This document shows positions 1-64,000 of a stretch of 64,000 bases of DNA, one piece after another. The position numbers and the translations under genes are program-made. Every line of letters begins with the position of its first letter. The stretch's first letter is position 1. The DNA comes from Acidovorax sp. 107. GTDB lineage: Bacteria; Pseudomonadota; Gammaproteobacteria; Burkholderiales; Burkholderiaceae_C. The notes below the pieces were generated by a model, which saw only the letters and a program-made list of their open reading frames with translations, did no database searches and had not been told where the DNA came from. Where the stretch lies: assembly GCF_003058055.1 (NCBI RefSeq), contig NZ_QBTZ01000001.1:560501-624500 (forward strand), written 5' to 3'.

Positions 1-2
1 TG

Positions 3-59
3 GCGGACGAACTGGAGACACCACGCCACGTGCAAAAGCGGTTCACGGTGGCTAACTGA
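3..59 (+). CDS. C-terminal end of an unidentified protein (cut by window edge)
   Basis: An open frame enters from the left edge and stops at TGA 57-59, giving the C-terminal residues ADELETPRHVQKRFTVAN. The peptide reads like a normal charged C-terminus, and no other frame here looks better. Nothing in 18 residues identifies a family. It is convergent with the TRAP permease gene, with repeat copy A lying between them. It could be chance, since only 57 bases are visible. Confidence 0.3.
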   Translation, partial: ADELETPRHVQKRFTVAN

Positions 60-79
60 ACAGTGCCCGGTAGTGATTA

Positions 80-142
80 ACTCCTGATTTGATAGCTGCA
101 AGCGCAATATCCACTAGCGCTTGCGGCATTTTTTGCTTCAAA
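80..142 (+). repeat. Dispersed repeat, copy A
   Basis: The core GATAGCTGCAAGCGC, then CACTAGCGCTTGCGGC and a T-rich tail ending TTCAAA, match the element found ten more times in this window. The arms GCTGCAAGCGC (95-105) and GCGCTTGCGGC (117-127) can pair with one G-U. It lies just downstream of the TRAP large permease gene, between convergent genes, so it may also help end transcription. Confidence 0.75.
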
Positions 143-151
143 CCCTCAGAT

Positions 152-1432
152 TCACCCCGTAAACCACCGCATCGGCACCAGCACCAGCGATGGAAACAGC
201 ACCATCAAGAACATCACCGCGAACTGCGCCACCATGAACGGGATGACGCCCCGCGTGACGTCGTCCATGCGCATCTTGCCCACGCCGGCCACCACATTCA
301 GCACCGTGCCGACCGGTGGGGTGATGAGCCCGATGGCGTTGTTGATGATGAACAGCACGCCAAAGTAGACCGGGTCGATGCCCGCAGCCTTCACCACCGG
401 CATCAGCACGGGCGTGAGGATGAGGATGGTGGGCGTCATGTCCATGGCGGTGCCCACGGCCATCACCAGCACCATGATGGCAATGAGCAGCAGCGTGGGG
501 TGTTCCATCAGCGGCTTGAGCAGGCCCACCAATTGGCGCGGGATGTCGGCCACGGTGATGAGCCAGGCGCTGACCATGGCGGCCGCCACCAGGAACATGA
601 TCACCGCCGTAGTTTTGGCGGCGCTGGTGAACACCTCGGCCAGTTGGCGCCAGTGCAGCTCGCGGTAGACCACCGTTGCCACGAACAGGGCGTAAACCGC
701 GGCCACCGCGGCCGCCTCGGTGGGGGTGAACACGCCCATCTTCAAGCCCACGATCACGATGACCGGCAGGAACAGCGCCCAGGTGGATTCCTTGAGCGCC
801 TGCAGCTTCTCGGCGGTGGATGCCTTGGGCGGTGGCGTGACGTTTTCGCGCTGCGAGACCCAGTACCAGGTGACTGCAATCGCCAGCCCCATCAGCAGCC
901 CCGGCACGATACCCGCCAGAAACAGCTTGCTGATCGACACATTGGCCGCCACGCCAAACACCACAAAGCCAATGGACGGCGGGATGACCGGCGCGATGAT
1001 GCCGGCCGACGCAATCAGCCCGCCTGCGCGCGCCTTATCGTGCCCGGCTTTGACCATCATGGGCAGCAGCAGGGCTGCCAGTGCCGCTGTGTCGGCCACG
1101 GCCGAGCCCGACAGCGCCGCCAGCATGCAGGCGGCCAGGATGGCCACAAAGCCCAGCCCCCCGCGCTTGTGCCCCACGAGCGTGAGCGCGAGCTTGACGA
1201 TGCGCTGCGACAGCCCGCCCACGTTCATGATCTCGCCCGCCAGCATGAAGAAGGGCACGGCCAGCAGCGGAAAGCTGTCCGCGCCGTTGATCACGTTCTG
1301 CGCGAGGATCTGCGCATCGAAAAGGTCCAGATGCCACATGAGGGCTGCGCCGGACACCAGCAGCGCGTAGGCAATCGGCACGCCGATGGCCATGGCGGCC
1401 AGCAGGGAGCCGAGGAAGATAAAAACGGTCAT
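152..1432 (-). CDS. dctM: TRAP transporter large permease (DctM family)
   Basis: The 426-aa product is almost entirely hydrophobic, with about a dozen membrane segments, the usual size and make-up of DctM large permeases that move organic acids using an ion gradient. It is the last gene of a five-gene minus-strand cluster, 33 bases after the small permease, with the binding protein and two sugar-acid enzymes upstream. The neighbours point to an aldonic acid such as D-xylonate as substrate, which is inference. The ATG at 1432 gives the normal cytoplasmic start before the first membrane helix. Confidence 0.92.
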   Translation of the reverse strand: MTVFIFLGSLLAAMAIGVPIAYALLVSGAALMWHLDLFDAQILAQNVINGADSFPLLAVPFFMLAGEIMNVGGLSQRIVKLALTLVGHKRGGLGFVAILAACMLAALSGSAVADTAALAALLLPMMVKAGHDKARAGGLIASAGIIAPVIPPSIGFVVFGVAANVSISKLFLAGIVPGLLMGLAIAVTWYWVSQRENVTPPPKASTAEKLQALKESTWALFLPVIVIVGLKMGVFTPTEAAAVAAVYALFVATVVYRELHWRQLAEVFTSAAKTTAVIMFLVAAAMVSAWLITVADIPRQLVGLLKPLMEHPTLLLIAIMVLVMAVGTAMDMTPTILILTPVLMPVVKAAGIDPVYFGVLFIINNAIGLITPPVGTVLNVVAGVGKMRMDDVTRGVIPFMVAQFAVMFLMVLFPSLVLVPMRWFTG

Positions 1433-1465
1433 GGAAGTGCGCTCCAGGTCATTGCGGTGTGGGGC

Positions 1466-2035
1466 TCACTGGCGTGAGGCCGTGGGCGCGGGGGCTGTGT
1501 GCGGCAGCTGGCTGCCCACGGCGGCCAGTTCTTCGGATTCGGCGATCTGCACCAGCTCGCTGTCTGGCATTTGCCCCGACACGATGCGCCACAGGTCCAG
1601 CGCCAGCAGCAGGCCAGCCGCCACGGCAAACACCACGCCGGACGCATAAAAGATGGCCATGGATGCGCCGGTGACCGGTGCATCCACATCCCAGTTGATG
1701 CGCGCCTGCGCCAGTGCGCCGCTGAACAGCAGCCAGGTGCACCAGATCATCAGCGCGTAGCTCAGGGCCAGGCAAATGCGCTGGCCTAGCGGCGGCAGGC
1801 GCGCCAGCAGAAAGTCCGTGCCCAGGTGGCCCCGCTCGCGCACCGCCACGATGGCGCCCAGAAAGGTGATCCACACAAACAGCCAGCGCGAGACCTCCTC
1901 GCTGATGGCAATGCCGGAGTTGAACGCATAGCGCAGCACCACGTTGCCGAACACCATGGCCACCATCACGGCCAGCGCGAGCGCGATGAGCAGGTTGATC
2001 CAGCGGCAGCAACGGTCGATGAAGGCATTGAGCAT
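1466..2035 (-). CDS. dctQ: TRAP transporter small permease (DctQ family)
   Basis: The 189-aa protein has four predicted membrane helices (about residues 13-35, 47-65, 88-108 and 130-155), as in DctQ subunits that pair with DctM. A run like RWLFVWITFLGA in the second helix region is typical of the family. It lies between the FAH-family enzyme gene and dctM, spaced as in one operon. The C-terminal tail beyond about residue 160 is hydrophilic and unremarkable. Confidence 0.9.
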   Translation of the reverse strand: MLNAFIDRCCRWINLLIALALAVMVAMVFGNVVLRYAFNSGIAISEEVSRWLFVWITFLGAIVAVRERGHLGTDFLLARLPPLGQRICLALSYALMIWCTWLLFSGALAQARINWDVDAPVTGASMAIFYASGVVFAVAAGLLLALDLWRIVSGQMPDSELVQIAESEELAAVGSQLPHTAPAPTASRQ

Positions 2036-2062
2036 CGTTGTCTCCTGTTTTCTTTTTGCGCC

Positions 2063-3292
2063 TCAGAGCACCGCGCCCTGCAGCAGCCCGCGCTGCGCCA
2101 GGTTGGCCATGAAGGCGCGCAGCCCAAATCGCCAGGGCGGCGCGGCCTCGCTGTGCGCCACGCGGTTGTGCAGGCCGCCCAGCCAGGCGCTCTGGATGGA
2201 CACCAGGTCGCCCAGGTGGTGGGTGAAGCCGCCGCCGGGCTGGTCGCGGTCTTCAATGGGCGCGAACAGCGTGCCCATGAACAGCATGAACCCATCCGGG
2301 TACTGGTGCGCGGCCAGCGTCTGCGCCACCAGGTCGGTGGGGTCGCGGCTGATGCTGGCCATGGTGTTGATGCCGCGCAGCTCGAAGCCGTCTACGCCCG
2401 CCACGCGCAGGTGTACCGTCTCATTGCGCACCTGTTCCAGCCCGAAGCTCGCGTCGAACAGGCGGATGAACGGGCCCAGTGCGCACGAGGCGTTGTTATC
2501 CTTGGCCTTGCCCAGCAGCAGGGCGCTGCGGCCTTCGATGTCGCGCAGGTTCACGTCGTTGCCCAGCGTGGCGCCCACGATCTGGCCCCGGCTGTTCACG
2601 GCCAGCACCACCTCGGGCTCGGGGTTGTTCCAAGCCGAATCGGAGCGGATGCCGATGTCATCACCACAGCCCACAGAGGCCAGCACCGGCGCCTTGGTGA
2701 ACACCTCGGCGTCGGGGCCGATGCCCACCTCCAGGTATTGCGACCACAGGCCTTTTTCCTGCAGCAGCGCCTTCAGGCGCATCGCCTCGGGCGAGCCGGG
2801 GCGGATGTCCGCTAAGTTTTGACCGATGAGGCCGATCACCTGACTGCGCAGGCCCTGCGCCCGGGTGGCGTCGCCGCGCGCCTGCTCCTCGATCACGCGC
2901 TCGATCAGGCTGGCAGCAAAGGTCACGCCCGCCGCCTTGACCACCTGCAGGTCGCACGGTGCCAGCAGCCAGGGGCGTGCGGCGTCGCGCGCGCCGGGTT
3001 GGCTGTTGGCCAGCAGGTCGTCCACGCTGCACAGGTACTGGCCCGTGGCGGTGCGCGCAGCCTCGGCCGGTGCCAGGGTGTCCAGCAGCGTGCTCATGGT
3101 GGGGAAGTGCGCGCTCAGGTCGAACACGCCTTCGGGCCGCAGTGCGACCACCGCAGGGCCAGGAACGGCGCCACTGGGTGCCCACACGCGGCCGACCAGC
3201 GTGCCTTGCAGGTCGTCGTCGGGAAGCACTTGCAATGTGGCGTTGGGCGCACGGGCCCGTTCGGCAACTGCTGCTGCCGTCATGTTGTTCAT
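2063..3292 (-). CDS. xylX: Fumarylacetoacetate-hydrolase family protein, XylX-like 2-keto-3-deoxy-sugar-acid dehydratase
   Basis: The 409-aa protein has the C-terminal FAH fold: E225 and E227 in NPEPEVVL and D246 in GNDVNLRD are the expected metal ligands. The N-terminal half resembles Caulobacter XylX, which dehydrates 2-keto-3-deoxy-D-xylonate in the Weimberg pathway. The adjacent XylD-like dehydratase would supply that substrate, so the pair fits oxidative pentose catabolism. AAGGA lies six bases before the ATG at 3292, which favours this start over the ATG nine bases inside. L-arabinonate or another aldonate is an alternative substrate. Confidence 0.8.
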   Translation of the reverse strand: MNNMTAAAVAERARAPNATLQVLPDDDLQGTLVGRVWAPSGAVPGPAVVALRPEGVFDLSAHFPTMSTLLDTLAPAEAARTATGQYLCSVDDLLANSQPGARDAARPWLLAPCDLQVVKAAGVTFAASLIERVIEEQARGDATRAQGLRSQVIGLIGQNLADIRPGSPEAMRLKALLQEKGLWSQYLEVGIGPDAEVFTKAPVLASVGCGDDIGIRSDSAWNNPEPEVVLAVNSRGQIVGATLGNDVNLRDIEGRSALLLGKAKDNNASCALGPFIRLFDASFGLEQVRNETVHLRVAGVDGFELRGINTMASISRDPTDLVAQTLAAHQYPDGFMLFMGTLFAPIEDRDQPGGGFTHHLGDLVSIQSAWLGGLHNRVAHSEAAPPWRFGLRAFMANLAQRGLLQGAVL

Positions 3293-3345
3293 GGAAAGTC
3301 CTTCGAAAAAATCCGGGCGGGCGCCGGTGGCCCACCTGGTCGTTG

Positions 3346-5127
3346 TCAGTGGTTGTGGCGTGGCGTCTTTTCAGAAATGCGCTGAAATTCCAGCGCAAAG
3401 TCCAGCGTGGCGCCGTCGGCCAGCTGCCCGGTTTTCTCGCGGTACAGCGCTTCCCACGGCGACTGGCTCGCGGGCACGGGTGGGGCGGGCAGGTCGCGCT
3501 TGCGGCGTGCGATCTCTTCGGGGGCGACCAGCGCATCGCAGCGCCCGGTGTTCAGGTCGATGCGGATCGTGTCGCCGCTTTGCAGCCAACTCAGCCCTCC
3601 GCCCACGGCGCTTTCGGGCGATGCGTTGAGGATGGACGGGCTGTCTGCCGTGCCCGACTGGCGCCCGTCGCCCAGTGTGGGCAGCGTGTTGATGCCGCGC
3701 CGGATCAGCGCGTCCGGCGGCTGCATGTTCACCACCTCGGCCGAGCCCGGCCAGCCGATGGGGCCGGCGCCGCGCATCACCAGGATGCAGCCTTCGTCGA
3801 TATCGAGCGCCGGGTCGTTGATGCGCGCGTGGTAGTCGTCTGCGCCCTCGAACACCACGGCGCGGGCTTCGAAGATGCCCTCCTGCCCCGGGCGGCTGAG
3901 ATAGCGCTGGCGGAAGGCTTCGGAGATCACCGAGGTCTTCATGATCCCGAAGTCGAACAGGTTGCCGCTGAGCACCATGAAGCCGGCCTTGTGCATCAGC
4001 GGATTGCTGAACGGGCGGATCACCTCGCGGTCATGGGTCTCGCGGCCTTGCAGGTTTTCGCCCACCGTCTTGCCGGTCACGCTGGCGCAGTCGGCATGCA
4101 GTTTGCCTGCCTGCTGCAGCTCCCACATTAGCGCGGGCACGCCACCAGCGCGGAAGAAGCGCTCGCCCAGAAACTGTCCAGCAGGCTGCATGTTCAGCAG
4201 CAGCGGCAGGTCGTAGGCGTGGTCGGTCCAGTCCTGTGCATCGAGCTGTACGCCCGCGTGGCGCGCCATGGCCATGATGTGCACCTGCGCATTGCTGCTG
4301 CCGCCGGCCACGCTGACGACCGACAACGCGTTCAAGAAGCTCTCTCGCGTCAGGATGCGCGAGGGGCGCAGGTCTTCGTACGCCATCTCCACGATGCGCC
4401 GCCCGGTCTCGTACGCCATCTGCCCGCGCTCGCGGTAGGGCGCGGGAATGGCCGCGCAGCCGGGCAGTGACAGGCCCAGCGCCTCCGCCACCGCGTTCAT
4501 GGTGGAGGCCGTGCCCATGGTGTTGCAGTGCCCGGCGGAGGGCGCGCTGTTGCAAGCGCGCTGCAAAAACTCTTCCTCGTCGATCTCGCCCGCCGCGAGC
4601 TGGCGGCGGCTGCGCCAGATGACGGTGCCCGAGCCCACCAGCTGCCCTTCGTGCCAGCCGTCGAGCATCGGCCCGCCAGAGAGCACGATGGCCGGAATGT
4701 CAACGGTGGATGCCGCCATGACGCCCGCGGGCGTGGTCTTGTCGCAGCCCGTGGTCAGCACCACCGCGTCGATGGGGTAGCCGTACAAGATCTCTACCAA
4801 GCCCAGGTAAGCCAGGTTGCGGTCCAGCGCGGCCGTGGGGCGGCGGCAGTTTTCAAAGATGGGGTGGACGGGGAACTCCATCGGAATGCCGCCCGCATCG
4901 CGGATGCCGTCGCGCACGCGGCGCGCCAGGTCCAGGTGGATGCGGTTGCAGGGCGACAGGTCGCTGCCCGTCTGCGCAATGCCAATGATGGGCCGGCCCG
5001 AGCGCAGCTCTTCGGGCGTCAGCCCGTAGTTCATGAACCGCTCCAGGTACAGCGCGGTCATGTCCGAGCGCTCGGGCGCGGCAAACCATTCGCGGGAGCG
5101 GAAGGGGCGGCGGGGTGTTTTTGTCAT
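3346..5127 (-). CDS. xylD: IlvD/Edd family sugar-acid dehydratase, probable D-xylonate dehydratase
   Basis: The 593-aa protein belongs to the IlvD/Edd dehydratases, which use an Fe-S cluster and Mg to remove water from sugar acids. Cluster cysteines are C60 (SDLSPCN), C128 (TTGCDKT) and C201 (GHCNTMG). The start TPRRPFRSREWF and the following block closely resemble, from memory, the pentonate dehydratase branch that includes Caulobacter XylD rather than branched-chain amino acid IlvD. An upstream TTG at 5145 would add six residues; the ATG at 5127 is preferred. It is the second gene of the cluster, before the XylX-like gene. L-arabinonate activity cannot be excluded. Confidence 0.85.
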   Translation of the reverse strand: MTKTPRRPFRSREWFAAPERSDMTALYLERFMNYGLTPEELRSGRPIIGIAQTGSDLSPCNRIHLDLARRVRDGIRDAGGIPMEFPVHPIFENCRRPTAALDRNLAYLGLVEILYGYPIDAVVLTTGCDKTTPAGVMAASTVDIPAIVLSGGPMLDGWHEGQLVGSGTVIWRSRRQLAAGEIDEEEFLQRACNSAPSAGHCNTMGTASTMNAVAEALGLSLPGCAAIPAPYRERGQMAYETGRRIVEMAYEDLRPSRILTRESFLNALSVVSVAGGSSNAQVHIMAMARHAGVQLDAQDWTDHAYDLPLLLNMQPAGQFLGERFFRAGGVPALMWELQQAGKLHADCASVTGKTVGENLQGRETHDREVIRPFSNPLMHKAGFMVLSGNLFDFGIMKTSVISEAFRQRYLSRPGQEGIFEARAVVFEGADDYHARINDPALDIDEGCILVMRGAGPIGWPGSAEVVNMQPPDALIRRGINTLPTLGDGRQSGTADSPSILNASPESAVGGGLSWLQSGDTIRIDLNTGRCDALVAPEEIARRKRDLPAPPVPASQSPWEALYREKTGQLADGATLDFALEFQRISEKTPRHNH

Positions 5128-5197
5128 GGGGTCGGGGCATCGCAAAAGAGGGGCCGGGCGCAGCCAGGAGCTGCGCCCCGGGGAACGAACCAGTGGC

Positions 5198-6217
5198 TTA
5201 CTTGCCGCCCCGCGCCTTGGCCAGCTCGCCCATCAGCTCGCTGGTGGTTTCTTCGCCAAACTCCTTGCCGTACTTGGCCAACACGGGCTGCAGCTTGGTG
5301 CGCAGCTTGGCCTGCTCGGCGGCGGGCAGCTCGGTGATCTGCATGCCAGCCTTCTTCAGTTCGCCCAGGGCGGTTTCGCTGAAGGCGCGGATGGTCTTGC
5401 GCTCGAACACCGTGGCCTCGCGCGCGGCCTCCTGCACGATCTTCTTCTCGTCGGCCGAGAGGCCGTCCCAGGTTTTCTTGGAGATGAGCAGCACCCAGGC
5501 GCTGTACATGTGGCGCGACAGCACTAGGTGCTTTTGCACCTCATAGAACTTGCTGGCCAGGATGGTGGCGGGCGGGTTTTCCTGGCCGTCCACGGCCTTT
5601 TGTTCCATGGCGGTGTACAGCTCGGTGAACGGCATGGGCGTGGCGTTGGTGCCCAGGGCATTGAAGGTATCGAGGAACAAGGGGCTCTGGATCACGCGCA
5701 GCTTGAGGCCCGCCAGATCGTCGGCCGTGTTGATGGGGCGGCGCGAGTTGGTCACGTGGCGAAAGCCGTTTTCCCAGAAGCCCAGGCCGATCAGGCCCTT
5801 GTCGGGCAGCATGGACAACAGCTTCTGGCCGAAGGGGCCGTCCAGCACCCCGTCGGCTTCTGCCTCGGTGTTGAAGGTGAGCGGCAGGTTCAGCACGCCA
5901 AAGGGCTTGATCAGCGACATCAGCGTGGACGAGTCCGGAATCGTCATCTCCAGCGTGCCGCCGCGCAGGGCCGAGGTCATGCTCACGTCATTGCCCAGGG
6001 CACCGCTGGCAAATAGCTTGGCGCTCATCTTGCCGCCGCTCTTGGCCTGCAGGCGCTCGGCAAAGTGGCGCACGGCCTGGGCCTGCGGGTGGTCGTCGCT
6101 CAGGCCGATGCCGACCTTGAAGGTGTGTTCCTTGACTTGCGCGGCGACGGGGGTGGCGAGGGCGGCCAGCAGCGTGGCGCCGAATGCCAAGGATTTGGCG
6201 AGGGAAGTGAATTGCAT
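5198..6217 (-). CDS. dctP: TRAP transporter substrate-binding protein (DctP family)
   Basis: The 339-aa protein begins with a signal peptide cut near residue 26 (VAAQV), followed by a DctP domain with the conserved HTFKVGIGLSDDHPQ start and a QENPP stretch near the binding-site arginine region. It would capture the substrate in the periplasm for the Q and M subunits encoded downstream. It is the first gene of the minus-strand cluster and diverges from the LysR gene. GGAGAC lies nine bases before the ATG. A sugar acid is the likely ligand by context only. Confidence 0.92.
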   Translation of the reverse strand: MQFTSLAKSLAFGATLLAALATPVAAQVKEHTFKVGIGLSDDHPQAQAVRHFAERLQAKSGGKMSAKLFASGALGNDVSMTSALRGGTLEMTIPDSSTLMSLIKPFGVLNLPLTFNTEAEADGVLDGPFGQKLLSMLPDKGLIGLGFWENGFRHVTNSRRPINTADDLAGLKLRVIQSPLFLDTFNALGTNATPMPFTELYTAMEQKAVDGQENPPATILASKFYEVQKHLVLSRHMYSAWVLLISKKTWDGLSADEKKIVQEAAREATVFERKTIRAFSETALGELKKAGMQITELPAAEQAKLRTKLQPVLAKYGKEFGEETTSELMGELAKARGGK

Positions 6218-6232
6218 GGTGTCTTGTCTCCG

Positions 6233-6366
6233 TTGGAATGGCTGACCCCGTTGGCGAGGCCTTCGGCGCCTGCGGCTTTTTGGGGCCAGCCGTTATCGAC
6301 GCAGAGACAAGGTTAGGTTTCACGCCCCGGCGGGTCCACTGAATGTTTTGCGACAATCCATTCCAA
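6233..6366. promoter_or_regulatory. Divergent promoter region with a spaced inverted repeat
   Basis: TTGGAATGG at 6233-6241 and its exact complement CCATTCCAA at 6358-6366 bracket the region between dctP and the LysR gene. Paired half-sites flanking a shared promoter are common for LysR regulators, although the spacing of about 116 bases would need looping. No clear -10 or -35 boxes were picked out. Confidence 0.3.
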
Positions 6367-6372
6367 ACGCTT

Positions 6373-7347
6373 ATGAGTCCAGACGAATTTCCGGGTAAAC
6401 CCTTGTCTTTGGCGCAGGCCTGCGCGCGGCTGCGCTTTCGGCATTTGCAGTTTCTCGACATCCTGGGCCGCACGCGCAACCTGCGGCTCACGGCCGAGCA
6501 GATGCACGTCACGCAGCCTGCGGCCACCAAGATCCTCATGGACATCGAGGAGATCCTCGAGGCGCGCCTGTTCGACCGCCTCTCGCGCGGCATGCGTCCC
6601 AACGAGCTGGGGCTTTTTACGCTGCGCTACGCCAGCGCCGCGCTGGATGGGCAGCGCAAGTTTGTCGATGAATTCAACGCGCTAAAGCAGGGCGGTCACG
6701 GCCATGTGACGGTGGGCGCCATCACCGGGTCGGCCGCGCATGTGCTGGTGGCGTCGGTGGTCGAGATCCAGCGCCTGCGGCCCCTCTTGGTCATCAAGAT
6801 CCTGGAACAGAGCAGTGACCAGCTCATTGCCTGGCTGGCCGAACGCAAGATCGACCTGATGATTGGCCGCTTCACCACAGAAGGCCAGCGCAGCCAGTTC
6901 CACTACGAGCACCTGTCGGCCGAGCCGCTGCATGTGGTGGGCGGGCAGCACCACCCGCTGCGCGGCGCCACCGACCTGTCGCTGACCGAGTTGGCGCACT
7001 GGCCGTGGATTCTGTACCCCGCCTCCACGGCCGTGCGCAAGGTGTCGGACGACCTGTTTGGTGGCGCGGGTCTGGCGCTCACGGCGGGGGTGGTGGAGAC
7101 GCCGTCCTTCTTGTTTGCGCTGGAGCTGATGAACACCACCCACATGATGTCGCTGCAGCCCGCTGCGCTGATCCAGAAATACGTGGACCGGGGGCTGCTC
7201 TCGCGCATCCCTGTCGAGCTGCCCGACCGCATGCCCAGCTATGGCCTCATCACCCGCCTGGGCGAGCCGCCCACGCCCTCGGCACAGGCCTTTATCGACG
7301 TGCTGCGTGAGACGGCGGGGGTGGCGCCGGACGTTTTGGGGGAGTAA
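6373..7347 (+). CDS. LysR family regulator, GbpR-like
   Basis: The 324-aa protein has an N-terminal winged HTH with the run RNLRLTAEQMHVTQPAATK and a LysR effector-binding domain. It resembles the GbpR (galactose-binding-protein regulator) branch, whose members often control sugar or sugar-acid uptake. It is divergent from the XylD/XylX/TRAP cluster and is its likely regulator. The ATG at 6373 is preferred because the in-frame ATG at 6343 would place part of the candidate operator inside the gene. The last residues (VAPDVLGE) are family-variable. Confidence 0.85.
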   Translation: MSPDEFPGKPLSLAQACARLRFRHLQFLDILGRTRNLRLTAEQMHVTQPAATKILMDIEEILEARLFDRLSRGMRPNELGLFTLRYASAALDGQRKFVDEFNALKQGGHGHVTVGAITGSAAHVLVASVVEIQRLRPLLVIKILEQSSDQLIAWLAERKIDLMIGRFTTEGQRSQFHYEHLSAEPLHVVGGQHHPLRGATDLSLTELAHWPWILYPASTAVRKVSDDLFGGAGLALTAGVVETPSFLFALELMNTTHMMSLQPAALIQKYVDRGLLSRIPVELPDRMPSYGLITRLGEPPTPSAQAFIDVLRETAGVAPDVLGE

Positions 7348-7461
7348 CCAGGCCTGCGCCATGCGTGGCCTTTTCGATAACCAACGGTTATTGAAAATTG
7401 GGATCGACGGGCCCTGCCGTTATGCTCTGCGCCCTTTCCCGCAATCCAGGCCTTTTTCTCC

Positions 7462-7947
7462 ATGACCGACGCACCCGACACGCCCGACACCATCCAGGAA
7501 CCCCGCTGCTGGAGCGACGGGCGCTGGACGGCGCAGGTCATTAAGAACGAGGACGACGATGGCTGGGCCGTGGCCATGACCTTGAAGGGCGAGGCTGAGC
7601 CCGCGCTGGTGGGCCCCTGGACCATGGGCCGCGACAAAAAGAACCCCAAGCCGCTCGATGTGTCGGCTTTCCACACGCTGGTCAAGACCGCCAGCGAGGT
7701 GGTGCGCCGCCATGAGCAGCAACTGCACGCGCAGCTGAACAAAAGCGTGCACATCACCAGCACCGACGGCCAGCGCCTGCGCGTGGCGCTGGCCATCGTG
7801 CCCGATGAAGAAGGCGCCACGGCCACGCTGAGCGCGCAGGACGAGCTGGGTGAAGAGGTTGCCCGTGCGTCTGCGCCGCCCACTTTCAAGCTCACGCCCG
7901 CCAGCGCGGCGACCTGGGCCGAAGGCGGGTTTCAGCGCGTGCGCTGA
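7462..7947 (+). CDS. Conserved hypothetical protein
   Basis: I do not recognise a named family for this 161-aa soluble protein. It has no signal peptide or membrane helix. The N-terminal third is acidic (EDDDGWAV), and the middle has a basic GRDKKNPKP turn followed by a helix rich in H, Q and E (TLVKTASEVVRRHEQQL). Codon use is like its neighbours, with strong G or C at third positions, which supports a real gene. It stands alone between the LysR gene and the FMN riboswitch. Confidence 0.75.
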   Translation: MTDAPDTPDTIQEPRCWSDGRWTAQVIKNEDDDGWAVAMTLKGEAEPALVGPWTMGRDKKNPKPLDVSAFHTLVKTASEVVRRHEQQLHAQLNKSVHITSTDGQRLRVALAIVPDEEGATATLSAQDELGEEVARASAPPTFKLTPASAATWAEGGFQRVR

Positions 7948-8086
7948 GCAGACATCGGCGTTCTGCACACCCCGGAGCCCCAGAAGCCGCCACTGCCAGT
8001 GCAGGCAATCGCCTGCGCGACGGCGTGCTGCTTGCCCGCCGCCTAAAATCCCGCGGTCGGCTCCGAATGTCCTTCAGGGCCGACAG

Positions 8087-8253
8087 CGTTCTCAGGGCGG
8101 GGCGGAATTCCCCACCGGCGGTATTTGTTGGCTGGAAAGCCCGCAACAGCCCGCGAGCGCCTGCGGTGCCGTTTTTCGGAACAGGCCTGCAGGGTCAGCA
8201 GATCTGGTGCGATGCCAGAGCCGACGGTCACAGTCCGGATGAAAGAGATCGCG
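8087..8253 (+). promoter_or_regulatory. FMN riboswitch (RFN element)
   Basis: The hallmark RFN blocks are present in order: TCTCAGGGCGGGG, ATTCCCCACCGGCGGTA, AGCCCGCGAGCG, GGTCAGCAGATCTGGTG, CCAGAGCCGACGGTCACAGT and GGATGAAAGAGA. The closing stem pairs GCGTTCTC with GAGATCGC. FMN binding to this aptamer normally lowers expression of riboflavin genes. The next gene is ribH, starting about 150 bases after the aptamer. The intervening sequence has no obvious U-tailed terminator, so control could be at translation. Confidence 0.95.
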
Positions 8254-8405
8254 ATACCCACAGCACCCGCCATGGGTGGCTGGGCCTTTGGCGTTTGCTT
8301 GCGTGCTTTTTGCCCGCTGGTCAGCGCCGTGAGGCCTGCGCCGCCCTGTGCAGGCGCCGTGCTCGCGCGCGCCCTGATTCTGGTACGACCTGTTTTGAGG
8401 AACCC

Positions 8406-8957
8406 ATGAATCAGTCTTCTGCTACTTCTTCCGTCTCTCCCCTGGCCCCTGTCGCCGCCCACCGTGGCGCCCGCGTGGCCATCATCAGTGCCAGCTGGCA
8501 CCAGGACATCGTGCACCAGGCGCGCGACGCGGCCCTGGCCGAGTTCGACCGCCACGGCCTGCCGCCCGCGCAGGTGGCGCTGTTCGATGTGCCCGGTGCG
8601 TTCGAGATTCCGCTCTTGGCCCGCAAGCTCGCGCGCAGCGGACGCTACGACGCCATCGTGGCCTGTGCGCTGGTGGTCAACGGCGGCATCTACCGCCACG
8701 AGTTCGTCACCACCGCTGTCATCGACGGCCTGATGCGCGTGCAGCTCGACACCGAGGTGCCCGTGATGTCGGCCGTGCTCACGCCGCGCGACTTCCACGA
8801 CCACGAGGACCATGTGCGCTTCTTCCGCGAGCACTTCGTGAAGAAGGGCACCGAGGTCGCCCAGGCCTGCCTGCAGACCATGGCCTACCTGCGCAAGCTG
8901 GCATCGCCCACGCTGGCCACCGTGCAGCAGGCAACGCCTGCGCTGGCCGAAGCCTGA
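8406..8957 (+). CDS. ribH: 6,7-dimethyl-8-ribityllumazine synthase
   Basis: The 183-aa enzyme joins the ribityl-aminouracil and the dihydroxybutanone phosphate to form lumazine, the penultimate step to riboflavin. W31 in ISASWHQ, PGAFEIP (63-69) and the active-site stretch GGIYRHEFV are the expected binding and catalytic blocks. RHEFV and the length resemble the RibH2 type of Brucella and rhizobia rather than the usual 150-aa form. GAGGA lies five bases before the ATG. No other rib gene is nearby, so this is a single riboflavin gene under its own FMN riboswitch. Confidence 0.93.
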   Translation: MNQSSATSSVSPLAPVAAHRGARVAIISASWHQDIVHQARDAALAEFDRHGLPPAQVALFDVPGAFEIPLLARKLARSGRYDAIVACALVVNGGIYRHEFVTTAVIDGLMRVQLDTEVPVMSAVLTPRDFHDHEDHVRFFREHFVKKGTEVAQACLQTMAYLRKLASPTLATVQQATPALAEA

Positions 8958-8968
8958 GAAGGCGCCGG

Positions 8969-9033
8969 TTGCTACTATTTATGTAGCTATTGCCGCATGA
9001 TGCACTAGCGCTTCAGGTCGATTCGGCTTGAAA
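8969..9033 (+). repeat. Dispersed repeat, copy B
   Basis: GCTACTATTTATGTAGCTATTG, then GCATGATGCACTAGCGCTTCAGG and a tail ending GGCTTGAAA, align with the other copies. It fills the space between the convergent ribH and chemoreceptor genes. Confidence 0.75.
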
Positions 9034-9046
9034 TGGCCGCGCCACG

Positions 9047-10648
9047 TCAGCTTGCGGCCAACCGGGGCTGGCGGTGGCCTGCAGCGGGCATGCGGGAGGC
9101 TGCGGATGGGCTCGTCTGCGCATCCGCCAGCCGGAACACCGCCACTGCCTGCACCAGTTGTTGCGCCTGCACCTTCAGGCTGTCGGCAGCCGCCGCGCTT
9201 TGCTCGACCAGGGCTGCGTTCTGCTGCGTGGCCTGGTCCATTTCGGTGATGGCGTCCCCCACCTGCGCCACGCCCGCGCTTTGCTCGCTGCTGGCGGCGC
9301 TGATCTCGCCCACGATGTCGGTCACGCGGCGGATGGCGCTCACCACCTCGTTCATCGTCGCACCTGCCTTGTCCACCAGCGTGGTACCCAGCTCTACACG
9401 CTCCACGCTGGCGTGGATCAGGGTCTTGATCTCCTTGGCGGCGTCGGCGCTGCGCTGGGCGAGGCTGCGCACTTCGCTGGCCACCACGGCAAAGCCCCGG
9501 CCTTGCTCACCCGCACGCGCGGCCTCCACCGCAGCGTTCAGCGCGAGGATGTTGGTTTGAAAGGCGATGCCATCGATGACCGAGATGATGTCGGCGATCT
9601 TCTTGCTGCTGTCGTTGATGCCCTTCATGGTGGTCACCACCTCGGCCACCACGTCGCCGCCTTGCACGGCCACAGTGCTGGCGCTCACGGCCAGCTGGTT
9701 GGCGGTGCGGGCGTTTTCGGCGTTGGCCTGTACGGTGGAACTCAGCTCTTCCATCGATGCCGACGTTTCTTCCAGCGCGCTGGCCTGCTGTTCGGTGCGG
9801 GCGCTCAGGTCGTTGTTGCCCAGCGCGATCTCGGTGCTGGCGGCGGCCACGCTGTCGGCGTTATTGCGCACGTTGCTCACCACCCGCGACAGGCTGTTCT
9901 GCATGTCGTGCAAGGCATTGAGCAGCAGGGCGATTTCATCTTTGCCCTGCACATGGCGCGCCACGGTCAGGTCGCCGCTGGCCACGGCCTGCGATACGCG
10001 CACCGCGTTGTCCAGCGGGTTCACCACCGTGCGGCTGAAGGCAATGGCGCCAGCAATGCCGAGCGCGCACACCACCAGCATCACCACCAGGCTGATGGTG
10101 GTGGCGCGCTGTGCGGTGGCGGCGGCACGCTCGGCCACGGTGCTGCTGGCCTTGGCGATCAGCTCGCCCGCCTGGTCCAGCAACTGCGAGGGTTCGCGGT
10201 CCATGCCCGCCACGGCCTTGTCGCCCGCCTGCGGGTCGTGGTCGGCCGCCTTGAAGGCTTCTAACCCCTTGCGGTAGGCAGTGCCCATGCGTTCGTGGGC
10301 CTGGGCAAACTGCTGCACGCGTTCGCGGCCTTCGCCAGCCGGCAGGGCGGCCACCAGCTTTTGCGCCTCGTCCTTGATGGCCTGTTCCTGCTTTTCAAAC
10401 GCGGCCCAGTAGCGCGTGAGCTGGGCAGGGTCCTTGCCGCGCAGCAGCACGTTTTTCCACTCCTGCACCTGCACCTTGAAGTTGTTGAGCATGCCCGCTG
10501 CCATGCGCTCGTGCTCGAAGCTCTGGGCCACGGTGGTCTGGTAGGTGTCGAGCGCCTGGTTCAGGCGGCTGATGCCAAACAGTGCCGCTGCAAACAAGAG
10601 CAGCAGCGACACGGTAAAGGCCAGGGGGAGCTTGAGGCTGAGCTTCAT
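9047..10648 (-). CDS. Methyl-accepting chemotaxis protein
   Basis: The 533-aa chemoreceptor has a first membrane helix at about 8-28, a periplasmic four-helix-type sensor domain, a second helix at about 184-206, a HAMP domain at about 207-259 and a long cytoplasmic coiled coil. The signalling tip around 358-395 carries the near-invariant [18 protein letters not shown]. It would pass ligand state to CheA and CheW. AAGGAG lies six bases before the ATG. The gene is a single unit between repeat copy B and the caiB terminator; the ligand cannot be told from sequence. Confidence 0.95.
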
Positions 10649-10850
10649 GAGGAACTCCTTGAGGGTCCAGAAACATCGCAGTGGGGCCGGTGGCCCTCCA
10701 TCCCGGTTCAGCGGCGCGCAGGGGGCAGGGCCGCAGGCAGGGTGTCTTCGGGATTATGGAGACGGATGTAAATATTTGTACATGCCTTTTTTGCCGTGGG
10801 GCAGGCGTGCGCGGAATAGGACAAGTGACTTATCGAATGCAGCCAGCCCA

Positions 10851-10885
10851 AACAAAACGGCCTTGCCGGTGAGGGCAAGGCCGTG
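10851..10885 (-). terminator. Rho-independent terminator of the CoA-transferase gene
   Basis: Read on the minus strand, CGGCCTTGCC and GGCAAGGCCG form a 10-bp stem, followed by TTTTGTTT. It lies about 45 bases after the CaiB-type gene stop. Confidence 0.8.
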
Positions 10886-10928
10886 CAGTGGTCAGGGCAT
10901 CGCGCAGACCGATGCGGTGAGGGATTGA

Positions 10929-12203
10929 CTACACAACCCCGCTGGCCCGCAGCGCTGCAATGCGCGCCGCATCCAGCCCCATCTCGGCGAGCACCTCGTC
11001 GGTGTGCTGGCCCAGGGCCGGTGGCGCATTGCGCAGCACGGGTGGGGTGGCCGACAGGCGCAGCGGGCTGGCCACACCGGTGATCTGCTGCACGTTGTCG
11101 GTGGCGGCCTCGCCGTCCTTCCAGCGCGGCAGCGTCACGGCCAGGCCACGGGCCTGCACCTGGGCGTCGTCAAATGCCTGGGCAATCGTGTTGATGGGGC
11201 CGCAGGGCACGGCCTTGTCTTCCAGCAGCGTGATCCAGTCAGCCGTGGTGCGCGTGCGGGTCACGGCCTCCATGGCAGGGATCAGCACGGCACGGTTTTG
11301 CACGCGCAGCGTGTTGGTGGCAAAGCGCGGGTCGCTGGCCCACTGGGGCTGTTCGGCCGCTGCACAAAAGCGCTGGAACTGCCCGTCGTTGCCAATGGCC
11401 AGCAGCATGTTGCCATCGGCGGTGGGGAAATCTTGGTAGGGCGCCAGGCTGGGGTGGCTGTTGCCCATGCGACCGGGCGCCTTGCCCGTGGCAAGAAAGC
11501 CGGAGGCCTGGTTGGCCAGCACGGCCATGCCCACATCGAGCAGCGCCATGTCGATGTGCTGGCCCTGGCCGGTGCCGTTGGTGGCGTTGTCGCGCACATG
11601 CAGCGCGGCCAGGATGGCGTTGCTGGCGTAGAGGCCGGTGAACAGGTCGATGACGGCCACGCCCACGCGCATCGGGCCGCCGCCGGGCTGGTTGTCGGCC
11701 TGGCCGGTGATGCTCATCAGGCCCGTCATGGCCTGCACCATCAGGTCGTAGCCCGCGCGCTCGGCGTAGGGGCCGTCCTGTCCGAAGCCGGTGACGGAGC
11801 AATAGATGAGGCGCGGGTTGAGTGCGCGCAAGCTCTCATGGTCCAGTCCGTATTGCTTCAGGCCGCCGACCTTGAAGTTCTCCACCACGATGTCAGCCTC
11901 CAGCGCCATCTGCTTGATGAGCGCCTGGCCGTCGGGCGAGGCCATGTCGATGGTGACCGAGCGCTTGTTGCGGTTGCACGCGGTGTAGTAGCTGGCCTGG
12001 TTGGTGTCGTTGCCCTCGGCGTCCTTCAAGAAGGGTGGGCCCCACTGGCGCGTGTCGTCGCCCACGCCGGGGCGCTCTACCTTGACCACGTCCGCGCCCA
12101 GGTCGGCCAGGATCTGCGTGCACCACGGCCCGGCCAGCACGCGGGAGAGGTCGAGCACCTTGATGCCTGCGAGGGCGCCTGGGGCGGTAGAAGAGGTGGT
12201 CAT
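10929..12203 (-). CDS. CaiB/BaiF family CoA-transferase
   Basis: The 424-aa protein is a class III CoA-transferase, moving CoA from one acyl group to another. The N-terminal LDLSRVLAGPWCTQ and GADVVKVERP are family blocks, and D153 in GYDLMVQAM matches the catalytic aspartate of formyl-CoA transferase. It lies just downstream of gcdH on the same strand, so a succinyl-CoA:glutarate transferase role feeding glutaryl-CoA dehydrogenase is a reasonable inference, as in SUGCT. A terminator-like hairpin and repeat copy C lie between the two genes. The ATG has no Shine-Dalgarno; the repeat forms its leader. Confidence 0.88.
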   Translation of the reverse strand: MTTSSTAPGALAGIKVLDLSRVLAGPWCTQILADLGADVVKVERPGVGDDTRQWGPPFLKDAEGNDTNQASYYTACNRNKRSVTIDMASPDGQALIKQMALEADIVVENFKVGGLKQYGLDHESLRALNPRLIYCSVTGFGQDGPYAERAGYDLMVQAMTGLMSITGQADNQPGGGPMRVGVAVIDLFTGLYASNAILAALHVRDNATNGTGQGQHIDMALLDVGMAVLANQASGFLATGKAPGRMGNSHPSLAPYQDFPTADGNMLLAIGNDGQFQRFCAAAEQPQWASDPRFATNTLRVQNRAVLIPAMEAVTRTRTTADWITLLEDKAVPCGPINTIAQAFDDAQVQARGLAVTLPRWKDGEAATDNVQQITGVASPLRLSATPPVLRNAPPALGQHTDEVLAEMGLDAARIAALRASGVV

Positions 12204-12210
12204 GGTGTGT

Positions 12211-12265
12211 TTACTATGAAATTAATAGCTGTCAGCGCATGATGGACTAGCGCTACAAGGCAAAA
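12211..12265 (+). repeat. Dispersed repeat, copy C
   Basis: TTACTATGAAATTAATAGCT, then GTCAGCGCATGATGGACTAGCGCTACAAGGC, match the family core. Its ATAGCT end faces the CaiB-type gene and stops about eight bases before that start codon, so it forms the 5' leader. Confidence 0.75.
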
Positions 12266-12289
12266 ACACCGCAAAGGCGGTGTTTTTGC
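12261..12289 (-). terminator. Terminator hairpin downstream of gcdH
   Basis: AAAAACACCGC and GCGGTGTTTTT form an 11-bp stem around AAA, with A and T tracts on both sides, so it could work in either direction. It begins about 25 bases past the gcdH stop and separates gcdH from the CoA-transferase gene. Confidence 0.75.
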
Positions 12290-12311
12290 TGTTTCTCGGG
12301 GCGCAGGCCGA

Positions 12312-13508
12312 TCAGTTGGCGAACGCGGCGATGCCCGTCTGGGCGCGGCCCAGAATCAGCGCGTGCACATCGTGCGTGCCTTCGTAGGTGTTCACCACTT
12401 CCAGGTTCACCAGGTGGCGGGCCACGCCGAACTCGTCGCTGATGCCGTTGCCGCCCATCATGTCGCGCGCCAGGCGGGCAATGTCCAGGGCCTTGCCGCA
12501 GCTGTTGCGCTTGATGATGGAGGTGCCCTCCACGCTGGCCGTGCCTGCGTCCTTCATGCGGCCGAACTGCAGGCAGGCCTGCAGGCCAATCGCGATCTCG
12601 GTCTGCATGTCGGCCAGCTTCTTCTGGATGAGCTGGTTGGCAGCCAGGGGGCGGCCAAACTGCTTGCGGTCCAGCGTGTACTGGCGGGCGGTGTGCCAGC
12701 AGAACTCGGCCGCGCCCAGGGCGCCCCAGGCGATGCCGTAGCGGGCGCTGTTCAGGCAGGTGAAGGGGCCCTTGAGACCCTGCACTTCAGGGAAGGCATT
12801 TTCTTCGGGCACGAACACATCGTCCATCACGATCTCGCCGGTAATCGACGCGCGCAGGCCCACCTTGCCGTGGATGGCAGGGGCTGTCAGGCCTTTCATG
12901 CCCTTTTCCAGCACAAAGCCGCGGATAGGGCCCACGGCGCCGCCTTCGGACACTTCCTTGGCCCAGACCACGAACACGTCGGCCACGGGGCTGTTGGTGA
13001 TCCACATCTTGCTGCCCTTGAGCTTGTAGCCGCCGTCTACCTTGTAGGCGCGCGTTGCCATGCTGCCGGGGTCGGAGCCGTGGTCGGGTTCGGTCAGGCC
13101 AAAGCAGCCAATCCACTCGCCGCTGGCCAGCTTAGGCAGGTACTTCTGGCGCTGGGCTTCGCTGCCGAATTCATAAATGGGCACCATCACCAGCGACGAC
13201 TGCACGCTGGCCATCGAGCGGTAGCCCGAGTCCACGCGCTCCACCTCGCGGGCGATCAGGCCGTAGGCCACATACGACAGGCCGGGGCCGCCGTACTGCT
13301 CGGGGATGGTGGGGCCCAGCAGGCCCACTTCGCCCATCTCGCGGAAGATGCTCACGTCCATCTTTTCGTGGCGGAAGGCGTCCAGCACGCGGGGCGCCAG
13401 CTTGTCCTGGCAGTAGGCGGCGGCGGCGTCGCGGATGGCGCGCTCGTCGTCCGTCAGTTGCTGGCTCAGAAGGAACGGGTCATCCCATTGAAAAGCGGCG
13501 TGGGCCAT
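12312..13508 (-). CDS. gcdH: Glutaryl-CoA dehydrogenase
   Basis: The 398-aa FAD enzyme oxidises and decarboxylates glutaryl-CoA to crotonyl-CoA in lysine, tryptophan and aromatic breakdown. The acyl-CoA dehydrogenase fold is complete, with [14 protein letters not shown] (137-150), KMWITNSP (167-174) and the catalytic glutamate E376 in NTYEGTHD. Length matches the family. The ATG at 13508 starts [10 protein letters not shown], the usual beginning; the open frame runs further upstream but has no family similarity. It diverges from a LysR gene that probably controls it. Confidence 0.95.
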
Positions 13509-13688
13509 GTGTGTCTCCAGGTCGGAAAGGGGGTGAGGAAAAAAACGAATCTGGAACGCATCGTAGGCTTTGGGATGCTGGCCCGCAAGCGAGTTCTTTT
13601 CATCCAGACATGCGTTTTTGGAATGTATGGAATACTTGTCGCAGCCAGCGTCAAGGGCTGGTGGCTTATTCACAAGTTCCTCTTCATC

Positions 13689-14633
13689 ATGCGCCGCAAC
13701 ATTCCATCGACCCAGGCCCTGGCCTGTTTTGAAGTCGCCGCCCGCCACGAGAGCTACACCCGCGCCGCGCAGGAGCTGTCGCTCACACAAAGCGCCGTGT
13801 CGCGCCAGATCCAGGCGCTGGAAGAATTTTTGGGCGTGGCACTGTTCCGCCGCACGCGCCACGGCGTGGTGCTGACGCCTGCAGGCGCACACTACGGCCG
13901 CCAAGTGGCACGCTGGCTGCAGGGGCTGGAGCGCGACACGCTGGACGTGATGGCCCACCAGGGCGAGGGCGGCACCCTCACGCTGGCGGCGGTGCCCACC
14001 TTTGCCACGCGCTGGCTCATCCCCCGCCTGCCGCAACTGGCGCAGGCGCATCCCGACATCGTGGTGCACATCGACACGCAGACCCGGCCTTTCTTGTTTG
14101 CCGACACCACCTTCGATGCCGCGCTGTACGCGGGCACGCCCGAGCAGGTGAGCAACTGGCCCGGCGTGCAGGCGCAACTGCTGATGCACGAAGACGTGGT
14201 GCCCGTGTGCAGCCCGCGCCTGCTCGAATCCGCCGCGCCCCGGGGCCGGGGCCGCGCCCACCAGCCCGTGGCCGCCGAGGCGCTGGCCGAGCTGCCGCTG
14301 CTGCAGCAAAGCACGCGCCCGTATGGCTGGCGCCAGTGGTTCGATGCCATGGCGGTGGATGCGCCGCACGCGCTGGATGGCCCGCGCTACGAGCTGTTCT
14401 CCATGCTGGCCGTGGCCGCCACGCATGGCATGGGCGTGGCGCTGATCCCGCCGCTGCTCATCGAGGCCGAGCTTGCCAGTGGCGAACTGGTGGTGGCCTG
14501 CAACCGACCGTTGCGCGGCGAGCGGGCGTACTACCTCATCAGCCCCGCGCAGGCCCAGCCCCCGGTGCTGGCCACCTTTTCGCGTTGGCTGCAGCAGATG
14601 GCCGAGGCGGCGGGTGCCCCGGTGGCGGGTTGA
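13689..14633 (+). CDS. LysR family regulator, GcvA-like, probable gcdH regulator
   Basis: The 314-aa protein has an N-terminal HTH ([20 protein letters not shown]) and a LysR effector domain of the GcvA type, with the late motif [16 protein letters not shown]. It is divergent from gcdH with a 180-bp shared promoter region, the layout seen for GcdR-type regulators. The start [15 protein letters not shown] at 13689 is the usual GcvA-like beginning. The proposed target is inferred from position only. Confidence 0.88.
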
Positions 14634-14720
14634 CGCGCTTGCGTCCGTCCGGGCGGTGAACTAATCTGGCTGCGCGGAAGTCTGTCTTTCATTCACCAAC
14701 CTTGTTGGAGAGCGACCACC

Positions 14721-14936
14721 ATGACCACTTACCACGCTCCGCATTTCGATCCCACCGTGGACGAGATCGAGACCCTCAAGCAACTGGAGATGGGCGAAGT
14801 CATCACGCTGCCCCATGCGCTCAAAGACCATGTCTCCGGGCGGCTGCTTGAATGGGGGTTCATCACCAAGGGGATGGGCGGTGAACTGGCCATCACCGCC
14901 AGCGGCCGCCAGTTGATCCGGCGACAGGACAACTGA
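14721..14936 (+). CDS. Small hypothetical protein
   Basis: A 71-aa protein preceded by TTGGAGAG about ten bases before the ATG. It is soluble and looks like a single small winged-helix-type domain: an acidic helix (DEIETLKQLEMGEVI), a basic helix (KDHVSGRLLEWGFI) and a beta-turn end (ELAITASGRQLIRR). I do not recognise a named family. It follows the LysR gene by about 90 bases on the same strand. Confidence 0.65.
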   Translation: MTTYHAPHFDPTVDEIETLKQLEMGEVITLPHALKDHVSGRLLEWGFITKGMGGELAITASGRQLIRRQDN

Positions 14937-15109
14937 TTTCCCGCTCACCCGGCCTCTGGCGCGCAGCCTTCACGGGGCTAGGCTGACTGGGTTCGGGCAG
15001 GGTCGTATCTGGGCGCAATCCTGGTCTGCGGACCGGGGTATCCGCGCCCTGCGGCCAGCGTGGCGGGCATTGGGCCTATCCTGCGCGGTCCCGCTTTTCT
15101 GGAGCTGCC

Positions 15110-15988
15110 GTGGCTGTTTTGTCCCGCCTGCGCACCACCCTGTGCATTGCCGCCCTGGCCGTGGCCGGTGCGTTGCTGGCGGGCTGCAGCACGGTGCGTC
15201 TGGCGTACAACCAAGTGCCCCACCTGGCGTACTGGCAGCTCAACCGCTACCTTGACCTGTCGGACGCGCAGACAGAGCGTGTGCGTGGCGACCTGGGCGA
15301 ACTGCACCGCTGGCACCGCGACACCATGCTGCCCCAGCATGCCGAGCTGCTGCAAAGGGTGCAGCAGCAGTTGCCCGCCACCATCACCCCCGAGCAGGCC
15401 TGCCGCATTTACGAGGAAGCCCGCGCCCAGCTAGACAAGGTACTGGCCCAGGCCGAGCCCAAGGTGGTGTGGCTGGCCTCGCAGCTGACCGAGGCCCAGA
15501 TCCGCAACCTGGAGCGCAAACAGGCCGACAGCAATGCCGACTGGAAATCCGAGTGGCTGGACCCGCCGCCTGACAAGCTGCGCGAGCGCCGCTTCAAAGA
15601 CCTCTCGTCCCGGCTCGAGACCTTTTATGGCCCGCTGGACGAGCCGCAGAAGGCCGTGCTGCGCGCCTTCGTCGCCCAGTCGGCCTTCGACCCGCAGCGC
15701 ACCTATGCCGAGCGCGTGCGCCGGCAAAAGGACCTGGTGCAGGTGCTGCGCAGCATCCAGGCCGACCGTGGCAACACCGCCCAGGCCCGCACGCTGATGT
15801 TGGGCTTTCTGGACCGCGTGGTGACGTCGCCGGATGGCGCCTACCAGCGCTACGCGCAAGCGCTGGTGACCGAGGGCTGCGAGGGGTTTGCGCGCCTGCA
15901 CAACGCCATGACGCCAGCCCACCGGCTGCGCGCTGCGCAATCGCTCAAGGGCTATGAGCAGGACTTTTTGTTGCTGGCTGCGCGCTGA
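15110..15988 (+). CDS. Lipoprotein, DUF6279 family
   Basis: The 292-aa protein starts at a GTG with GGAG five bases upstream. It carries a lipoprotein signal with lipobox LLAGC (C26), so it should be anchored to a membrane outside the cytoplasm. The mature part is mostly helical and charged, with YNQVPHLAYWQLNRYLDL near the front, which fits DUF6279 as I know it. No function is established for the family. It is alone on this strand before tRNA-Leu. Confidence 0.82.
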   Translation: MAVLSRLRTTLCIAALAVAGALLAGCSTVRLAYNQVPHLAYWQLNRYLDLSDAQTERVRGDLGELHRWHRDTMLPQHAELLQRVQQQLPATITPEQACRIYEEARAQLDKVLAQAEPKVVWLASQLTEAQIRNLERKQADSNADWKSEWLDPPPDKLRERRFKDLSSRLETFYGPLDEPQKAVLRAFVAQSAFDPQRTYAERVRRQKDLVQVLRSIQADRGNTAQARTLMLGFLDRVVTSPDGAYQRYAQALVTEGCEGFARLHNAMTPAHRLRAAQSLKGYEQDFLLLAAR

Positions 15989-16040
15989 GGTGCCGTGCCA
16001 TCGGCCATGCGCAAGCGTTGCTGCAGCAGGGGCGTGAAGG

Positions 16041-16154
16041 TCAACAGAACATCATCGCCAGCAGCGCCGCATCCTCGGCCATGTTCTGCAGGGCATAACC
16101 CGCCAGCCGGTAGGCCAGCACCGTGGCGTGCGCGATCAGGTCTTGGGCGGTCAT
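16041..16154 (-). CDS. Possible small protein (37 aa)
   Basis: The frame encodes MTAQDLIAHATVLAYRLAGY followed by an amphipathic helix ending MMFC. About nine in ten third codon positions are G or C, like real genes here. Against it, there is no visible Shine-Dalgarno before the ATG and no neighbour to couple with. It sits between the DUF6279 gene and tRNA-Leu. Confidence 0.33.
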   Translation of the reverse strand: MTAQDLIAHATVLAYRLAGYALQNMAEDAALLAMMFC

Positions 16155-16266
16155 GGAGGGTGGTGCGGTACGGCGCAAGGGCGTGCAGGGCCCCAGTGCA
16201 GGTGTCAGATCGTCCAGCCCAGCAAAAAGGCCGATAGCTCGTGGAAGCTACCGGCCTTGTTGACTG

Positions 16267-16351
16267 TGGTGCCCGGGGCCGGAATCGAACCGGCACGCCT
16301 TGCGGCGGGGGATTTTGAGTCCCCTGCGTCTACCAATTTCACCACCCGGGC
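16267..16351 (-). tRNA. tRNA-Leu (anticodon CAA)
   Basis: The 85-nt gene has acceptor arms GCCCGGG and CCCGGGC, the D-loop GAAATTGGTAGACGC, anticodon stem-loop GGGGACTCAAAATCCCC with CAA at the anticodon, a long class II variable arm (CGCCGCAAGGCG), the T-arm GGTTCGATTCC and an encoded CCA. It reads UUG leucine codons. Confidence 0.97.
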
Positions 16352-16390
16352 GGAATATGTGAAGCCCTGAATTATGGCACAGTAGGGCGT

Positions 16391-17293
16391 ATGAAATATC
16401 CGACGATTGAAGACGCGGTAGGCAACACGCCGCTGGTGGCGCTGCAGCGCATTGGGGCCCAAGACAACGCGGCGCGCGGCAATGTGGTGCTGGGCAAGCT
16501 CGAAGGCAACAACCCCGCAGGGTCCGTCAAGGACCGGCCTGCACTGTCGATGATTCGCCGCGCTGAAGAGCGGGGCGACATCCGCCCCGGCGACACGCTG
16601 ATCGAGGCCACCTCGGGCAATACCGGCATTGCGCTGGCCATGGCGGCCGCCATCAAGGGCTACCGCATGGTGCTGGTGATGCCGGAAGACCTGTCCATCG
16701 AGCGCGCGCAGACCATGAAGGCCTTTGGCGCCGAGTTGGTACTCACCCCCAAGAGCGGCGGCATGGAGCATGCGCGTGACTTGGCAGAGGCCATGCAAAA
16801 GCGCGGCGAAGGCACGGTACTGGACCAGTTTGGCAACCCCGACAACCCGCGCATCCACTACGAAACCACGGGCCCCGAGATCTGGGAGCAGACGGGCGGG
16901 CGGATCACGCACTTTGTGAGCGCCATGGGCACCACGGGCACCATCACCGGCGTGTCTCGGTTCCTCAAGGAGAAAAATCCCGCCATTCGGATCATCGGCG
17001 CGCAGCCTGAAGAAGGCTCGCGCATCCCGGGCATCCGCAAGTGGCCGCAGGAGTATCTGCCCAAGATCTACGACGCCAGCACGGTGGACGAGCTGGTGTC
17101 GGTGAGCCAGGACAATGCCGAAGACATGTGCCGCCGCCTGGCGCGCGAGGAGGGCATTTTTGCGGGCATCTCGGCCGCCGGCGCATGCTGGGTGGCGCAG
17201 CAGATCGCCGCGCGCGACAGCAATGCCACCATCGTCTTCATCGTATGCGACCGGGGCGACCGGTATTTGTCGACCGGGGTGTTTCCTGCATGA
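16391..17293 (+). CDS. cysM: Cysteine synthase B (O-acetylserine sulfhydrylase)
   Basis: The 300-aa PLP enzyme makes cysteine from O-acetylserine and sulfide or thiosulfate. The PLP lysine lies in NPAGSVKDRPAL (about residues 39-50), with the substrate loop TSGNTGIALAMAAA and the phosphate-binding GTTGTITG downstream. Length and the SVKDRPA form match CysM rather than CysK. The start codon is 39 bases past the tRNA gene on the opposite strand. The nearby TusA gene also handles sulfur, but there is no sign of co-transcription. Confidence 0.93.
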   Translation: MKYPTIEDAVGNTPLVALQRIGAQDNAARGNVVLGKLEGNNPAGSVKDRPALSMIRRAEERGDIRPGDTLIEATSGNTGIALAMAAAIKGYRMVLVMPEDLSIERAQTMKAFGAELVLTPKSGGMEHARDLAEAMQKRGEGTVLDQFGNPDNPRIHYETTGPEIWEQTGGRITHFVSAMGTTGTITGVSRFLKEKNPAIRIIGAQPEEGSRIPGIRKWPQEYLPKIYDASTVDELVSVSQDNAEDMCRRLAREEGIFAGISAAGACWVAQQIAARDSNATIVFIVCDRGDRYLSTGVFPA

Positions 17294-17350
17294 CCGGTGG
17301 TGCGGGGTGCAGGATGGGCTCCTCGGGCGTCGCCAGGTGCCTTTGCACAG

Positions 17351-17417
17351 GTTTTTGAATCAAAATGGCTGCTAGCGCTATTTGAATATGCCTCAGTAGC
17401 TACATAAAAGATAGCAT
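17351..17417 (-). repeat. Dispersed repeat, copy D
   Basis: On the minus strand it reads TGCTATCTTTTATGTAGCTA, then GAGGCATATTCAAATAGCGCTAGCAGCCATTTTGATTCAAAA. It is the closest match to the copy inside hemD. Its GTAGCT end abuts the ATG of the Nudix gene. Confidence 0.8.
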
Positions 17418-18002
17418 ATGCACTACGAAGTCCGTTTTTGCCCCCACTGCGCGACCGAGCTGCAGCCCATCACACTGGCCGAAGATGGCGGCGATAAGGA
17501 GCGCCTGCGCTGTCCCGCCTGTGGCTGGACACACTGGAACAACCCCACGCCCGTGCTGGCCGCCATCGTGGAGATCGACGGCAAGGTGCTGCTGGCGCGC
17601 AATGCGGCCTGGCCGGGCAAGATGTTTGCACTGATCACAGGCTTCATGGAGGCAGGCGAGTCGCCCCAGGAAGGCATTGCGCGCGAGGTCAAGGAGGAGA
17701 CCAACCTCGATGTGCAGTCCACCACCCTGGTGGGGGCCTACGAGTTCTTGCGCATGAACCAGATCATCATTGCCTACCATGTGGTGGCCACGGGGCAGGT
17801 GCAACTATCGCCCGAGCTGGTGGACTACCGGCTGTACGATCTGCCTGACCTCAAATGCTGGCCCGCGGGCACGGGCTACGCGCTGGCCGACTGGCTGCGT
17901 ACACGGGGCCACGAGCCCGTGTTTTTCACGGCCGAAGAAAATGCAGAGCGCCGTCGGGGTCTGGACGAACAAGCCCCGGCTGCTACGCCGCCTAAGGATT
18001 GA
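17418..18002 (+). CDS. Nudix hydrolase with N-terminal zinc ribbon
   Basis: The 194-aa protein has a zinc ribbon (CPHC near residue 10, CPAC near 33) and a Nudix box GFMEAGESPQEGIAREVKEE with the catalytic REVKEE. The arrangement resembles the C-terminal part of NADH pyrophosphatase NudC, so a dinucleotide such as NADH or ADP-ribose is a likely substrate. No Shine-Dalgarno precedes the ATG; repeat copy D ends at that point. Its stop overlaps the region just before tusA by one base with an upstream ATG, suggesting coupled translation. Confidence 0.85.
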   Translation: MHYEVRFCPHCATELQPITLAEDGGDKERLRCPACGWTHWNNPTPVLAAIVEIDGKVLLARNAAWPGKMFALITGFMEAGESPQEGIAREVKEETNLDVQSTTLVGAYEFLRMNQIIIAYHVVATGQVQLSPELVDYRLYDLPDLKCWPAGTGYALADWLRTRGHEPVFFTAEENAERRRGLDEQAPAATPPKD

Positions 18003-18007
18003 TGACC

Positions 18008-18235
18008 ATGGACATTCACAAAGAAATCGACACCCGGGGCCTGAACTGCCCCTTGCCCATCCTCAAGGCCAAGAAGGCGTTGTCGGACATGGCCAGCGGC
18101 CAGCTGCTCAAGGTGGTGGCCACCGACAACGGATCGCTGCGCGATTTTCAGGCGTTTGCCAAGCAGACCGGCAACGAGCTGGTGGAGCAGCGGACAGTGG
18201 GCGAAGAGTACATCCACGTTCTGCGTCGCCGTTGA
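18008..18235 (+). CDS. tusA: TusA family sulfur carrier protein
   Basis: The 75-aa protein has the TusA fold with the active cysteine in GLNCPLPILKAKK near residue 13, the CPxP motif that carries a persulfide for tRNA thiolation or other sulfur transfer. AAGGA (17994-17998) is nine bases before the ATG at 18008, which favours it over the ATG at 18002. It directly follows the Nudix gene. The window gives no hint of which relay it serves. Confidence 0.88.
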   Translation: MDIHKEIDTRGLNCPLPILKAKKALSDMASGQLLKVVATDNGSLRDFQAFAKQTGNELVEQRTVGEEYIHVLRRR

Positions 18236-18298
18236 AAGTAAAAAAGCTGCCAGTGCCTGTCAAACAAGCGCTGGGAGCTATTGATTTTGTAGTTTGGC
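18236..18298 (-). repeat. Dispersed repeat, copy E
   Basis: On the minus strand it reads ACTACAAAATCAATAGCT, then CCCAGCGCTTGTTTGACAGGCACTGGCAGC and TTTTTTACTTTC, matching the family. AGCTGCCAGTGCCTG and CAAGCGCTGGGAGCT can fold into a hairpin between the convergent tusA and galU genes, so it may end transcription. Confidence 0.75.
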
Positions 18299-18320
18299 AG
18301 GGGCTTGGGCGGGCTGTGGA

Positions 18321-19208
18321 TTACAGCGCCAGGCCCTTCAGGTAGTCCCGGAACTGCGCCCCCACCTGCGGGTGTTGCAAAGCCAGTTCCACCGTCGCTT
18401 CCAGGAAACCCTCCTTGCTGCCGCAGTCGTAGCGCTTGCCTTCGTACTGAAACGCATACACCGCCTCGCTGTGCATCAGGCGGGCGATGCCGTCGGTGAG
18501 CTGGATCTCACCGCCCACGCCGCGCGGCTGGTTGCGGATCTCGTCAAACACGCCGGGCGTGAGGATGTAGCGGCCTGCCACGCCCATGCGCGAGGGGGCA
18601 TCGGCGGCCTTGGGCTTCTCCACAATGCGCTGGATGCGAATCAGCGGGCCACCGGCGGGCTCGCCGGCCACGATGCCGTATCTGTGCACCTGGTCCTCGG
18701 GCACCTCTTGCACGGCGATCACCGAGCGGCCCTGCTGGCGGAAGGCGGAGGCCATCTGTGCCAGCACGGGCTCGCCGCCCTGGGGGCCCACCATCAAATC
18801 GTCGGCCAGCAGCACGGCGAAAGGCTCCTTGCCCACCAGCGGCTCGGCGCACAGCACGGCGTGGCCCAGGCCCAGGGAGCGGGGCTGCCGCACAAAGGCG
18901 CAGTCCATGTCGTCAGGCTGGATGGAGCGCACCAGCTCCAGCAGTTCCTTCTTGCCGGCTGCTTCCAGCTCGGCTTCCAGTTCGTAGGCGGTGTCGAAGT
19001 GGTCTTCAATCGCGCGCTTGCTGCGGCCGGTCACAAAAATCATGTGGCGGATGCCGGCCGCGTAGGCCTCTTCGACCGCGTACTGGATCAGTGGCTTGTC
19101 CACCACGGGCAGCATCTCTTTGGGGCTGGCTTTGGTGGCGGGCAGAAAACGTGTGCCCAGTCCGGCAACGGGGAAAACGGCTTTGCGAACGGTGGTGGCA
19201 ACAGTCAT
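18321..19208 (-). CDS. galU: UTP-glucose-1-phosphate uridylyltransferase
   Basis: The 295-aa enzyme makes UDP-glucose for exopolysaccharide, lipopolysaccharide and related sugars. The nucleotide-binding motif [20 protein letters not shown] spans about 15-34, and the later KPKA and GEIQLTD blocks are in place. The ATG at 19208 gives the usual start [13 protein letters not shown]; the longer frame upstream lacks similarity. It follows valS on the same strand with 133 bases between, containing a weak hairpin. Confidence 0.95.
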
Positions 19209-19294
19209 GGGGCTCCTCTGTACGGATGGGTGCCGGTGCGCCCAGGCCGCACCGCAGCCCGCAACCCACACCGGCAGAACATGAAAACGAGGCA

Positions 19295-19325
19295 GGCGGT
19301 CCGTGCGAAACGGGCCGCCATGGCG
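19295..19325 (-). terminator. Weak terminator-like hairpin after valS
   Basis: On the minus strand GGCGGCCCGT and ACGGACCGCC pair with one mismatch, about 20 bases past the valS stop, with CTCGTTTTC after the stem. The T-run is short, so this is tentative. Confidence 0.35.
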
Positions 19326-19341
19326 CAGTATGGCCCGGGTT

Positions 19342-22239
19342 TTAGCCCAGCCGTGTCAGCTGATCGCGCAATCTGCCCAGCGTGGTGCCGAAGTCGGCAA
19401 TGCGCTTTTTCTCCTGCTCGATCACCGCCGCAGGCGCCTTGGCCACAAAGGCTTCGTTGGACAGCTTGTTGTTGGCCTTGGTGATCTCGCCGTCGATGCG
19501 GGCGATTTCCTTGGACAGGCGGGCTTTCTCGGCCGCCACGTCGATCTCCATGTACAGACACATGCGGGCGTCGCCCACCACGGCCACGGGCGCAGCCTGG
19601 GCGGCGGCGGCCCAAGCGGCCTCGTCGTCAAACACCTTGACCTCGCTGAGCTTGGCCAGCGCCTGCAGCACCGGGCCCACGCCACGCATGAACTCGGTGT
19701 CGCCCACCACGTACAGGGGCAGGCGGGTGGAGGGAGACACGTTCATCTCGCCGCGCAGCGCGCGGCAGGCGTCCACCAGGCCCTTCACGCGGCCCATGTG
19801 GGCAATCGCGCCTTCGTCGATCTTGGCCGGTTGGGCTTCGGGATAGCGCGCGATGCTGACCGACTCGCCAGTAATGCCGGCCACGGGAGCCACCACCTGC
19901 CACAGGGCTTCGGTGATGAACGGAATGATGGGGTGGGCCAGGCGCAGGATGGCTTCGAGCGTGCGGATCAGCGTGCGGCGCGTGGCGCGTTGCTGGGCCT
20001 CGCTGCCGTTCTGGATCTGCACCTTGGCGATCTCCAGGTACCAGTCGCAGTACTCGTTCCAGACAAAGTCGTAGATCGTGTTGGCCACGTTGTCCAGGCG
20101 GTACTCTTCAAAGCCCTTGGCGACCTCGGCCTCGGTCTTTTGCAAGAGCGAGCTGATCCAGCGGTCGGCCTGGCTGAACTGCATGTAGCCGTGGGCGCTG
20201 CCGCCGGGCTGGCATTCTTCCTTGGTGTGCTCCTTCAGGCCGCAGTCCTGGCCCTCGCAGTTCATCAGCACGAAGCGGCTGGCGTTCCAGAGCTTGTTGC
20301 AGAAGTTGCGGTAGCCCTCGCAGCGCTTGCTGTCAAAGTTGATGCTGCGGCCCAGGCTGGCCAGTGCCGCGAAGGTGAAGCGCAGCGCATCGGCGCCATA
20401 GGCCGGGATGCCTTCGGGGAATTCCTTTTGCGTGTTCTTGCGCACGGTGGGCGCAGTCTCGGGCTTGCGCAGGCCGGTGGTGCGCTTGTCGAGCAGCGGC
20501 TCCAGCGCAATGCCGTCGATCAGGTCCACCGGGTCGAGCACATTGCCCTCGGACTTGGACATCTTCTTGCCCTGCGCGTCGCGCACCAGGCCGTGGATGT
20601 ACACGTGCTTGAACGGCACGCGGCCCGTGAAGTGCGTGGTCATCATGATCATCCGGGCGACCCAGAAGAAGATGATGTCGTAGCCCGTGACCAGCACGGT
20701 GCTGGGCAGGTACAGGTTGAAGTCGTCGGTCTCGGCGGTGCCTTGTTCAGGCCAGCCCATGGTGCTGAAGGGCACGAGCGCGGACGAGTACCAGGTGTCG
20801 AGCACGTCCTCGTCGCGGCGCAGCTGCTTGCCCGGGGCCTTGGCCTGCGCCTCGGCTTCGCTCCGGGCCACGATCACGTTGCCGTCTTCGTCGTACCAGG
20901 CCGGGATCTGGTGGCCCCACCACAGCTGGCGGCTGATGCACCAGTCCTGGATGTTGTTCATCCACTGGTTGTAGGTGTTCACCCAGTTCTCGGGCACAAA
21001 GGTCACATCGCCGCTGGCCACGGCGTCGATCGCCTTTTGCGCAATGCTCTTGCCGGTGGGGTCCTGGTCGCTGACCTTGCTCATGGCCACGAACCACTGG
21101 TCGGTCAGCATGGGCTCGATCACCTGGCCGGTGCGGGTGCAGATCGGCACCATGAGCTTGTGCTTCTTCACCTCGACCAGCGCGCCGATGGCTTCGAGAT
21201 CAGCCACCACGGCCTTGCGGGCCACGAAGCGGTCCAGGCCCTGGTACTTGGCGGGCGCGTTCTCGTTGATGGTGGCTTGCAGCGTCAGCACCACGATCAT
21301 CGGCAGCTTGTGGCGCTGGCCCACGGCGTAGTCGTTCTGATCGTGCGCAGGCGTGACCTTGACCACGCCCGTGCCGAATTCCTTGTCCACGTACTCGTCG
21401 GCGATCACCGGGATCTGGCGGTCGCACAGCGGCAGGTTGACCATCTTGCCGATGAGGTGCGTGTAGCGCGCGTCCTCGGGGTGCACCATCAGCGCCACGT
21501 CGCCCAGCATGGTCTCAGGCCGGGTCGTGGCCACCGTGAGGCTGCCCGAGCCATCGGCCAGCGGGTAGGCGATGTGCCAGAGAGATCCATCTTTCTCTTC
21601 GCTCTCGACTTCCAGGTCGGACACGGCGGACTGCAGCTTCGGGTCCCAGTTCACCAGGCGCTTGCCGCGGTAGATCAGGCCCTGCTCGTACAGCTTCACG
21701 AAGGTGTCGGTCACCACGGCGCTGAGCTTGTCGTCCATGGTGAAGTATTCGCGGCTCCAGTCCACGCTGTCGCCCATGCGGCGCATCTGCGTGGTGATGG
21801 TGTTGCCGGACTTTTCCTTCCACTCCCACACTTTGCTCACGAAGTTCTTGCGCGCCTCGGGCGGGGTGGGGCCCATGTCGTAGCGGCTGGTGCCTTGCTC
21901 TTGCAACTGGCGCTCCACCACGATCTGCGTGGCGATGCCCGCGTGGTCGGTGCCCGGCACCCAAACGGTGTTGAAGCCACGCATGCGGTGGTAGCGCGTG
22001 AGGCTGTCCATGATCGTCTGGTTAAACGCATGGCCCATGTGCAGCGTGCCCGTCACGTTGGGAGGCGGCAGCTGGATGGAAAAGGCGGGCTCGCCCGCCT
22101 GGGGCTGGCCCGTGCCACGGTGGCCTGCGGTGCCATACCCGCGCTTTTCCCATTCGGGGCCCCAGTGGGCTTCCATTGCAGCAGGTTCAAACGACTTGGA
22201 CAGGCTTTCGAGGCCGGGTTGTGGTTGGGGCGTGCTCAT
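19342..22239 (-). CDS. valS: Valyl-tRNA synthetase
   Basis: The 965-aa enzyme charges tRNA-Val. The class I signatures are HMGH at 67-70 (the HIGH motif) and KMSKS at 559-563. The large editing domain lies between them, and the C-terminal coiled-coil arm starts near 900 ([21 protein letters not shown]). Length is near the usual 950 aa. The ATG at 22239 begins [19 protein letters not shown]; the frame extends upstream but without similarity. Confidence 0.97.
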
Positions 22240-22595
22240 GGGGTGTCGCAGTGGGGGCAGTGGGGCGGAGCGGCCGCAGGGAGCGCTCCGACGAACAAGA
22301 GGGTGAACCGCATATTTTAAGGGACCGCCACCCCGGCGCAGGCCCCGCAGGGCCTTCGCCCGTTCGGGGGCTGCGCGCCGTCTGTCGGCCGATTCTTTCC
22401 AATGGTTACCTTGAGCCTGGGTGCGCAGGTGAATGCATCCTGATAATCCCGGCCGGCGGAGTGGGAAGGGCGCGGCAACGTGAACCAGGCTCCGCGCACG
22501 GATCACGATCTACAACAAGGACTGGTGCAGTGGCTTGCGGGGGATGTTCAGCCCTCCGACGCCACGAAGCCGGGCCGTCACAACCATCCGAACCT
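22240..22595. other. Gap between valS and the M48 peptidase gene
   Basis: This 356-bp divergent region should hold promoters for both genes. I see no clear promoter boxes or stable RNA. One short frame on the plus strand (22480-22599) is discussed as a finding. Confidence 0.5.
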
Positions 22596-24455
22596 ATGAC
22601 GTTTCAATCTGCCTGGCGCCTGGGCCTGGTCAAGGTCTTTGCCTATGCGCTGCTGGCGCTGTTTCTGGTGCCTGCGGTGACCTACGTGTTCACCCGCCAT
22701 GCCCAGACCGAACAGGACGCCCGTTTTGTGGCCGGCATCAGCCAGCGCATCGATGCCGAAAAGAGCCTGCCCGCCGACGAGAAACAGGCGCGCAAGGATT
22801 ATTACCGCAGCAACCCGCCGTCCACCATTTGCAGCAATGCAGACCCCGACGCCCGCGAATACCGCGAGGCGCTCTGCGATACCTTCTCGGATGTCTGGCA
22901 GTTCCACATGGCGCGCAAGCTGTCGCTGTGGACGCTGGTGGCCAGCGCGGCGCTGCTGTTGGCGGTGCTGGGGCTGGGGGCGCTGGCGTTTGCCGACCGC
23001 ACGCTGCAGTACGCGAGCTTTGTGGCGGGCTGGCGCCTGACGTCCTGGGCCAGCGCCACGGCGCTGGTGGTGCAAGGGACGATGGCGGTGTGGCTGTCGT
23101 TCTGGGTGACGGCGTTTTTCTTCCACAAGTACTCGCCCAAGCTGGTGCTGTTTGTGGGGTTTGCCGTGGGGGCGGGGGTGCTGGTGGCGGTGGCGGGCAT
23201 CTTCAAGCGGGTGCAGTCCAGCAACCAGGTGGTGGGCGAGCTGGTGGCCGAGGCCGATGCGCCGCTGCTGTGGCAGCGCATTCGCCACCTGGCACAGCGC
23301 CTGAAGACCGAGCCGCCCCGGCACATCGTGGCCGGGATCGATGCCAACTTCTTTGTGACTGAGGCCCCGATCACCGTGGGCCAGCAGACCCTCACTGGCC
23401 GCACGCTGTTTGTGAGCCTGCCGCTGCTGCGCATTCTGGACCAGACCGAGGCCGATGCCGTGCTGGGCCATGAACTGGCCCACCTGCGCGGGGGCGACAC
23501 GCGGCGCAGCGCGCAGCTGGGGCCCAAGCTGGTGCAGTTTGACCACTACCGCCACGCCATCCGCACCGGCGGGCTGTCGGCCATGGCGTCGCCGCTGCTG
23601 GACCTGTACCGCACCATCTTCGAAATCGCCCTGGCCAGCGACAGCCGCGAGCGCGAGTTCAAGGCCGACCGCCTGGCGGCCAAGCTGGTGAGCCCAGCGG
23701 CAATCGCACAGTCGCTGGTCAAGATTGCCGCCTACGCTCAGTACCGCTACCGCATCGAGGACGAACTGTTCGGCCGCAACGAGCGGCACGACAACAGCAC
23801 GCTGGGCATTGCCAGTTTTGTGGCCCAGGGCCTGGCGCCGTACGCAGCATCGCCCGACTTTGTGGATGCGATGAAGACGGCCAATGTGCCGCACCCCTTC
23901 GACTCACACCCCGCCATGCCCGAGCGCCTGCGCAACGTGGGCATGGCCCTCAAAGAGCGTGACTACGGCGCGATTGCCGTGCGTGCGCCTGCCACCACCT
24001 GGGTGCAGGAGATATTGACCGCCGACGCGATTGAGCAGCGGCTGTGGAGCGCCTACGAACAGCAGTTTGCGCAAGACCACGAGCGCAGCCTCGCCTATCG
24101 CTACGAGCCCGCCAACGACCAGGAGCGGGCCCTGGTGCTGCAGTATTTCCCGCCCGTGGTGTTTGCCCTCAAGGGCGATGCGACGGTGGAGGTGAGCATT
24201 GAAGGCATCCGCACTTCGGCGGATGAGACCACGGTGTTCTGGGACGCCGTCAAGGCGCTGCAGTTCAAGGAAAGCAGCTTTGGCAACGCGCTGATCGTGA
24301 CCCACCCCGAGAAGAACGCCCTGGGCCTGGGCGCCAAGACCAGCAAGATCAAGCTGCCCGGCCTCAAGAAGGACAAGGACCAGTTCAATGCCGTGGTCAG
24401 CCACTACTGGCAGCGCCACCAGATCATGCGGGCGCAGCAACAGGCAGCGGGATAG
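22596..24455 (+). CDS. M48 family membrane metallopeptidase
   Basis: The 619-aa protein is a zinc protease of the M48 (HtpX/Ste24) clan. It has four membrane helices in the first 200 residues (about 10-32, 110-132, 155-176 and 183-203), then the catalytic HELAH at 292-296, with a third ligand in REREFKADR downstream. Family members degrade or process membrane proteins. The C-terminal 250 residues extend well beyond HtpX and look like a soluble domain of unknown role. Repeat copy F follows the stop directly. Confidence 0.87.
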   Translation: MTFQSAWRLGLVKVFAYALLALFLVPAVTYVFTRHAQTEQDARFVAGISQRIDAEKSLPADEKQARKDYYRSNPPSTICSNADPDAREYREALCDTFSDVWQFHMARKLSLWTLVASAALLLAVLGLGALAFADRTLQYASFVAGWRLTSWASATALVVQGTMAVWLSFWVTAFFFHKYSPKLVLFVGFAVGAGVLVAVAGIFKRVQSSNQVVGELVAEADAPLLWQRIRHLAQRLKTEPPRHIVAGIDANFFVTEAPITVGQQTLTGRTLFVSLPLLRILDQTEADAVLGHELAHLRGGDTRRSAQLGPKLVQFDHYRHAIRTGGLSAMASPLLDLYRTIFEIALASDSREREFKADRLAAKLVSPAAIAQSLVKIAAYAQYRYRIEDELFGRNERHDNSTLGIASFVAQGLAPYAASPDFVDAMKTANVPHPFDSHPAMPERLRNVGMALKERDYGAIAVRAPATTWVQEILTADAIEQRLWSAYEQQFAQDHERSLAYRYEPANDQERALVLQYFPPVVFALKGDATVEVSIEGIRTSADETTVFWDAVKALQFKESSFGNALIVTHPEKNALGLGAKTSKIKLPGLKKDKDQFNAVVSHYWQRHQIMRAQQQAAG

Positions 24456-24522
24456 TTGCTATCTTTTGTATAGCTGCTGGGGCAAGGGGATGTGGCGCTT
24501 CAGCGCTGTAGGGCCAAAAATC
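24455..24522 (+). repeat. Dispersed repeat, copy F
   Basis: TTGCTATCTTTTGTATAGCTGCTGGGGC at the front matches copy D; the centre has diverged (GCGCTTCAGCGCTGTAGGGC) and the tail is CCAAAAATCCC. It starts at the stop codon of the M48 gene. Confidence 0.65.
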
Positions 24523-24677
24523 CCATGCAAGGCGGTCGGATGGCCGTGTGACGGGGCCGCGCGCCCCATCCAGCGCAGCCAACCCCGTGGACCGTGGGGT
24601 GCTGCACCGCCAGAGGCTTGGCAAGCACCCCAGGCCCCCCCAACCCCTGGCCAGTTGGGCGTCTGGGTCAGATCGGC

Positions 24678-25301
24678 TTACTTGCGCACAAACTCCGGCC
24701 GGTCGTTCTGCTGGGGCTTGAGCGGCGCTGCCACCTTGCCTTCGGCGCGCTCCTTGCGCCATTGCTCCTTGCGCGCCGTCCACTCGCGCAGGCGGGCGTG
24801 GGCCACGGTGCTGTCTTTTTCCATTTGCTCGTCGTTGGCCAGCTGGGCCGACAGCTCCAGGCGGATGCCGTTGGGGTCGAAGAAATAGATGCTCTTGAAG
24901 ATGTGGTGGTCCGTCACGCCCAGCACTTCCACGCCGTGCGCTTCCAGGCGGCGCTTGGTGTTCTCCAGCTCCTGCACGGTGTTCACGCGGAACGCGATGT
25001 GGTTGACCCACAGGGGGGTGTTGGGCGAGGGCTCGGCCTTCACGTCGTCGCCCAGGTCGAAAAAGGCGATGAAAGAGCCGTCCTGCAGGCGAAAGAAGAA
25101 GTGGGTGTAGGGGCAGTACTCGCCGGTGCTGGGCACGTAGTCGCTCTGGATGATGTGGTACAGCGGCAGGCCCAGGACGTCTTCATAGAACTGGCGCGTT
25201 TCCTCGGCATCGCGGGCCTTGTAGGCGTAGTGGTGCAACTGCTGGATGGCGGCGGGTGCGGGCAGGCTGGCCAGGTCGGTCGGGTTCAGAACGGCGTTCA
25301 T
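24678..25301 (-). CDS. VOC family protein (glyoxalase/extradiol dioxygenase fold)
   Basis: The 207-aa protein has a single pair of vicinal-oxygen-chelate modules: LHHYAYKARDAEETRQFYED (residues 27-46) and WVNHIAFRV near 103, with the metal-ligand-like glutamate in DPNGIRLELS. The C-terminal 40 residues are a charged helix outside the VOC core. The exact reaction cannot be assigned; a hydrolase, dioxygenase or isomerase is possible. The promoter side is AT-rich, including a TTAAGTTAATTTTAATT run just upstream. It is a single gene. Confidence 0.82.
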   Translation of the reverse strand: MNAVLNPTDLASLPAPAAIQQLHHYAYKARDAEETRQFYEDVLGLPLYHIIQSDYVPSTGEYCPYTHFFFRLQDGSFIAFFDLGDDVKAEPSPNTPLWVNHIAFRVNTVQELENTKRRLEAHGVEVLGVTDHHIFKSIYFFDPNGIRLELSAQLANDEQMEKDSTVAHARLREWTARKEQWRKERAEGKVAAPLKPQQNDRPEFVRK

Positions 25302-25404
25302 GCAGAGTCTCCTCAAATCGGTGATTGCAATTCTACTATTCGTAATTGATTTACGTTAAGTTAATTTTAATTGCCCGGTAAAGTGACGGAAACACGCAGG
25401 GCCA

Positions 25405-25441
25405 AAGAAAAAGCCACCCGGCGCATGGCGCACGGGTGGCT
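25405..25441 (-). terminator. Rho-independent terminator of the cybB-yceI operon
   Basis: On the minus strand AGCCACCC and GGGTGGCT form an 8-bp stem with a further GCGC-rich inner part, followed by TTTTTC. It lies about 60 bases past the last YceI gene. Confidence 0.82.
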
Positions 25442-25500
25442 GGTCGCAAAGAGCGGGTGGCAGGGCGGCGCAAGGCGGCGCCGCTGCCCCGTGGCCTGCT

Positions 25501-26076
25501 TTACTGCTTCACGGCTTCGATCTGCACCACCAGGCGCACGTTCTTGGGGAAGCCCCATTCCACGCCATAGTTCATGCCCCATTGGGTGCGGTCGATGGTG
25601 GCTTCAAAGTCGCCGCCGCACACTTCGCGCTTGAGCATGGGGCTTTCGTAGCAGTTGAACTGGTTGGCCTTCAGGGTCAGGGGGCCGGTCTTGCCCAGCA
25701 GCGTGAGCTGGCCTTCCACGCTGGCCACCTTGTCGCCGTTGAACACGAACTTGCTGGACACGAACTTCATCGTGGGGTGCTTGGCTGCGTCGAACAGGTC
25801 GGCGCTTTGCAGGTGCTTGTCAAACGCGGGGGTGCCCGTGTTCACCGAGGTCACGTCGAACGTGATCTCGGCCTTGCCCGACTTGCCGGCCTTGTCGAGC
25901 TGAATGGTACCTTCCTTCTTGTCGAAGCGGCCACGGTTCACGGCTGCCCCAAAGTGGCTGATCTCGAACGCAGCAAAGGTGTGCGTCGGATCGATGGCGT
26001 AGTTGGCCGATTGGGCCTGGGCGGCGCCAGCGAACAGGGTGGCGGCGGCAGCCAGGGCGAAGAGGGACTTGCGCAT
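25501..26076 (-). CDS. YceI family periplasmic protein
   Basis: The 191-aa protein has a signal peptide cut after AGAAQA (about residue 21), then a lipocalin-like YceI domain, SANYAIDPTHTFAAFEISHFG, the usual front of the family. YceI proteins bind isoprenoid or other amphiphilic molecules in the periplasm. It is the last of three genes with a second YceI and a cytochrome b561, a common trio that may link quinone-like ligands to electron transfer. Two cysteines near the end (NCYESPML, EVCGG) may form a disulfide. Confidence 0.92.
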   Translation of the reverse strand: MRKSLFALAAAATLFAGAAQAQSANYAIDPTHTFAAFEISHFGAAVNRGRFDKKEGTIQLDKAGKSGKAEITFDVTSVNTGTPAFDKHLQSADLFDAAKHPTMKFVSSKFVFNGDKVASVEGQLTLLGKTGPLTLKANQFNCYESPMLKREVCGGDFEATIDRTQWGMNYGVEWGFPKNVRLVVQIEAVKQ

Positions 26077-26198
26077 GGGAACTCCTGAAGGATCAAAAAG
26101 GAAAGGACAAGGGAAAAGGGGGGCGCGGCACCGGGAGTCACGCCCGCGTGCCGCGAAAGCTGGTCGAGGGCTCCGGGTGGGATGCGGTCCAGCGGGGC

Positions 26199-26774
26199 TC
26201 AGAGCTTGCCGACGCCGGTCAGCGCGAGCTTGAACTTGACCTGCACGTCGTCGGCCACCATCGAGGTGTCAGCCCACTCGTTTTCGCCGATCTTGAAGGC
26301 CAGCCGCTTGATGGGCAGTGCACCCGTGGCCGTGGTGGTGGGGCCGGCCTGGGTGAGCGTCACGGGCACCACGACGTTCTGGCTGTTGCCCTTGATGGTG
26401 AGCGCGCCCGCCACTTCAAACTTGCCGCCGCCCAGCGCCTTGATGCTGGACGACACGAACTGGGCCTGCGGGAACTTGGGCACGTTGAACCATGCGGGCT
26501 TGGGCAGCTCGGCATCCGTCTCGCGCGAGCCCAGCGTGGCACTGCCGGTGTCCACCGTGAAAGCGATCTTGCTGGTGGCCAGCTTGGCCGGGTCAAACGC
26601 CACCTGGGCGCTGAACTTCTTGAAGTGGCCTTCCAGCGGCACGCCCATCTGGCGGGCGGTGAACTGCACCTCGCTCTGGGCGGGCACCAACTGCTGCTGG
26701 GCCAGTGCGGCCTGCGCGCCCATCGCAAGGGCGGCGCCCAGCACGATGTGGGAGAAGGTAGAAGACACGTTCAT
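26199..26774 (-). CDS. YceI family periplasmic protein
   Basis: The 191-aa protein has a signal peptide ending near AALAQ (residue 25) and a YceI domain beginning VPAQSEVQFTARQMGVPLEG. It differs clearly from the downstream paralogue, with the later block KIGENEWADTSMVADDVQVK. It sits between the cytochrome b561 gene and the other YceI gene, with gaps of 81 and 122 bases. Separate ligand specificities of the two copies are possible but untested. Confidence 0.92.
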   Translation of the reverse strand: MNVSSTFSHIVLGAALAMGAQAALAQQQLVPAQSEVQFTARQMGVPLEGHFKKFSAQVAFDPAKLATSKIAFTVDTGSATLGSRETDAELPKPAWFNVPKFPQAQFVSSSIKALGGGKFEVAGALTIKGNSQNVVVPVTLTQAGPTTTATGALPIKRLAFKIGENEWADTSMVADDVQVKFKLALTGVGKL

Positions 26775-26855
26775 GCAGAAACTCCGTTCAAACTCAGAAG
26801 GTAAAGGCTGTAGCAGCGGTTCGGATGAACGCGTCGCAGGCGACAAGGACGCGTT

Positions 26856-27428
26856 TTATTTCCAGGGCAGCATGCGCGAGAGCAGGCCGTCGCGGTCTAT
26901 CCACTGGTGCTTGAGTGCTGCTGCGATGTGCAGCACCGCCAGCGCTGCCAGCGCAAATGCCGTGTACTGGTGCCAGGGCTTGATGGCTTCGGCCAGGTCC
27001 TTGCTGACGGGCACGAAGTCGGGCAGTTGCCACAGGCCCAGGAACACGATGGGGAACCCCGCCGCCGAGCTGTAGGCCCAGCCAATCAGTGGCACGGCAA
27101 AGAACAACCCATACAGCAGATGGTGGGTGCCGTGGTGCGCCAGCTTTTGCCAGGCAGGCATGGACTTCTCGACCGCGCCCGGCAGCGCCGGGGGGCGGTG
27201 TGTAGCGCGCCACAACAGGCGCAGCGCCGAGAGCACCAGGATCGTCACGCCGGCCCATTTGTGCCAGTTGTAGAGCTTCAGGCGTTGGGGCGAAAAGGGC
27301 AAGTCGGCCATGTACACGCCGACGCCAAACAGAGCGATCAGCGCCAGGCCCAGCACCCAGTGCAACAGCATGGCGGTGCGCGTGTAGCGGCGTGGGGCGG
27401 CGAGGGTCGTGGTGGCAGTGGCTGTCAT
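26856..27428 (-). CDS. cybB: Cytochrome b561
   Basis: The 190-aa membrane protein has four helices and the b561 haem histidines: H in AMLLHWVLG (helix 1), KLYNWHKWAG (helix 2) and the pair WHQYTAF and VLHIAAALKHQ late in the chain. It moves electrons across or within the inner membrane, probably between quinol and an unknown partner. It is first in the operon with two YceI genes. An inverted repeat lies about 140 bases upstream. Confidence 0.9.
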   Translation of the reverse strand: MTATATTTLAAPRRYTRTAMLLHWVLGLALIALFGVGVYMADLPFSPQRLKLYNWHKWAGVTILVLSALRLLWRATHRPPALPGAVEKSMPAWQKLAHHGTHHLLYGLFFAVPLIGWAYSSAAGFPIVFLGLWQLPDFVPVSKDLAEAIKPWHQYTAFALAALAVLHIAAALKHQWIDRDGLLSRMLPWK

Positions 27429-27788
27429 CAGCGAATCTGGAGGTCAGTGCAAAAAAGGAAGGTGATCAAAGGCTGCAACGGCCGCCGGACTCGGCGGCAC
27501 AACGGCGGGGTCATGGGGCAGTGTAGAAAGCGCTGCCCACGGTCTGCTTCAGGCAGATTGATGCCTCAATTCAAATTTATTGAATCGATAGGTCTTGAGC
27601 GCTCAAAGTTCCCCAATGCTGTGCAATTTCTGCCGCGCCGGTAGGTCCGGGCACTGGCAAGGCACGGCTGGGTGCATCGATGCCCCTCCGTGGCAAAAAG
27701 GGATATGACTGCATGACATGCCGTGATCGCCATGCAGCATGGGCGGTGCCGTGGGCACCGGCGCCACCGCGCCCTCGCCCAGCCCGGG
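27429..27788. other. Gap between cybB and hemY with an inverted repeat
   Basis: This 360-bp region has no convincing gene. ATTCAA and TTGAAT (27569-27574, 27580-27585) frame ATTTA, a palindrome with the T-N11-A look of a regulator site. It lies upstream of the cybB operon. A small hairpin CGGTGCC/GGCACCG near 27745-27763 follows hemY but has no T-tract. Confidence 0.4.
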
Positions 27789-29066
27789 TTAGCGGGCCTG
27801 TGCGGCCTGTTTCCAGGCACTGGCGGCGGCGCTGTCGTCGCCCCGCTGCTCGGCCAGTTCAGCCAGATGGCGCCAGGCGCTGGCGCGCAGCTGGGGATCG
27901 GTCAGCTGCTGGGCGGCCTGGGTCAGCAACTGCTGGGCCTTGCCCCACAGCTGGCGTTTGAGGCAGGCCATGCCGGCCAGGTACTGCAGGCGGGCGTCGC
28001 GCGGATTGGCTTGCTGGGCCGACTCGATGCGGGCCAGCCAGGGGCCGTCGAGCGCGTCCAGCCCCGCCTCCAGCGCACGCACCAGCTTGAGGGCGTGTTG
28101 CTCGGCCAGGGCGTCGGGCAGGTCCACCATGCGTTCCCACACGGGCAGCAGCCACGCACGCACCTGGGTGGCATCGCCGCCCAGCCTGGCCAGCCGCTCG
28201 GCGGCGTGGATGGCCAGCTCGGGCATGTTGCGCTCGCTGGCTTCCAGCAACAGCCAGGTCTGCTGCAACTGGGCGGTGTCGTGGGCGCTGTTGATGAGTT
28301 CGGTGGCCAGGCCGCGCACGATGCTCTGCGCCGCATTGGGCGAGAACGCGCGGTGCTTGCCCAGCAGGCGCGCGGTGTCCAGCGCCTCTTGCGTCTGGCG
28401 GGCCAGCCGGGTGGCCTTGAGCTTGATGCGCAGCGCCAACGTACGGCGCGCCGCGCCCTGGGGCAGCGCCGCCAACCGGTCGAGGGCGGCGCTGGCGTCA
28501 CGGTCGTCCAGCGACCAGCGGGCAGCGCGCATCTGGGCGCCTTCGTGCATTTCCTGCTCGTTGATGGAGCCGCGCATGGGGGCTTCCTGCAGCGCGTCCT
28601 GCAGGTGGCTTTCGCGCGTGGCGCGGTCCTGCAGGGCGTGCGAGGCCTCCGCGGCAATCATGTGGGCCAGGGCCCGCAGCTGCTTGCCGTGGGGCACTGC
28701 TTCGCCGCTGGCCTCCAGGGCGTGTTCTTGTGACAGGGCTGCCACGGCGGACTTGCGCGAGCGGATGAACCGGCCGCCCAGCATATGGGTCAACGCATCG
28801 AGCAGCGCGCCGTGCATGGCACGCTCTTTTTGCTGCACACGCCAGCGGCGGGCCTGGTGCGGCAGCTCCAGCAAAGCGGCCAGCGCGCGCAGCGCCGCAT
28901 AAACGGTGACAAAGCCACCCACCAGCAGCAGCACCACCATGTTGAGCGACAGGTCGATGCGGTACGGCGGCCAGTACAGGGTGACGGTGCCCTGATTGTT
29001 GCCCGCAAACAGTGCGGCAGCCACAGCCACACCAAACAGCGCCAAAAGCCAAAGTGCAGCACGCAT
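27789..29066 (-). CDS. hemY: HemY-type protein, haem biosynthesis-associated
   Basis: The 425-aa protein has two N-terminal membrane helices (about 1-20 and 40-60) and a long helical repeat domain of TPR type, ending in a helix with WRHLAELAEQRGDDSAAASAWK. This is the HemY_N family encoded next to hemX in proteobacteria; its exact haem role is not settled. It is the last of hemC-hemD-hemX-hemY, starting four bases after the hemX stop. Confidence 0.88.
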   Translation of the reverse strand: MRAALWLLALFGVAVAAALFAGNNQGTVTLYWPPYRIDLSLNMVVLLLVGGFVTVYAALRALAALLELPHQARRWRVQQKERAMHGALLDALTHMLGGRFIRSRKSAVAALSQEHALEASGEAVPHGKQLRALAHMIAAEASHALQDRATRESHLQDALQEAPMRGSINEQEMHEGAQMRAARWSLDDRDASAALDRLAALPQGAARRTLALRIKLKATRLARQTQEALDTARLLGKHRAFSPNAAQSIVRGLATELINSAHDTAQLQQTWLLLEASERNMPELAIHAAERLARLGGDATQVRAWLLPVWERMVDLPDALAEQHALKLVRALEAGLDALDGPWLARIESAQQANPRDARLQYLAGMACLKRQLWGKAQQLLTQAAQQLTDPQLRASAWRHLAELAEQRGDDSAAASAWKQAAQAR

Positions 29067-29070
29067 ATCG

Positions 29071-30204
29071 TCAACGCCCGGCGGCTGCAGTGGCCAGTGC
29101 AGCCAGGGTTTCGTCCAGGCGCGGCAGCTCGGCCGCCTTCATGCTGGCCTGTGCCTGCTGCAGGATGGAGGCCACGTTCTGCGTGCGGCGCGAAGCGGGG
29201 TCGAAATACTTGTTGAGCGCGGCGGTGGCTGCTGCCAAATCGGCGCGGGCCGACTCGAACTGGCGGGCCAGGATGCCCAGGCGCGCATTGAGTAGCTTGA
29301 ACTTGAGGTTCTCACGCAGGAAGAAGGTCTGCTCGGGGGCCAGCAAGATGGCCTCGGGCTGGTCGATGCGGCTCACGCGCACCAGGCTGCGGGCTTCGTC
29401 GCGCACCACCTCCCAACTGCGCTGCAGGGCCGCCTGCCACCAGGCCAGGCCGTCGGTGGGGGCGGGGGCACTGCCAGGCGCTGCGGGGCCGGTGGACAAG
29501 CGCTTGGTCGAGGCGGCCTGGGCCACGGCATTGAGCACGGGCAGGTCGTCCACCTGGCGCACCAGGTCGTCCAGGCGGGCCAGCAGGCCAGCGGTGTCCG
29601 TCACGGTGGCACGGGTCAGGCGGTCCAGGTCGCGGCCGATGGCACGCTGCACCGGGGCCAAGCGGGGTTGGGCGGAGCGCTCGATGCGCTGGTTGGCGCT
29701 CTTGAGCGCGGCCACCAGGGGCTCCAGGCTGCCTGTGAGCTGGGCCTGCTGTTGCGCCAGCCGGATGGCCGATTCAATGTCCACCACCAGGTTTTCGTCG
29801 CGCGAGCGCGACAGGCTTTGCATGAGTTCTTCGAGCTGGCTGCGCTGCAAGGCCACCTCGCTCACGCGAGCTTCGGCCACCGACAGGCGAGCGGCCGTGT
29901 CGCGCACCTGCTCTTCGGCCTGGCGGGCCATGGTGCGGGCCTCGATGGCCAAGGCCCCTGAGTCGGCCGATTGCCGGGCCAGCTGCTCCTGGATGGCGCT
30001 GAGCTTTTGCCACAGCAGGCCGCTGCTGACCAGCGCGGCCACCGCCACGGCACCCACCAGCAAGGTCGTGGCGCCACCTCTGCCAGTGGCGGCAGCGGGC
30101 GCGGCAGGAGAGGGGGCGGGGCTCACGGCTGGCGCGCTCACGGCGGCGGCCACAGGGGCTGCTGGGGGTGTGGGCGGTAGATCGTGAGGGGACGCAGAAC
30201 TCAT
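29071..30204 (-). CDS. hemX: HemX-type protein
   Basis: The 377-aa protein has a proline- and alanine-rich cytoplasmic N-terminus (residues 1-42), one membrane helix at about 46-64 and a coiled-coil domain with many Q, R and E residues. This matches the HemX family, often mislabelled as a methyltransferase and always near hemD. The start at 30204 overlaps the hemD stop by ATGA, so the two are translationally coupled. An upstream extension of the frame has no similarity. Confidence 0.88.
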   Translation of the reverse strand: MSSASPHDLPPTPPAAPVAAAVSAPAVSPAPSPAAPAAATGRGGATTLLVGAVAVAALVSSGLLWQKLSAIQEQLARQSADSGALAIEARTMARQAEEQVRDTAARLSVAEARVSEVALQRSQLEELMQSLSRSRDENLVVDIESAIRLAQQQAQLTGSLEPLVAALKSANQRIERSAQPRLAPVQRAIGRDLDRLTRATVTDTAGLLARLDDLVRQVDDLPVLNAVAQAASTKRLSTGPAAPGSAPAPTDGLAWWQAALQRSWEVVRDEARSLVRVSRIDQPEAILLAPEQTFFLRENLKFKLLNARLGILARQFESARADLAAATAALNKYFDPASRRTQNVASILQQAQASMKAAELPRLDETLAALATAAAGR

Positions 30205-31028
30205 GCGCCCGATTCTATCGAGGCCACCACGTCTTCTAGCGCTGGACGGCATTCCCTCACCGTCCCAAAGCCCGCTGCACGGGCCGCTTCGGCGATGCGC
30301 GGGTGGGTGGCCAGAGCCTGCGCAGCGCCCCAGTGCTGGCCCGGCAGGGTCTGGGCCAGGTGGGCTACCGCCTCGGAGCTGCTCAGCAGCCAGATGGAGC
30401 CGTCTTGCGTCGCCTGTTGCGCCAACGCCACCTCGTGCGCCGCAAAGTGGGGCGCGCCACGTTGGTAGGCCACCACAAACTCCACCTGGCCACCCCGTGC
30501 CTCGATCTGTTGGGCCAGCCAGTCACGGCCATTGCCTTGGGGGGATTCGTGCGCACCTTGCGGCGTGGCCGAGCGCCCCCGCACGATCAGCACGCGGTCG
30601 CCGGGCCGCACCTGGGGGGCCACCTGTTGCCACAGGGCTTCGGAGTCGAACTGCGGGGCATCTGGCGCGGGCCCATCGATGGCGCTGCGCGGAACGCCCA
30701 CCTGCTCCAGCGCGCGGGCCGTGCCGGGGCCGGGTGCCCATGCTCTTGTTTTTGTAGCTACAAAGGCATAAAAATCCGGCGCATCAGGGCGATTTTGATC
30801 AAAAAAGTGCACCACGGCGTTGCCACTGACAAACATCAGGGCGCGGTAAGCACTGGGATTGGCGCGGGCGGCGTCCAGGGCCCGCAACGCGGCAGCGTCG
30901 GTGCAGGGGCCTATCGCAATCAGGGGCAGCGCCACGGCCTGAATGCCGTGGGCGCCCAGCTGCTCCACCCAGTGGGCGGCTTCGCGGTTGGGCCGCGTGA
31001 CGATCACCCGGGGGGCTGCTGCGGCCAT
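30201..31028 (-). CDS. hemD: Uroporphyrinogen-III synthase
   Basis: The 275-aa enzyme closes hydroxymethylbilane to uroporphyrinogen III. Two domains are visible, with VIVTRPNREA at 8-17, FVSGNAVVHFF at 66-76 and GPGTARAL near 100-107. Residues 75-96 are encoded by a copy of the dispersed repeat (30743-30806) with rare AT-rich codons (AAA, ACA, AGA, GTA), inserted in frame between blocks that should be closer together. It lies one base after hemC and overlaps hemX by four. Residue conservation is weak in this family, so the activity is inferred from context. Confidence 0.87.
   Translation of the reverse strand: MAAAAPRVIVTRPNREAAHWVEQLGAHGIQAVALPLIAIGPCTDAAALRALDAARANPSAYRALMFVSGNAVVHFFDQNRPDAPDFYAFVATKTRAWAPGPGTARALEQVGVPRSAIDGPAPDAPQFDSEALWQQVAPQVRPGDRVLIVRGRSATPQGAHESPQGNGRDWLAQQIEARGGQVEFVVAYQRGAPHFAAHEVALAQQATQDGSIWLLSSSEAVAHLAQTLPGQHWGAAQALATHPRIAEAARAAGFGTVRECRPALEDVVASIESGA
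30743..30806 (+). repeat. Dispersed repeat, copy G, in frame inside hemD
   Basis: TGCTCTTGTTTTTGTAGCTAC, GGCATA, GCGCATCAGGGCGATTTTGATCAAAA align block by block with copy D (TGCTATCTTTTATGTAGCTAC, GGCATA, GCGCTAGCAGCCATTTTGATTCAAAA). A 14-base perfect palindrome TTTGTAGCTACAAA lies at 30751-30764. On the coding strand it encodes hemD residues 75-96 with no stop. Confidence 0.75.
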
Positions 31029-31029
31029 G

Positions 31030-31962
31030 TCAGGCCGGTGCCACGCCCCGGGCACCGCCTGCGCGCAGGCGCTGGGCAATTGCGTCGCCCAGTGCTTCGG
31101 CTTGCGCCAGCGTGGTGACAGGCGCGCTGGCCTGTGCGCGGACCAAGGGGGTCTTGTCTTCGGGCTCGCCCCAGGCGGCGTCCAGCTGCAGCACGTCCTG
31201 GGTGAACGTGCCGTGTGCGGCCAGCGGCATCGAGCAGCTGCCGCCCATGGCGCGGCTCACGGCCCGTTCGGCGGCCACGGTGAGCCAGGTGGCTTGGTGG
31301 GCCAACGGCGCCAGCGCGTCGATCAGATCCTGCCGGTCACTGCGCACCTCGATGCCCAATGCGCCCTGGCCTGCGGCGGGCAGCATGGCGCTGGGGGCAA
31401 ACGTGGCGCGGATGCGGGCCTCAAGCCCCAGGCGCTTGAGGCCTGCGGCGGCCAGCACGATGGCGTCGTACTGGCCTTCGTCCAGCTTGCGCAGGCGGGT
31501 GTCGAGGTTGCCCCGCAAGGGTTCAATCTTCAGGTCGGGCCGCAGCGCTTGCAACAGCACCTGGCGGCGCAGGCTCGATGTGCCCACCACGGCGCCCTGC
31601 GGCAGGGCGTCCAGGTTCTCGTAGTGGGGCGAGACAAAAGCGTCGCGCGGGTCTTCGCGCTCCATGACGCAGGCCAGGGCAAAGCCCTCGGGCAGCTCCA
31701 TGGGAACGTCCTTGAGCGAATGTACGGCGATGTGGGCACGGCCTTCTTCGAGTGCCACTTCCAGCTCTTTCACAAACAGGCCCTTGCCGCCGACCTTGCT
31801 GAGGGACTTGTCCAGGATCTGGTCGCCCTTGGTGGTCATGCCCAGCAGTTGCACGCTGTGGCCACGGGCTTCGAGCAGTGCTTTTACGTGTTCGGCCTGC
31901 CACAGCGCCAAGCGGCTTTCGCGGGTGGCGATGACGATAGTGGGCGTTTGGGAGGGGCTCAA
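31030..31962 (-). CDS. hemC: Porphobilinogen deaminase (hydroxymethylbilane synthase)
   Basis: The 310-aa enzyme links four porphobilinogens into hydroxymethylbilane. [12 protein letters not shown] at 11-22, the arginine-rich GTSSLRRQ (127-134) and the dipyrromethane-cofactor cysteine C243 in [13 protein letters not shown] are all present. It is first in the hemCDXY operon and diverges from ppc across about 130 bases. Its stop is one base before the hemD start. Confidence 0.96.
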
Positions 31963-32090
31963 GTTCGTAACCTGTTTGTAATTATTCAGGGGCCCAGGAT
32001 GCTAGCATGCGCCCGCACTGGGGCTGGTGCGGCCTGCGGCCCTGCGGGCTTTCGGCGCCAGGCCATCCCACCCATCCCGGAGACTCCTGC

Positions 32091-34880
32091 ATGAAACGAT
32101 CCGACAAGGACCAGCCCCTGATTGACGATATCCGCCTGCTGGGCCGCATTCTGGGCGATGTGATCCGTGAACAGGAGGGCGTGGAGGCCTACGAGCTGGT
32201 GGAGCAGGTGCGCAAGCTCTCGGTGGCCTTCCGCCGCGACGCCGACCAGGAGGCCGACCGCGCGCTCAAGAAGCTGCTCAAGTCCCTGTCGGGCGACCAG
32301 ACGGTGAGTGTGATCCGCGCCTTCACCTATTTCAGCCACCTGGCCAACCTGGCCGAAGACCGCCACCACATCCGCCGCCGCGCCGTGCACGAGCGTGCGG
32401 GCGACACGCAAGAGGGCAGCATCGAAGTCGCCCTGTCGCGCCTGCGCTGGGCCGGCATCGCGCCCAAGACGATTTCGCAGACCCTCGCGGGCAGCTACGT
32501 GGCGCCGGTACTCACCGCCCACCCCACCGAAGTGCAGCGCAAGAGCATCCTGGACGCGGAGCGCGACATCGCCCAGCTGCTGGCCACGCGCGACGACATA
32601 CAGGTGCGCGCCCAGCTTTACAACAGCGCCAAGGACGCGCTGACCCCGCGCGAACTGGCCGCCAACGAAGCCCTGCTGCGTGCCCGCGTGGCCCAGCTGT
32701 GGCAAACGCGCCTGCTGCGCTACAGCAAGCTCACCGTGGCCGATGAGATCGAGAACGCGCTCTCTTATTACGAAGCCACCTTCCTGCGCGAGATTCCCAA
32801 GATCTATGCCGACCTGGAGAACGAACTGGGCCAGTACCCCGTGCACAGCTTCTTGCGCATGGGCCAATGGATTGGCGGCGACCGCGACGGCAACCCCAAC
32901 GTCACCGCGCAGACCTTGCAATACGCGCTCGGCCGGCAGGCCGAGGTAGCCCTGCGTCACTACCTGACCGAGGTGCACTACCTGGGGGGCGAGTTGTCGC
33001 TGTCGGCGCGCCTGGTGCAGGTGTCGGCCGAGATGGAAGCCCTGGCCCTGCGCTCGCCCGACACCAATGAACACCGGGTGGACGAACCCTACCGCCGCGC
33101 GCTCACGGGTATCTATGCGCGCTTGGCTGCCTCGCTGAAGGATCTGACCGGAGGTGAGGCCGCGCGCCACGCCGTGGTGCCCCAAAACGCCTACGCCAGT
33201 GCCGAAGAGTTCCTGGCCGACCTGCGCGTGATCGAGGCTTCGCTCCAGTCGCACCATGGTCAGGCCCTGGCCGCCGAGCGCCTGCACCCGCTGATCCGCG
33301 CCGTGCAGGTGTTTGGCTTTCACCTGGCCACGGTGGACCTGCGCCAAAGCTCCGACAAACATGAAGAAGTGGTGGCCGAACTGCTGGCCAAGGCGCGCAT
33401 CGAGCCCCATTACGCGGGCCTGCAAGAAGCCGCCAAACGCGCACTGCTGATCAAGTTGCTGAACGACGCGCGTCCGCTGCGGGTGGTGGGTGCCGAGTAT
33501 TCCGCCCACGCCCTGGGCGAGCTGGCCATCTTTGAAACCGCCCGCGTGATGCGCGAGCGCTTCGGTCACGAGGCGATTCGCCACTACATCATCAGCCACA
33601 CCGAAACGGTGAGTGACCTGCTGGAAGTGTTGCTGTTGCAGAAGGAAGTGGGCCTGATGAACGGCACGCTCGATGCCGAATCGAAGAACCATCTCATCGT
33701 GGTGCCGCTGTTCGAGACCATCGAAGACCTGCGCAACGCCGCGCCCATCATGCGCGAGTTCTACAGCCTGCCCGGCGTGGCCGCGCTGGTGCAGCGCAGC
33801 GGGGGCGAGCAGGACATCATGCTCGGCTATAGCGACAGCAACAAGGACGGAGGCATCTTCACCAGCAACTGGGAGCTGTACCGCGCCGAGATCGCTCTCG
33901 TCGAACTCTTCGACGAACTCGCCACCAGCCACGGCATCCAGCTGCGCATGTTCCACGGCCGAGGCGGCACCGTGGGCCGGGGCGGTGGTCCTAGCTACCA
34001 GGCCATCCTGGCGCAGCCGCCCGGCACCGTGCGCGGCCAGATCCGCCTGACCGAGCAGGGCGAAGTCATCGCATCGAAGTACGCCAACCCAGAGATCGGC
34101 CGGCGCAACCTGGAGACCCTAGTGGCTGCCACGCTGGAGGCCACGCTGCTGCAGCCCACCAAGCCGGCGACCAAGGCCTTTCTGGATGCGGCCGCGCAGC
34201 TCTCGCTGGCCAGCATGGGCAGCTACCGTGCGCTGGTGTACGAGACCCCGGGTTTTACCGATTACTTCTTCAACTCCACGCCGATCCGCGAGATCGCGGA
34301 GCTGAACATCGGCTCGCGCCCCGCCAGCCGCAAGGCCAGCCAGAAGATCGAAGACCTGCGCGCCATCCCCTGGGGCTTCAGCTGGGGCCAGTGCCGCCTC
34401 ACGCTGCCCGGCTGGTTCGGCTTCGGCTCGGCGGTGGATGCGTTTGTGAACGCCGAGGGCAAGGACCCCAAGGCGCAGCTGGCGCTGCTGCAGAAGATGT
34501 ACCGCCAGTGGCCGTTCTTCCGCACCCTGCTGTCCAACATGGACATGGTGCTGGCCAAGAGCGACCTGGCCCTGGCCTCGCGCTACAGCGAACTCGTCAC
34601 CGACGCCCGCTTGCGCAAAAAGGTGTTCACCAGCATCGAGGCCGAGTGGCACCGCACGGCCGATGCGCTGACCCGCATCACGGGCGACAAGCAGCGCCTG
34701 ACGCACAACACGGCGCTGGCGCGGTCCATCAAGCACCGCTTCCCTTACATCGACCCGCTGCACCACTTGCAGGTCGAGCTGGTACGTCGCTGGCGCGCAG
34801 GGCAGGGCGACGAGCGGGTGCAGACCGGGATTCACATCTCCATCAACGGGATTGCGGCAGGGTTGCGCAACACGGGCTGA
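32091..34880 (+). CDS. ppc: Phosphoenolpyruvate carboxylase
   Basis: The 929-aa enzyme adds bicarbonate to PEP to make oxaloacetate, refilling the TCA cycle. [11 protein letters not shown] near 142-152 holds the catalytic histidine; [10 protein letters not shown] and [14 protein letters not shown] give the substrate and glycine-rich loops. The C-terminus ends [11 protein letters not shown], the family signature. CCCGGAGA lies about eight bases before the ATG at 32091. A strong terminator follows. Confidence 0.97.
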
Positions 34881-34947
34881 TGGACCCGCGGAGCGCTTCG
34901 AGCCTTCGATCCCAGACCTGCTGCGTTCGCGGCGGGCACCCATAACC

Positions 34948-34977
34948 AAAAAGGGCTCCCAGTGGGAGCCCTTTTTG
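34948..34977 (+). terminator. Rho-independent terminator of ppc
   Basis: AAAAAGGGCTCCC and GGGAGCCCTTTTT pair around AGT, giving a long stem that ends in a T-tract, with an A-tract on the other side. It lies about 70 bases past the ppc stop. Confidence 0.9.
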
Positions 34978-35073
34978 CCTGCCCGCCCCTGCGGTTCAGT
35001 TAACACTCCCCATGGCAGCAGCACCCGCAAATGCAAAGTGCCACCACCATGGGAAGTCCCGCAACTGCGTCAA

Positions 35074-35367
35074 TTACATGGCGCTGAATTCGCCCGAAGG
35101 GATCTGGCCGGTGCGCACAGCTTCGGCGGCCTGGGCACGCACGGCAGCGCGGTCGGCGGTGGACTTGTAGGTCACCACGCGCGAGCCTGCGGGTTCCATG
35201 TTGTGGGTGCGGGCTTCGGTGACGGCTTCGGCAGCCACTTCAGCGCGGGTGCGGTTCGTATCGAACTTCAGGGCAAATTGCGAGCCATCGGCTTCGTCAG
35301 CATGGGCGCCAAAGGCGGCGAAAGCGGCAACAGCGGCGACGGAGAGGAAACGGGCGGTCTTGTTCAT
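35074..35367 (-). CDS. Small secreted protein, DUF4148-like
   Basis: The 97-aa protein has a signal peptide ending AAFGAHA (about residue 23), followed by an alpha-helical region with repeats of R-A-x-V-x-A (RAEVAAEAV, RAAVRAQAAEAV) and a short GQIPSGEFS end, the pattern of DUF4148 proteins common in Burkholderiales. Function is unknown. AAGGA lies about ten bases before the ATG. It is a single gene. Confidence 0.78.
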   Translation of the reverse strand: MNKTARFLSVAAVAAFAAFGAHADEADGSQFALKFDTNRTRAEVAAEAVTEARTHNMEPAGSRVVTYKSTADRAAVRAQAAEAVRTGQIPSGEFSAM

Positions 35368-35684
35368 GATGAAAATCCTTAAAGGCTAAAAAAGCGTCTC
35401 AAAAAAGCCGGGTCAAAAACCATTCCTGAACCGGGTTCGGTGAGTCGCCTTGCGGGTTCGGCTCATCGATGGGATGAACTGTACGCCGATGGTGTTCAGG
35501 GAAAAACCACCCAGTCGCAAACTAACTGTTCCAGTATTGAGAACAATAGATGAGTCGACCTGGGTCACGACAGAGCGCCTTGATGTGGGACTGACGCGGT
35601 ACTGGGCGGGGACGAGAACTGATCGCCCGGCGGCGTGGCGACGGCGTTCCTCAGGCCGCGTTGGCGGCCTTGCTGCGTCGTCCC
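35368..35684. other. Gap between the AI-2E permease and small secreted protein genes
   Basis: This 317-bp region follows the AI-2E gene and contains the promoter of the secreted protein gene, both on the minus strand. AGGCCGC and GCGGCCT (35653-35659, 35664-35670) form a hairpin 15 bases after the AI-2E stop, but without a T-tract. The open frames here lack supporting features, and I call no gene. Confidence 0.5.
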
Positions 35685-37001
35685 TCAATCCCCCAGCAAC
35701 TCGCCCACCGCCTTGAGATCCTCCACCCGGTCGCACACGGCCTTCACGGCCATCATCACCGGGATGCCCAGCAGCAGCCCCCACAGGCCCCACAGCCAGC
35801 CCCACGCCAGCACGCTGACGAACACGGCCACGGGGCTCATGCTGCTGGTACGGCTGGTGAGCCATGGCGTGAGCAGGTTGCCGACCAGGGTGTGGATGAC
35901 CAGCGAAGCACCACCAATGGCCATGGCCATGTCCAGCGTGCCGAACTGCAGGAACGCCACCAGGACCGATGCGCCCGTGACCAGTGCCGAGCCGATGTAG
36001 GGTGCGAGGTTGAGCACGGCGGCCACTACGCCCCACACGGCTGCGTTCTCCAGGCCCAGGGCCCAATAGGCCAGGCATGTGGCCACGCCCACCAGCACGC
36101 TGGTGGCTACCTGCACCAGGAGATAGCGCTGGATCTGGTTGGTGATGTCTTCCAGTACATGGATGGTGACCTTGCGCCGCTCCAGGCTGGTGCCCGCAAT
36201 GCGCAGCAGCTTGTTGCGAAACAGGTTGCCGGATGCCAGCGCGAAATAGGTGAGGAACACCACCACCGTGAGCTGCCCCAACGCCGACATCACGCCCATG
36301 GTGCCGCTCCACAGGTAGTCGCGGATGTTGAATGGCGGGCGTTCCACCACCACGCGTTGCACCCCACGCCGGGGGGGGCTCGCGGCGGTATTCTCTGTGG
36401 CGGCCTGCTCGATTTGCGTCGCGGCCTTTTGCATGGTGTCCAGCGGGCTGCTGTTGCCCGAGCGGGTTTTCAGGCTGTCGCGCACCTTCTTGGCGGCGAC
36501 AGGGAGTGAGTCCACCAACTGCGCCGCTCCGTCGCTGAGTGACCAGGCCGTGCTGGCCAGTCCACCCACGATGGCGATGAGCAGCACCCCGGCGCCCAGC
36601 CAGCGCGGCACATGCCAGCGTCGCATGAATTCAACCAGGGGCCGCAACGCCGTGGTGAGCAGCAGGCTGAGCATGATGGGAATGAACACCGCACTGGCCC
36701 AGTGCAGCAATGCCACGCTGGCAAACAGCGCCAACAGCGCGAGCGACAGGTTGCGCACGTCCACGGGCATGTGGAGCATGAGGGGGGCCGCCATGGCCGG
36801 TTGCTGCGGCGCTGCGATGGGGGCGGCCGCCGTATCCGCGTTGATCAATGGGGGCATCGCAGCGGCTCCGTCGGCGCATGGCGCGCCCGTCGCTTCTTGC
36901 GCAGCCGTGCTGCTCAACGATGCATCGGAGGCTTGGGGTGCGTCGCCAGCCGTTGCCGATGGAGGCTGGGGTGTGTGGATGTCGGCAGAGGGCGCGGTCA
37001 T
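35685..37001 (-). CDS. AI-2E family transporter (PerM type)
   Basis: The 438-aa membrane protein has eight helices typical of the AI-2E/PerM family, with the run LRPLVEFMRRWHVPRW after the first pair and PYIGSALVTGASVLVA in the re-entrant region. The first 65 residues are alanine-, proline- and threonine-rich and disordered, longer than usual. Some members export the AI-2 signal, others act as ion antiporters; the sequence does not decide. It is divergent from a lipoprotein gene. Confidence 0.86.
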   Translation of the reverse strand: MTAPSADIHTPQPPSATAGDAPQASDASLSSTAAQEATGAPCADGAAAMPPLINADTAAAPIAAPQQPAMAAPLMLHMPVDVRNLSLALLALFASVALLHWASAVFIPIMLSLLLTTALRPLVEFMRRWHVPRWLGAGVLLIAIVGGLASTAWSLSDGAAQLVDSLPVAAKKVRDSLKTRSGNSSPLDTMQKAATQIEQAATENTAASPPRRGVQRVVVERPPFNIRDYLWSGTMGVMSALGQLTVVVFLTYFALASGNLFRNKLLRIAGTSLERRKVTIHVLEDITNQIQRYLLVQVATSVLVGVATCLAYWALGLENAAVWGVVAAVLNLAPYIGSALVTGASVLVAFLQFGTLDMAMAIGGASLVIHTLVGNLLTPWLTSRTSSMSPVAVFVSVLAWGWLWGLWGLLLGIPVMMAVKAVCDRVEDLKAVGELLGD

Positions 37002-37177
37002 GGGCGGATTGTGCGGCAGCCCAGTGGCTGGCTTTGTAGGTGGCCATCCCATCGCCGGCGGCGTTGGCAAAGTGCGACGGAAAACAGGCTTTGTTCCCGC
37101 GATGGTGCTTTGCCGAGGCCATTAGGATGATGCGATGCAATTGGACGGCATCACAACATGACAAGGGGCGTGTGCGC

Positions 37178-37912
37178 ATGAATCCTCAACACTCCCTCCG
37201 TGGGCGCGTGTTCGCGACGGCAGCACTGGCGGTGTTGCTGGGCGGATGCTCGTCGCTGGATGTTCCGCGTGCCGACAACTATCCGGCCACCGACCAGAAG
37301 AAAGCGCGCGCCGTGCACCACTGGGATGTGCTGGCCGACGACGTAGCGGGCCGCATTACCGGCAAGATCAGTGCCTGGCCAGCCGGCGAGTACCCCATCT
37401 ATCTCGCTCCGAGCCCCGGCGACACCAGCTTCAACAACGGCTTTCGCAAGCTGCTGATCACGCGCCTGCTGGATCGCGGCGTAGTGCTGTCCACGCAACC
37501 GACGGCAGTCACGCTCACATTCGAAACCCAGGTGGTCCAGCACAACGCGCGCGTGCAAACCTGGGGGCCCATGCCGTGGACACGCTTAGCGCTGGGCGTG
37601 GGCGTGGCGCGAGACTGGTATCTGTTCCGCCAGGGCGCTGGCTCCATGCTGGCGGGGGTTGCCACTCTGGGCGCTGTGACGGACCTCACGCAATACGCCA
37701 TCGACGGATCTGCCGCAGGCGGGCCGACGCGCACAGAGGTGCTCATCACAACCTCCCTCGAAAGCGGCGACCGCTATCTGGCGAGCACGGCAGACGTTTA
37801 CTACGTCGAACCCGATGATTCGCCGTTGTACAAGACGCAGCTGCCACCACCTCCGTCACCACCGCCTCCTCCACCCACCCCGGTCAAAACCTGGCGGGTG
37901 GTTGCACCATGA
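37178..37912 (+). CDS. Lipoprotein with proline-rich C-terminus
   Basis: The 244-aa protein has a lipobox LLGGC (C24), so it should be lipid-anchored. The middle is beta-rich and contains WLFRQGAG-like and GPTRTEVLITTSLESG segments; the end has a run of about a dozen prolines broken by one serine, a likely spacer. I do not recognise the family. Its stop overlaps the FlgO-like gene start by ATGA, so the two are coupled and probably work together at the outer membrane. Confidence 0.8.
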   Translation: MNPQHSLRGRVFATAALAVLLGGCSSLDVPRADNYPATDQKKARAVHHWDVLADDVAGRITGKISAWPAGEYPIYLAPSPGDTSFNNGFRKLLITRLLDRGVVLSTQPTAVTLTFETQVVQHNARVQTWGPMPWTRLALGVGVARDWYLFRQGAGSMLAGVATLGAVTDLTQYAIDGSAAGGPTRTEVLITTSLESGDRYLASTADVYYVEPDDSPLYKTQLPPPPSPPPPPPTPVKTWRVVAP

Positions 37913-38490
37913 TGCGCCGTTTCCAACCCGGCAAGCTCAGGTCTGTGTGGTGCCTGGGCATGATCGCGGTGTCGGCCCTGGCATTGCAGGGCTGCTCAAC
38001 CAATCCAGTCCACAGCTACTACTACGGTGATCGTGCGGGCGGCATGTCGCGCACCGACCTGATCGAGGTGAACGAACGGGCGACGGATGCCCTGCTGCTC
38101 AGCGCGCCGTTGGATGCGAGCCAGCCGTTGCTGGTGGCCACCTTGGTGAATGTGGACCGGCTCAACGAGTCGTCGCGGCTGGGGCGCATCTTTTCGGAAC
38201 AGATCGCGGGGCGCATGGTGCAGCGCGGGTTGCGCGTGACGGAGGTGAAGCTGCGTGACAACCTGGTGTTGCATCGCGAACAGGGCGAGTTGCTGCTCTC
38301 GCGTGAGGTGCGGGAGGTCAGCCAGGCCCAGAACGCGCAGGCCGTGGTGGTGGGCACGTACGCGGTGTCGGCCTCGGTGGTGTACATCAGCCTCAAGCTG
38401 GTGAACCCGGTGGGCAACCAGGTGATTGCGGCACACAACTACGCGGTGCCTGCGGACGAGAACGTGCGGACCTTGCTGGCCGGGCGTTGA
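37909..38490 (+). CDS. FlgO family outer-membrane lipoprotein
   Basis: The 193-aa protein has a lipobox ALQGC (C29) and a FlgO-type domain with LVATLVNVDRLNESSRLGRI and a late VVVGTYAVSASVVYISLKLVN. FlgO of Vibrio is an outer-membrane lipoprotein needed for normal flagella. The gene overlaps the preceding lipoprotein gene and lies beside flhDC, so a flagellar or envelope role is plausible but inferred. A terminator follows 60 bases later. Confidence 0.82.
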   Translation: MMRRFQPGKLRSVWCLGMIAVSALALQGCSTNPVHSYYYGDRAGGMSRTDLIEVNERATDALLLSAPLDASQPLLVATLVNVDRLNESSRLGRIFSEQIAGRMVQRGLRVTEVKLRDNLVLHREQGELLLSREVREVSQAQNAQAVVVGTYAVSASVVYISLKLVNPVGNQVIAAHNYAVPADENVRTLLAGR

Positions 38491-38547
38491 TGGGAAACGG
38501 TGCGGTGTTCTGCCTTGCGCCACATTCCATCGGCAGACAGCAGAAAG

Positions 38548-38576
38548 CAAAAAGGCCCCGAGTAGGGCCTTTTTTG
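38548..38576 (+). terminator. Rho-independent terminator of the FlgO-like operon
   Basis: AGGCCC and GGGCCT pair around CGAGTA, with TTTTTT after and AAAAA before, so it may also serve flhC on the other strand. Confidence 0.85.
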
Positions 38577-38577
38577 T

Positions 38578-38644
38578 TCGCTATCTAATTGATAGCTATC
38601 TCGGCAATATGCACTAGCGCATTGGGCGCTTTGGGCTCAAAAGA
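38578..38644 (+). repeat. Dispersed repeat, copy H
   Basis: TCGCTATCTAATTGATAGCTAT, GCAATATGCACTAGCGC and GGCGCTTTGGGCTCAAAA match copy A closely. It lies between the FlgO-like terminator and the convergent flhC gene. Confidence 0.8.
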
Positions 38645-38657
38645 TCACGCCAAGGCA

Positions 38658-39218
38658 TCAATGCAGCATCAGCGCGCCGGCGGTCTTGCTCTTGCCTGCG
38701 CGGGCGGGTGGGTTGCACAGGCCGCAGGTGAAATGGCGGTTTTCGTACAGCTCGGTCACGAACTGGCCGCTGCACTGGCTGCACTTGGTGCGGGTCAGCA
38801 TGCCGGCGTCCACAAATTTCACCAGGCGCCAGGCGCGGGTGAAGGACAGAAGAGGCTCGATCTCGGCCGTGGCGACTTGTTCGTTGTACAGGCGGTAGGC
38901 CTTGGTCAGCAGTTCCACCGAGTCTAGGTCCACACCTTTGGACAGGTATTCGTAGATGTTCAAAAACAGCGAGCTGTGGATGTTCTCTTGCCAGGTCAGA
39001 AACCAGTCGGTCGAAAACGGCAACTGGCCTTTGGAGGGCGACTTGCCAGCGATCTCCTTGTAGAGGCGGATCAGGCGTTCATACGACAGCGTGGTCTCGG
39101 ACTCCAGCACCTGCATGCGGGCGCCCATCTGGATCAGCATGGCTGCGCGTTCGATCTGCTTGGATTCGTTCAGAACGCTTTTGACGGGGGCTTTGGCGGC
39201 AGTGGTCGTGGAGGACAT
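38658..39218 (-). CDS. flhC: Flagellar transcriptional activator FlhC
   Basis: The 186-aa protein is the FlhC subunit of the FlhD4C2 complex that switches on class II flagellar genes. The zinc site cysteines are C146, C149, C165 and C168 (KCSQC, CGLC). The DNA-contacting region LPFSTDWFLTWQENI lies near 66-80. It follows flhD by 45 bases, the conserved order. No other flagellar structural genes are in the window apart from the FlgO-like one. Confidence 0.95.
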   Translation of the reverse strand: MSSTTTAAKAPVKSVLNESKQIERAAMLIQMGARMQVLESETTLSYERLIRLYKEIAGKSPSKGQLPFSTDWFLTWQENIHSSLFLNIYEYLSKGVDLDSVELLTKAYRLYNEQVATAEIEPLLSFTRAWRLVKFVDAGMLTRTKCSQCSGQFVTELYENRHFTCGLCNPPARAGKSKTAGALMLH

Positions 39219-39263
39219 GGCTGGCTTTCGGTGAAAACTGGAACGAGGCGGCAGACGAATGCT

Positions 39264-39590
39264 TCAGAGCACTTCAGACACGCGGCTGGCCATCAGGATG
39301 TTGGCGTGCAGGGTGTTGGTGGCGTCGTTGCCCACCTTCTTGGCCGAGTGGTTGGTGAGCAAGCTCCACACCAGGTTGTCGTCCACGCGGAAGCTGCAAA
39401 GTAGCGTGTTGCGGGAGGCCAGTTTCATCACTTGCGCTGCCGACAGCGAAGCGAGAATATCGGCAGACTCTTCGTTCATGCCCAGACGGAAAACCGCTTC
39501 GGCCTTGTCCTGACGGATCAGGGTTTGGGCCAGCATCAGGTAGGTGAGGTTGGCTTCGCGGATTTCAGCGAGGATTTGTTCGTTGGTCAT
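39264..39590 (-). CDS. flhD: Flagellar transcriptional activator FlhD
   Basis: The 108-aa protein is FlhD, with the conserved block EIREANLTYLMLAQTLIRQD near 9-28 and the hexamer-forming C-terminal helices. With FlhC it forms the master regulator of flagellar synthesis. The ATG at 39590 is chosen over a longer frame because MTNEQILAEIREAN is the family start; AAGGAAG lies eight bases upstream. The upstream region carries an inverted repeat. Confidence 0.94.
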   Translation of the reverse strand: MTNEQILAEIREANLTYLMLAQTLIRQDKAEAVFRLGMNEESADILASLSAAQVMKLASRNTLLCSFRVDDNLVWSLLTNHSAKKVGNDATNTLHANILMASRVSEVL

Positions 39591-39917
39591 GGCGGCTTCC
39601 TTTTTTCCAGTACCGGGTCTTGCGTTGCCTGCTGACTGCAGGTTTTGCGTGATCCGTTGAAATGGATTGTGAAACCGCCCCAATCAGAAATTAAGTCGGG
39701 GTTTGGCTGTGCCGCGCGTCTGGTTTCGTGGTGGGCTGTGTAGGAATTTGCCCTACATACAGATCAGGCGTTGGCTGGCTTTTCAGGGGGCGGCGTCTGC
39801 TGCACTGGCAGGCATCGGCCCCTGAATTCTGCTCATGGTTTTGATAGCGCCTGCAAAACCATCTTTTTTGCGCTTTTGCAACCCGCGGCGTCCGTTACGC
39901 CCCGCGGTCAGCGCTGT
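39591..39917. other. flhDC upstream region with an inverted repeat
   Basis: The 327-bp gap holds the flhDC promoter. TGTAGG and CCTACA at 39739-39744 and 39752-39757 frame AATTTGC, a site about 150 bases before the flhD start. It resembles the RcsAB/LuxR-type boxes known upstream of flhDC in enterics. No gene is visible. A GATAGCGCC/AAACC patch near 39840 is at most a worn repeat remnant. Confidence 0.45.
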
Positions 39918-40823
39918 TCAACCCTTTTCGACCGGGCGCGCGGGGTCTGAACACCACTCGCTCCAGCTGCCTGCAAACAGGGCGGTGTGCCCCAGCCCTG
40001 CAATCTCCATGGCCAGCAGATTGGGCACGGCACTCACGCCGCTGCCGCACTGGTGGACCACGGTCGCTGGGTCGCGGCCGGCCAGCAGGGCATCGAACTC
40101 TGTGCGCAGCGTGGCTGCAGGTTTGAAGCGGCCGTCGGCGCCGATGTTTTCGGCAAAGGGGCGGTTGAGCGCGCCGGGAATGTGGCCGGCCACCGGGTCC
40201 AGCGGCTCTACCTCCCCCCGGTAGCGGGCACCTGCGCGGGCGTCGATCACGGTCTGGTCTGCGGGGCGCTGCAGGCGGGCCAACACATCACCGGCCGTGG
40301 CCAGCTGGCGCAAGGGCTCGTTCAGTGCAAAGTGGGACTGGAAGTGCGAGGGCTCTTCGCCGCTGTGGACCGCACCGCCGGCGGCCTGCCAGGCCTGCAG
40401 CCCACCGTCGAGCACGGCCACCGCGTCGTGGCCCGCCCACTTGAGCATCCACCACAGGCGGCCGCAGTAGTTGGCGCCTTGGCGGTCGTACACCACGGCC
40501 TGCATGTTGTTGGCAAAACCCACGCTGGACAGCCACATGGCAAAACGCTCGCGGCTGGGCAGCGGGTGGCGGCCGCCCGATGCGGGTTGATCGGCCTCTT
40601 GGGCCGTCAAGGTGCCGGCGGCTCCGGGCGCGCCATGTTTGGCGCTCAGGTCGTTGTCGAGGTTGGCGTACACCGCACCGGGGATGTGGGCCTGCGCGTA
40701 TTGCTGCGCGCCGGCCGTCGGTTGCATGAGTTCGAAGCTGCAGTCGAACACCATCAGCGGTGCACCGCTGGCGATGAGGGCTTGCAGGTCGGGGGCGGAG
40801 ATGAGCGTGGTGTAGGTGGTCAT
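39918..40823 (-). CDS. sseA: Sulfurtransferase (3-mercaptopyruvate/thiosulfate type)
   Basis: The 301-aa protein has two rhodanese domains, the second carrying the active cysteine C259 in HQCGSGVSA. The CGSGVxA loop is the form seen in 3-mercaptopyruvate sulfurtransferases, as opposed to CRKGVT of thiosulfate enzymes. The first domain has DCSFE in place of a cysteine loop and is structural. It would pass sulfur from mercaptopyruvate to an acceptor such as thioredoxin. It follows the flhD promoter region on the minus strand and is a single gene. Confidence 0.9.
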   Translation of the reverse strand: MTTYTTLISAPDLQALIASGAPLMVFDCSFELMQPTAGAQQYAQAHIPGAVYANLDNDLSAKHGAPGAAGTLTAQEADQPASGGRHPLPSRERFAMWLSSVGFANNMQAVVYDRQGANYCGRLWWMLKWAGHDAVAVLDGGLQAWQAAGGAVHSGEEPSHFQSHFALNEPLRQLATAGDVLARLQRPADQTVIDARAGARYRGEVEPLDPVAGHIPGALNRPFAENIGADGRFKPAATLRTEFDALLAGRDPATVVHQCGSGVSAVPNLLAMEIAGLGHTALFAGSWSEWCSDPARPVEKG

Positions 40824-40924
40824 CGGCAGATCAGGTGCAAAGCAACTGGCAGGACGGAGAGGCCCCCATTGTGGCTATCCCGATGGCGTATGTCCTGGCC
40901 AGTGCGCATGGGTTTTTGTATCGG

Positions 40925-41836
40925 TCAGTGTTCTTCGGCGGGGGCCCCCGGCGCAGCCCGCGCGCGCAGGATGGTGGCCACAATGCCGCTGCCCACGATG
41001 AGGGCCATGCCGATCCAGCCGATGGGTGGAATCTTGTCGCCAAACAGGGCCACGCTGTAGATGCCGGCAAACACGATGCCTGAATACTGCAGGTTGGCCA
41101 CCACCAGCGTGCCGCGCTGGGTCTTGGCGCTGGCGTAGGCGCGCGTCATGCACAGCTGGCCGCCAGCCGCCAGCACTCCAATGGGCAACAGCCATAGCGC
41201 TTGCCAGCCCGGCCAGTCTGACATGCCGGTGAACAGCATGGCCACGCCACCCGCCACTGCGGAGCCCACTGCAAAGTAGAAGACGGTGCGCGACTCGGGC
41301 TCACCCAGGCGCGACAGCGCTACCACCTGCATGTAGGCAAAGGCGGCCGACAGGCCGGACATGAGTCCGATCATCCCGGCGAAGGCCTGGTTTTGGTCCA
41401 GGCTGGGGCGCAGCATCAGCACTACGCCCACAAACCCGGCGAGCACGGTGAGCACCAGCGGCCCCTGCAGGGCCGGCCGGGGCGTGGCCGCGGAGGGCCG
41501 CCAGGCCAGCAGCGTGCCGCCCACCAGAAAGGCGGCAATCCACACACTGCTCATGTAGTTGAGGGTCATGGCGGTGGCCAGCGGCAGGTGTGCAATGGCA
41601 TAAAACCAGGCGCCCAGCGACGCCACCCCCACCAGGCTGCGCCATGCGTGCATGCCTGGGTATTGCGTAGCCAGCGTCACCTTCTGCGAGCGTGCCAGCA
41701 GCCACAGGATGAACATGCCGATCAGTCCCCGGTAGCACACCAACTCGGCCGAATTGAAAAAGTCCGAGGCGATCTTGACGCACACCCCCATGCTGGCAAA
41801 CAGGAACGCGGCCAACACCATCCAAAGGGCTTGCAT
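40925..41836 (-). CDS. DMT/EamA family permease
   Basis: The 303-aa membrane protein has ten helices in two EamA halves, as in drug/metabolite exporters. The start MQALWMVLAAFLFASMGVCVK is typical. The second half includes ARAYASAKTQ-like TRAYASAK, a DMT landmark. Substrate is unknown; the sulfurtransferase and oxygenase neighbours do not point to one. Repeat copy I lies 45 bases upstream. Confidence 0.88.
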   Translation of the reverse strand: MQALWMVLAAFLFASMGVCVKIASDFFNSAELVCYRGLIGMFILWLLARSQKVTLATQYPGMHAWRSLVGVASLGAWFYAIAHLPLATAMTLNYMSSVWIAAFLVGGTLLAWRPSAATPRPALQGPLVLTVLAGFVGVVLMLRPSLDQNQAFAGMIGLMSGLSAAFAYMQVVALSRLGEPESRTVFYFAVGSAVAGGVAMLFTGMSDWPGWQALWLLPIGVLAAGGQLCMTRAYASAKTQRGTLVVANLQYSGIVFAGIYSVALFGDKIPPIGWIGMALIVGSGIVATILRARAAPGAPAEEH

Positions 41837-41877
41837 CGGGTTGTGATCTTTATGGTTTGCACCAGCGGTGCAGAAAT

Positions 41878-41925
41878 GAAAATAGCTGCCAGCGCTTATT
41901 TTTTAAGCACTGGCAGCTATTGTAA
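41878..41925. repeat. Dispersed repeat, copy I, near-perfect hairpin
   Basis: AATAGCTGCCAGCGCTTA (41881-41898) and TAAGCACTGGCAGCTATT (41904-41921) pair over 18 bases with one G-U, around TTTTT. It lies between the Rieske oxygenase gene and the DMT gene, both on the minus strand, and could act as a terminator or RNA-stabilising hairpin. Confidence 0.85.
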
Positions 41926-41976
41926 TGAGAGCAGGCCATGGTGGGCCTGCAGATTGGCGGGGTTTTGCCGCCGTAT

Positions 41977-43131
41977 TCAGCGTTTTGCTGCGGCAGGGTC
42001 GAGGGTGCCGCTGCCCATGGTCTGCCGGTACCACTCGTGGAAGTGCTGCATGCCGTCTTCCATGGGGCTCTGGTAGGGCCCCACCTCGTTGTCGCCGCGT
42101 GCCAGCAGGGCCTTGCGGCCGGCGTCCATGCGCTCGCCGATTTCATCGTCCTCGATGCAGGTCTCCATGTAGGCGGCCTTCTGTGCTTCGACGAACTCGC
42201 GCTCGAACGCGGCGATTTCTTCGGGGTAGAAGAACTCCACCATGTTCAGCGTCTTGGTCGGGCTGATGGGGTGCAGCGTGGACACCGTGAGCACATGCGG
42301 GTACCACTCGATCATGATGTGCGGGTACAGCGTGAGCCAGATGGCGCCATGCTTGGGCGGCTTGCCCTCGCGGTAGGCCAGCAGGGCTTCGTGCCAGCGC
42401 TCGTACACGGGGCTGCCCGCCTTGCCCAGGCGGTTGGCCACGCCCACGGTCTGCACGGAGTAGTTCGTTCCGAACTCCCAGCGCAGGTCGTCGCAGGTGA
42501 CGAAGCTGCCCAGGCCTGGGTGGAAGGGGCCGACGTGGTAGTCCTCCAGATAGACCTCGATGAAGGTCTTCCAGTTGTAGTTGCACTCGTGCAGCTCCAC
42601 GTGGTCGAGCACGTAGCCGTCAAAGTCCAGGTCGGCGCGCGGGCCCATCTGGGCCAGGTCGGCGGCCACGTCGTAGCCGTTGTCTTCAAACAGCAGGCCG
42701 TTCCACTCGCGCAGCTTGTAGTTGTTCAGGTTCAGGCACGGGTCGTGCGCGAAATGGGGGGCACCCAGCAGTTCACCCTTGGGGCTGTATGTCCAGCGGT
42801 GCAGCGGGCACACGATGTTGCCGCCCGCGCTGCCCTTTTGCTGGGTGTTCAGCGAACCTTTGCCCTTGAGCATGACCGCCTGCCGGTGGCGGCACACGTT
42901 GGACACCAGCTCGATGGCTCCCTCGGCGTTGCGCACCAAGGCGCGGCCCTCGCCCTCCTGGGGCAGTGCGTAAAAGTCGCCCGCGTTGGGCACAGCCAAT
43001 TGATGCCCCACATAACGGGGCCCGCGCTGGAAGATGGTCTCCAGCTCGCGCTGGAACAGCGCATCGTCAAAGTAGCTCGAAACTGGTAGTTGGCTTGCGG
43101 CCTGCTGCAGTTGAAGACTTAAATCAGACAT
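41977..43131 (-). CDS. Rieske-type aromatic-ring-hydroxylating oxygenase, large subunit
   Basis: The 384-aa protein has a Rieske [2Fe-2S] domain with ligands C80, H82, C108 and H111; the 25-residue gap between H82 and C108 is longer than the usual 15-17. The catalytic domain has NWKTFIEVYLEDYHVGPFHP with the mononuclear iron ligands. Members oxidise aromatic or quaternary-amine substrates using a separate reductase, which is not encoded here. The leader carries a good -10 box and a small hairpin. It resembles phenylpropionate-type dioxygenase alpha subunits; the substrate is unknown. Confidence 0.87.
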   Translation of the reverse strand: MSDLSLQLQQAASQLPVSSYFDDALFQRELETIFQRGPRYVGHQLAVPNAGDFYALPQEGEGRALVRNAEGAIELVSNVCRHRQAVMLKGKGSLNTQQKGSAGGNIVCPLHRWTYSPKGELLGAPHFAHDPCLNLNNYKLREWNGLLFEDNGYDVAADLAQMGPRADLDFDGYVLDHVELHECNYNWKTFIEVYLEDYHVGPFHPGLGSFVTCDDLRWEFGTNYSVQTVGVANRLGKAGSPVYERWHEALLAYREGKPPKHGAIWLTLYPHIMIEWYPHVLTVSTLHPISPTKTLNMVEFFYPEEIAAFEREFVEAQKAAYMETCIEDDEIGERMDAGRKALLARGDNEVGPYQSPMEDGMQHFHEWYRQTMGSGTLDPAAAKR

Positions 43132-43198
43132 GGGTGACCTGACCTAAAGACTCCCCACAGAGAGAGTGCGGGAGGTGCGCCCGGGAAGACGCATCGGG

Positions 43199-43249
43199 AA
43201 AAAGAAAACCGGCTAGGGTGGTAGCCGGCTCGACGGGAATGGGATTATA
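43199..43249 (-). promoter_or_regulatory. Promoter -10 box and leader hairpin of the Rieske oxygenase gene
   Basis: TATAAT is perfect at 43244-43249 on the minus strand; no good -35 is 17 bases upstream, hinting at activation. About ten bases past the expected start, CCGGCTA and TAGCCGG (7 bp) fold around a six-base loop and are followed by TTTTCTTTTT, a terminator-like leader. Confidence 0.55.
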
Positions 43250-43406
43250 GGCGGTGGGGTTATTCCCGCACCCCCGCTACGTGAATACAAAACACTGGTT
43301 CCATCAAAAATAGAGGCCCCCCACGGATCGGCCCCTGTCTGACACGGGGGCCACAGCGCTGCGCCTAAAATCATCGGTTTTTCATCCGCGCACTGCCGCC
43401 CCCTCC

Positions 43407-43649
43407 ATGCCCAAGGCCCCTGCAACACCCGCTCTTCCCGCCGAACCTGCCAGCTACGAGGCAGCCCTGGAGGAGCTGGAGCAACTTGTGGCCCGCATCG
43501 AATCGGGCCAGCTGCCGCTGGACCAGATGCTGGCAGGCTACCAGCGCGGCGCCACCTTGTTGGCGTTTTGCCGCCACCGGCTCGATGCCGTGCAGGACCA
43601 GATCAAGGTGCTGGACGACGGCCAGCTGCAACCATGGAACCAGGAATGA
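43407..43649 (+). CDS. xseB: Exodeoxyribonuclease VII small subunit
   Basis: The 80-aa protein is XseB, the small subunit that joins XseA to form exonuclease VII for single-strand DNA. The family motif [24 protein letters not shown] fills residues 16-39, followed by [22 protein letters not shown]. It is translated into ispA through an ATGA overlap, the usual order xseB-ispA-dxs in Gram-negatives. Confidence 0.93.
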
Positions 43650-44620
43650 GCGCGTTGCCAATGACCCCATCGACGGTGGCGAGTCAGCCCCTGGATACGA
43701 ATCTCTGGAGTCAGAACCACCTGGCCCGCGTGGAGCAGGCCCTGTCCCGGTGGGTGGGCGATGGCGCCCCGGCGGGGCTGGGCGACGCCATGCGCTATGC
43801 CGTGCTGGATGGCGGCAAGCGCCTGCGGCCCCTGCTGGTGTTGGCTGCGTACGAGGCGGCACGCAGCGGCCCCTCGGATTCCGCTGTACCTGAGGGCGCG
43901 GCGGTGCATGCAGCCCTGGACGAAGCTGCCCTGCGGGCCGCGTGCGCGGTCGAGCTGATCCACGCCTATTCGCTGGTCCACGACGACATGCCCTGCATGG
44001 ACAACGACGTGCTGCGCCGTGGCAAGCCCACCGTGCATGTGCAGTTTGGCGAAGCCCAGGCCCTGCTGGCGGGTGATGCCCTGCAGGCCTTCGCATTTGA
44101 ATTGCTGACCCCCGACAACACCCTGATCCCCGCCGCCACGCAGGCGGCCCTGTGCCGACTGCTGGCGCGGGCTGCGGGCTCGGCCGGCATGGCGGGCGGG
44201 CAGGCCATTGACCTCGCCAGTGTGGGCGTGGCGCTGACCGAGGCGCAGCTGCGCCAGATGCACCGCCTCAAGACCGGTGCGCTGCTCCAGGGCAGCGTGC
44301 TTATGGGGGCCCTGTGTGGCCACGCAGCGCCCACGGCCTACCAGGCACTGTCCGACTACGGCGCCGCCATGGGGCTGGCGTTCCAGGTGGTGGACGACAT
44401 CCTGGATGTGGTGGCCGACTCTGCCACCCTGGGGAAAACGGCGGGCAAGGATGCTGCTGCAGACAAACCCACCTACGTGTCGTTGCTCGGTCTGGAGCGT
44501 GCGCAGGCTTACGCGCAGGAGCTGCTGGCCGAGGCGCATGCGGCCCTGGGTCGCAGTGGTTTGCCGGACACCCGTGCGCTGGCAGCCCTGGCGGACATGG
44601 TCGTGCGCCGCTCGCACTGA
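43646..44620 (+). CDS. ispA: Farnesyl diphosphate synthase (polyprenyl synthetase)
   Basis: The 324-aa enzyme condenses IPP with DMAPP and GPP to FPP, the precursor of quinones and undecaprenyl phosphate. The first Asp-rich motif is DDMPCMD (113-119), the second DDILD (250-254), with GGKRLRP at 56-62. The start at 43646 overlaps the xseB stop; an upstream in-frame ATG at 43634 is less likely. Dxs downstream makes the first precursor, so the three genes serve isoprenoids and DNA repair in one unit. Confidence 0.95.
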
Positions 44621-44643
44621 GCACCGTCCTGGTTCCTGGCGAC

Positions 44644-44711
44644 TCAATCAATGTCCAAATGCCTGCTAGTGCTTGAATCTATTGCGCTGGTAGCTATCAA
44701 AAGAATAGTCA
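44644..44711 (-). repeat. Dispersed repeat, copy J
   Basis: On the minus strand it reads TTGACTATTCTTTTGATAGCT, then ACCAGCGCAATAGATTCAAGCACTAGCAGGC and ATTTGGACATTGA, matching the family. Its ATAGCT end faces dxs and reaches the ATG, so it forms the dxs leader. Confidence 0.8.
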
Positions 44712-46607
44712 ATGTCCACGACACCCTTTCCCCTGCTGCAGACCATCAATGACCCGGCGGACCTGCGCCGGCTCTCGCGCGCGGACCTCAAGGTGCTGGC
44801 GACCGAGCTGCGTGAGTTCGTGCTGCAGAGCGTCTCCCAGACCGGCGGCCACCTCAGCTCCAACCTGGGCACGGTAGAGCTGACCGTGGCTCTGCACCAT
44901 GTCTTCAACACCCCGGAAGACCGCCTGGTGTGGGACGTGGGTCACCAGACCTACCCGCACAAGATCCTGACCGGTCGCCGCGACCGCATGCACACCTTGC
45001 GCCAATTGGGCGGCATCTCGGGCTTTCCGCAGCGCGCCGAGAGCATCTACGACACCTTTGGCACGGCGCATTCCAGCACCAGCATCTCGGCCGCGCTGGG
45101 CATGGCGCTGGCTGCCAAGCGCAAGGGCGACAACCGCCACGCGGTGGCCATCATCGGCGACGGCGCGATGAGTGCTGGCATGGCTTTCGAGGCGCTCAAC
45201 AACGCGGGTGTGGCCGACTGCAACCTGCTGGTGGTGCTTAACGACAACGACATGAGCATCAGCCCGCCCGTGGGCGCCCTCAACCGCTATCTGGCGCAGC
45301 TGATGAGCGGGCAGTTCTATGCGGCCGCCAAGAACGTGGGCAAGACCGTGCTGCGCCCCGTACCGCCTCTGCTCGAATTGGCCAAGCGCTTCGAACAGCA
45401 GGCCAAGGGCATGGTGGTGCCCGCCACGCTGTTCGAAAAGTTCGGCTTCAACTACATCGGCCCCATCGACGGGCATGACCTCGACTCGCTGATCCCCACG
45501 CTGGAGAACATCAAGAGCCTCAAGGGGCCGCAGTTCCTGCACGTGGTCACCAAGAAGGGCCAGGGCTACAAGCTGGCCGAGGCCGACCCTGTGGCCTACC
45601 ACGGCCCCGGCAAGTTCGACCCCAGCGTGGGCCTGACCAAGCCGGTCACGCCCCCCAAGCAGACCTTCACCCAGGTGTTCGGCCAGTGGCTGTGCGACAT
45701 GGCGGCGCAGGACACGCGCCTGGTGGGCATCACCCCGGCCATGCGCGAGGGCTCGGGCATGGTGGAGTTTGAAAAACGCTTTCCCGACCGCTACTACGAC
45801 GTGGGCATCGCCGAACAGCACGCTGTCACGTTCGCTGCGGGCATGGCCTGCGAGGGTGTGAAGCCCGTGGTGGCCATCTACTCCACGTTTTTGCAGCGCG
45901 GCTACGACCAGTTGATCCACGACGTGGCTTTGCAAAACCTGCCCGTGGTGTTTGCCCTGGACCGCGCTGGCCTGGTGGGCGCTGACGGTGCCACGCACGC
46001 AGGTGCCTACGACATCCCGTTCGTGCGTTGCATCCCCAACATGAGCATGGCTTGCCCCGCTGACGAGCGCGAATGCCGCCAGCTGCTCAGCAGCGCGTTT
46101 GAACAGGACCACCCCGTGGCCGTGCGCTACCCGCGCGGCAGCGGCGCGGGCGTGGCGCCGCTCGCAGCGCTCGATGGCCTGCCCTTCGGCAAAGGCGAGA
46201 TTCGCCGTGAGCGCAAGGGCGAGCCGGACGGCAAGGCGCCCCGCATTGCCATCCTGGCCTTTGGCACCTTGCTGTATCCCGCGCTGGAAGTGGGCGAGGC
46301 GATCGATGCCACCGTGGTCAACATGCGCTGGGCCAAGCCCATCGACGAGGCCTTGCTGCGCGAGGTGGCCGAGCGCCACGACGCCCTCGTCACGGTGGAA
46401 GAGGGCGCCATCATGGGCGGGGCGGGCAGTGCAGTGACCGAGGCGCTCAACGCCATGGGCCTCGTGCGCCCCGTGCTGCAGCTCGGCCTGACCGATGTGT
46501 TTATCGAGCACGGTGACCCGGCCAAGTTGCTGGCGCAGCAAGGGCTCGATGCGACCGGTATCCGCGCATCGATTGCCGCGCGGTTTTTGTCCAGCAGCGC
46601 GGACTGA
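44712..46607 (+). CDS. dxs: 1-deoxy-D-xylulose-5-phosphate synthase
   Basis: The 631-aa enzyme joins pyruvate and glyceraldehyde-3-phosphate to DXP, the entry to the MEP pathway. The thiamine-diphosphate motif [18 protein letters not shown] is near 150-167, and the transketolase centre [12 protein letters not shown] near 365. Length is normal. No Shine-Dalgarno precedes the ATG; repeat copy J lies there, and the 90-base gap after ispA is filled by it, so translation may depend on the leader structure. Confidence 0.96.
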
Positions 46608-46854
46608 GTCCACAGGGCAGCAGGCGCAGCATCTCGCCTGTCTGGTGCGCTCCGCCGGGGCGGCTCCGCACCACTGTCGCGCAGATGCTTGCAGAACCCT
46701 GAAGGTCGGCAATGGCAGGGGATTTTCGCGGGAAAACCCGCAAAAGTCCGCCGGGTCATGTTCCTACAATGGTCGCGGCTGAAACATGTCCTTGGCCGGC
46801 CGTGCACAACGCGTGCGGGCCAAGTTTTGCAATCAATATATCGGAGAGAACCTC

Positions 46855-47937
46855 ATGGATCGTCGTTCAATCATCAAGCACGCCGGCATTGCCGGTGTGC
46901 TGGCTGCAGGCGCTGCGCCCGCCGTCCACGCCCAGGCTGCCATTCGTTGGCGTCTGGCCTCCAGCTTCCCCAAGTCGCTGGACACCATCTATGGCGGCGC
47001 TGATGTGTTCTCCAAGGCCGTCAAGGCCATGTCGGGCGGTAAGTTTGAAATCTCCGTGCACGCTGGTGGCGAGCTGATGCCTCCCTTCGGCGTGGTCGAT
47101 GGCGTGCAGCAAGGCACCGTGGAAATGGCACACACGGTGCCTTACTATTTCTACGGCAAGAATCCCGCTTTTGCGCTGGGCTCGGCAGTGCCCTTTGGCT
47201 TCAATGCCCGCCAGATGAATGCCTGGATGCTGCATGGCAACGGCCGCAAGCTCATGAACGAGTTCTACGGTGGCTACAACATGATCAGCTTCGCAGGTGG
47301 TAACACCGGCACGCAGATGGGTGGCTGGTATCGCAAGGAAATCAAGTCGCCTGCCGACTTCAAGGGCATGAAGATGCGCCTGGGTGGCGGCCTGATCGGT
47401 GAAGTGATGCAGAAGCTGGGCGCTGTGCCCCAGAGCATCCCTGGCGGCGAAATCTACCAATCCCTCGAAAAGGGCACGCTGGACGCCGCCGAGTGGGTGG
47501 GGCCGTACGACGACCAGAAGCTGGGCTTCAACAAAGTCGCTCCGTTCTACTACTACCCCGGCTGGTGGGAAGGCGGTCCTGAAGTGGACTTCTTCGTCAA
47601 CCAGAAGGCGTTTGACGGCCTGTCGGCTGAGAACAAGGCCATCATCGAAGCCGCTACCAACGTGGCCCACGTGGACATGCTGGCCAAGTACGACGCACTG
47701 AACCCCACGGCCTTGAAGCAACTCGTGGCTGCCAAGACCAAGGTGCTGCCTTTCTCGCAAGCCGTGATGGACGCTTCGTTCAAGGCTTCGATGGAAGTGT
47801 TCGCCGAGAACGACGCCAAGAGCCCCGAGTGGAAGAAGATCTACGCCGACATGCGTGCGTTCCAGCGCGACCAAATTCTGTGGTTCCGCTTTGCTGAAGC
47901 CCGCTACGACACCTTCATGTCCGCCCAGAAGATCTGA
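46855..47937 (+). CDS. TRAP substrate-binding protein, TakP-like (2-oxoacid/monocarboxylate)
   Basis: The 360-aa protein has a signal peptide with a twin-arginine-like start (DRRSIIKHAG) cut after VHAQ near 27. The mature part has WRLASSFPKSLDTIYGGA and GGEIYQSLEKGTLDAAEWVGPYDD, which match the TakP branch that binds 2-oxoacids such as pyruvate. GGAGAGAA lies about seven bases before the ATG. It converges with a large and a small TRAP permease gene 550 bases away, its likely partners. It ends in a strong terminator. Confidence 0.9.
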   Translation: MDRRSIIKHAGIAGVLAAGAAPAVHAQAAIRWRLASSFPKSLDTIYGGADVFSKAVKAMSGGKFEISVHAGGELMPPFGVVDGVQQGTVEMAHTVPYYFYGKNPAFALGSAVPFGFNARQMNAWMLHGNGRKLMNEFYGGYNMISFAGGNTGTQMGGWYRKEIKSPADFKGMKMRLGGGLIGEVMQKLGAVPQSIPGGEIYQSLEKGTLDAAEWVGPYDDQKLGFNKVAPFYYYPGWWEGGPEVDFFVNQKAFDGLSAENKAIIEAATNVAHVDMLAKYDALNPTALKQLVAAKTKVLPFSQAVMDASFKASMEVFAENDAKSPEWKKIYADMRAFQRDQILWFRFAEARYDTFMSAQKI

Positions 47938-47980
47938 TTGCCTGGCTGCGGCGCAAGCCGCAGGGCATACCGATCAGAAA

Positions 47981-48010
47981 ACCCGCCTGGTTCGCCTGGC
48001 GGGTTTTTTT
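47981..48010 (+). terminator. Rho-independent terminator of the TakP-like gene
   Basis: ACCCGCC (47981-47987) and GGCGGGT (47998-48004) pair, followed by TTTTTT. It lies about 45 bases past the stop. Confidence 0.85.
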
Positions 48011-48412
48011 GCGTCTGGTGGTATGGGGCTGGGTGCTCGGTCCCGAGGTGCTTCGGGGCAGAAGACGCTGCCGGGCCACGCGGCGATGTTCGGTCGGCTG
48101 GGGCTCAAGGTGTCGCCTCTGTTGCTGTGATCGGCGCGTCCGCACGACCATCCCTCGGGGCAAGGTCCGACGTGGCGCATGAGTGGTTGAGGCCATCGTT
48201 TCCGGCTGTCTGCCGTGATGTTTGGCGCCGTTGGTGGACTCTTGCCAGCGGGTTAAGCGGTGCGCAGAGCGCCCCACCTCAGCGCGCGGCGGCCTGCGTA
48301 CTGTGGGATCAGGTCGATCATGATGGTTGGGTTCCTCAGGTTTGTAGGGCGGCGCAGAGCCGCCTGTTAGCAGCTCTGCACTCGGGCACGCGCTGCGCGA
48401 GACAAGCCCATG

Positions 48413-48454
48413 AAAAAAGCCCCGGCAGACGGATATCTGCCGGGGCTTTTTTTG
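48413..48454. terminator. Bidirectional terminator after the TRAP permease genes
   Basis: AGCCCCGGCAG and CTGCCGGGGCT form an 11-bp stem around ACGGATAT, with six A before and seven T after. On the minus strand it ends the dctQM transcript about 40 bases past the stop. Confidence 0.9.
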
Positions 48455-48492
48455 CGTCACGGGCTGGTCAACAGCCCTGTGGGTTTATCCGA

Positions 48493-50283
48493 TCACTTCT
48501 TCTCGTTGGCCATCGAGTCCTGCAGGGCCTTGAGCGGGTCGTCTGCGGCGGGAGCCGCAGCGTCGGCCCCAGGTGTCGAGCCCGTGCCCTCCATGCCGGC
48601 CGTGGGGTCGGTGGCCTCCGGGGCTCCGGCTGCGTCGGGCATGGTGGCTTCCATCTCCATGCGGACCTTGTCCAGGTCATAGACCTCTTCCTTGTCCAGA
48701 CCGCTGGAGACGATGCCGGGGAAGACGATGATCAGGCCCACCATCATCAGCTGGATGATCAGGAAGGGGATGGCCCCCCAGTAGATCTGGGGCGTGGTCA
48801 CGGGCGCGATCATCTTCTTGGTGATCTTGTCCATGTACTCCTTCGCGGGGGCCACGCTGCGCAGGTAGAACAGCGCAAAGCCGAACGGAGGGTGCATGAA
48901 CGAGGTCTGCATGTTCACGGCCAGCAGCACGCCGAACCAGATCAGGTCAATGCCCAGCTTATTGGCCACGGGGGCCAGCAGAGGCACGACGATGAAAGAC
49001 AGTTCGAAGAAGTCCAGGAAGAACGCCAGGAAGAACACCATGATGTTCACGACGATCAGGAAGCCCAGCTGGCCACCCGGCAGACCGGTCAGCAGATGCT
49101 CCACCCACAGCGGGCCGTCCACGCCCTGGAAGGTCAGGCCGAACATGGTGGCGCCCACCAGGATGAACACCACAAAACACGACAGCTTGGTGGTGGTGGT
49201 CACGGCCTGCTTGAGCAGCGACATGCTCAACCGGCCACGGAAGATGGCCATGATGCCCGCGCCCAAAGCGCCCATGGCGCCGCCTTCGGTGGGGGTTGCG
49301 ACGCCCAGGAAGATGGTGCCCAGCACCAGGAAGATCAGCAGCAGCGGGGGAATCAGCACGAACGTCACGCGTTCCGCCGCCTTGGACAGCAGGCCCAGGC
49401 GGGTGATCTTGTTGATGCTGGCGACCACGAAGGCCAGGGCCACGCCAAAGCACATGGCCACCACAATGGTTTCGTCGAGGGCCACGCGCTCCACCGTTTC
49501 GCCCGAAACCCAGGTGTGCAGGGCCGCCATGTTCTTGGCCACATACATCGAGGCGGCCACGCAAATGCCCGTCAGCACCAGCAAGGAGGTCACACCGCTC
49601 TTGCCGTTCTCGTCGCGCAGCGTGCGGGCTTCGGGCGGGATGGCGGGCACCCATTGGGGCTTGAAGATCGCCAGCAGGATGACGTACAGCGCGTAGAAGC
49701 CGGTGAGCATCAGGCCGGGCACGAAGGCGCCCTTGTACATGTCGCCCACGCTGCGGCCCATCTGGTCGGCAATGATGATCAGCACCAGCGAAGGGGGAAT
49801 GATCTGCGCCAGCGTGCCGGAGGCCGCAATCACGCCCGCTGCCAGTCGGCGGTCATAGCCATAGCGCAGCATGATGGGCAGCGAGATCAGGCCCATCGAG
49901 ATCACCGATGCGGCGACCACGCCGGTGGTGGCTGCCAGCAGCGCGCCCACAAAGATCACGGCCAGCGCCAGGCCGCCACGGATGGGGCCGAACAGCTGAC
50001 CAATGGTGTCCAGCAGGTCTTCCGCCATCCCGCTTCGCTCCAATATGAGCCCCATGAGCGTGAAGAACGGAATGGCCAGCAGGGTGTCGTTCTGCATGAT
50101 GCCGAAGATGCGCAGCGGCACGGCTTGCAGCAGGGCCTCGGGCAATACGCCCAGTTCGATGCCGATGAAGGCGAAGAAAAGTCCGCAGGCGCCCAGGCTG
50201 AAGGCGACCGGGAAGCCCACCAGCAAGAAGCAGATGAGCCCCGCGAACATGATGGGGGCGAGATTGTGGGTGAGAAATTCCAT
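48493..50283 (-). CDS. dctM: TRAP transporter large permease, long form
   Basis: The 596-aa protein is a DctM permease of the longer class that pairs with TakP-like binding proteins. It has about a dozen helices, an extra soluble stretch near 235-260 and a 65-residue C-terminal tail rich in A, P, D and E after DKEEVYDLDKVRME. The motif FFTLMGLILERSGMAEDLLD is typical. It lies 14 bases after the small permease gene. The tail is of unknown role. Confidence 0.92.
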   Translation of the reverse strand: MEFLTHNLAPIMFAGLICFLLVGFPVAFSLGACGLFFAFIGIELGVLPEALLQAVPLRIFGIMQNDTLLAIPFFTLMGLILERSGMAEDLLDTIGQLFGPIRGGLALAVIFVGALLAATTGVVAASVISMGLISLPIMLRYGYDRRLAAGVIAASGTLAQIIPPSLVLIIIADQMGRSVGDMYKGAFVPGLMLTGFYALYVILLAIFKPQWVPAIPPEARTLRDENGKSGVTSLLVLTGICVAASMYVAKNMAALHTWVSGETVERVALDETIVVAMCFGVALAFVVASINKITRLGLLSKAAERVTFVLIPPLLLIFLVLGTIFLGVATPTEGGAMGALGAGIMAIFRGRLSMSLLKQAVTTTTKLSCFVVFILVGATMFGLTFQGVDGPLWVEHLLTGLPGGQLGFLIVVNIMVFFLAFFLDFFELSFIVVPLLAPVANKLGIDLIWFGVLLAVNMQTSFMHPPFGFALFYLRSVAPAKEYMDKITKKMIAPVTTPQIYWGAIPFLIIQLMMVGLIIVFPGIVSSGLDKEEVYDLDKVRMEMEATMPDAAGAPEATDPTAGMEGTGSTPGADAAAPAADDPLKALQDSMANEKK

Positions 50284-50297
50284 GGTGTGTGCTCCGC

Positions 50298-50918
50298 TCA
50301 GACGGCCTCGGTCTTGTTCTTGCCGTTGCCCTTGGCGGCTTCGGCCAGGTTGCGGATGGATTCAGCCAGTTCTTCCTCGGCCGTCTTTTCGACTTTCTTG
50401 ACCGTGGGGTCTTCGATCAGGCCTTGCAGGAAGCCCAGACGCTTGATGAGTTCGGAGATGCCTTGCAGCCACAGCAGCGCGAAGCCCAGCGGCATCATCA
50501 GGTACACAGGCCAGCGGATCAGGCCGCCGGCGTTGTTGGACATTTCACCCGAGGCCAGGGCACGCGTGAAGAAGGGAAGGCCGTACCAGAGCACCGCCAG
50601 GCACATCGGCGTCAGGAAGACGATGTAGCCAAACACGTCGATCCAGATCTGCGTGCGCTTGGAAAAGCGGCTGGAGATCACATCGACCTTGACGTGCTCG
50701 CCCTGCAGCAGCGTGTAGCCAGCGGCCAGCAGAAACGATGCGGCAAACAGGTACCACTGCACTTCCAGGAACGCGTTGGAGCTGATGTTCAACGCCTTGC
50801 GCACCACGGCGTTCACGCCGCTGATGACGGTGGAGGCCAGGATCAGCCAGACCACGTACTTGCCGACCTGGGTGTTAAGCCAGTCGATCCCTCTTGATAG
50901 CTTCAATAGAGCCTGCAT
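50298..50918 (-). CDS. dctQ: TRAP transporter small permease
   Basis: The 206-aa protein has four helices (about 21-40, 50-72, 92-112 and 138-158), with FLEVQWYLFAASFLLAAGYTLLQGEHVKVD typical of DctQ. The C-terminal 35 residues are charged (TVKKVEKTAEEELAE). The ATG at 50918 begins MQALLKLSRGIDWLN; AGACACC upstream is a poor ribosome site. It is co-transcribed with the long dctM and likely serves the convergent TakP-like gene. Confidence 0.9.
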   Translation of the reverse strand: MQALLKLSRGIDWLNTQVGKYVVWLILASTVISGVNAVVRKALNISSNAFLEVQWYLFAASFLLAAGYTLLQGEHVKVDVISSRFSKRTQIWIDVFGYIVFLTPMCLAVLWYGLPFFTRALASGEMSNNAGGLIRWPVYLMMPLGFALLWLQGISELIKRLGFLQGLIEDPTVKKVEKTAEEELAESIRNLAEAAKGNGKNKTEAV

Positions 50919-51100
50919 GGTGTCTCCAATAAAAAGGCTGTGTGTGCGAGATGCCTCGCCCCCGCGCGGGTAGGCGCTTGGGCTGGGCACACTTTGACGA
51001 CGGCGCGATTCTACGGAGCACTGTAGGCGGAGTCTGACAGCTGCGTGACGGTGTTATCCCTCAGCAAATGCTCATTCTTCAGCTATCAAAATTGGAGCAA

Positions 51101-52228
51101 TTAGGGTTTCTTCCTAGGCGTAGAAGTGCGTTTTTTCCGCGCGAATTGCCACCAGGGCAGCACGGTGCTCATGGCCAGCACCTCGCCGCAGTGCCAGGCC
51201 GTGTAGCCTGGCAGTGTGGCCATGTGGGCCAGCCACTCGGGCGTCTGCAGCAGGGTGCGCAGTGCCAATGTGGCAGGCTGGTCCAGGCTGTCTTTCAGGC
51301 ACGCCAGGTGGTAGCGCTCGTGCACCAGGGGCACAAAGTCCAGCCCGCGCGCGCGCGCCGCCAGCTCGATGCCCATGCCCACGTCGGCCGCCCCTGCGGC
51401 CACGGCCTGGGCGATGGCGGTGTGGGAGGGTTCATTGAGGGCGTAGCCCACGATGCTCTCTGGGTCCATGCCGGCCTGGGCCAGCAGGTCGTCCAGCAGC
51501 ACCCGTGTGCCCGAGCCCAGCGGGCGGTTGATGAAGCGGGCGCCCGTGCGGGCGACATCGGCCAGGCTGTGCAGGCCCAGTGGGTTGCCGGGCGCCACCA
51601 TGAGCCCCTGCGTGCGCTGTGCAAAGCCGATGATCTTGTGCAGCCCGGGCTGCAGCAGCGGTTGGTAGGTGCGCGCCGTGAGTGACTGCGCGGCCGCGTC
51701 GGCCACGGTGTGAAAGCCCGCCAGGGTGCAACGTCCCTCGTTCAGCGCACGGATCGCGTCCACGCTGCCCGTAAAGCGGATGTCGAGGTGCAGCGCGCCC
51801 GCATCCGTCTGCGTGGCGGCATGGGCACGCAGTGCCGCCAGCGCATCGTCATGGCTGGCGTAGAGGGTGAGCACGTGGGCGTTGGGGTCGAAGGCCACGG
51901 CGAACGCGCGCTCCAGGTCGGCGTGCAACGCGGCAATCTGCGGCGCCAGGCGCGCCTGGGCCTGGCGCTCGGCCCACAGCAGCTTGCTGCCGAACTCGCT
52001 CAGTTGTGCCGACTGGCCTTTGCCCCAGATGATCAATTCGCCGCCCAGCTGATCTTCCCAGCGCTTGAGGGCACCCCAGACATGGCGGTAGGACAGGTCC
52101 AGCGCGCGCGCGGCGCCCGAGATGGAGCCGCGTTCTGCCACGGCCTGCAGCAGCTCGGGCAGCGGGTTGCGGATGAGTGCATTGCCCGCGTCGCGGCTGA
52201 GTGTGTAGTGAAGTTGGACCCTATGCAC
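51101..52228 (-). CDS. tupR: ModE-like HTH regulator with periplasmic-binding-like domain (TupR)
   Basis: The 375-aa protein has a ModE-type winged HTH (SISGAARALDLSYRHVWGALKRWE, near 34-57) and a C-terminal periplasmic-binding-protein-like domain from about 100 on, the form of oxyanion sensors linked to molybdate and tungstate genes. It is divergent from tupBCA over 63 bases that hold an inverted repeat. The start is GTG at 52228. Tungstate or molybdate as the ligand is inference from context. Confidence 0.82.
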   Translation of the reverse strand: MHRVQLHYTLSRDAGNALIRNPLPELLQAVAERGSISGAARALDLSYRHVWGALKRWEDQLGGELIIWGKGQSAQLSEFGSKLLWAERQAQARLAPQIAALHADLERAFAVAFDPNAHVLTLYASHDDALAALRAHAATQTDAGALHLDIRFTGSVDAIRALNEGRCTLAGFHTVADAAAQSLTARTYQPLLQPGLHKIIGFAQRTQGLMVAPGNPLGLHSLADVARTGARFINRPLGSGTRVLLDDLLAQAGMDPESIVGYALNEPSHTAIAQAVAAGAADVGMGIELAARARGLDFVPLVHERYHLACLKDSLDQPATLALRTLLQTPEWLAHMATLPGYTAWHCGEVLAMSTVLPWWQFARKKRTSTPRKKP

Positions 52229-52236
52229 GGGAGTTC

Positions 52237-52250
52237 ATATCGCTGGATAT
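52237..52250. promoter_or_regulatory. Inverted repeat between tupR and tupB (candidate operator)
   Basis: ATATC and GATAT frame GCTG (52237-52250), nine bases before the tupR GTG. The CGCTGGATAT half resembles the ModE box half-site CGCTATAT. It is a likely site for the ModE-like regulator. Confidence 0.5.
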
Positions 52251-52291
52251 TGGATGGGTGCCTACGATAGCCCAAACCGATCCCCTGGCGC

Positions 52292-53029
52292 ATGTCTACC
52301 CTTACTGAAAGCGCGAGCACAGCGCTTGAACTCACCCTCTCGTCCGACCCCGTCCTCTGGACCATCGTGGGCCGCTCCTTGTCTGTCAGCGCCACCGCCT
52401 GTGTGATGGCTTGTGGGGTGGGTCTGGTGCTGGGCGCGTGGCTGGGCGTCGCCCGCTTCGCAGGCCGTGGCGCCGTGCTGGCCGTGCTCAACACCTTGCT
52501 GGCCGTGCCTTCGGTGGTGGTGGGGCTGGTGGTGTACCTGGTGCTGTCGCGCAGCGGGCCGCTGGGCTATCTGGGCTGGCTGTTCAGCTTCAAGGCCATG
52601 GTGCTGGCGCAGGCTATCTTGGTGCTGCCGGTGGTCACCGCGCTCACGCGCCAGACGGTGGAAGACGCCGAGCGCGCGCATGGCGAGCAGTTGCGCTCCA
52701 TGGGCGCGGGCCCGCTGCTGCGCAGCCTGCTGCTGGCCTGGGACGAGCGCTATGCGCTGCTCACCGTGCTGCTGGCATCGTTTGGCCGCGCAATCTCCGA
52801 GGTGGGCGCGGTGATGATCGTGGGCGGCAACATCGATGGCTTCACGCGGGTGATGACCACCGCCATCGCGCTGGAGACCAGCAAGGGCGACCTGCCGCTG
52901 GCGCTGGCGCTGGGCATGATCCTGCTGGCCGTGGTGCTGGCGCTCAATGTGCTGATTGCGTTGCTGAGGCGCTGGCGCGAGCGGGTGGATGGCTCGGCCT
53001 CCAGCACGCCGGTGGGAGTGGCCGCATGA
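52292..53029 (+). CDS. tupB: Tungstate ABC transporter permease TupB
   Basis: The 245-aa protein has five or six helices and the permease EAA-like loop before EVGAVMIVGGNIDGFTRVMTTAIALETSKGDLPLALALG, a block closely associated with TupB. It forms the membrane channel for tungstate entry with TupA and TupC. Its stop overlaps the tupC start by ATGA. The start at 52292 fits the first helix. Confidence 0.92.
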   Translation: MSTLTESASTALELTLSSDPVLWTIVGRSLSVSATACVMACGVGLVLGAWLGVARFAGRGAVLAVLNTLLAVPSVVVGLVVYLVLSRSGPLGYLGWLFSFKAMVLAQAILVLPVVTALTRQTVEDAERAHGEQLRSMGAGPLLRSLLLAWDERYALLTVLLASFGRAISEVGAVMIVGGNIDGFTRVMTTAIALETSKGDLPLALALGMILLAVVLALNVLIALLRRWRERVDGSASSTPVGVAA

Positions 53030-53754
53030 GCGGGCCTGTGCCAACCCCCTGGGTGGATCTGCGCCAGGTGACCGTGCGCTACGGCCGCGTGCAGGCGCTG
53101 GACCAGGTCACGCTGCGCATCGCGCCCGGCGAGCGCGTGGCGCTGGTGGGCGCCAACGGCAGTGGCAAGAGCACCCTGCTGCGTGTTCTGCATGGCCTGG
53201 CCGATACGCATGGGGGCGGCCTGCAATGCGATGCATCGCTGCGCCAGGCCATGCTGTTCCAGCGCCCGCACATGCTGCGCACCAGCGCCCAGAACAACGT
53301 GGCGCTGGCCCTGTGGCTGCGTGGCACCCGCTGGCGCGATGCGCGCCCCCTGGCCCTGACGGCCTTGCAGCGGGTGGGCCTGCAGGGCATCGCTGCGCAG
53401 AACGCGCGCACCCTGTCGGGCGGCCAGCAGCAGCGGGTGGCGCTGGCCCGCGCGTGGGCCCTGCGGCCCGACGTGCTGCTGCTGGATGAGCCCACCGCCA
53501 GCCTCGACCCCCACGCCAAGCGCGAGGTCGAGGCCCTGATGGCCGACTTTGCGGCCAGCCATGGTGCTGCCGGTCCGGCGCACCCCGTGACCATGGTGTT
53601 CAGCAGCCACAACCTCGGCCAGGTCAAGCGCCTGGCCAGCCGCGTGATCTACATGGAGCACGGCCGCCTGGTGGCGGACTTGCCAGTGCACGATTTTTTC
53701 AACGGCCCCTTGCCGGAGGCCGCCCGTTTGTTTGTCAAAGGAGAGCTGGTATGA
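53026..53754 (+). CDS. tupC: Tungstate ABC transporter ATPase TupC
   Basis: The 242-aa ATPase has Walker A GANGSGKST (42-50), the signature LSGGQ (130-134) and Walker B LLLDEP (151-156), followed by the H-loop SSHN. It powers TupB. The gene overlaps tupB by four bases and tupA by four bases, so the three are translationally coupled. The order B-C-A differs from the frequent A-B-C order. Confidence 0.93.
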   Translation: MSGPVPTPWVDLRQVTVRYGRVQALDQVTLRIAPGERVALVGANGSGKSTLLRVLHGLADTHGGGLQCDASLRQAMLFQRPHMLRTSAQNNVALALWLRGTRWRDARPLALTALQRVGLQGIAAQNARTLSGGQQQRVALARAWALRPDVLLLDEPTASLDPHAKREVEALMADFAASHGAAGPAHPVTMVFSSHNLGQVKRLASRVIYMEHGRLVADLPVHDFFNGPLPEAARLFVKGELV

Positions 53755-54578
53755 CGAGTTTTAGGTCTTTTCGCGCAGTAGCGCTAGTGTCCAAAGCGGT
53801 GGCAGCTATCGTTTTGGTAGCGTCTGGTTCTGCATTCGCGCAGAGCATCACCATGGCTTCCACCACCTCCACCGAGCAGTCGGGCCTGTTTGGCTACCTG
53901 CTGCCCGAGTTCAAGAAGTCCAGCGGCCTCGACATCAAGGTGGTGGCGCTGGGCACCGGCCAGGCGCTCGACATGGCACGCCGGGGTGACGCCGACGTGC
54001 TGTTTGTGCACGACCAGGTGGCCGAAGAAAAGTTTGTGGCCGATGGCTGGGGCGTGAAGCGCTACCCCGTGATGTACAACGACTTCATCCTCATCGGCCC
54101 CAAGAACGACCCGGCCGGCACCAAAGGCAAGGACATCGTGCAGGCGCTGCAGAAGCTGGCCGCCACCAACGGCAACTTCATCTCGCGCGGCGACAAGAGC
54201 GGCACCCACGCGGCCGAGCTGCGCTACTGGAAGCTGGCCGGTGCCGAGGCCGCCAAGGGCAGCGGCTACAAGGAATGCGGCTGCGGCATGGGGCCCGCGC
54301 TGAACATCGCAGCTTCGAGCGGCGCCTACGTGCTGGCCGACCGTGGCACCTGGCTCAATTTCAAGAACCGCGCGGACCTGGCCATTCTGGTCGAGGGCGA
54401 CACCAAGCTCTTCAACCAGTACGGCGTGATGGTCGTGAACCCCGCCAAGCACCCGCATGTGAAGGTGCAGGACGCGCAGAAGTTTGTGGACTGGGTGGTG
54501 TCGCCCGTTGGCCAGCAAGCCATTGCGGGCTACAAGATCGGCGGCGAGCAGCTGTTCTTCCCCAACGCCACGCAGTGA
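53751..54578 (+). CDS. tupA: Tungstate-binding protein TupA
   Basis: The 275-aa periplasmic binding protein has the oxyanion motif ASTTSTEQSGLF at about 36-47, seen in TupA. The signal peptide ends near AFA-QS at residue 30. Codons 5-25 lie inside a copy of the dispersed repeat, in minus orientation, and use many rare codons (AGG, CTA, GTA, TTT, AAA, TTG), so the leader is at least partly repeat-derived. It overlaps tupC by four bases and is followed by a molybdate-binding lipoprotein gene. Confidence 0.93.
   Translation: MTSFRSFRAVALVSKAVAAIVLVASGSAFAQSITMASTTSTEQSGLFGYLLPEFKKSSGLDIKVVALGTGQALDMARRGDADVLFVHDQVAEEKFVADGWGVKRYPVMYNDFILIGPKNDPAGTKGKDIVQALQKLAATNGNFISRGDKSGTHAAELRYWKLAGAEAAKGSGYKECGCGMGPALNIAASSGAYVLADRGTWLNFKNRADLAILVEGDTKLFNQYGVMVVNPAKHPHVKVQDAQKFVDWVVSPVGQQAIAGYKIGGEQLFFPNATQ
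53761..53826 (-). repeat. Dispersed repeat, copy L, encoding the TupA signal peptide
   Basis: On the minus strand it reads GCTACCAAAACGATAGCTGCC, then ACCGCTTTGGACACTAGCGCTACTGCGC and GAAAAGACCTAA, which aligns with copies A and C. On the coding strand it supplies the core SFRAVALVSKAVAAIVLVAS. Confidence 0.75.
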
Positions 54579-54587
54579 GCGGTCTCC

Positions 54588-55421
54588 ATGGCAACACGTT
54601 CACAGGCGGCACTCGCCGCTGCAGCCGCTGGTCTGACCTGGGCCCTGGCCGGTTGTTCCGCCGGCCCTGCCAAGGTGCCCATGGTTGATGCGGCCCCTGT
54701 GCAGGTGTATGCCGCTGGCAGCCTGCGCGAGGCGTTCATCGAGATCGCGCGCGACCACGAGGCCCGCACGGGCCAGAAGGTAGCGCTGACCTTCGGCGCC
54801 TCGGGCCTGCTGCGCGAGCGCATCGAAAAGGGCGAGCCTGCACAGGTCTTTGCCTCCGCCGATACGGACCACCCGCAGCGCCTGGCCGCCCGGGGTGGCT
54901 GGCAGGCGCCCGTGGTGTTCACGCGCAATGCGCTGTGTGCGCTGACCAGCGAGCAGATCAGTGCCACCCCAGACACCCTGCTGGCCACGTTGCTGCGCAG
55001 CGATGTGCGCGTGGGCACGTCCACGCCCAAGGCCGACCCGTCGGGCGACTACGCCTGGGCGCTGTTCCGCCAGGCCGACAAGGTTCAGCCCGGTGCCTAC
55101 GCCCAGCTGGACGCCAAGGCCCTGAAGCTCACGGGCGGTGCGGATTCGCCCAAGCCGCCTGCGGGCCGGGGCACCTACGCCTGGGTGATGGACCAGCGCC
55201 AGGCCGATGTGTTTCTGACCTACTGTACCAACGCCGTGGCCGCCCAGGCCGAGGTACCGCGCTTGCGCGTGGTGCAACTGCCTGCCGCATTGCAGGTGGG
55301 CGCTGCCTATGGGCTGACCGTGCGTGCCGACGCGCCTGCTGCGGCGGAGGCGTTTGCCAGTGCGCTGCGCCAACCGGCCGCCCAGGTGGTGTTGCGACGG
55401 TTGGGGTTTGGGCAGCCCTGA
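54588..55421 (+). CDS. ModA-like molybdate-binding lipoprotein
   Basis: The 277-aa protein has a lipobox LAGC (C23) and the molybdate-binding fold: VYAAGSLREAF near 41, TFGASGLLRERIEKGEPAQVFASAD near 70-94, and TYAWVMDQRQADVFLTY near 194. ModA proteins with lipid anchors occur, but no ModB or ModC follows here. It starts nine bases after tupA and may feed TupBC or an unlinked permease. A convergent terminator-like hairpin follows. Confidence 0.87.
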   Translation: MATRSQAALAAAAAGLTWALAGCSAGPAKVPMVDAAPVQVYAAGSLREAFIEIARDHEARTGQKVALTFGASGLLRERIEKGEPAQVFASADTDHPQRLAARGGWQAPVVFTRNALCALTSEQISATPDTLLATLLRSDVRVGTSTPKADPSGDYAWALFRQADKVQPGAYAQLDAKALKLTGGADSPKPPAGRGTYAWVMDQRQADVFLTYCTNAVAAQAEVPRLRVVQLPAALQVGAAYGLTVRADAPAAAEAFASALRQPAAQVVLRRLGFGQP

Positions 55422-55452
55422 ACACGGACTGCCATCTGGCTGTGAGTGTGTG

Positions 55453-55494
55453 CACACGCCGCGTCTGTCTGCCTGGTGGGGCGGCGCGGCGTGT
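55453..55494. terminator. Hairpin between convergent modA-like and ABC1 kinase genes
   Basis: CACACGCCGCG (55453-55463) and CGCGGCGTGTG (55484-55494) pair over 11 bases around a 20-base loop, with TCGTTTA after. A likely shared terminator, without a strong T-tract. Confidence 0.55.
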
Positions 55495-55514
55495 GTCGTT
55501 TAGACCTGCTGCGC

Positions 55515-57212
55515 TCAGTCGTCATCACGGTGATGGCTGCTGCGCCAGATGGCGCGCACCAGCCACAGGCCACACACCACCGCGCCGAAGAACCCCAGGA
55601 AGCCAAACGCGGGCAGACCGAACAGCGTAGGCCCGCCCTTCACGGTCATCACGATGGACGAGCCGATGATCAGCGCCGCTATCACCAGCGCCATCGCCAA
55701 CCGGTTGGCTGACCGGTCGATCTGGTCGCCCACACGCTTAAGGTGCGCCAGCTCGATGCCCACCTGCAGGTGCCCGCGCCGCGCGTTGCGCAGCAGCCGC
55801 CCGATGTCGTCCGGCAACTGCTCCACCGTGGCCAACGCGCGCCGCAAGGTGCTCCAGGCGCGCCCGGCCAGCACCTTGGGCTCGTAGCGCGCGCGCACCA
55901 CCTGCTTGAGCAGCGGCAGGGCTTCGGTCGCCATGTGAAAGTCTGGGTCGAGGTTGCGGCCCATGCCTTCAAGCGAAATGAAGGCCTTGATCAGCAGCGC
56001 GAGGTCGGATGGCAGGCCTAGGTGGTGTTCACGCAGGATGGCCGTCACATCCGCCAGCATCTGCCCCAGGCTCAGCTGCGCCAAGGGCACGCCGTGGTAC
56101 TGGTCCACAAAGGCCTCGATCTCGGTCTCCAGCTGGCCCAGGTTCAACCCCTGCGCGTCGCCCGTCCAGTCCAGCAGCACGTCGGCAACGGCCTGGGGCT
56201 GGTGCTCGACCAGGCCCAACAGCAGCTGCAGCAGCTCGTCGCGCCGGCGCTGCGACAGGCGGCCCACCATGCCAAAGTCAATGAAGGCAATGCGGTTGCC
56301 GGGCAGGTAAAACACATTGCCCGGGTGCGGGTCGGCGTGGAAGACGCCGTCTTTGACGATCATCTGCAGCACCGCCTGCGCGCCGCGCTGCGCCAGCACC
56401 GTGCGGTCAAAGCCTGCCTCAGGCGTCAGCGCGGCCAGGGCGCCGCCGGGCGTGCCGTCGATGAAGTCCTGCACGTTGATGCGCTCGCGGGTGTAGGCCC
56501 AGTGCACGCGCGGGATCACGATGTGGGGCAGCACGGCCATGTTGGTGGCAATGCGCTCGGCCTGGCGGCATTCGCCCGCCAGATCCAGCTCGCGGCGCAG
56601 CGAGCGGGCGAACTCGCGCACCAGTTGCTGGGGCCGGTAGGGCTTGAGCGCAGGCAGCTCGGCCTCGGCCAGCGCGGCCAGGCGCTGCAGCAGGCGCAGG
56701 TCGGCCTGGATGGTGTCGGCAATGCCGGGGCGGCGGATCTTGACGATGACCTCGCTGCCGTCCTGCAGCCGGGCGCGGTGCACTTGCGCAATCGATGCGG
56801 CGGCCAGCGGCGTGGTGTCGAACCAGGCAAACACGGCTTCGGGCTCGGCGCCCAGGTCTTCGCGCAGTTGCGGGCGCAAGGCGTCGATGGGCAGAGCGGG
56901 CACGTTGCTGTGCAGCTTCTCGAACTCGGCAATCCATTCCGGGCCGAACAGGTCAGCCCGGCCCGCGAGGATCTGGCCAAACTTGACGAACGCGGGGCCC
57001 AATTCTTCAAGCGCCAGGCGCACCTGCACGGGCGGCTCCACACGGGCCAGATCGGCGGCGTGGGTCCAGTTCAGTGCCTGGCCCGCACGCTCCAGGCGGT
57101 CGGTCAGGCCCAGGCGGCGCACGGTGTCGCCAAACCCGTGGCGCACCATCACGCCCAGGATTTCCTTCAGGCGCCCCAGGTCGCGGGCGGTGTCCAGGGT
57201 CTCGATCAGCAT
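55515..57212 (-). CDS. ABC1/AarF-type atypical kinase
   Basis: The 565-aa protein has the ABC1 (UbiB/AarF) motifs: KFGQ at 77-80 (KxGQ), AAASIAQVHRA at 137-147, K158 in VIVKIRRPG, HADPHPGN with D294 and IDFG at 311-314. Two helices end the protein (about 507-545). UbiB kinases support ubiquinone biosynthesis, but this sequence lacks the usual UbiB N-terminus, so another member is likely. It is last of a six-gene operon starting with an EAL protein. Confidence 0.87.
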   Translation of the reverse strand: MLIETLDTARDLGRLKEILGVMVRHGFGDTVRRLGLTDRLERAGQALNWTHAADLARVEPPVQVRLALEELGPAFVKFGQILAGRADLFGPEWIAEFEKLHSNVPALPIDALRPQLREDLGAEPEAVFAWFDTTPLAAASIAQVHRARLQDGSEVIVKIRRPGIADTIQADLRLLQRLAALAEAELPALKPYRPQQLVREFARSLRRELDLAGECRQAERIATNMAVLPHIVIPRVHWAYTRERINVQDFIDGTPGGALAALTPEAGFDRTVLAQRGAQAVLQMIVKDGVFHADPHPGNVFYLPGNRIAFIDFGMVGRLSQRRRDELLQLLLGLVEHQPQAVADVLLDWTGDAQGLNLGQLETEIEAFVDQYHGVPLAQLSLGQMLADVTAILREHHLGLPSDLALLIKAFISLEGMGRNLDPDFHMATEALPLLKQVVRARYEPKVLAGRAWSTLRRALATVEQLPDDIGRLLRNARRGHLQVGIELAHLKRVGDQIDRSANRLAMALVIAALIIGSSIVMTVKGGPTLFGLPAFGFLGFFGAVVCGLWLVRAIWRSSHHRDDD

Positions 57213-57227
57213 GGGGCGATCATAGGT

Positions 57228-57722
57228 TCAGAAGGTCAGGGCGGGTTTGTTCACCATCAGGTAGAACACCACGGCCATGGCCACAAAGGCCGGGTAGCCC
57301 AGCGCCTCCCACCAGCGGGCGTAGCGCCAGTACAGGGGCGGCAGCACGCCATCACCGTGCGCGGTCTGCGCTGCCTCTGCAGTCTCTGTCGCCATATCGC
57401 GCATGCGCAGCTGCAGCCACACCACAGGCAGCCAGCAGGCACCGGCCACCAGGTACAGCGCCATCGACACCGCGAGCCACGGCGTGCTCCAGGGCAGGCC
57501 CGCCATGGCTGCCATGGCCAGCCCCGTGGCCGGCTGGATGAACACCGTGGGCGTGGTGAACCACCAGTCCGCCCGCACCACCAGGCGTGTGACCACTGCC
57601 TGCGCCTGCACATTGCCGCTGCGGTTGGTAAAGAACATGTAGAACGCCGAGCCCAGCCCGGTGCCCACCAGCAGCACGCTGGAGATGATGTGCAGCCATT
57701 TGAGGGTGAGGTACAGGCTCAT
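57228..57722 (-). CDS. DUF2269 membrane protein
   Basis: The 164-aa protein has four helices starting LYLTLKWLHIISSVLLVGTGLGSAFYM, matching DUF2269. Histidine H11 and nearby aromatic residues resemble small integral membrane redox partners, but no function is known. It is fifth in the operon, 20 bases after the DoxX-like gene and 15 before the ABC1 kinase. The start at 57722 gives the expected helix. Confidence 0.85.
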   Translation of the reverse strand: MSLYLTLKWLHIISSVLLVGTGLGSAFYMFFTNRSGNVQAQAVVTRLVVRADWWFTTPTVFIQPATGLAMAAMAGLPWSTPWLAVSMALYLVAGACWLPVVWLQLRMRDMATETAEAAQTAHGDGVLPPLYWRYARWWEALGYPAFVAMAVVFYLMVNKPALTF

Positions 57723-57742
57723 GGCTTTTGCGGAGAAGTGGC

Positions 57743-58117
57743 CTAGTCTTGCAGCAGCACCCACAGGATGGCGGCAATCGGCAGGTTTTTGGTCAGCGGC
57801 CCGAAGGGGTGCAGCCACCAAGCGGGTTGTATGGCTGTGGCCAGCAGTGTCATGGCCAGCATCATCAGCAGAGCAGCGCCATACGCCTTGCGGCCGGGGC
57901 GGAGTGCCAGCCACAGCCCCAGCACCGCATCGGCAGCCGCACCGGCCAGGATGATGGCAGTGGGCAGCCACGGGGCATGGCCCCCGGCCCACGCGGTGGG
58001 CAGCCCTGCCAGCAACTCGCGGCTTTGGCCGTGCAGCTCCCACACGCTGACCACGGCCGTGGCCAGCCAGACGACCACGAGGCTGGCGCGCAACAACTGG
58101 GCCGACCCGCGGTTCAT
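57743..58117 (-). CDS. DoxX-like membrane protein
   Basis: The 124-aa protein has four helices with LLRASLVVVWLATAVVSVWELHG at the front and GPLTKNLPIAAILWVLLQD at the end, the pattern of the DoxX-like family. DoxX relatives bind quinones or aid thiol redox. Its start overlaps the SRPBCC stop by ATGA, so they are coupled. Confidence 0.82.
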   Translation of the reverse strand: MNRGSAQLLRASLVVVWLATAVVSVWELHGQSRELLAGLPTAWAGGHAPWLPTAIILAGAAADAVLGLWLALRPGRKAYGAALLMMLAMTLLATAIQPAWWLHPFGPLTKNLPIAAILWVLLQD

Positions 58118-58638
58118 GGGCGTGCCTTCTGCGCTGCGGATTTCGCGACGCCCTGCGCTTGTTGCCAATCTGCAATATCGGCAGCACGGACCGCCAGGAA
58201 CTGCGCCAGGCGCTGGAACCGCTGGCGCGTCTTGCGGACAAAGACCCAGTCCACCAAAGGTTCCATGACCGCCCGTAAGGATGCCGGGCCGACTTGAAAG
58301 GTGTAGGTGTAGATCAGCAGGGACTGGTGGGGGCCCTGCTCCTGGTGGCGCATGGAGGCGGCCCACTGGGTGAAGGGAAACGACCGGCCAACCATGGCCG
58401 CAGCCGCGACCACAGGGCGGTCATAGCTGACGAACTGCGTGCGCATGGACAGCGCCCGCAATGCACCGGCGCCCAGGTTCTCGGTGGTGGCGCCCACACT
58501 GGGGCAGGGCGCACTGCTTTCCACGCTGGTGCGACGCACCAGCGAATCCCACTGGCACCGCCACTCGTGGTAGTGGAAGGCATCGAACACAACATCGGCC
58601 CGCGCTGGCATGGGGAAGGTCAATTTCCGGTGGGCCAT
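58114..58638 (-). CDS. SRPBCC-fold protein (START/polyketide-cyclase-like)
   Basis: The 174-aa protein has the SRPBCC pattern: KLTFPMPARADVVFDAFHYHEWRCQWDSLV at the start, a beta-rich centre and a long final helix (RQRFQRLAQFLAVRAADIADW). These proteins hold hydrophobic ligands in a cavity. It starts four bases after the saccharopine-dehydrogenase-like gene and overlaps the next gene by four. Ligand and role are unknown. Confidence 0.8.
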   Translation of the reverse strand: MAHRKLTFPMPARADVVFDAFHYHEWRCQWDSLVRRTSVESSAPCPSVGATTENLGAGALRALSMRTQFVSYDRPVVAAAAMVGRSFPFTQWAASMRHQEQGPHQSLLIYTYTFQVGPASLRAVMEPLVDWVFVRKTRQRFQRLAQFLAVRAADIADWQQAQGVAKSAAQKARP

Positions 58639-58642
58639 GGGC

Positions 58643-59776
58643 TCATTCCTCCACCACATCGGTCACCATGCCCCACTTCGCAAACTCGGGGGCAAAGGCC
58701 TCCAGGGGCAGCAGGCTGGTGCTGGTGTGCGCCCCGGTGGGCAGCGGCCGACCGGCTGCGAGCTGGCGGGCCAGCAGGATGGCGGCCATGCAGGGGATCT
58801 CGGGGCCATGGTCGTTATCGGCCGCAATGTGCCAGGCGCGGCGCCGGGGCTGGCCTTGTGCATCGGCGCCCGCCACACGCACCACCATGCCGCCCAGCGG
58901 CGTGCCCAGAAAGTCCAGCGCGCCGCCCGCGTGGTGCATCAGCCAGGCCAGCTTTTCGGGGTGGGGCAGCACGCCCCAACGGCGCAGCGCGGCCAGGGTG
59001 GCGAAGGCTCTCTGCGCCAGCCCGACCTCCAGGGCCGCGCGGAAGGTGACGCGGTCGCGGGCCTGGTAGTGGGCGGGAAAGATCTCGAGGTCCGGGATGT
59101 CGCAGACCGCCCCCAGGCGAGGGTGCAGCCGCTGGAACTGAACGGGTCTGGGCCGCGCCCAGCCGCTGTGCGGCCGCCACCGGCCACCGTCCCACACGTC
59201 GATGGGCAGGCCGCAGTAGCTCAGCACCGCCGCCAGCGTGGCCTGGCCCCGGGGCGCCCGTTGCGCAGGGGCAATGCAGATGTCGATGCTGTCGATGTGC
59301 TGCCAGCCCGCGCACAGGTGGTCGATAACTGCCGAGGACAGCGCTGGCACCGTGCTGGCGCCAGCAACGGCCGTGCGCCCGGCGGCAGTGAATGCAGCCT
59401 GCATGGCGGTGGGAAAGTCGCACACAAACCGGCGGCCGTCGGCCAGGTCGATGTAGTGCGCGCCAGCCTCGGCCGCCGCCTGGGCCACGTTGTAGGCCTG
59501 TGCCTGAAAAGGGCCTGCCGTATGGATGACCAGACCCACACCCCACTCGCGCAAGGTGGCAGCCAGGCCGGGCGCCTGGTGGTCCAGCGCCACGCCCTGG
59601 GCACCGTGGCCCAACGTCGTGGCCAGGGCCTTCGCTTGCGAGGCATCCCGGCCCGCCACCAGCAGGGCGATGTGGTGGCGTGTGGCCTCGTCGCTCACCA
59701 GGGCGCGGCAGATGCGCGCCCCAAAGTTGCCGTAGCCGCCCAGGACCAGGGTTTTGAATGCAGCCATGGCGGTCAT
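58643..59776 (-). CDS. Saccharopine-dehydrogenase-like NAD(P)-binding protein
   Basis: The 377-aa protein has a Rossmann start LVLGGYGNFGARI (near 10-22) and the saccharopine dehydrogenase NADP-binding layout, with GPFQAQAYNVAQAAAEAGAHYIDLADG near 105-131. In bacteria such proteins often act on lipids or on unknown enone or hydroxy substrates rather than saccharopine. It overlaps the EAL gene stop by ATGA and lies four bases before the SRPBCC gene, so it is translated with both. The substrate is not known. Confidence 0.83.
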   Translation of the reverse strand: MTAMAAFKTLVLGGYGNFGARICRALVSDEATRHHIALLVAGRDASQAKALATTLGHGAQGVALDHQAPGLAATLREWGVGLVIHTAGPFQAQAYNVAQAAAEAGAHYIDLADGRRFVCDFPTAMQAAFTAAGRTAVAGASTVPALSSAVIDHLCAGWQHIDSIDICIAPAQRAPRGQATLAAVLSYCGLPIDVWDGGRWRPHSGWARPRPVQFQRLHPRLGAVCDIPDLEIFPAHYQARDRVTFRAALEVGLAQRAFATLAALRRWGVLPHPEKLAWLMHHAGGALDFLGTPLGGMVVRVAGADAQGQPRRRAWHIAADNDHGPEIPCMAAILLARQLAAGRPLPTGAHTSTSLLPLEAFAPEFAKWGMVTDVVEE

Positions 59777-61479
59777 GCGCCCGAGGCCCAGTGCATGCTG
59801 GGCTGCGTGGGCACAAAGGAGGTATCGCTGCCCCTGCCACTGCCCGGCGTGTGCAGCAGGGCCTGAAGGGCGGCACGCTGCGACTGCAGTTGCGTGCGGT
59901 GCCAGGTGGGTACGTCAGGCGCTGCAATGGGGCGGCTGAACAGGTAGCCCTGGATGTGGTGCAGTCCGGCGGCGGCCAGGGCCCGCAGCTCCTCCGGCGT
60001 CTCTACCCCCTCGACCACCACCGACAGGCCCAGGTCACGGGCCAGGGCGCTGATGTGCCGCAGCAGCTTCTGGCGTCGGCGGTCTTGCGGCAGTTGGCGC
60101 ACGAACAGGCGGTCGCACTTGATGCCCGCAATGGGGAGCTCCGCCAGCATGCCCAGCGACGAATAACCGGCGCCAAAGTCGTCCATTAGTACGGCCACGC
60201 CCAGGGCGCTCAGCGCGCTGATGGCCGCCACCATCTGGGGGCCCAGCGCAATCACGGCATGCTCGGTCATCTCGAGCTTGAGGGTGCGCGGGGGCAGGGC
60301 GCGCTGGGCCAGCTGCAGGCCCAGCCACGGCGCAAAGCTCTCGTGCATCAGCGTGACCGGTGCCACATTGACGCTGATGGTCACGGCATCCAGCCCCTGC
60401 GCCCGCCAGTCGCACAGATGGTCGAGCGCGTTGCACACAATCATGCGGTCCACCTCCGCCGTCTTGCCCTGCAACTCGCACACCAGCAAGAAGGTTTCGG
60501 GGTTGATGCGGCCCAGGGTGGTGTCGGTCAGGCGCAGCAGCGCCTCCAGCTGCACCCCGCTGCGCTGGGTATGGATGATGGGCTGGAAATGCAGGGCCAG
60601 GTTCTCGGGGTGCAGCAGGCGGTCCAGGTGGTCGGCAATCAGCGACTGCTGAATGTCGCTGTGGGCGTTGTGGGCCAGCGCCGAGGTGCGCATCATCGAC
60701 AACCCGCGCCGCAGCAGCTGCTGGCGTCCTGCGTCCGAGCGCAGGTTGCTCAGATGCTCCATGGCCACCGCCGTCGCAAACACCAGCATGACGAAGAGCA
60801 GTGCCGCGCCATCGGACGCAGCCTCGGGGTCGCTCAGGCGCATGGCAAAAGTGTTGACCAACAGCCAGTGCAGCACCAGGATCGCACCGCCACACAGCAA
60901 CTTGTCAGTCCAGGTCTGAGAGCGGTAGCGGGGTGTGAGCACGCTGAGCTTGGCGGCGCGATGGCGGATCGCGCAGTAGCAAGAAATACCGATGGCGATG
61001 CCCAGCGACAGCAGGGTGGCCAGCATGTTCAGTTGCCCAAAACTCTGCACATGGCTGCTCGTGATGGTGAAGTGCCCCGCCAGCGTGCCCAGCGCCAGCC
61101 AAGCGCTGGCCAGTGCGATGCGGCGTTTGCTGGCGCTGGTACTGAGGGCCGGAATGGTGAGCCGCGCACTCACCACCATGATGACCAGCCCGCTGAGCGC
61201 GGGCACCAGCTCCAGCACACGGTGCGACAGCTCGTTGTACATGAACAGGCCCACCACATCCAGCGCCCACACGATGGAGCCAATGCACAGGGCTGCGTGC
61301 GATGCGCTGATGCGGCGGCTGGACGGGTCCACCGAATACGCGGTGTGCTCCACCAGCTGCTGGCACACGTGCACGACCAGTGCCGCAAACACCCAGAACA
61401 GCAGGCTTTGCAGCAGTGGCGGAAACCCCACCACAAACACCTGCATGGCGCCCTGCCAGATTGAAACCATATCGTCCAC
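59773..61479 (-). CDS. Membrane EAL protein with degenerate MHYT-like sensor domain
   Basis: The 568-aa protein has about seven helices in residues 15-240 and an EAL domain from about 285. EAL motifs are nearly complete: EALLR (312-316), N371, E403, DDFGAGYSS (433-441), K454, E490 in VVVEGVE and Q510, so c-di-GMP hydrolysis is plausible. The membrane part has WALDVVG and AGHFTIT, which resemble the MHYT repeats with key His or Met lost. It starts at GTG 61479 or ATG 61470. It is first of a six-gene operon. Confidence 0.87.
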   Translation of the reverse strand: MDDMVSIWQGAMQVFVVGFPPLLQSLLFWVFAALVVHVCQQLVEHTAYSVDPSSRRISASHAALCIGSIVWALDVVGLFMYNELSHRVLELVPALSGLVIMVVSARLTIPALSTSASKRRIALASAWLALGTLAGHFTITSSHVQSFGQLNMLATLLSLGIAIGISCYCAIRHRAAKLSVLTPRYRSQTWTDKLLCGGAILVLHWLLVNTFAMRLSDPEAASDGAALLFVMLVFATAVAMEHLSNLRSDAGRQQLLRRGLSMMRTSALAHNAHSDIQQSLIADHLDRLLHPENLALHFQPIIHTQRSGVQLEALLRLTDTTLGRINPETFLLVCELQGKTAEVDRMIVCNALDHLCDWRAQGLDAVTISVNVAPVTLMHESFAPWLGLQLAQRALPPRTLKLEMTEHAVIALGPQMVAAISALSALGVAVLMDDFGAGYSSLGMLAELPIAGIKCDRLFVRQLPQDRRRQKLLRHISALARDLGLSVVVEGVETPEELRALAAAGLHHIQGYLFSRPIAAPDVPTWHRTQLQSQRAALQALLHTPGSGRGSDTSFVPTQPSMHWASGA

Positions 61480-61638
61480 GTGCTCCCGCCCTTTTTTGTA
61501 CGCGGGTCATCATACGACTGTGGGGTGGGGCCAAAGCGTAACGGCCTGTGGCGGGAATGCTTTCCGGGGTGGTTGACCGCCATCTCGGGCGGGCGTGGAT
61601 TTTGGGCACATCTTTTCGATGTTGTTTTCAATAATTCA

Positions 61639-61654
61639 ATAATCGTTGTATTAT
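61639..61654. promoter_or_regulatory. ArsR operator in the ars promoter
   Basis: ATAAT and ATTAT frame CGTTGT at 61639-61654, just before the ATG at 61661, in an AT-rich stretch unlike the rest of the region. ArsR/SmtB proteins bind such AT-rich inverted repeats, so this is the likely self-repression site. Confidence 0.65.
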
Positions 61655-61660
61655 AGATTC

Positions 61661-61987
61661 ATGCAAGAAACCGATGTTGTCCGAGCCCTCGCCGCCTTGG
61701 CCCAGGAAGTCCGCCTGAGGGTCTTCCGTGCGCTGGTGGTGGCGGGCCCTGCAGGGTTGACCCCCGGCGATCTGGCCGCTCAGCTGGAGGTGGCGCCCAA
61801 CACCTTGTCTTTTCACCTCAAGGAGCTGTCACATGCCGGGCTCATCAGCCAGGAGCGACAGGGCCGCAACCTGATCTACCGCGCCGCGTTCGACACCATG
61901 AATGCGCTGCTGGCCTACCTTACCGAGAACTGCTGCGAAGGCCAGGGCTGCGCGCCTGCCGACGCGGCCGCGTCCTGCCATTGCTAA
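61661..61987 (+). CDS. arsR: ArsR family arsenic-responsive repressor
   Basis: The 108-aa winged HTH protein has the recognition block VAPNTLSFHLKELSHAGLI (44-62). As(III) ligands are likely C91, C92 and C97, as in the Acidithiobacillus-type ArsR where the site lies in the C-terminal helix, with extra C106 and C108. Release from the operator by arsenite would switch on arsI, arsC and the ACR3 gene. First gene of the cluster. Confidence 0.93.
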   Translation: MQETDVVRALAALAQEVRLRVFRALVVAGPAGLTPGDLAAQLEVAPNTLSFHLKELSHAGLISQERQGRNLIYRAAFDTMNALLAYLTENCCEGQGCAPADAAASCHC

Positions 61988-62029
61988 CCGTTGCTGACCG
62001 TCTCTGTCCACCCCCCCGAGGAGAACCCC

Positions 62030-62530
62030 ATGAAACGCTTCCACGCCCATGTGCATGTCGATGACCTGGCCCAGAGCATCGCGTTCTATTCCAAGCTGTT
62101 TGCTGCGGCGCCCACGCGGGTGGAGGCTGACTACGCCAAGTGGATGCTGGAGGACCCGCGCGTCAACTTCGCCATCTCCACGCGGGGCGCCACGCCAGGC
62201 CTGGACCACTTTGGCATGCAGACCGACGACGCTGCGGAGCTGGCCGAACTCAAGGCGCGTGCCGAGGCCGCCGACATGGCCTTGCTCGACGAGGGCAACA
62301 CCACCTGCTGCTACGCCCGCAGCGAAAAGCACTGGGTGACCGACCCGCAGGGCATTGCGTGGGAGCACTTTCACACCCTGGGGGACATCCCTGTTTTCAA
62401 CGAGGCGGCTCTGTCCTCGGCAGCGGGTGCCTGCTGCACGCCTTCGGCGGCAGCCCCTGCGCCTGCGGCGCCTCGGGCGGCGTGCTGCGGCCCGGCCACG
62501 GCCACAAACTCCAAAACCAGCTGCTGCTGA
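62030..62530 (+). CDS. arsI: ArsI/CadI family C-As lyase
   Basis: The 166-aa VOC protein has H5 (FHAHVHV), a second His near 60 (LDHFGM) and E112 (AWEHFH) as the expected Fe(II) ligands, and the vicinal cysteines C93-C94 that bind the trivalent organoarsenical. ArsI enzymes cut the carbon-arsenic bond of methylarsenite and aromatic arsenicals with O2. The C-terminal tail carries three more CC pairs (135-136, 152-153, 165-166) in an alanine-rich stretch, longer than the core. GAGGAG precedes the ATG. Confidence 0.92.
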   Translation: MKRFHAHVHVDDLAQSIAFYSKLFAAAPTRVEADYAKWMLEDPRVNFAISTRGATPGLDHFGMQTDDAAELAELKARAEAADMALLDEGNTTCCYARSEKHWVTDPQGIAWEHFHTLGDIPVFNEAALSSAAGACCTPSAAAPAPAAPRAACCGPATATNSKTSCC

Positions 62531-62539
62531 GAGCGCCGC

Positions 62540-63046
62540 ATGACCGCCTTGAACGTTCTCTTCCTCTGCACCCACAACTCGGCCCGCAGCATCCTGGCTG
62601 AGGCCTTGCTCAACGACATGGCACCGGGCCGGTTCCACGCGTATTCGGCGGGCAGCAGTCCGCGCGACAACCAGCAACCCCACCCTCTGGGCCTGGAGGT
62701 GCTGCGCGCCGCCGGTATCTCGACCGAAGGCCTGCGCAGCAAAAGCTGGGACGAGTTTGCCGTCCCGGGCGCGCCGGTGATGGATCTCATCATCACCGTC
62801 TGCGACAACGCGGCGGGCGAGGTCTGCCCCATCTGGCCCGGCCACCCGGCCACTGCGCACTGGGGCTACGCCGACCCGTCTGAGGGGAATGGCTCGGACG
62901 ATGAAAAGCGCGAGGCTTTCCGCAAGACCTTGCATGCCATCCACCAGCGGCTGGAGCTGCTCATCAACCTGCCCGCCGACAAGCTCGAAAAGACCCTGTT
63001 GCAGCACACCGCGCGCGAGCTGTCGCGTGCCGCTGCCACGCCATGA
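62540..63046 (+). CDS. arsC: Arsenate reductase, LMW-phosphatase type
   Basis: The 168-aa enzyme reduces arsenate to arsenite. The catalytic loop is C10-THNSAR-16, with D112 in YADPSEG as general acid. C88 and C96 (TVCDNAAGEVCP) match C82 and C89 of the Staphylococcus enzyme, so the thioredoxin-coupled cysteine relay is probably complete. It starts nine bases after arsI and its stop overlaps the ACR3 start by ATGA. Arsenite then leaves through the transporter. Confidence 0.94.
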   Translation: MTALNVLFLCTHNSARSILAEALLNDMAPGRFHAYSAGSSPRDNQQPHPLGLEVLRAAGISTEGLRSKSWDEFAVPGAPVMDLIITVCDNAAGEVCPIWPGHPATAHWGYADPSEGNGSDDEKREAFRKTLHAIHQRLELLINLPADKLEKTLLQHTARELSRAAATP

Positions 63047-64000
63047 CGGCGCGGTGCGAACCGGCCGGCGCGCCCGCCCCGGCCCCCATGAGCGTGTTCG
63101 AGCGCTACCTCACGGTGTGGGTGTTGCTGTGCATCGTGGTGGGCATTGCGCTGGGACAGTTCTTGCCGTCGATGTTCCAGGCCGTGGGCCGCATGGAGAT
63201 CGCCAAGGTCAACCTGCCCGTGGGCCTGCTGATCTGGGTGATGGTCATCCCCATGCTGGTGAAGGTGGACTTCAGCGCATTGGGCGAAGTGCGCAAGCAC
63301 GCCCGGGGCATCGGTGTGACGCTGGTGGTGAACTGGCTGGTCAAGCCGTTTTCGATGGCGCTGCTGGGCTGGCTGTTCATCCGCCACTGGTTTGCGCCCT
63401 ACCTGCCTGCCGACCAGCTGGACAGCTACATCGCAGGCCTCATCCTGCTGGCGGCCGCGCCCTGCACGGCCATGGTGTTCGTTTGGAGCCGACTCACTGG
63501 CGGCGACCCGCTGTTCACGCTGTCGCAGGTGGCACTGAACGACAGCATCATGGTGGTCGCGTTTGCGCCGCTGGTGGCGTTCTTGCTGGGCATCTCGGCC
63601 ATCACCGTGCCGTGGGACACTTTGCTGACCTCGGTGGTGCTCTACATCGTGATCCCGGTGGTGCTGGCCCAGTGGCTACGCCGGTCGCTGCTGGCCCAGG
63701 GGCAGGCGGTGTTCGATGCCGTCATGGCGCGCATGGGGCCCTGGTCCATTGCGGCGCTGCTGGCCACGCTGGTGCTGCTGTTTGCGTTCCAGGGCCAGGC
63801 CATCCTGCAGCAGCCGCTGGTGATTGCGCTGCTGGCGGTGCCCATCCTGATCCAGGTGTTCTTCAACGCGGGGCTGGCCTACTGGCTCAATCGCGCGGTG
63901 GGGGAGAAGCACAGCGTGGCCTGCCCATCGGCACTGATCGGCGCCTCCAACTTCTTCGAGCTGGCGGTGGCAGCTGCCATCAGCCTGTTCGGCTTTCATT
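63043..64000 (+). CDS. arsB: ACR3 family arsenite efflux transporter (cut by window edge)
   Basis: The frame runs off the right edge after about 319 codons. The product has eight or more helices, with the ACR3 motif LAAAPCTAMVFVWSRLTGGD holding the conserved cysteine, and GASNFFELAVAAAISLFG at the visible end. It exports arsenite across the inner membrane. The start ATG at 63043 overlaps the arsC stop; ATG 63088 (MSVFERYL) is an alternative and closer to typical family starts. The symbol arsB is often given to this gene, but the family is ACR3. Confidence 0.93.
   Translation, partial: MTARCEPAGAPAPAPMSVFERYLTVWVLLCIVVGIALGQFLPSMFQAVGRMEIAKVNLPVGLLIWVMVIPMLVKVDFSALGEVRKHARGIGVTLVVNWLVKPFSMALLGWLFIRHWFAPYLPADQLDSYIAGLILLAAAPCTAMVFVWSRLTGGDPLFTLSQVALNDSIMVVAFAPLVAFLLGISAITVPWDTLLTSVVLYIVIPVVLAQWLRRSLLAQGQAVFDAVMARMGPWSIAALLATLVLLFAFQGQAILQQPLVIALLAVPILIQVFFNAGLAYWLNRAVGEKHSVACPSALIGASNFFELAVAAAISLFGFH

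Follow-up and report, generated by a model that had tools for sequence, protein, structure and literature searches.

An in-frame copy of a REP-like repeat in hemD of Acidovorax sp. 107 and its relation to repeat dialects of the Comamonadaceae

Background

The closest described systems are the REP and REPIN sequences with RAYT of enterobacteria, Pseudomonas and Stenotrophomonas, which the repeat reported here resembles as a high-copy short palindrome lying mainly in the gaps between tandem or convergent genes, with a TAG-like end that may correspond to the REP tag. The Rickettsia palindromic elements (RPE) are palindromic repeats that reside within protein-coding genes. According to one report, some REPs are also located inside open reading frames, uvrA included, and the RPE are named there as well (PMC3733652). 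Two further parallels are the co-evolution of RAYT with REP (PMC2817692) and the persistence of REPINs (PMC8049555). The DNA uptake sequences (DUS) of the Neisseriaceae are read by ComP. They are about 10–12 bases long, with counts such as 1543–3770 per genome, and form genome-wide dialects which differ between species, with intragenic copies that have amino-acid consequences (PMC3630211). The BRE (Betaproteobacterial repeat element) sequences are found in Comamonadaceae and other Betaproteobacteria, some of them in coding sequences, and are summarized in their description as about 90 bp in length, 69% G+C in Bordetella, partly tandem and present in at most 29 copies (PMC3110155).

The Comamonadaceae repeat shares with REPs a copy number above 100 per genome and a placement between tandem or convergent, rarely divergent, genes, but with 54–63 bp and a second end hairpin it lies outside the REP length of 20–40 bp, and at none of 20 RAYT-like loci did inverted copies stand on both sides of the gene, a further REP trait. 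Like the RPE it also occurs in frame in real protein genes; unlike them, its tested positions are common to species and its centre follows the dialect of the genome. With the DUS it has species-specific dialects in common, although its unit is longer (54–63 bp) and rarer. BRE was considered and set aside on the strength of its description, from which the present repeat (54–63 bp, about 40% G+C, far more copies) differs in size, G+C content, copy number and arrangement. No recognised description of this repeat or of its hemD copy was found in the openly licensed literature, represented mostly by abstracts, and the accessible text of the REP, RAYT, DUS and REPIN literature surveyed makes no mention of dialect switching at fixed sites in orthologous enzymes.

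The repeat copy in hemD

The window, by which is meant the whole stretch of 64,000 nucleotides of Acidovorax sp. 107 that was analysed, contains a hemD gene whose nearest named relatives are those of Acidovorax. A segment of this gene is a genuine copy of the repeat family and is read in frame. The features concerned are:

30201..31028, minus strand: hemD, uroporphyrinogen-III synthase, 275 aa (Pfam HEM4, E 6.3e-24; the ATG start at 31028 is assumed)
30741..30803, plus strand: REP-like repeat copy in hemD (nhmmer, 28.4 bits, E 4.5e-7, training without hemD)
30760..30784, minus strand: central block, element columns 12–36, dialect-following (identities at eight positions)
30742..30758, minus strand: end hairpin GCTA(T/C)...(A/G)AGC, columns 38–54, with a locus-specific loop (loop identities and the Arg95 codon)

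Fifty-six copies, drawn from 464 kb of the bacterium's own genome with hemD masked, were used to train the repeat profile. Its match at 30741–30803 takes in all 63 model positions (28.4 bits; E 4.5e-7, calculated for 464 kb). An earlier seed model, made from seven copies of the window, also matches the segment (E 5.2e-7 in the window alone). The copy stands in the canonical repeat orientation and hemD reads its complement, as residues 76–96; this stretch contains no stop and gives FFDQNRPDAPDFYAFVATKTRA, the end hairpin coding for A-T-K-T-R-A with Arg95 specified by AGA. The preliminary description had seen a repeat copy running through hemD in frame and without a stop, which the full-length profile match and the open frame bear out, and its limits of 30743..30806 were correct to within 2–3 bases. 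It had compared the segment with the copy at 17354–17416 (copy D), to which the gapless identity is 33/54; the copy at 8970 is closer (35/54). Elsewhere, the best gapless matches of copy D are 21/54 on the hemD coding strand and 24/54 on the other strand, and 28/54 in the rest of the window with the known copies left out. Among plasmid records the hemD segment found no match.

The AT-rich codons pointed out at the same time are likewise real and derive from the repeat. Of 90 distinct hemD genes, 61 score at least 10 bits with the model, and in these the mean GC3 is 0.32 inside the element (10 conserved columns) versus 0.81 outside it (139 columns). A second patch of low GC3 is formed by codons 271–275 at the 3' end of hemD (window about 30204–30218), and is perhaps the RBS for the gene that follows, the probable ATG of which overlaps the stop codon of hemD.

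The repeat family

A total of 58 copies was found in 464 kb of the genome, which extrapolates to roughly 640 in all 5.1 Mb, and many Comamonadaceae genomes hold hundreds, the dialect pattern counts reaching 738 in one of them. The unit is 63 bp in the own-genome model and 54 bp over 11 genomes; the own-genome consensus has a G+C content of about 40% (counted by hand). The end next to the palindrome often reads ATAG, and also GTAG, AGAG or GGAG. Besides the hemD copy, the window has the following members:

81..141, plus strand: repeat copy (profile, 51.8 bits)
8970..9032, plus strand: repeat copy, intergenic (profile, synteny, location survey)
12213..12262, plus strand: repeat copy, intergenic (profile, synteny, location survey)
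17354..17416, minus strand: repeat copy (copy D), intergenic (profile, synteny, location survey)
18233..18292, minus strand: symmetric repeat copy, intergenic (profile, synteny, centre and loop identities)
24457..24519, plus strand: degenerate repeat copy, intergenic (profile, synteny)
38580..38641, plus strand: repeat copy, intergenic (profile, synteny, location survey)
41875..41933, minus strand: symmetric repeat copy, without dialect switch (profile, dialect test, identities)
44653..44708, minus strand: repeat copy, intergenic (profile, synteny, location survey)
53761..53821, minus strand: repeat copy (profile, synteny, location survey)

The copies at 41875–41933 and 18233–18292 are nearly symmetric (ATAGCTGCCAGCGCTT...AAGCGCTGGCAGCTAT); the former lacks the dialect switch, and the latter switches weakly. 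Fifty-six of the 58 copies could be classified by placement as tandem (26), convergent (14), divergent (4) or in a gene (12), using crude gene calls which filed at least the aroE and mmdA-like copies under tandem. Eleven genomes contributed 1.26 Mb with 153 copies, of which 31 lie in an open frame that is coding-like on both sides; since some pass on both strands, not all 31 represent real genes. Ten proteins in all were scanned against NCBIfam, and the carriers identified in the bacterium's own genome were AroE, UvrA, GlmU, AnmK and GcvP; equivalog matches from other genomes were to Cca, DapF, XseA and again AroE. The in-frame repeats of the own genome are:

L119:13094-13148: aroE
L113:18697-18747: uvrA
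L116:2358-2405: glmU
L115:12493-12544: anmK
L126:18588-18629: gcvP

An Rfam search of the window gave five matches up to E 0.5, none of them on a repeat copy. One is an FMN riboswitch (RF00050, 101 bits) at 8084-8254 on the plus strand.

Distribution of the hemD element

The 90 distinct hemD genes were drawn from a search of the genus and from GTDB contigs, and the element is in the same phase in the 61 that score at least 10 bits against the own-genome profile. Its consensus reading, FFESN..LAL...AL.AIKTRAW, is common to many genera. Between F66 and P101 the element-bearing genes mostly specify 36 residues, or 39 to 55 where host residues flank the element. An alignment of HemD, the check suggested in the preliminary description, showed that element-free orthologues have a GC-rich loop composed of other residues which is often, not always, shorter (26 to 44 residues over the same interval, often about 31).

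The genus set consisted of 43 of the 44 matching genomes, G007 being dropped because its hemD match was split in two and did not include the segment; a second hemD match in G043 was dropped as well. The element was called at 20 bits with a matrix trained on these same repeats, and the presence of the family was scored with two different patterns, as a summed A and B dialect count of at least 10 within the genus and an end-hairpin count of at least 4 elsewhere. Thirty-eight of the 43 genomes carry the element, which disposes of the idea that the insert is a local oddity. Across these genomes the hemD score rises with genomic copy number (Spearman 0.84, p 3e-12), and all five with 7 or fewer copies are without a recognisable hemD element.

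A search of the wider family matched 244 of 250 genomes. The sample from outside the genus consisted of 89 genomes, roughly one for each genus listed and four of them from another search, and here the element occurs in 34 of the 45 genomes with at least four copies of the end-hairpin pattern and in none of the 44 with fewer. A further 20 genomes were hand-picked, mainly from multi-species genera, and are not a random sample. Over all 152 genomes the element is present in 84 of 99 that bear the family (15 lack it) and in 0 of 53 that are free of it; orthologues having the same residues in a family-free genome, which had been named as evidence against a repeat origin, were thus not encountered. 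One record titled Pantoea sp. 18069 (L091) specifies a HemD of the Comamonadaceae kind, 57% identical to that of the window, and its title or assembly is doubtful.

On a HemD tree calculated with the element columns left out, there are 24 changes of repeat state and 22 of element state. Ten supported independent pairs were available, of which about 6 are concordant, none is opposite and 4 do not differ (median p 0.03). In six mixed genera (g1, g3, g121, g172, g186 and g214) the element is always on the repeat-bearing side. In g4 and g155 repeats are present and the hemD site is empty, and of two repeat-bearing genomes in g207 one (G343) has the element and the other (G428) does not. Because many genera possess it at the same site and in the same phase, the hemD element is old here and not a fresh insert, the copy in the window ranking among the more degenerate forms.

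Dialects of the repeat centre

Dialect A (GCGCYAGT-N5-ATGC) outnumbers dialect B (AGCGCTT-N7-AAGCGC) in G000, G005, G018 and G033, and B prevails in the majority of the remaining genus genomes with repeats. Dialect C (CGCGCGAC-N-ATCAWG) was counted 26 times in G023, its hemD included, 21 times in G031, 18 in G028, 10 in G010 and 7 in G034, and no more than once in any other genome; it is seen in hemD of G023 and in aroE of G031, G028 and G034. When 11 per-genome matrices, with hemD kept out of the training, were cross-scored on the 11 hemD copies, a strong diagonal resulted (permutation p 5e-5). The own matrix was the single best for 4 of 11, and most of the others favoured a genome of the same dialect block.

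The A-minus-B score of hemD differs between the 4 dialect-A and 23 dialect-B genomes (Mann-Whitney p 0.003). The aroE copy, which has the opposite orientation to that in hemD and was examined in 30 of the 46 matching genomes, scores +11.6 to +18.9 in 4 genomes of dialect A versus -10.3 to +3.5 in 14 of dialect B (p 6.5e-4); in the repeat-poor G044 and G017, aroE is without the element. When all 43 genomes of the genus are taken together, the log A/B ratio shows no correlation with the A-minus-B score of hemD (Spearman 0.05, p 0.76). The dialect signal sits in the contrast between strongly A and strongly B genomes; those of dialect A number four and are closely related to one another.

Exceptions are the A-like hemD copies of G040 (+6.0) and G012 (+2.5) inside B genomes. 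At the position orthologous to window 8970 (L309-L312), the B genome G016 has an A copy, very like those of A genomes, which may mark a recombined stretch. G002 is mixed, with 45 A and 163 B copies and a RAYT that shares 89-91% identity with its counterparts in the A genomes, and perhaps represents a transitional state.

Fixed positions and switching centres

Ten of the 11 window copies, hemD included, could be followed by synteny in at least one of five genomes of the genus, and all 46 testable positions proved to be occupied at more than 10 bits. Copy 81-141 was without synteny in all five genomes and four other copies were without it in G018; 24457 is borderline in G018 and G005 (10-11 bits), and 12213 is reversed in G016. 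Nine of the 10 positions shift with the dialect (Wilcoxon p 0.004; p 0.008 leaving out hemD), the exception being the symmetric copy at 41875.

At eight positions (the two symmetric copies and the reversed 12213 of G016 were left out), the centres at one position are 0.568 identical across dialects versus 0.62 between different positions of one genome, while for the end loops the identity is 0.692 at the same position across dialects versus 0.451 between positions; the pairs are non-independent and the values descriptive. This contrast between centre and loop is the strongest single result. Since the loop is kept across dialects and the centre is genome-like, each site retains its loop by descent and has a centre that follows the genome. 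A switching centre beside a locus-specific loop argues against re-insertion or replacement of the whole element and points to a process that works locally at the centre, either a co-evolving DNA reader or short-tract conversion.

Codon choice and protein structure

In distinct hemD genes bearing the element, Arg95 is encoded by AGR in 97 of 104, and in unselected genes in 112 of 169; the latter figure is the safer, because the element-bearing calls used a matrix which contained that codon. At eight other arginine columns AGR makes up 5 of 778 codons in the element-bearing and 12 of 1315 in the unselected genes. Within the element Arg95 is AGA in 93 of 104, Ala91 is GCT in 102 of 104 and Lys93 is AAA in 74 of 74. 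Covariation in the central hairpin of hemD is weak, as both-changed cells number 55 where shuffles average 40 (4 of 1000 get as high) but one slid control gives 64.

The AlphaFold model of HemD (50 sequences) has a mean pLDDT of 88, and a Foldseek search returned HemD structures at the top, the best being PDB 4es6 (HemD, E 7.4e-16). The model gives a helix at 69-75, coil at 76-85, a short helix at 86-91 and a strand at 95-97, and its block 81-90 has a mean pLDDT of 58. From this layout and the low confidence at 81-90, the hemD segment is predicted to be a poorly fixed loop between helix and strand. The preliminary description had placed it as probable in a surface linker between the two domains. 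A loop of low confidence is indeed predicted, and the first part of residues 76–96 is coil; the position between helix and strand is not clearly interdomain. We take the segment to lie inside one domain, going by the domain limits of human UROS. That the insert is tolerated agrees with the loop but misses the main point, namely that its centre tracks the genome-wide repeat dialect.

Interpretation

We propose, with a probability of roughly 0.6, that the hemD segment has long resided in the gene as a coding copy of a REP-like family of the Comamonadaceae whose centre is read by a drifting factor. The centre would be the site of a sequence-specific trans-acting factor of drifting specificity, and selection on DNA would drag all copies along, those in essential enzymes too; upon loss of the factor or of its use, intergenic and coding copies would erode together. 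HemD would tolerate such changes because the segment is a loop between helix and strand and point changes leave the frame open. An extension, which we offer tentatively and with more doubt than belief, is that several hundred chromosomal sites are read via a centre of ~25 bp, and that the demand arising from the co-evolution of factor and site dialect is great enough to change residues of HemD, AroE and further essential enzymes along with the intergenic sites. If true, this would amount to a DNA-level code overlaid on protein-coding genes.

RAYT was considered as the reader of the sites and fits poorly. A relative of the bacterium's own RAYT-like transposase is present in 241 of the 250 family genomes, repeat-poor ones included, and none was found in the repeat-bearing G486; only 3 of 20 RAYT loci (4 kb each) have an adjoining repeat match (G035, G012 and, weakly, G018). 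At least one Y1_Tnp protein was detected in 44 of 47 genus genomes. G046 has 37 Y1_Tnp matches, 34 of equal score, which is an IS200-like expansion.

No reader is needed if neutral short-tract gene conversion or template-driven repair homogenises the palindromic centres, with the hemD and aroE copies as passive recipients. Gene conversion has reportedly been proposed earlier for REPs, and it accounts for the dialects, for mixed genomes such as G002 and for a homogenisation confined to the centre. We nevertheless think it rather unlikely: centres about 62% alike within a genome are poor substrates for recombination, the symmetric copy at 41875 retains its centre, and conversion alone leaves the wholesale loss of the family along with the hemD copy unexplained. 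The dialect association might instead reflect shared ancestry, the site having been gained a single time and having drifted with the phylogeny; the A genomes are closely related and the cross-scoring diagonal is block-like, as this would predict. Centres are, however, more alike within a genome (0.62) than at the same position across dialects (0.568), and the supported independent pairs that differ go one way, which makes this account improbable.

An RPE- or MITE-like mobile element that had inserted in frame, recently and repeatedly, at one hemD site in each lineage, bringing the lineage dialect with it, would suit the in-frame copies in several enzymes and the right junctions, which differ in hemD of some genera (36 versus 39-55 residues). 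Re-insertion would overwrite loops and move positions, whereas the locus-specific loops of the hemD, aroE and intergenic copies are largely retained across dialects and 46 of 46 testable positions are occupied; we give such insertion little chance. Ordinary protein conservation, in which FFESN..LAL...AIKTRAW is selected in HemD and the likeness in DNA is secondary, has in its favour a motif common to many genera and is in our judgement very improbable, for the synonymous choices at Arg95, Ala91 and Lys93 are repeat-like and run against the codon bias, the residues vary with the dialect, and 53 family-free genomes manage without the element.

Conclusions

The reading favoured here, a resident coding copy with a centre read by a drifting factor, bears on the biology of the family in several ways. 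Sister species with and without the repeat family offer a route to a factor that may have been lost alongside it. Shared positions, switching centres and family-free lineages make the retention of a REP-like repeat directly testable. The hemD segment would be a natural and testable case of a loop in essential enzymes that is shaped by a genome-wide DNA repeat and not by the protein alone.
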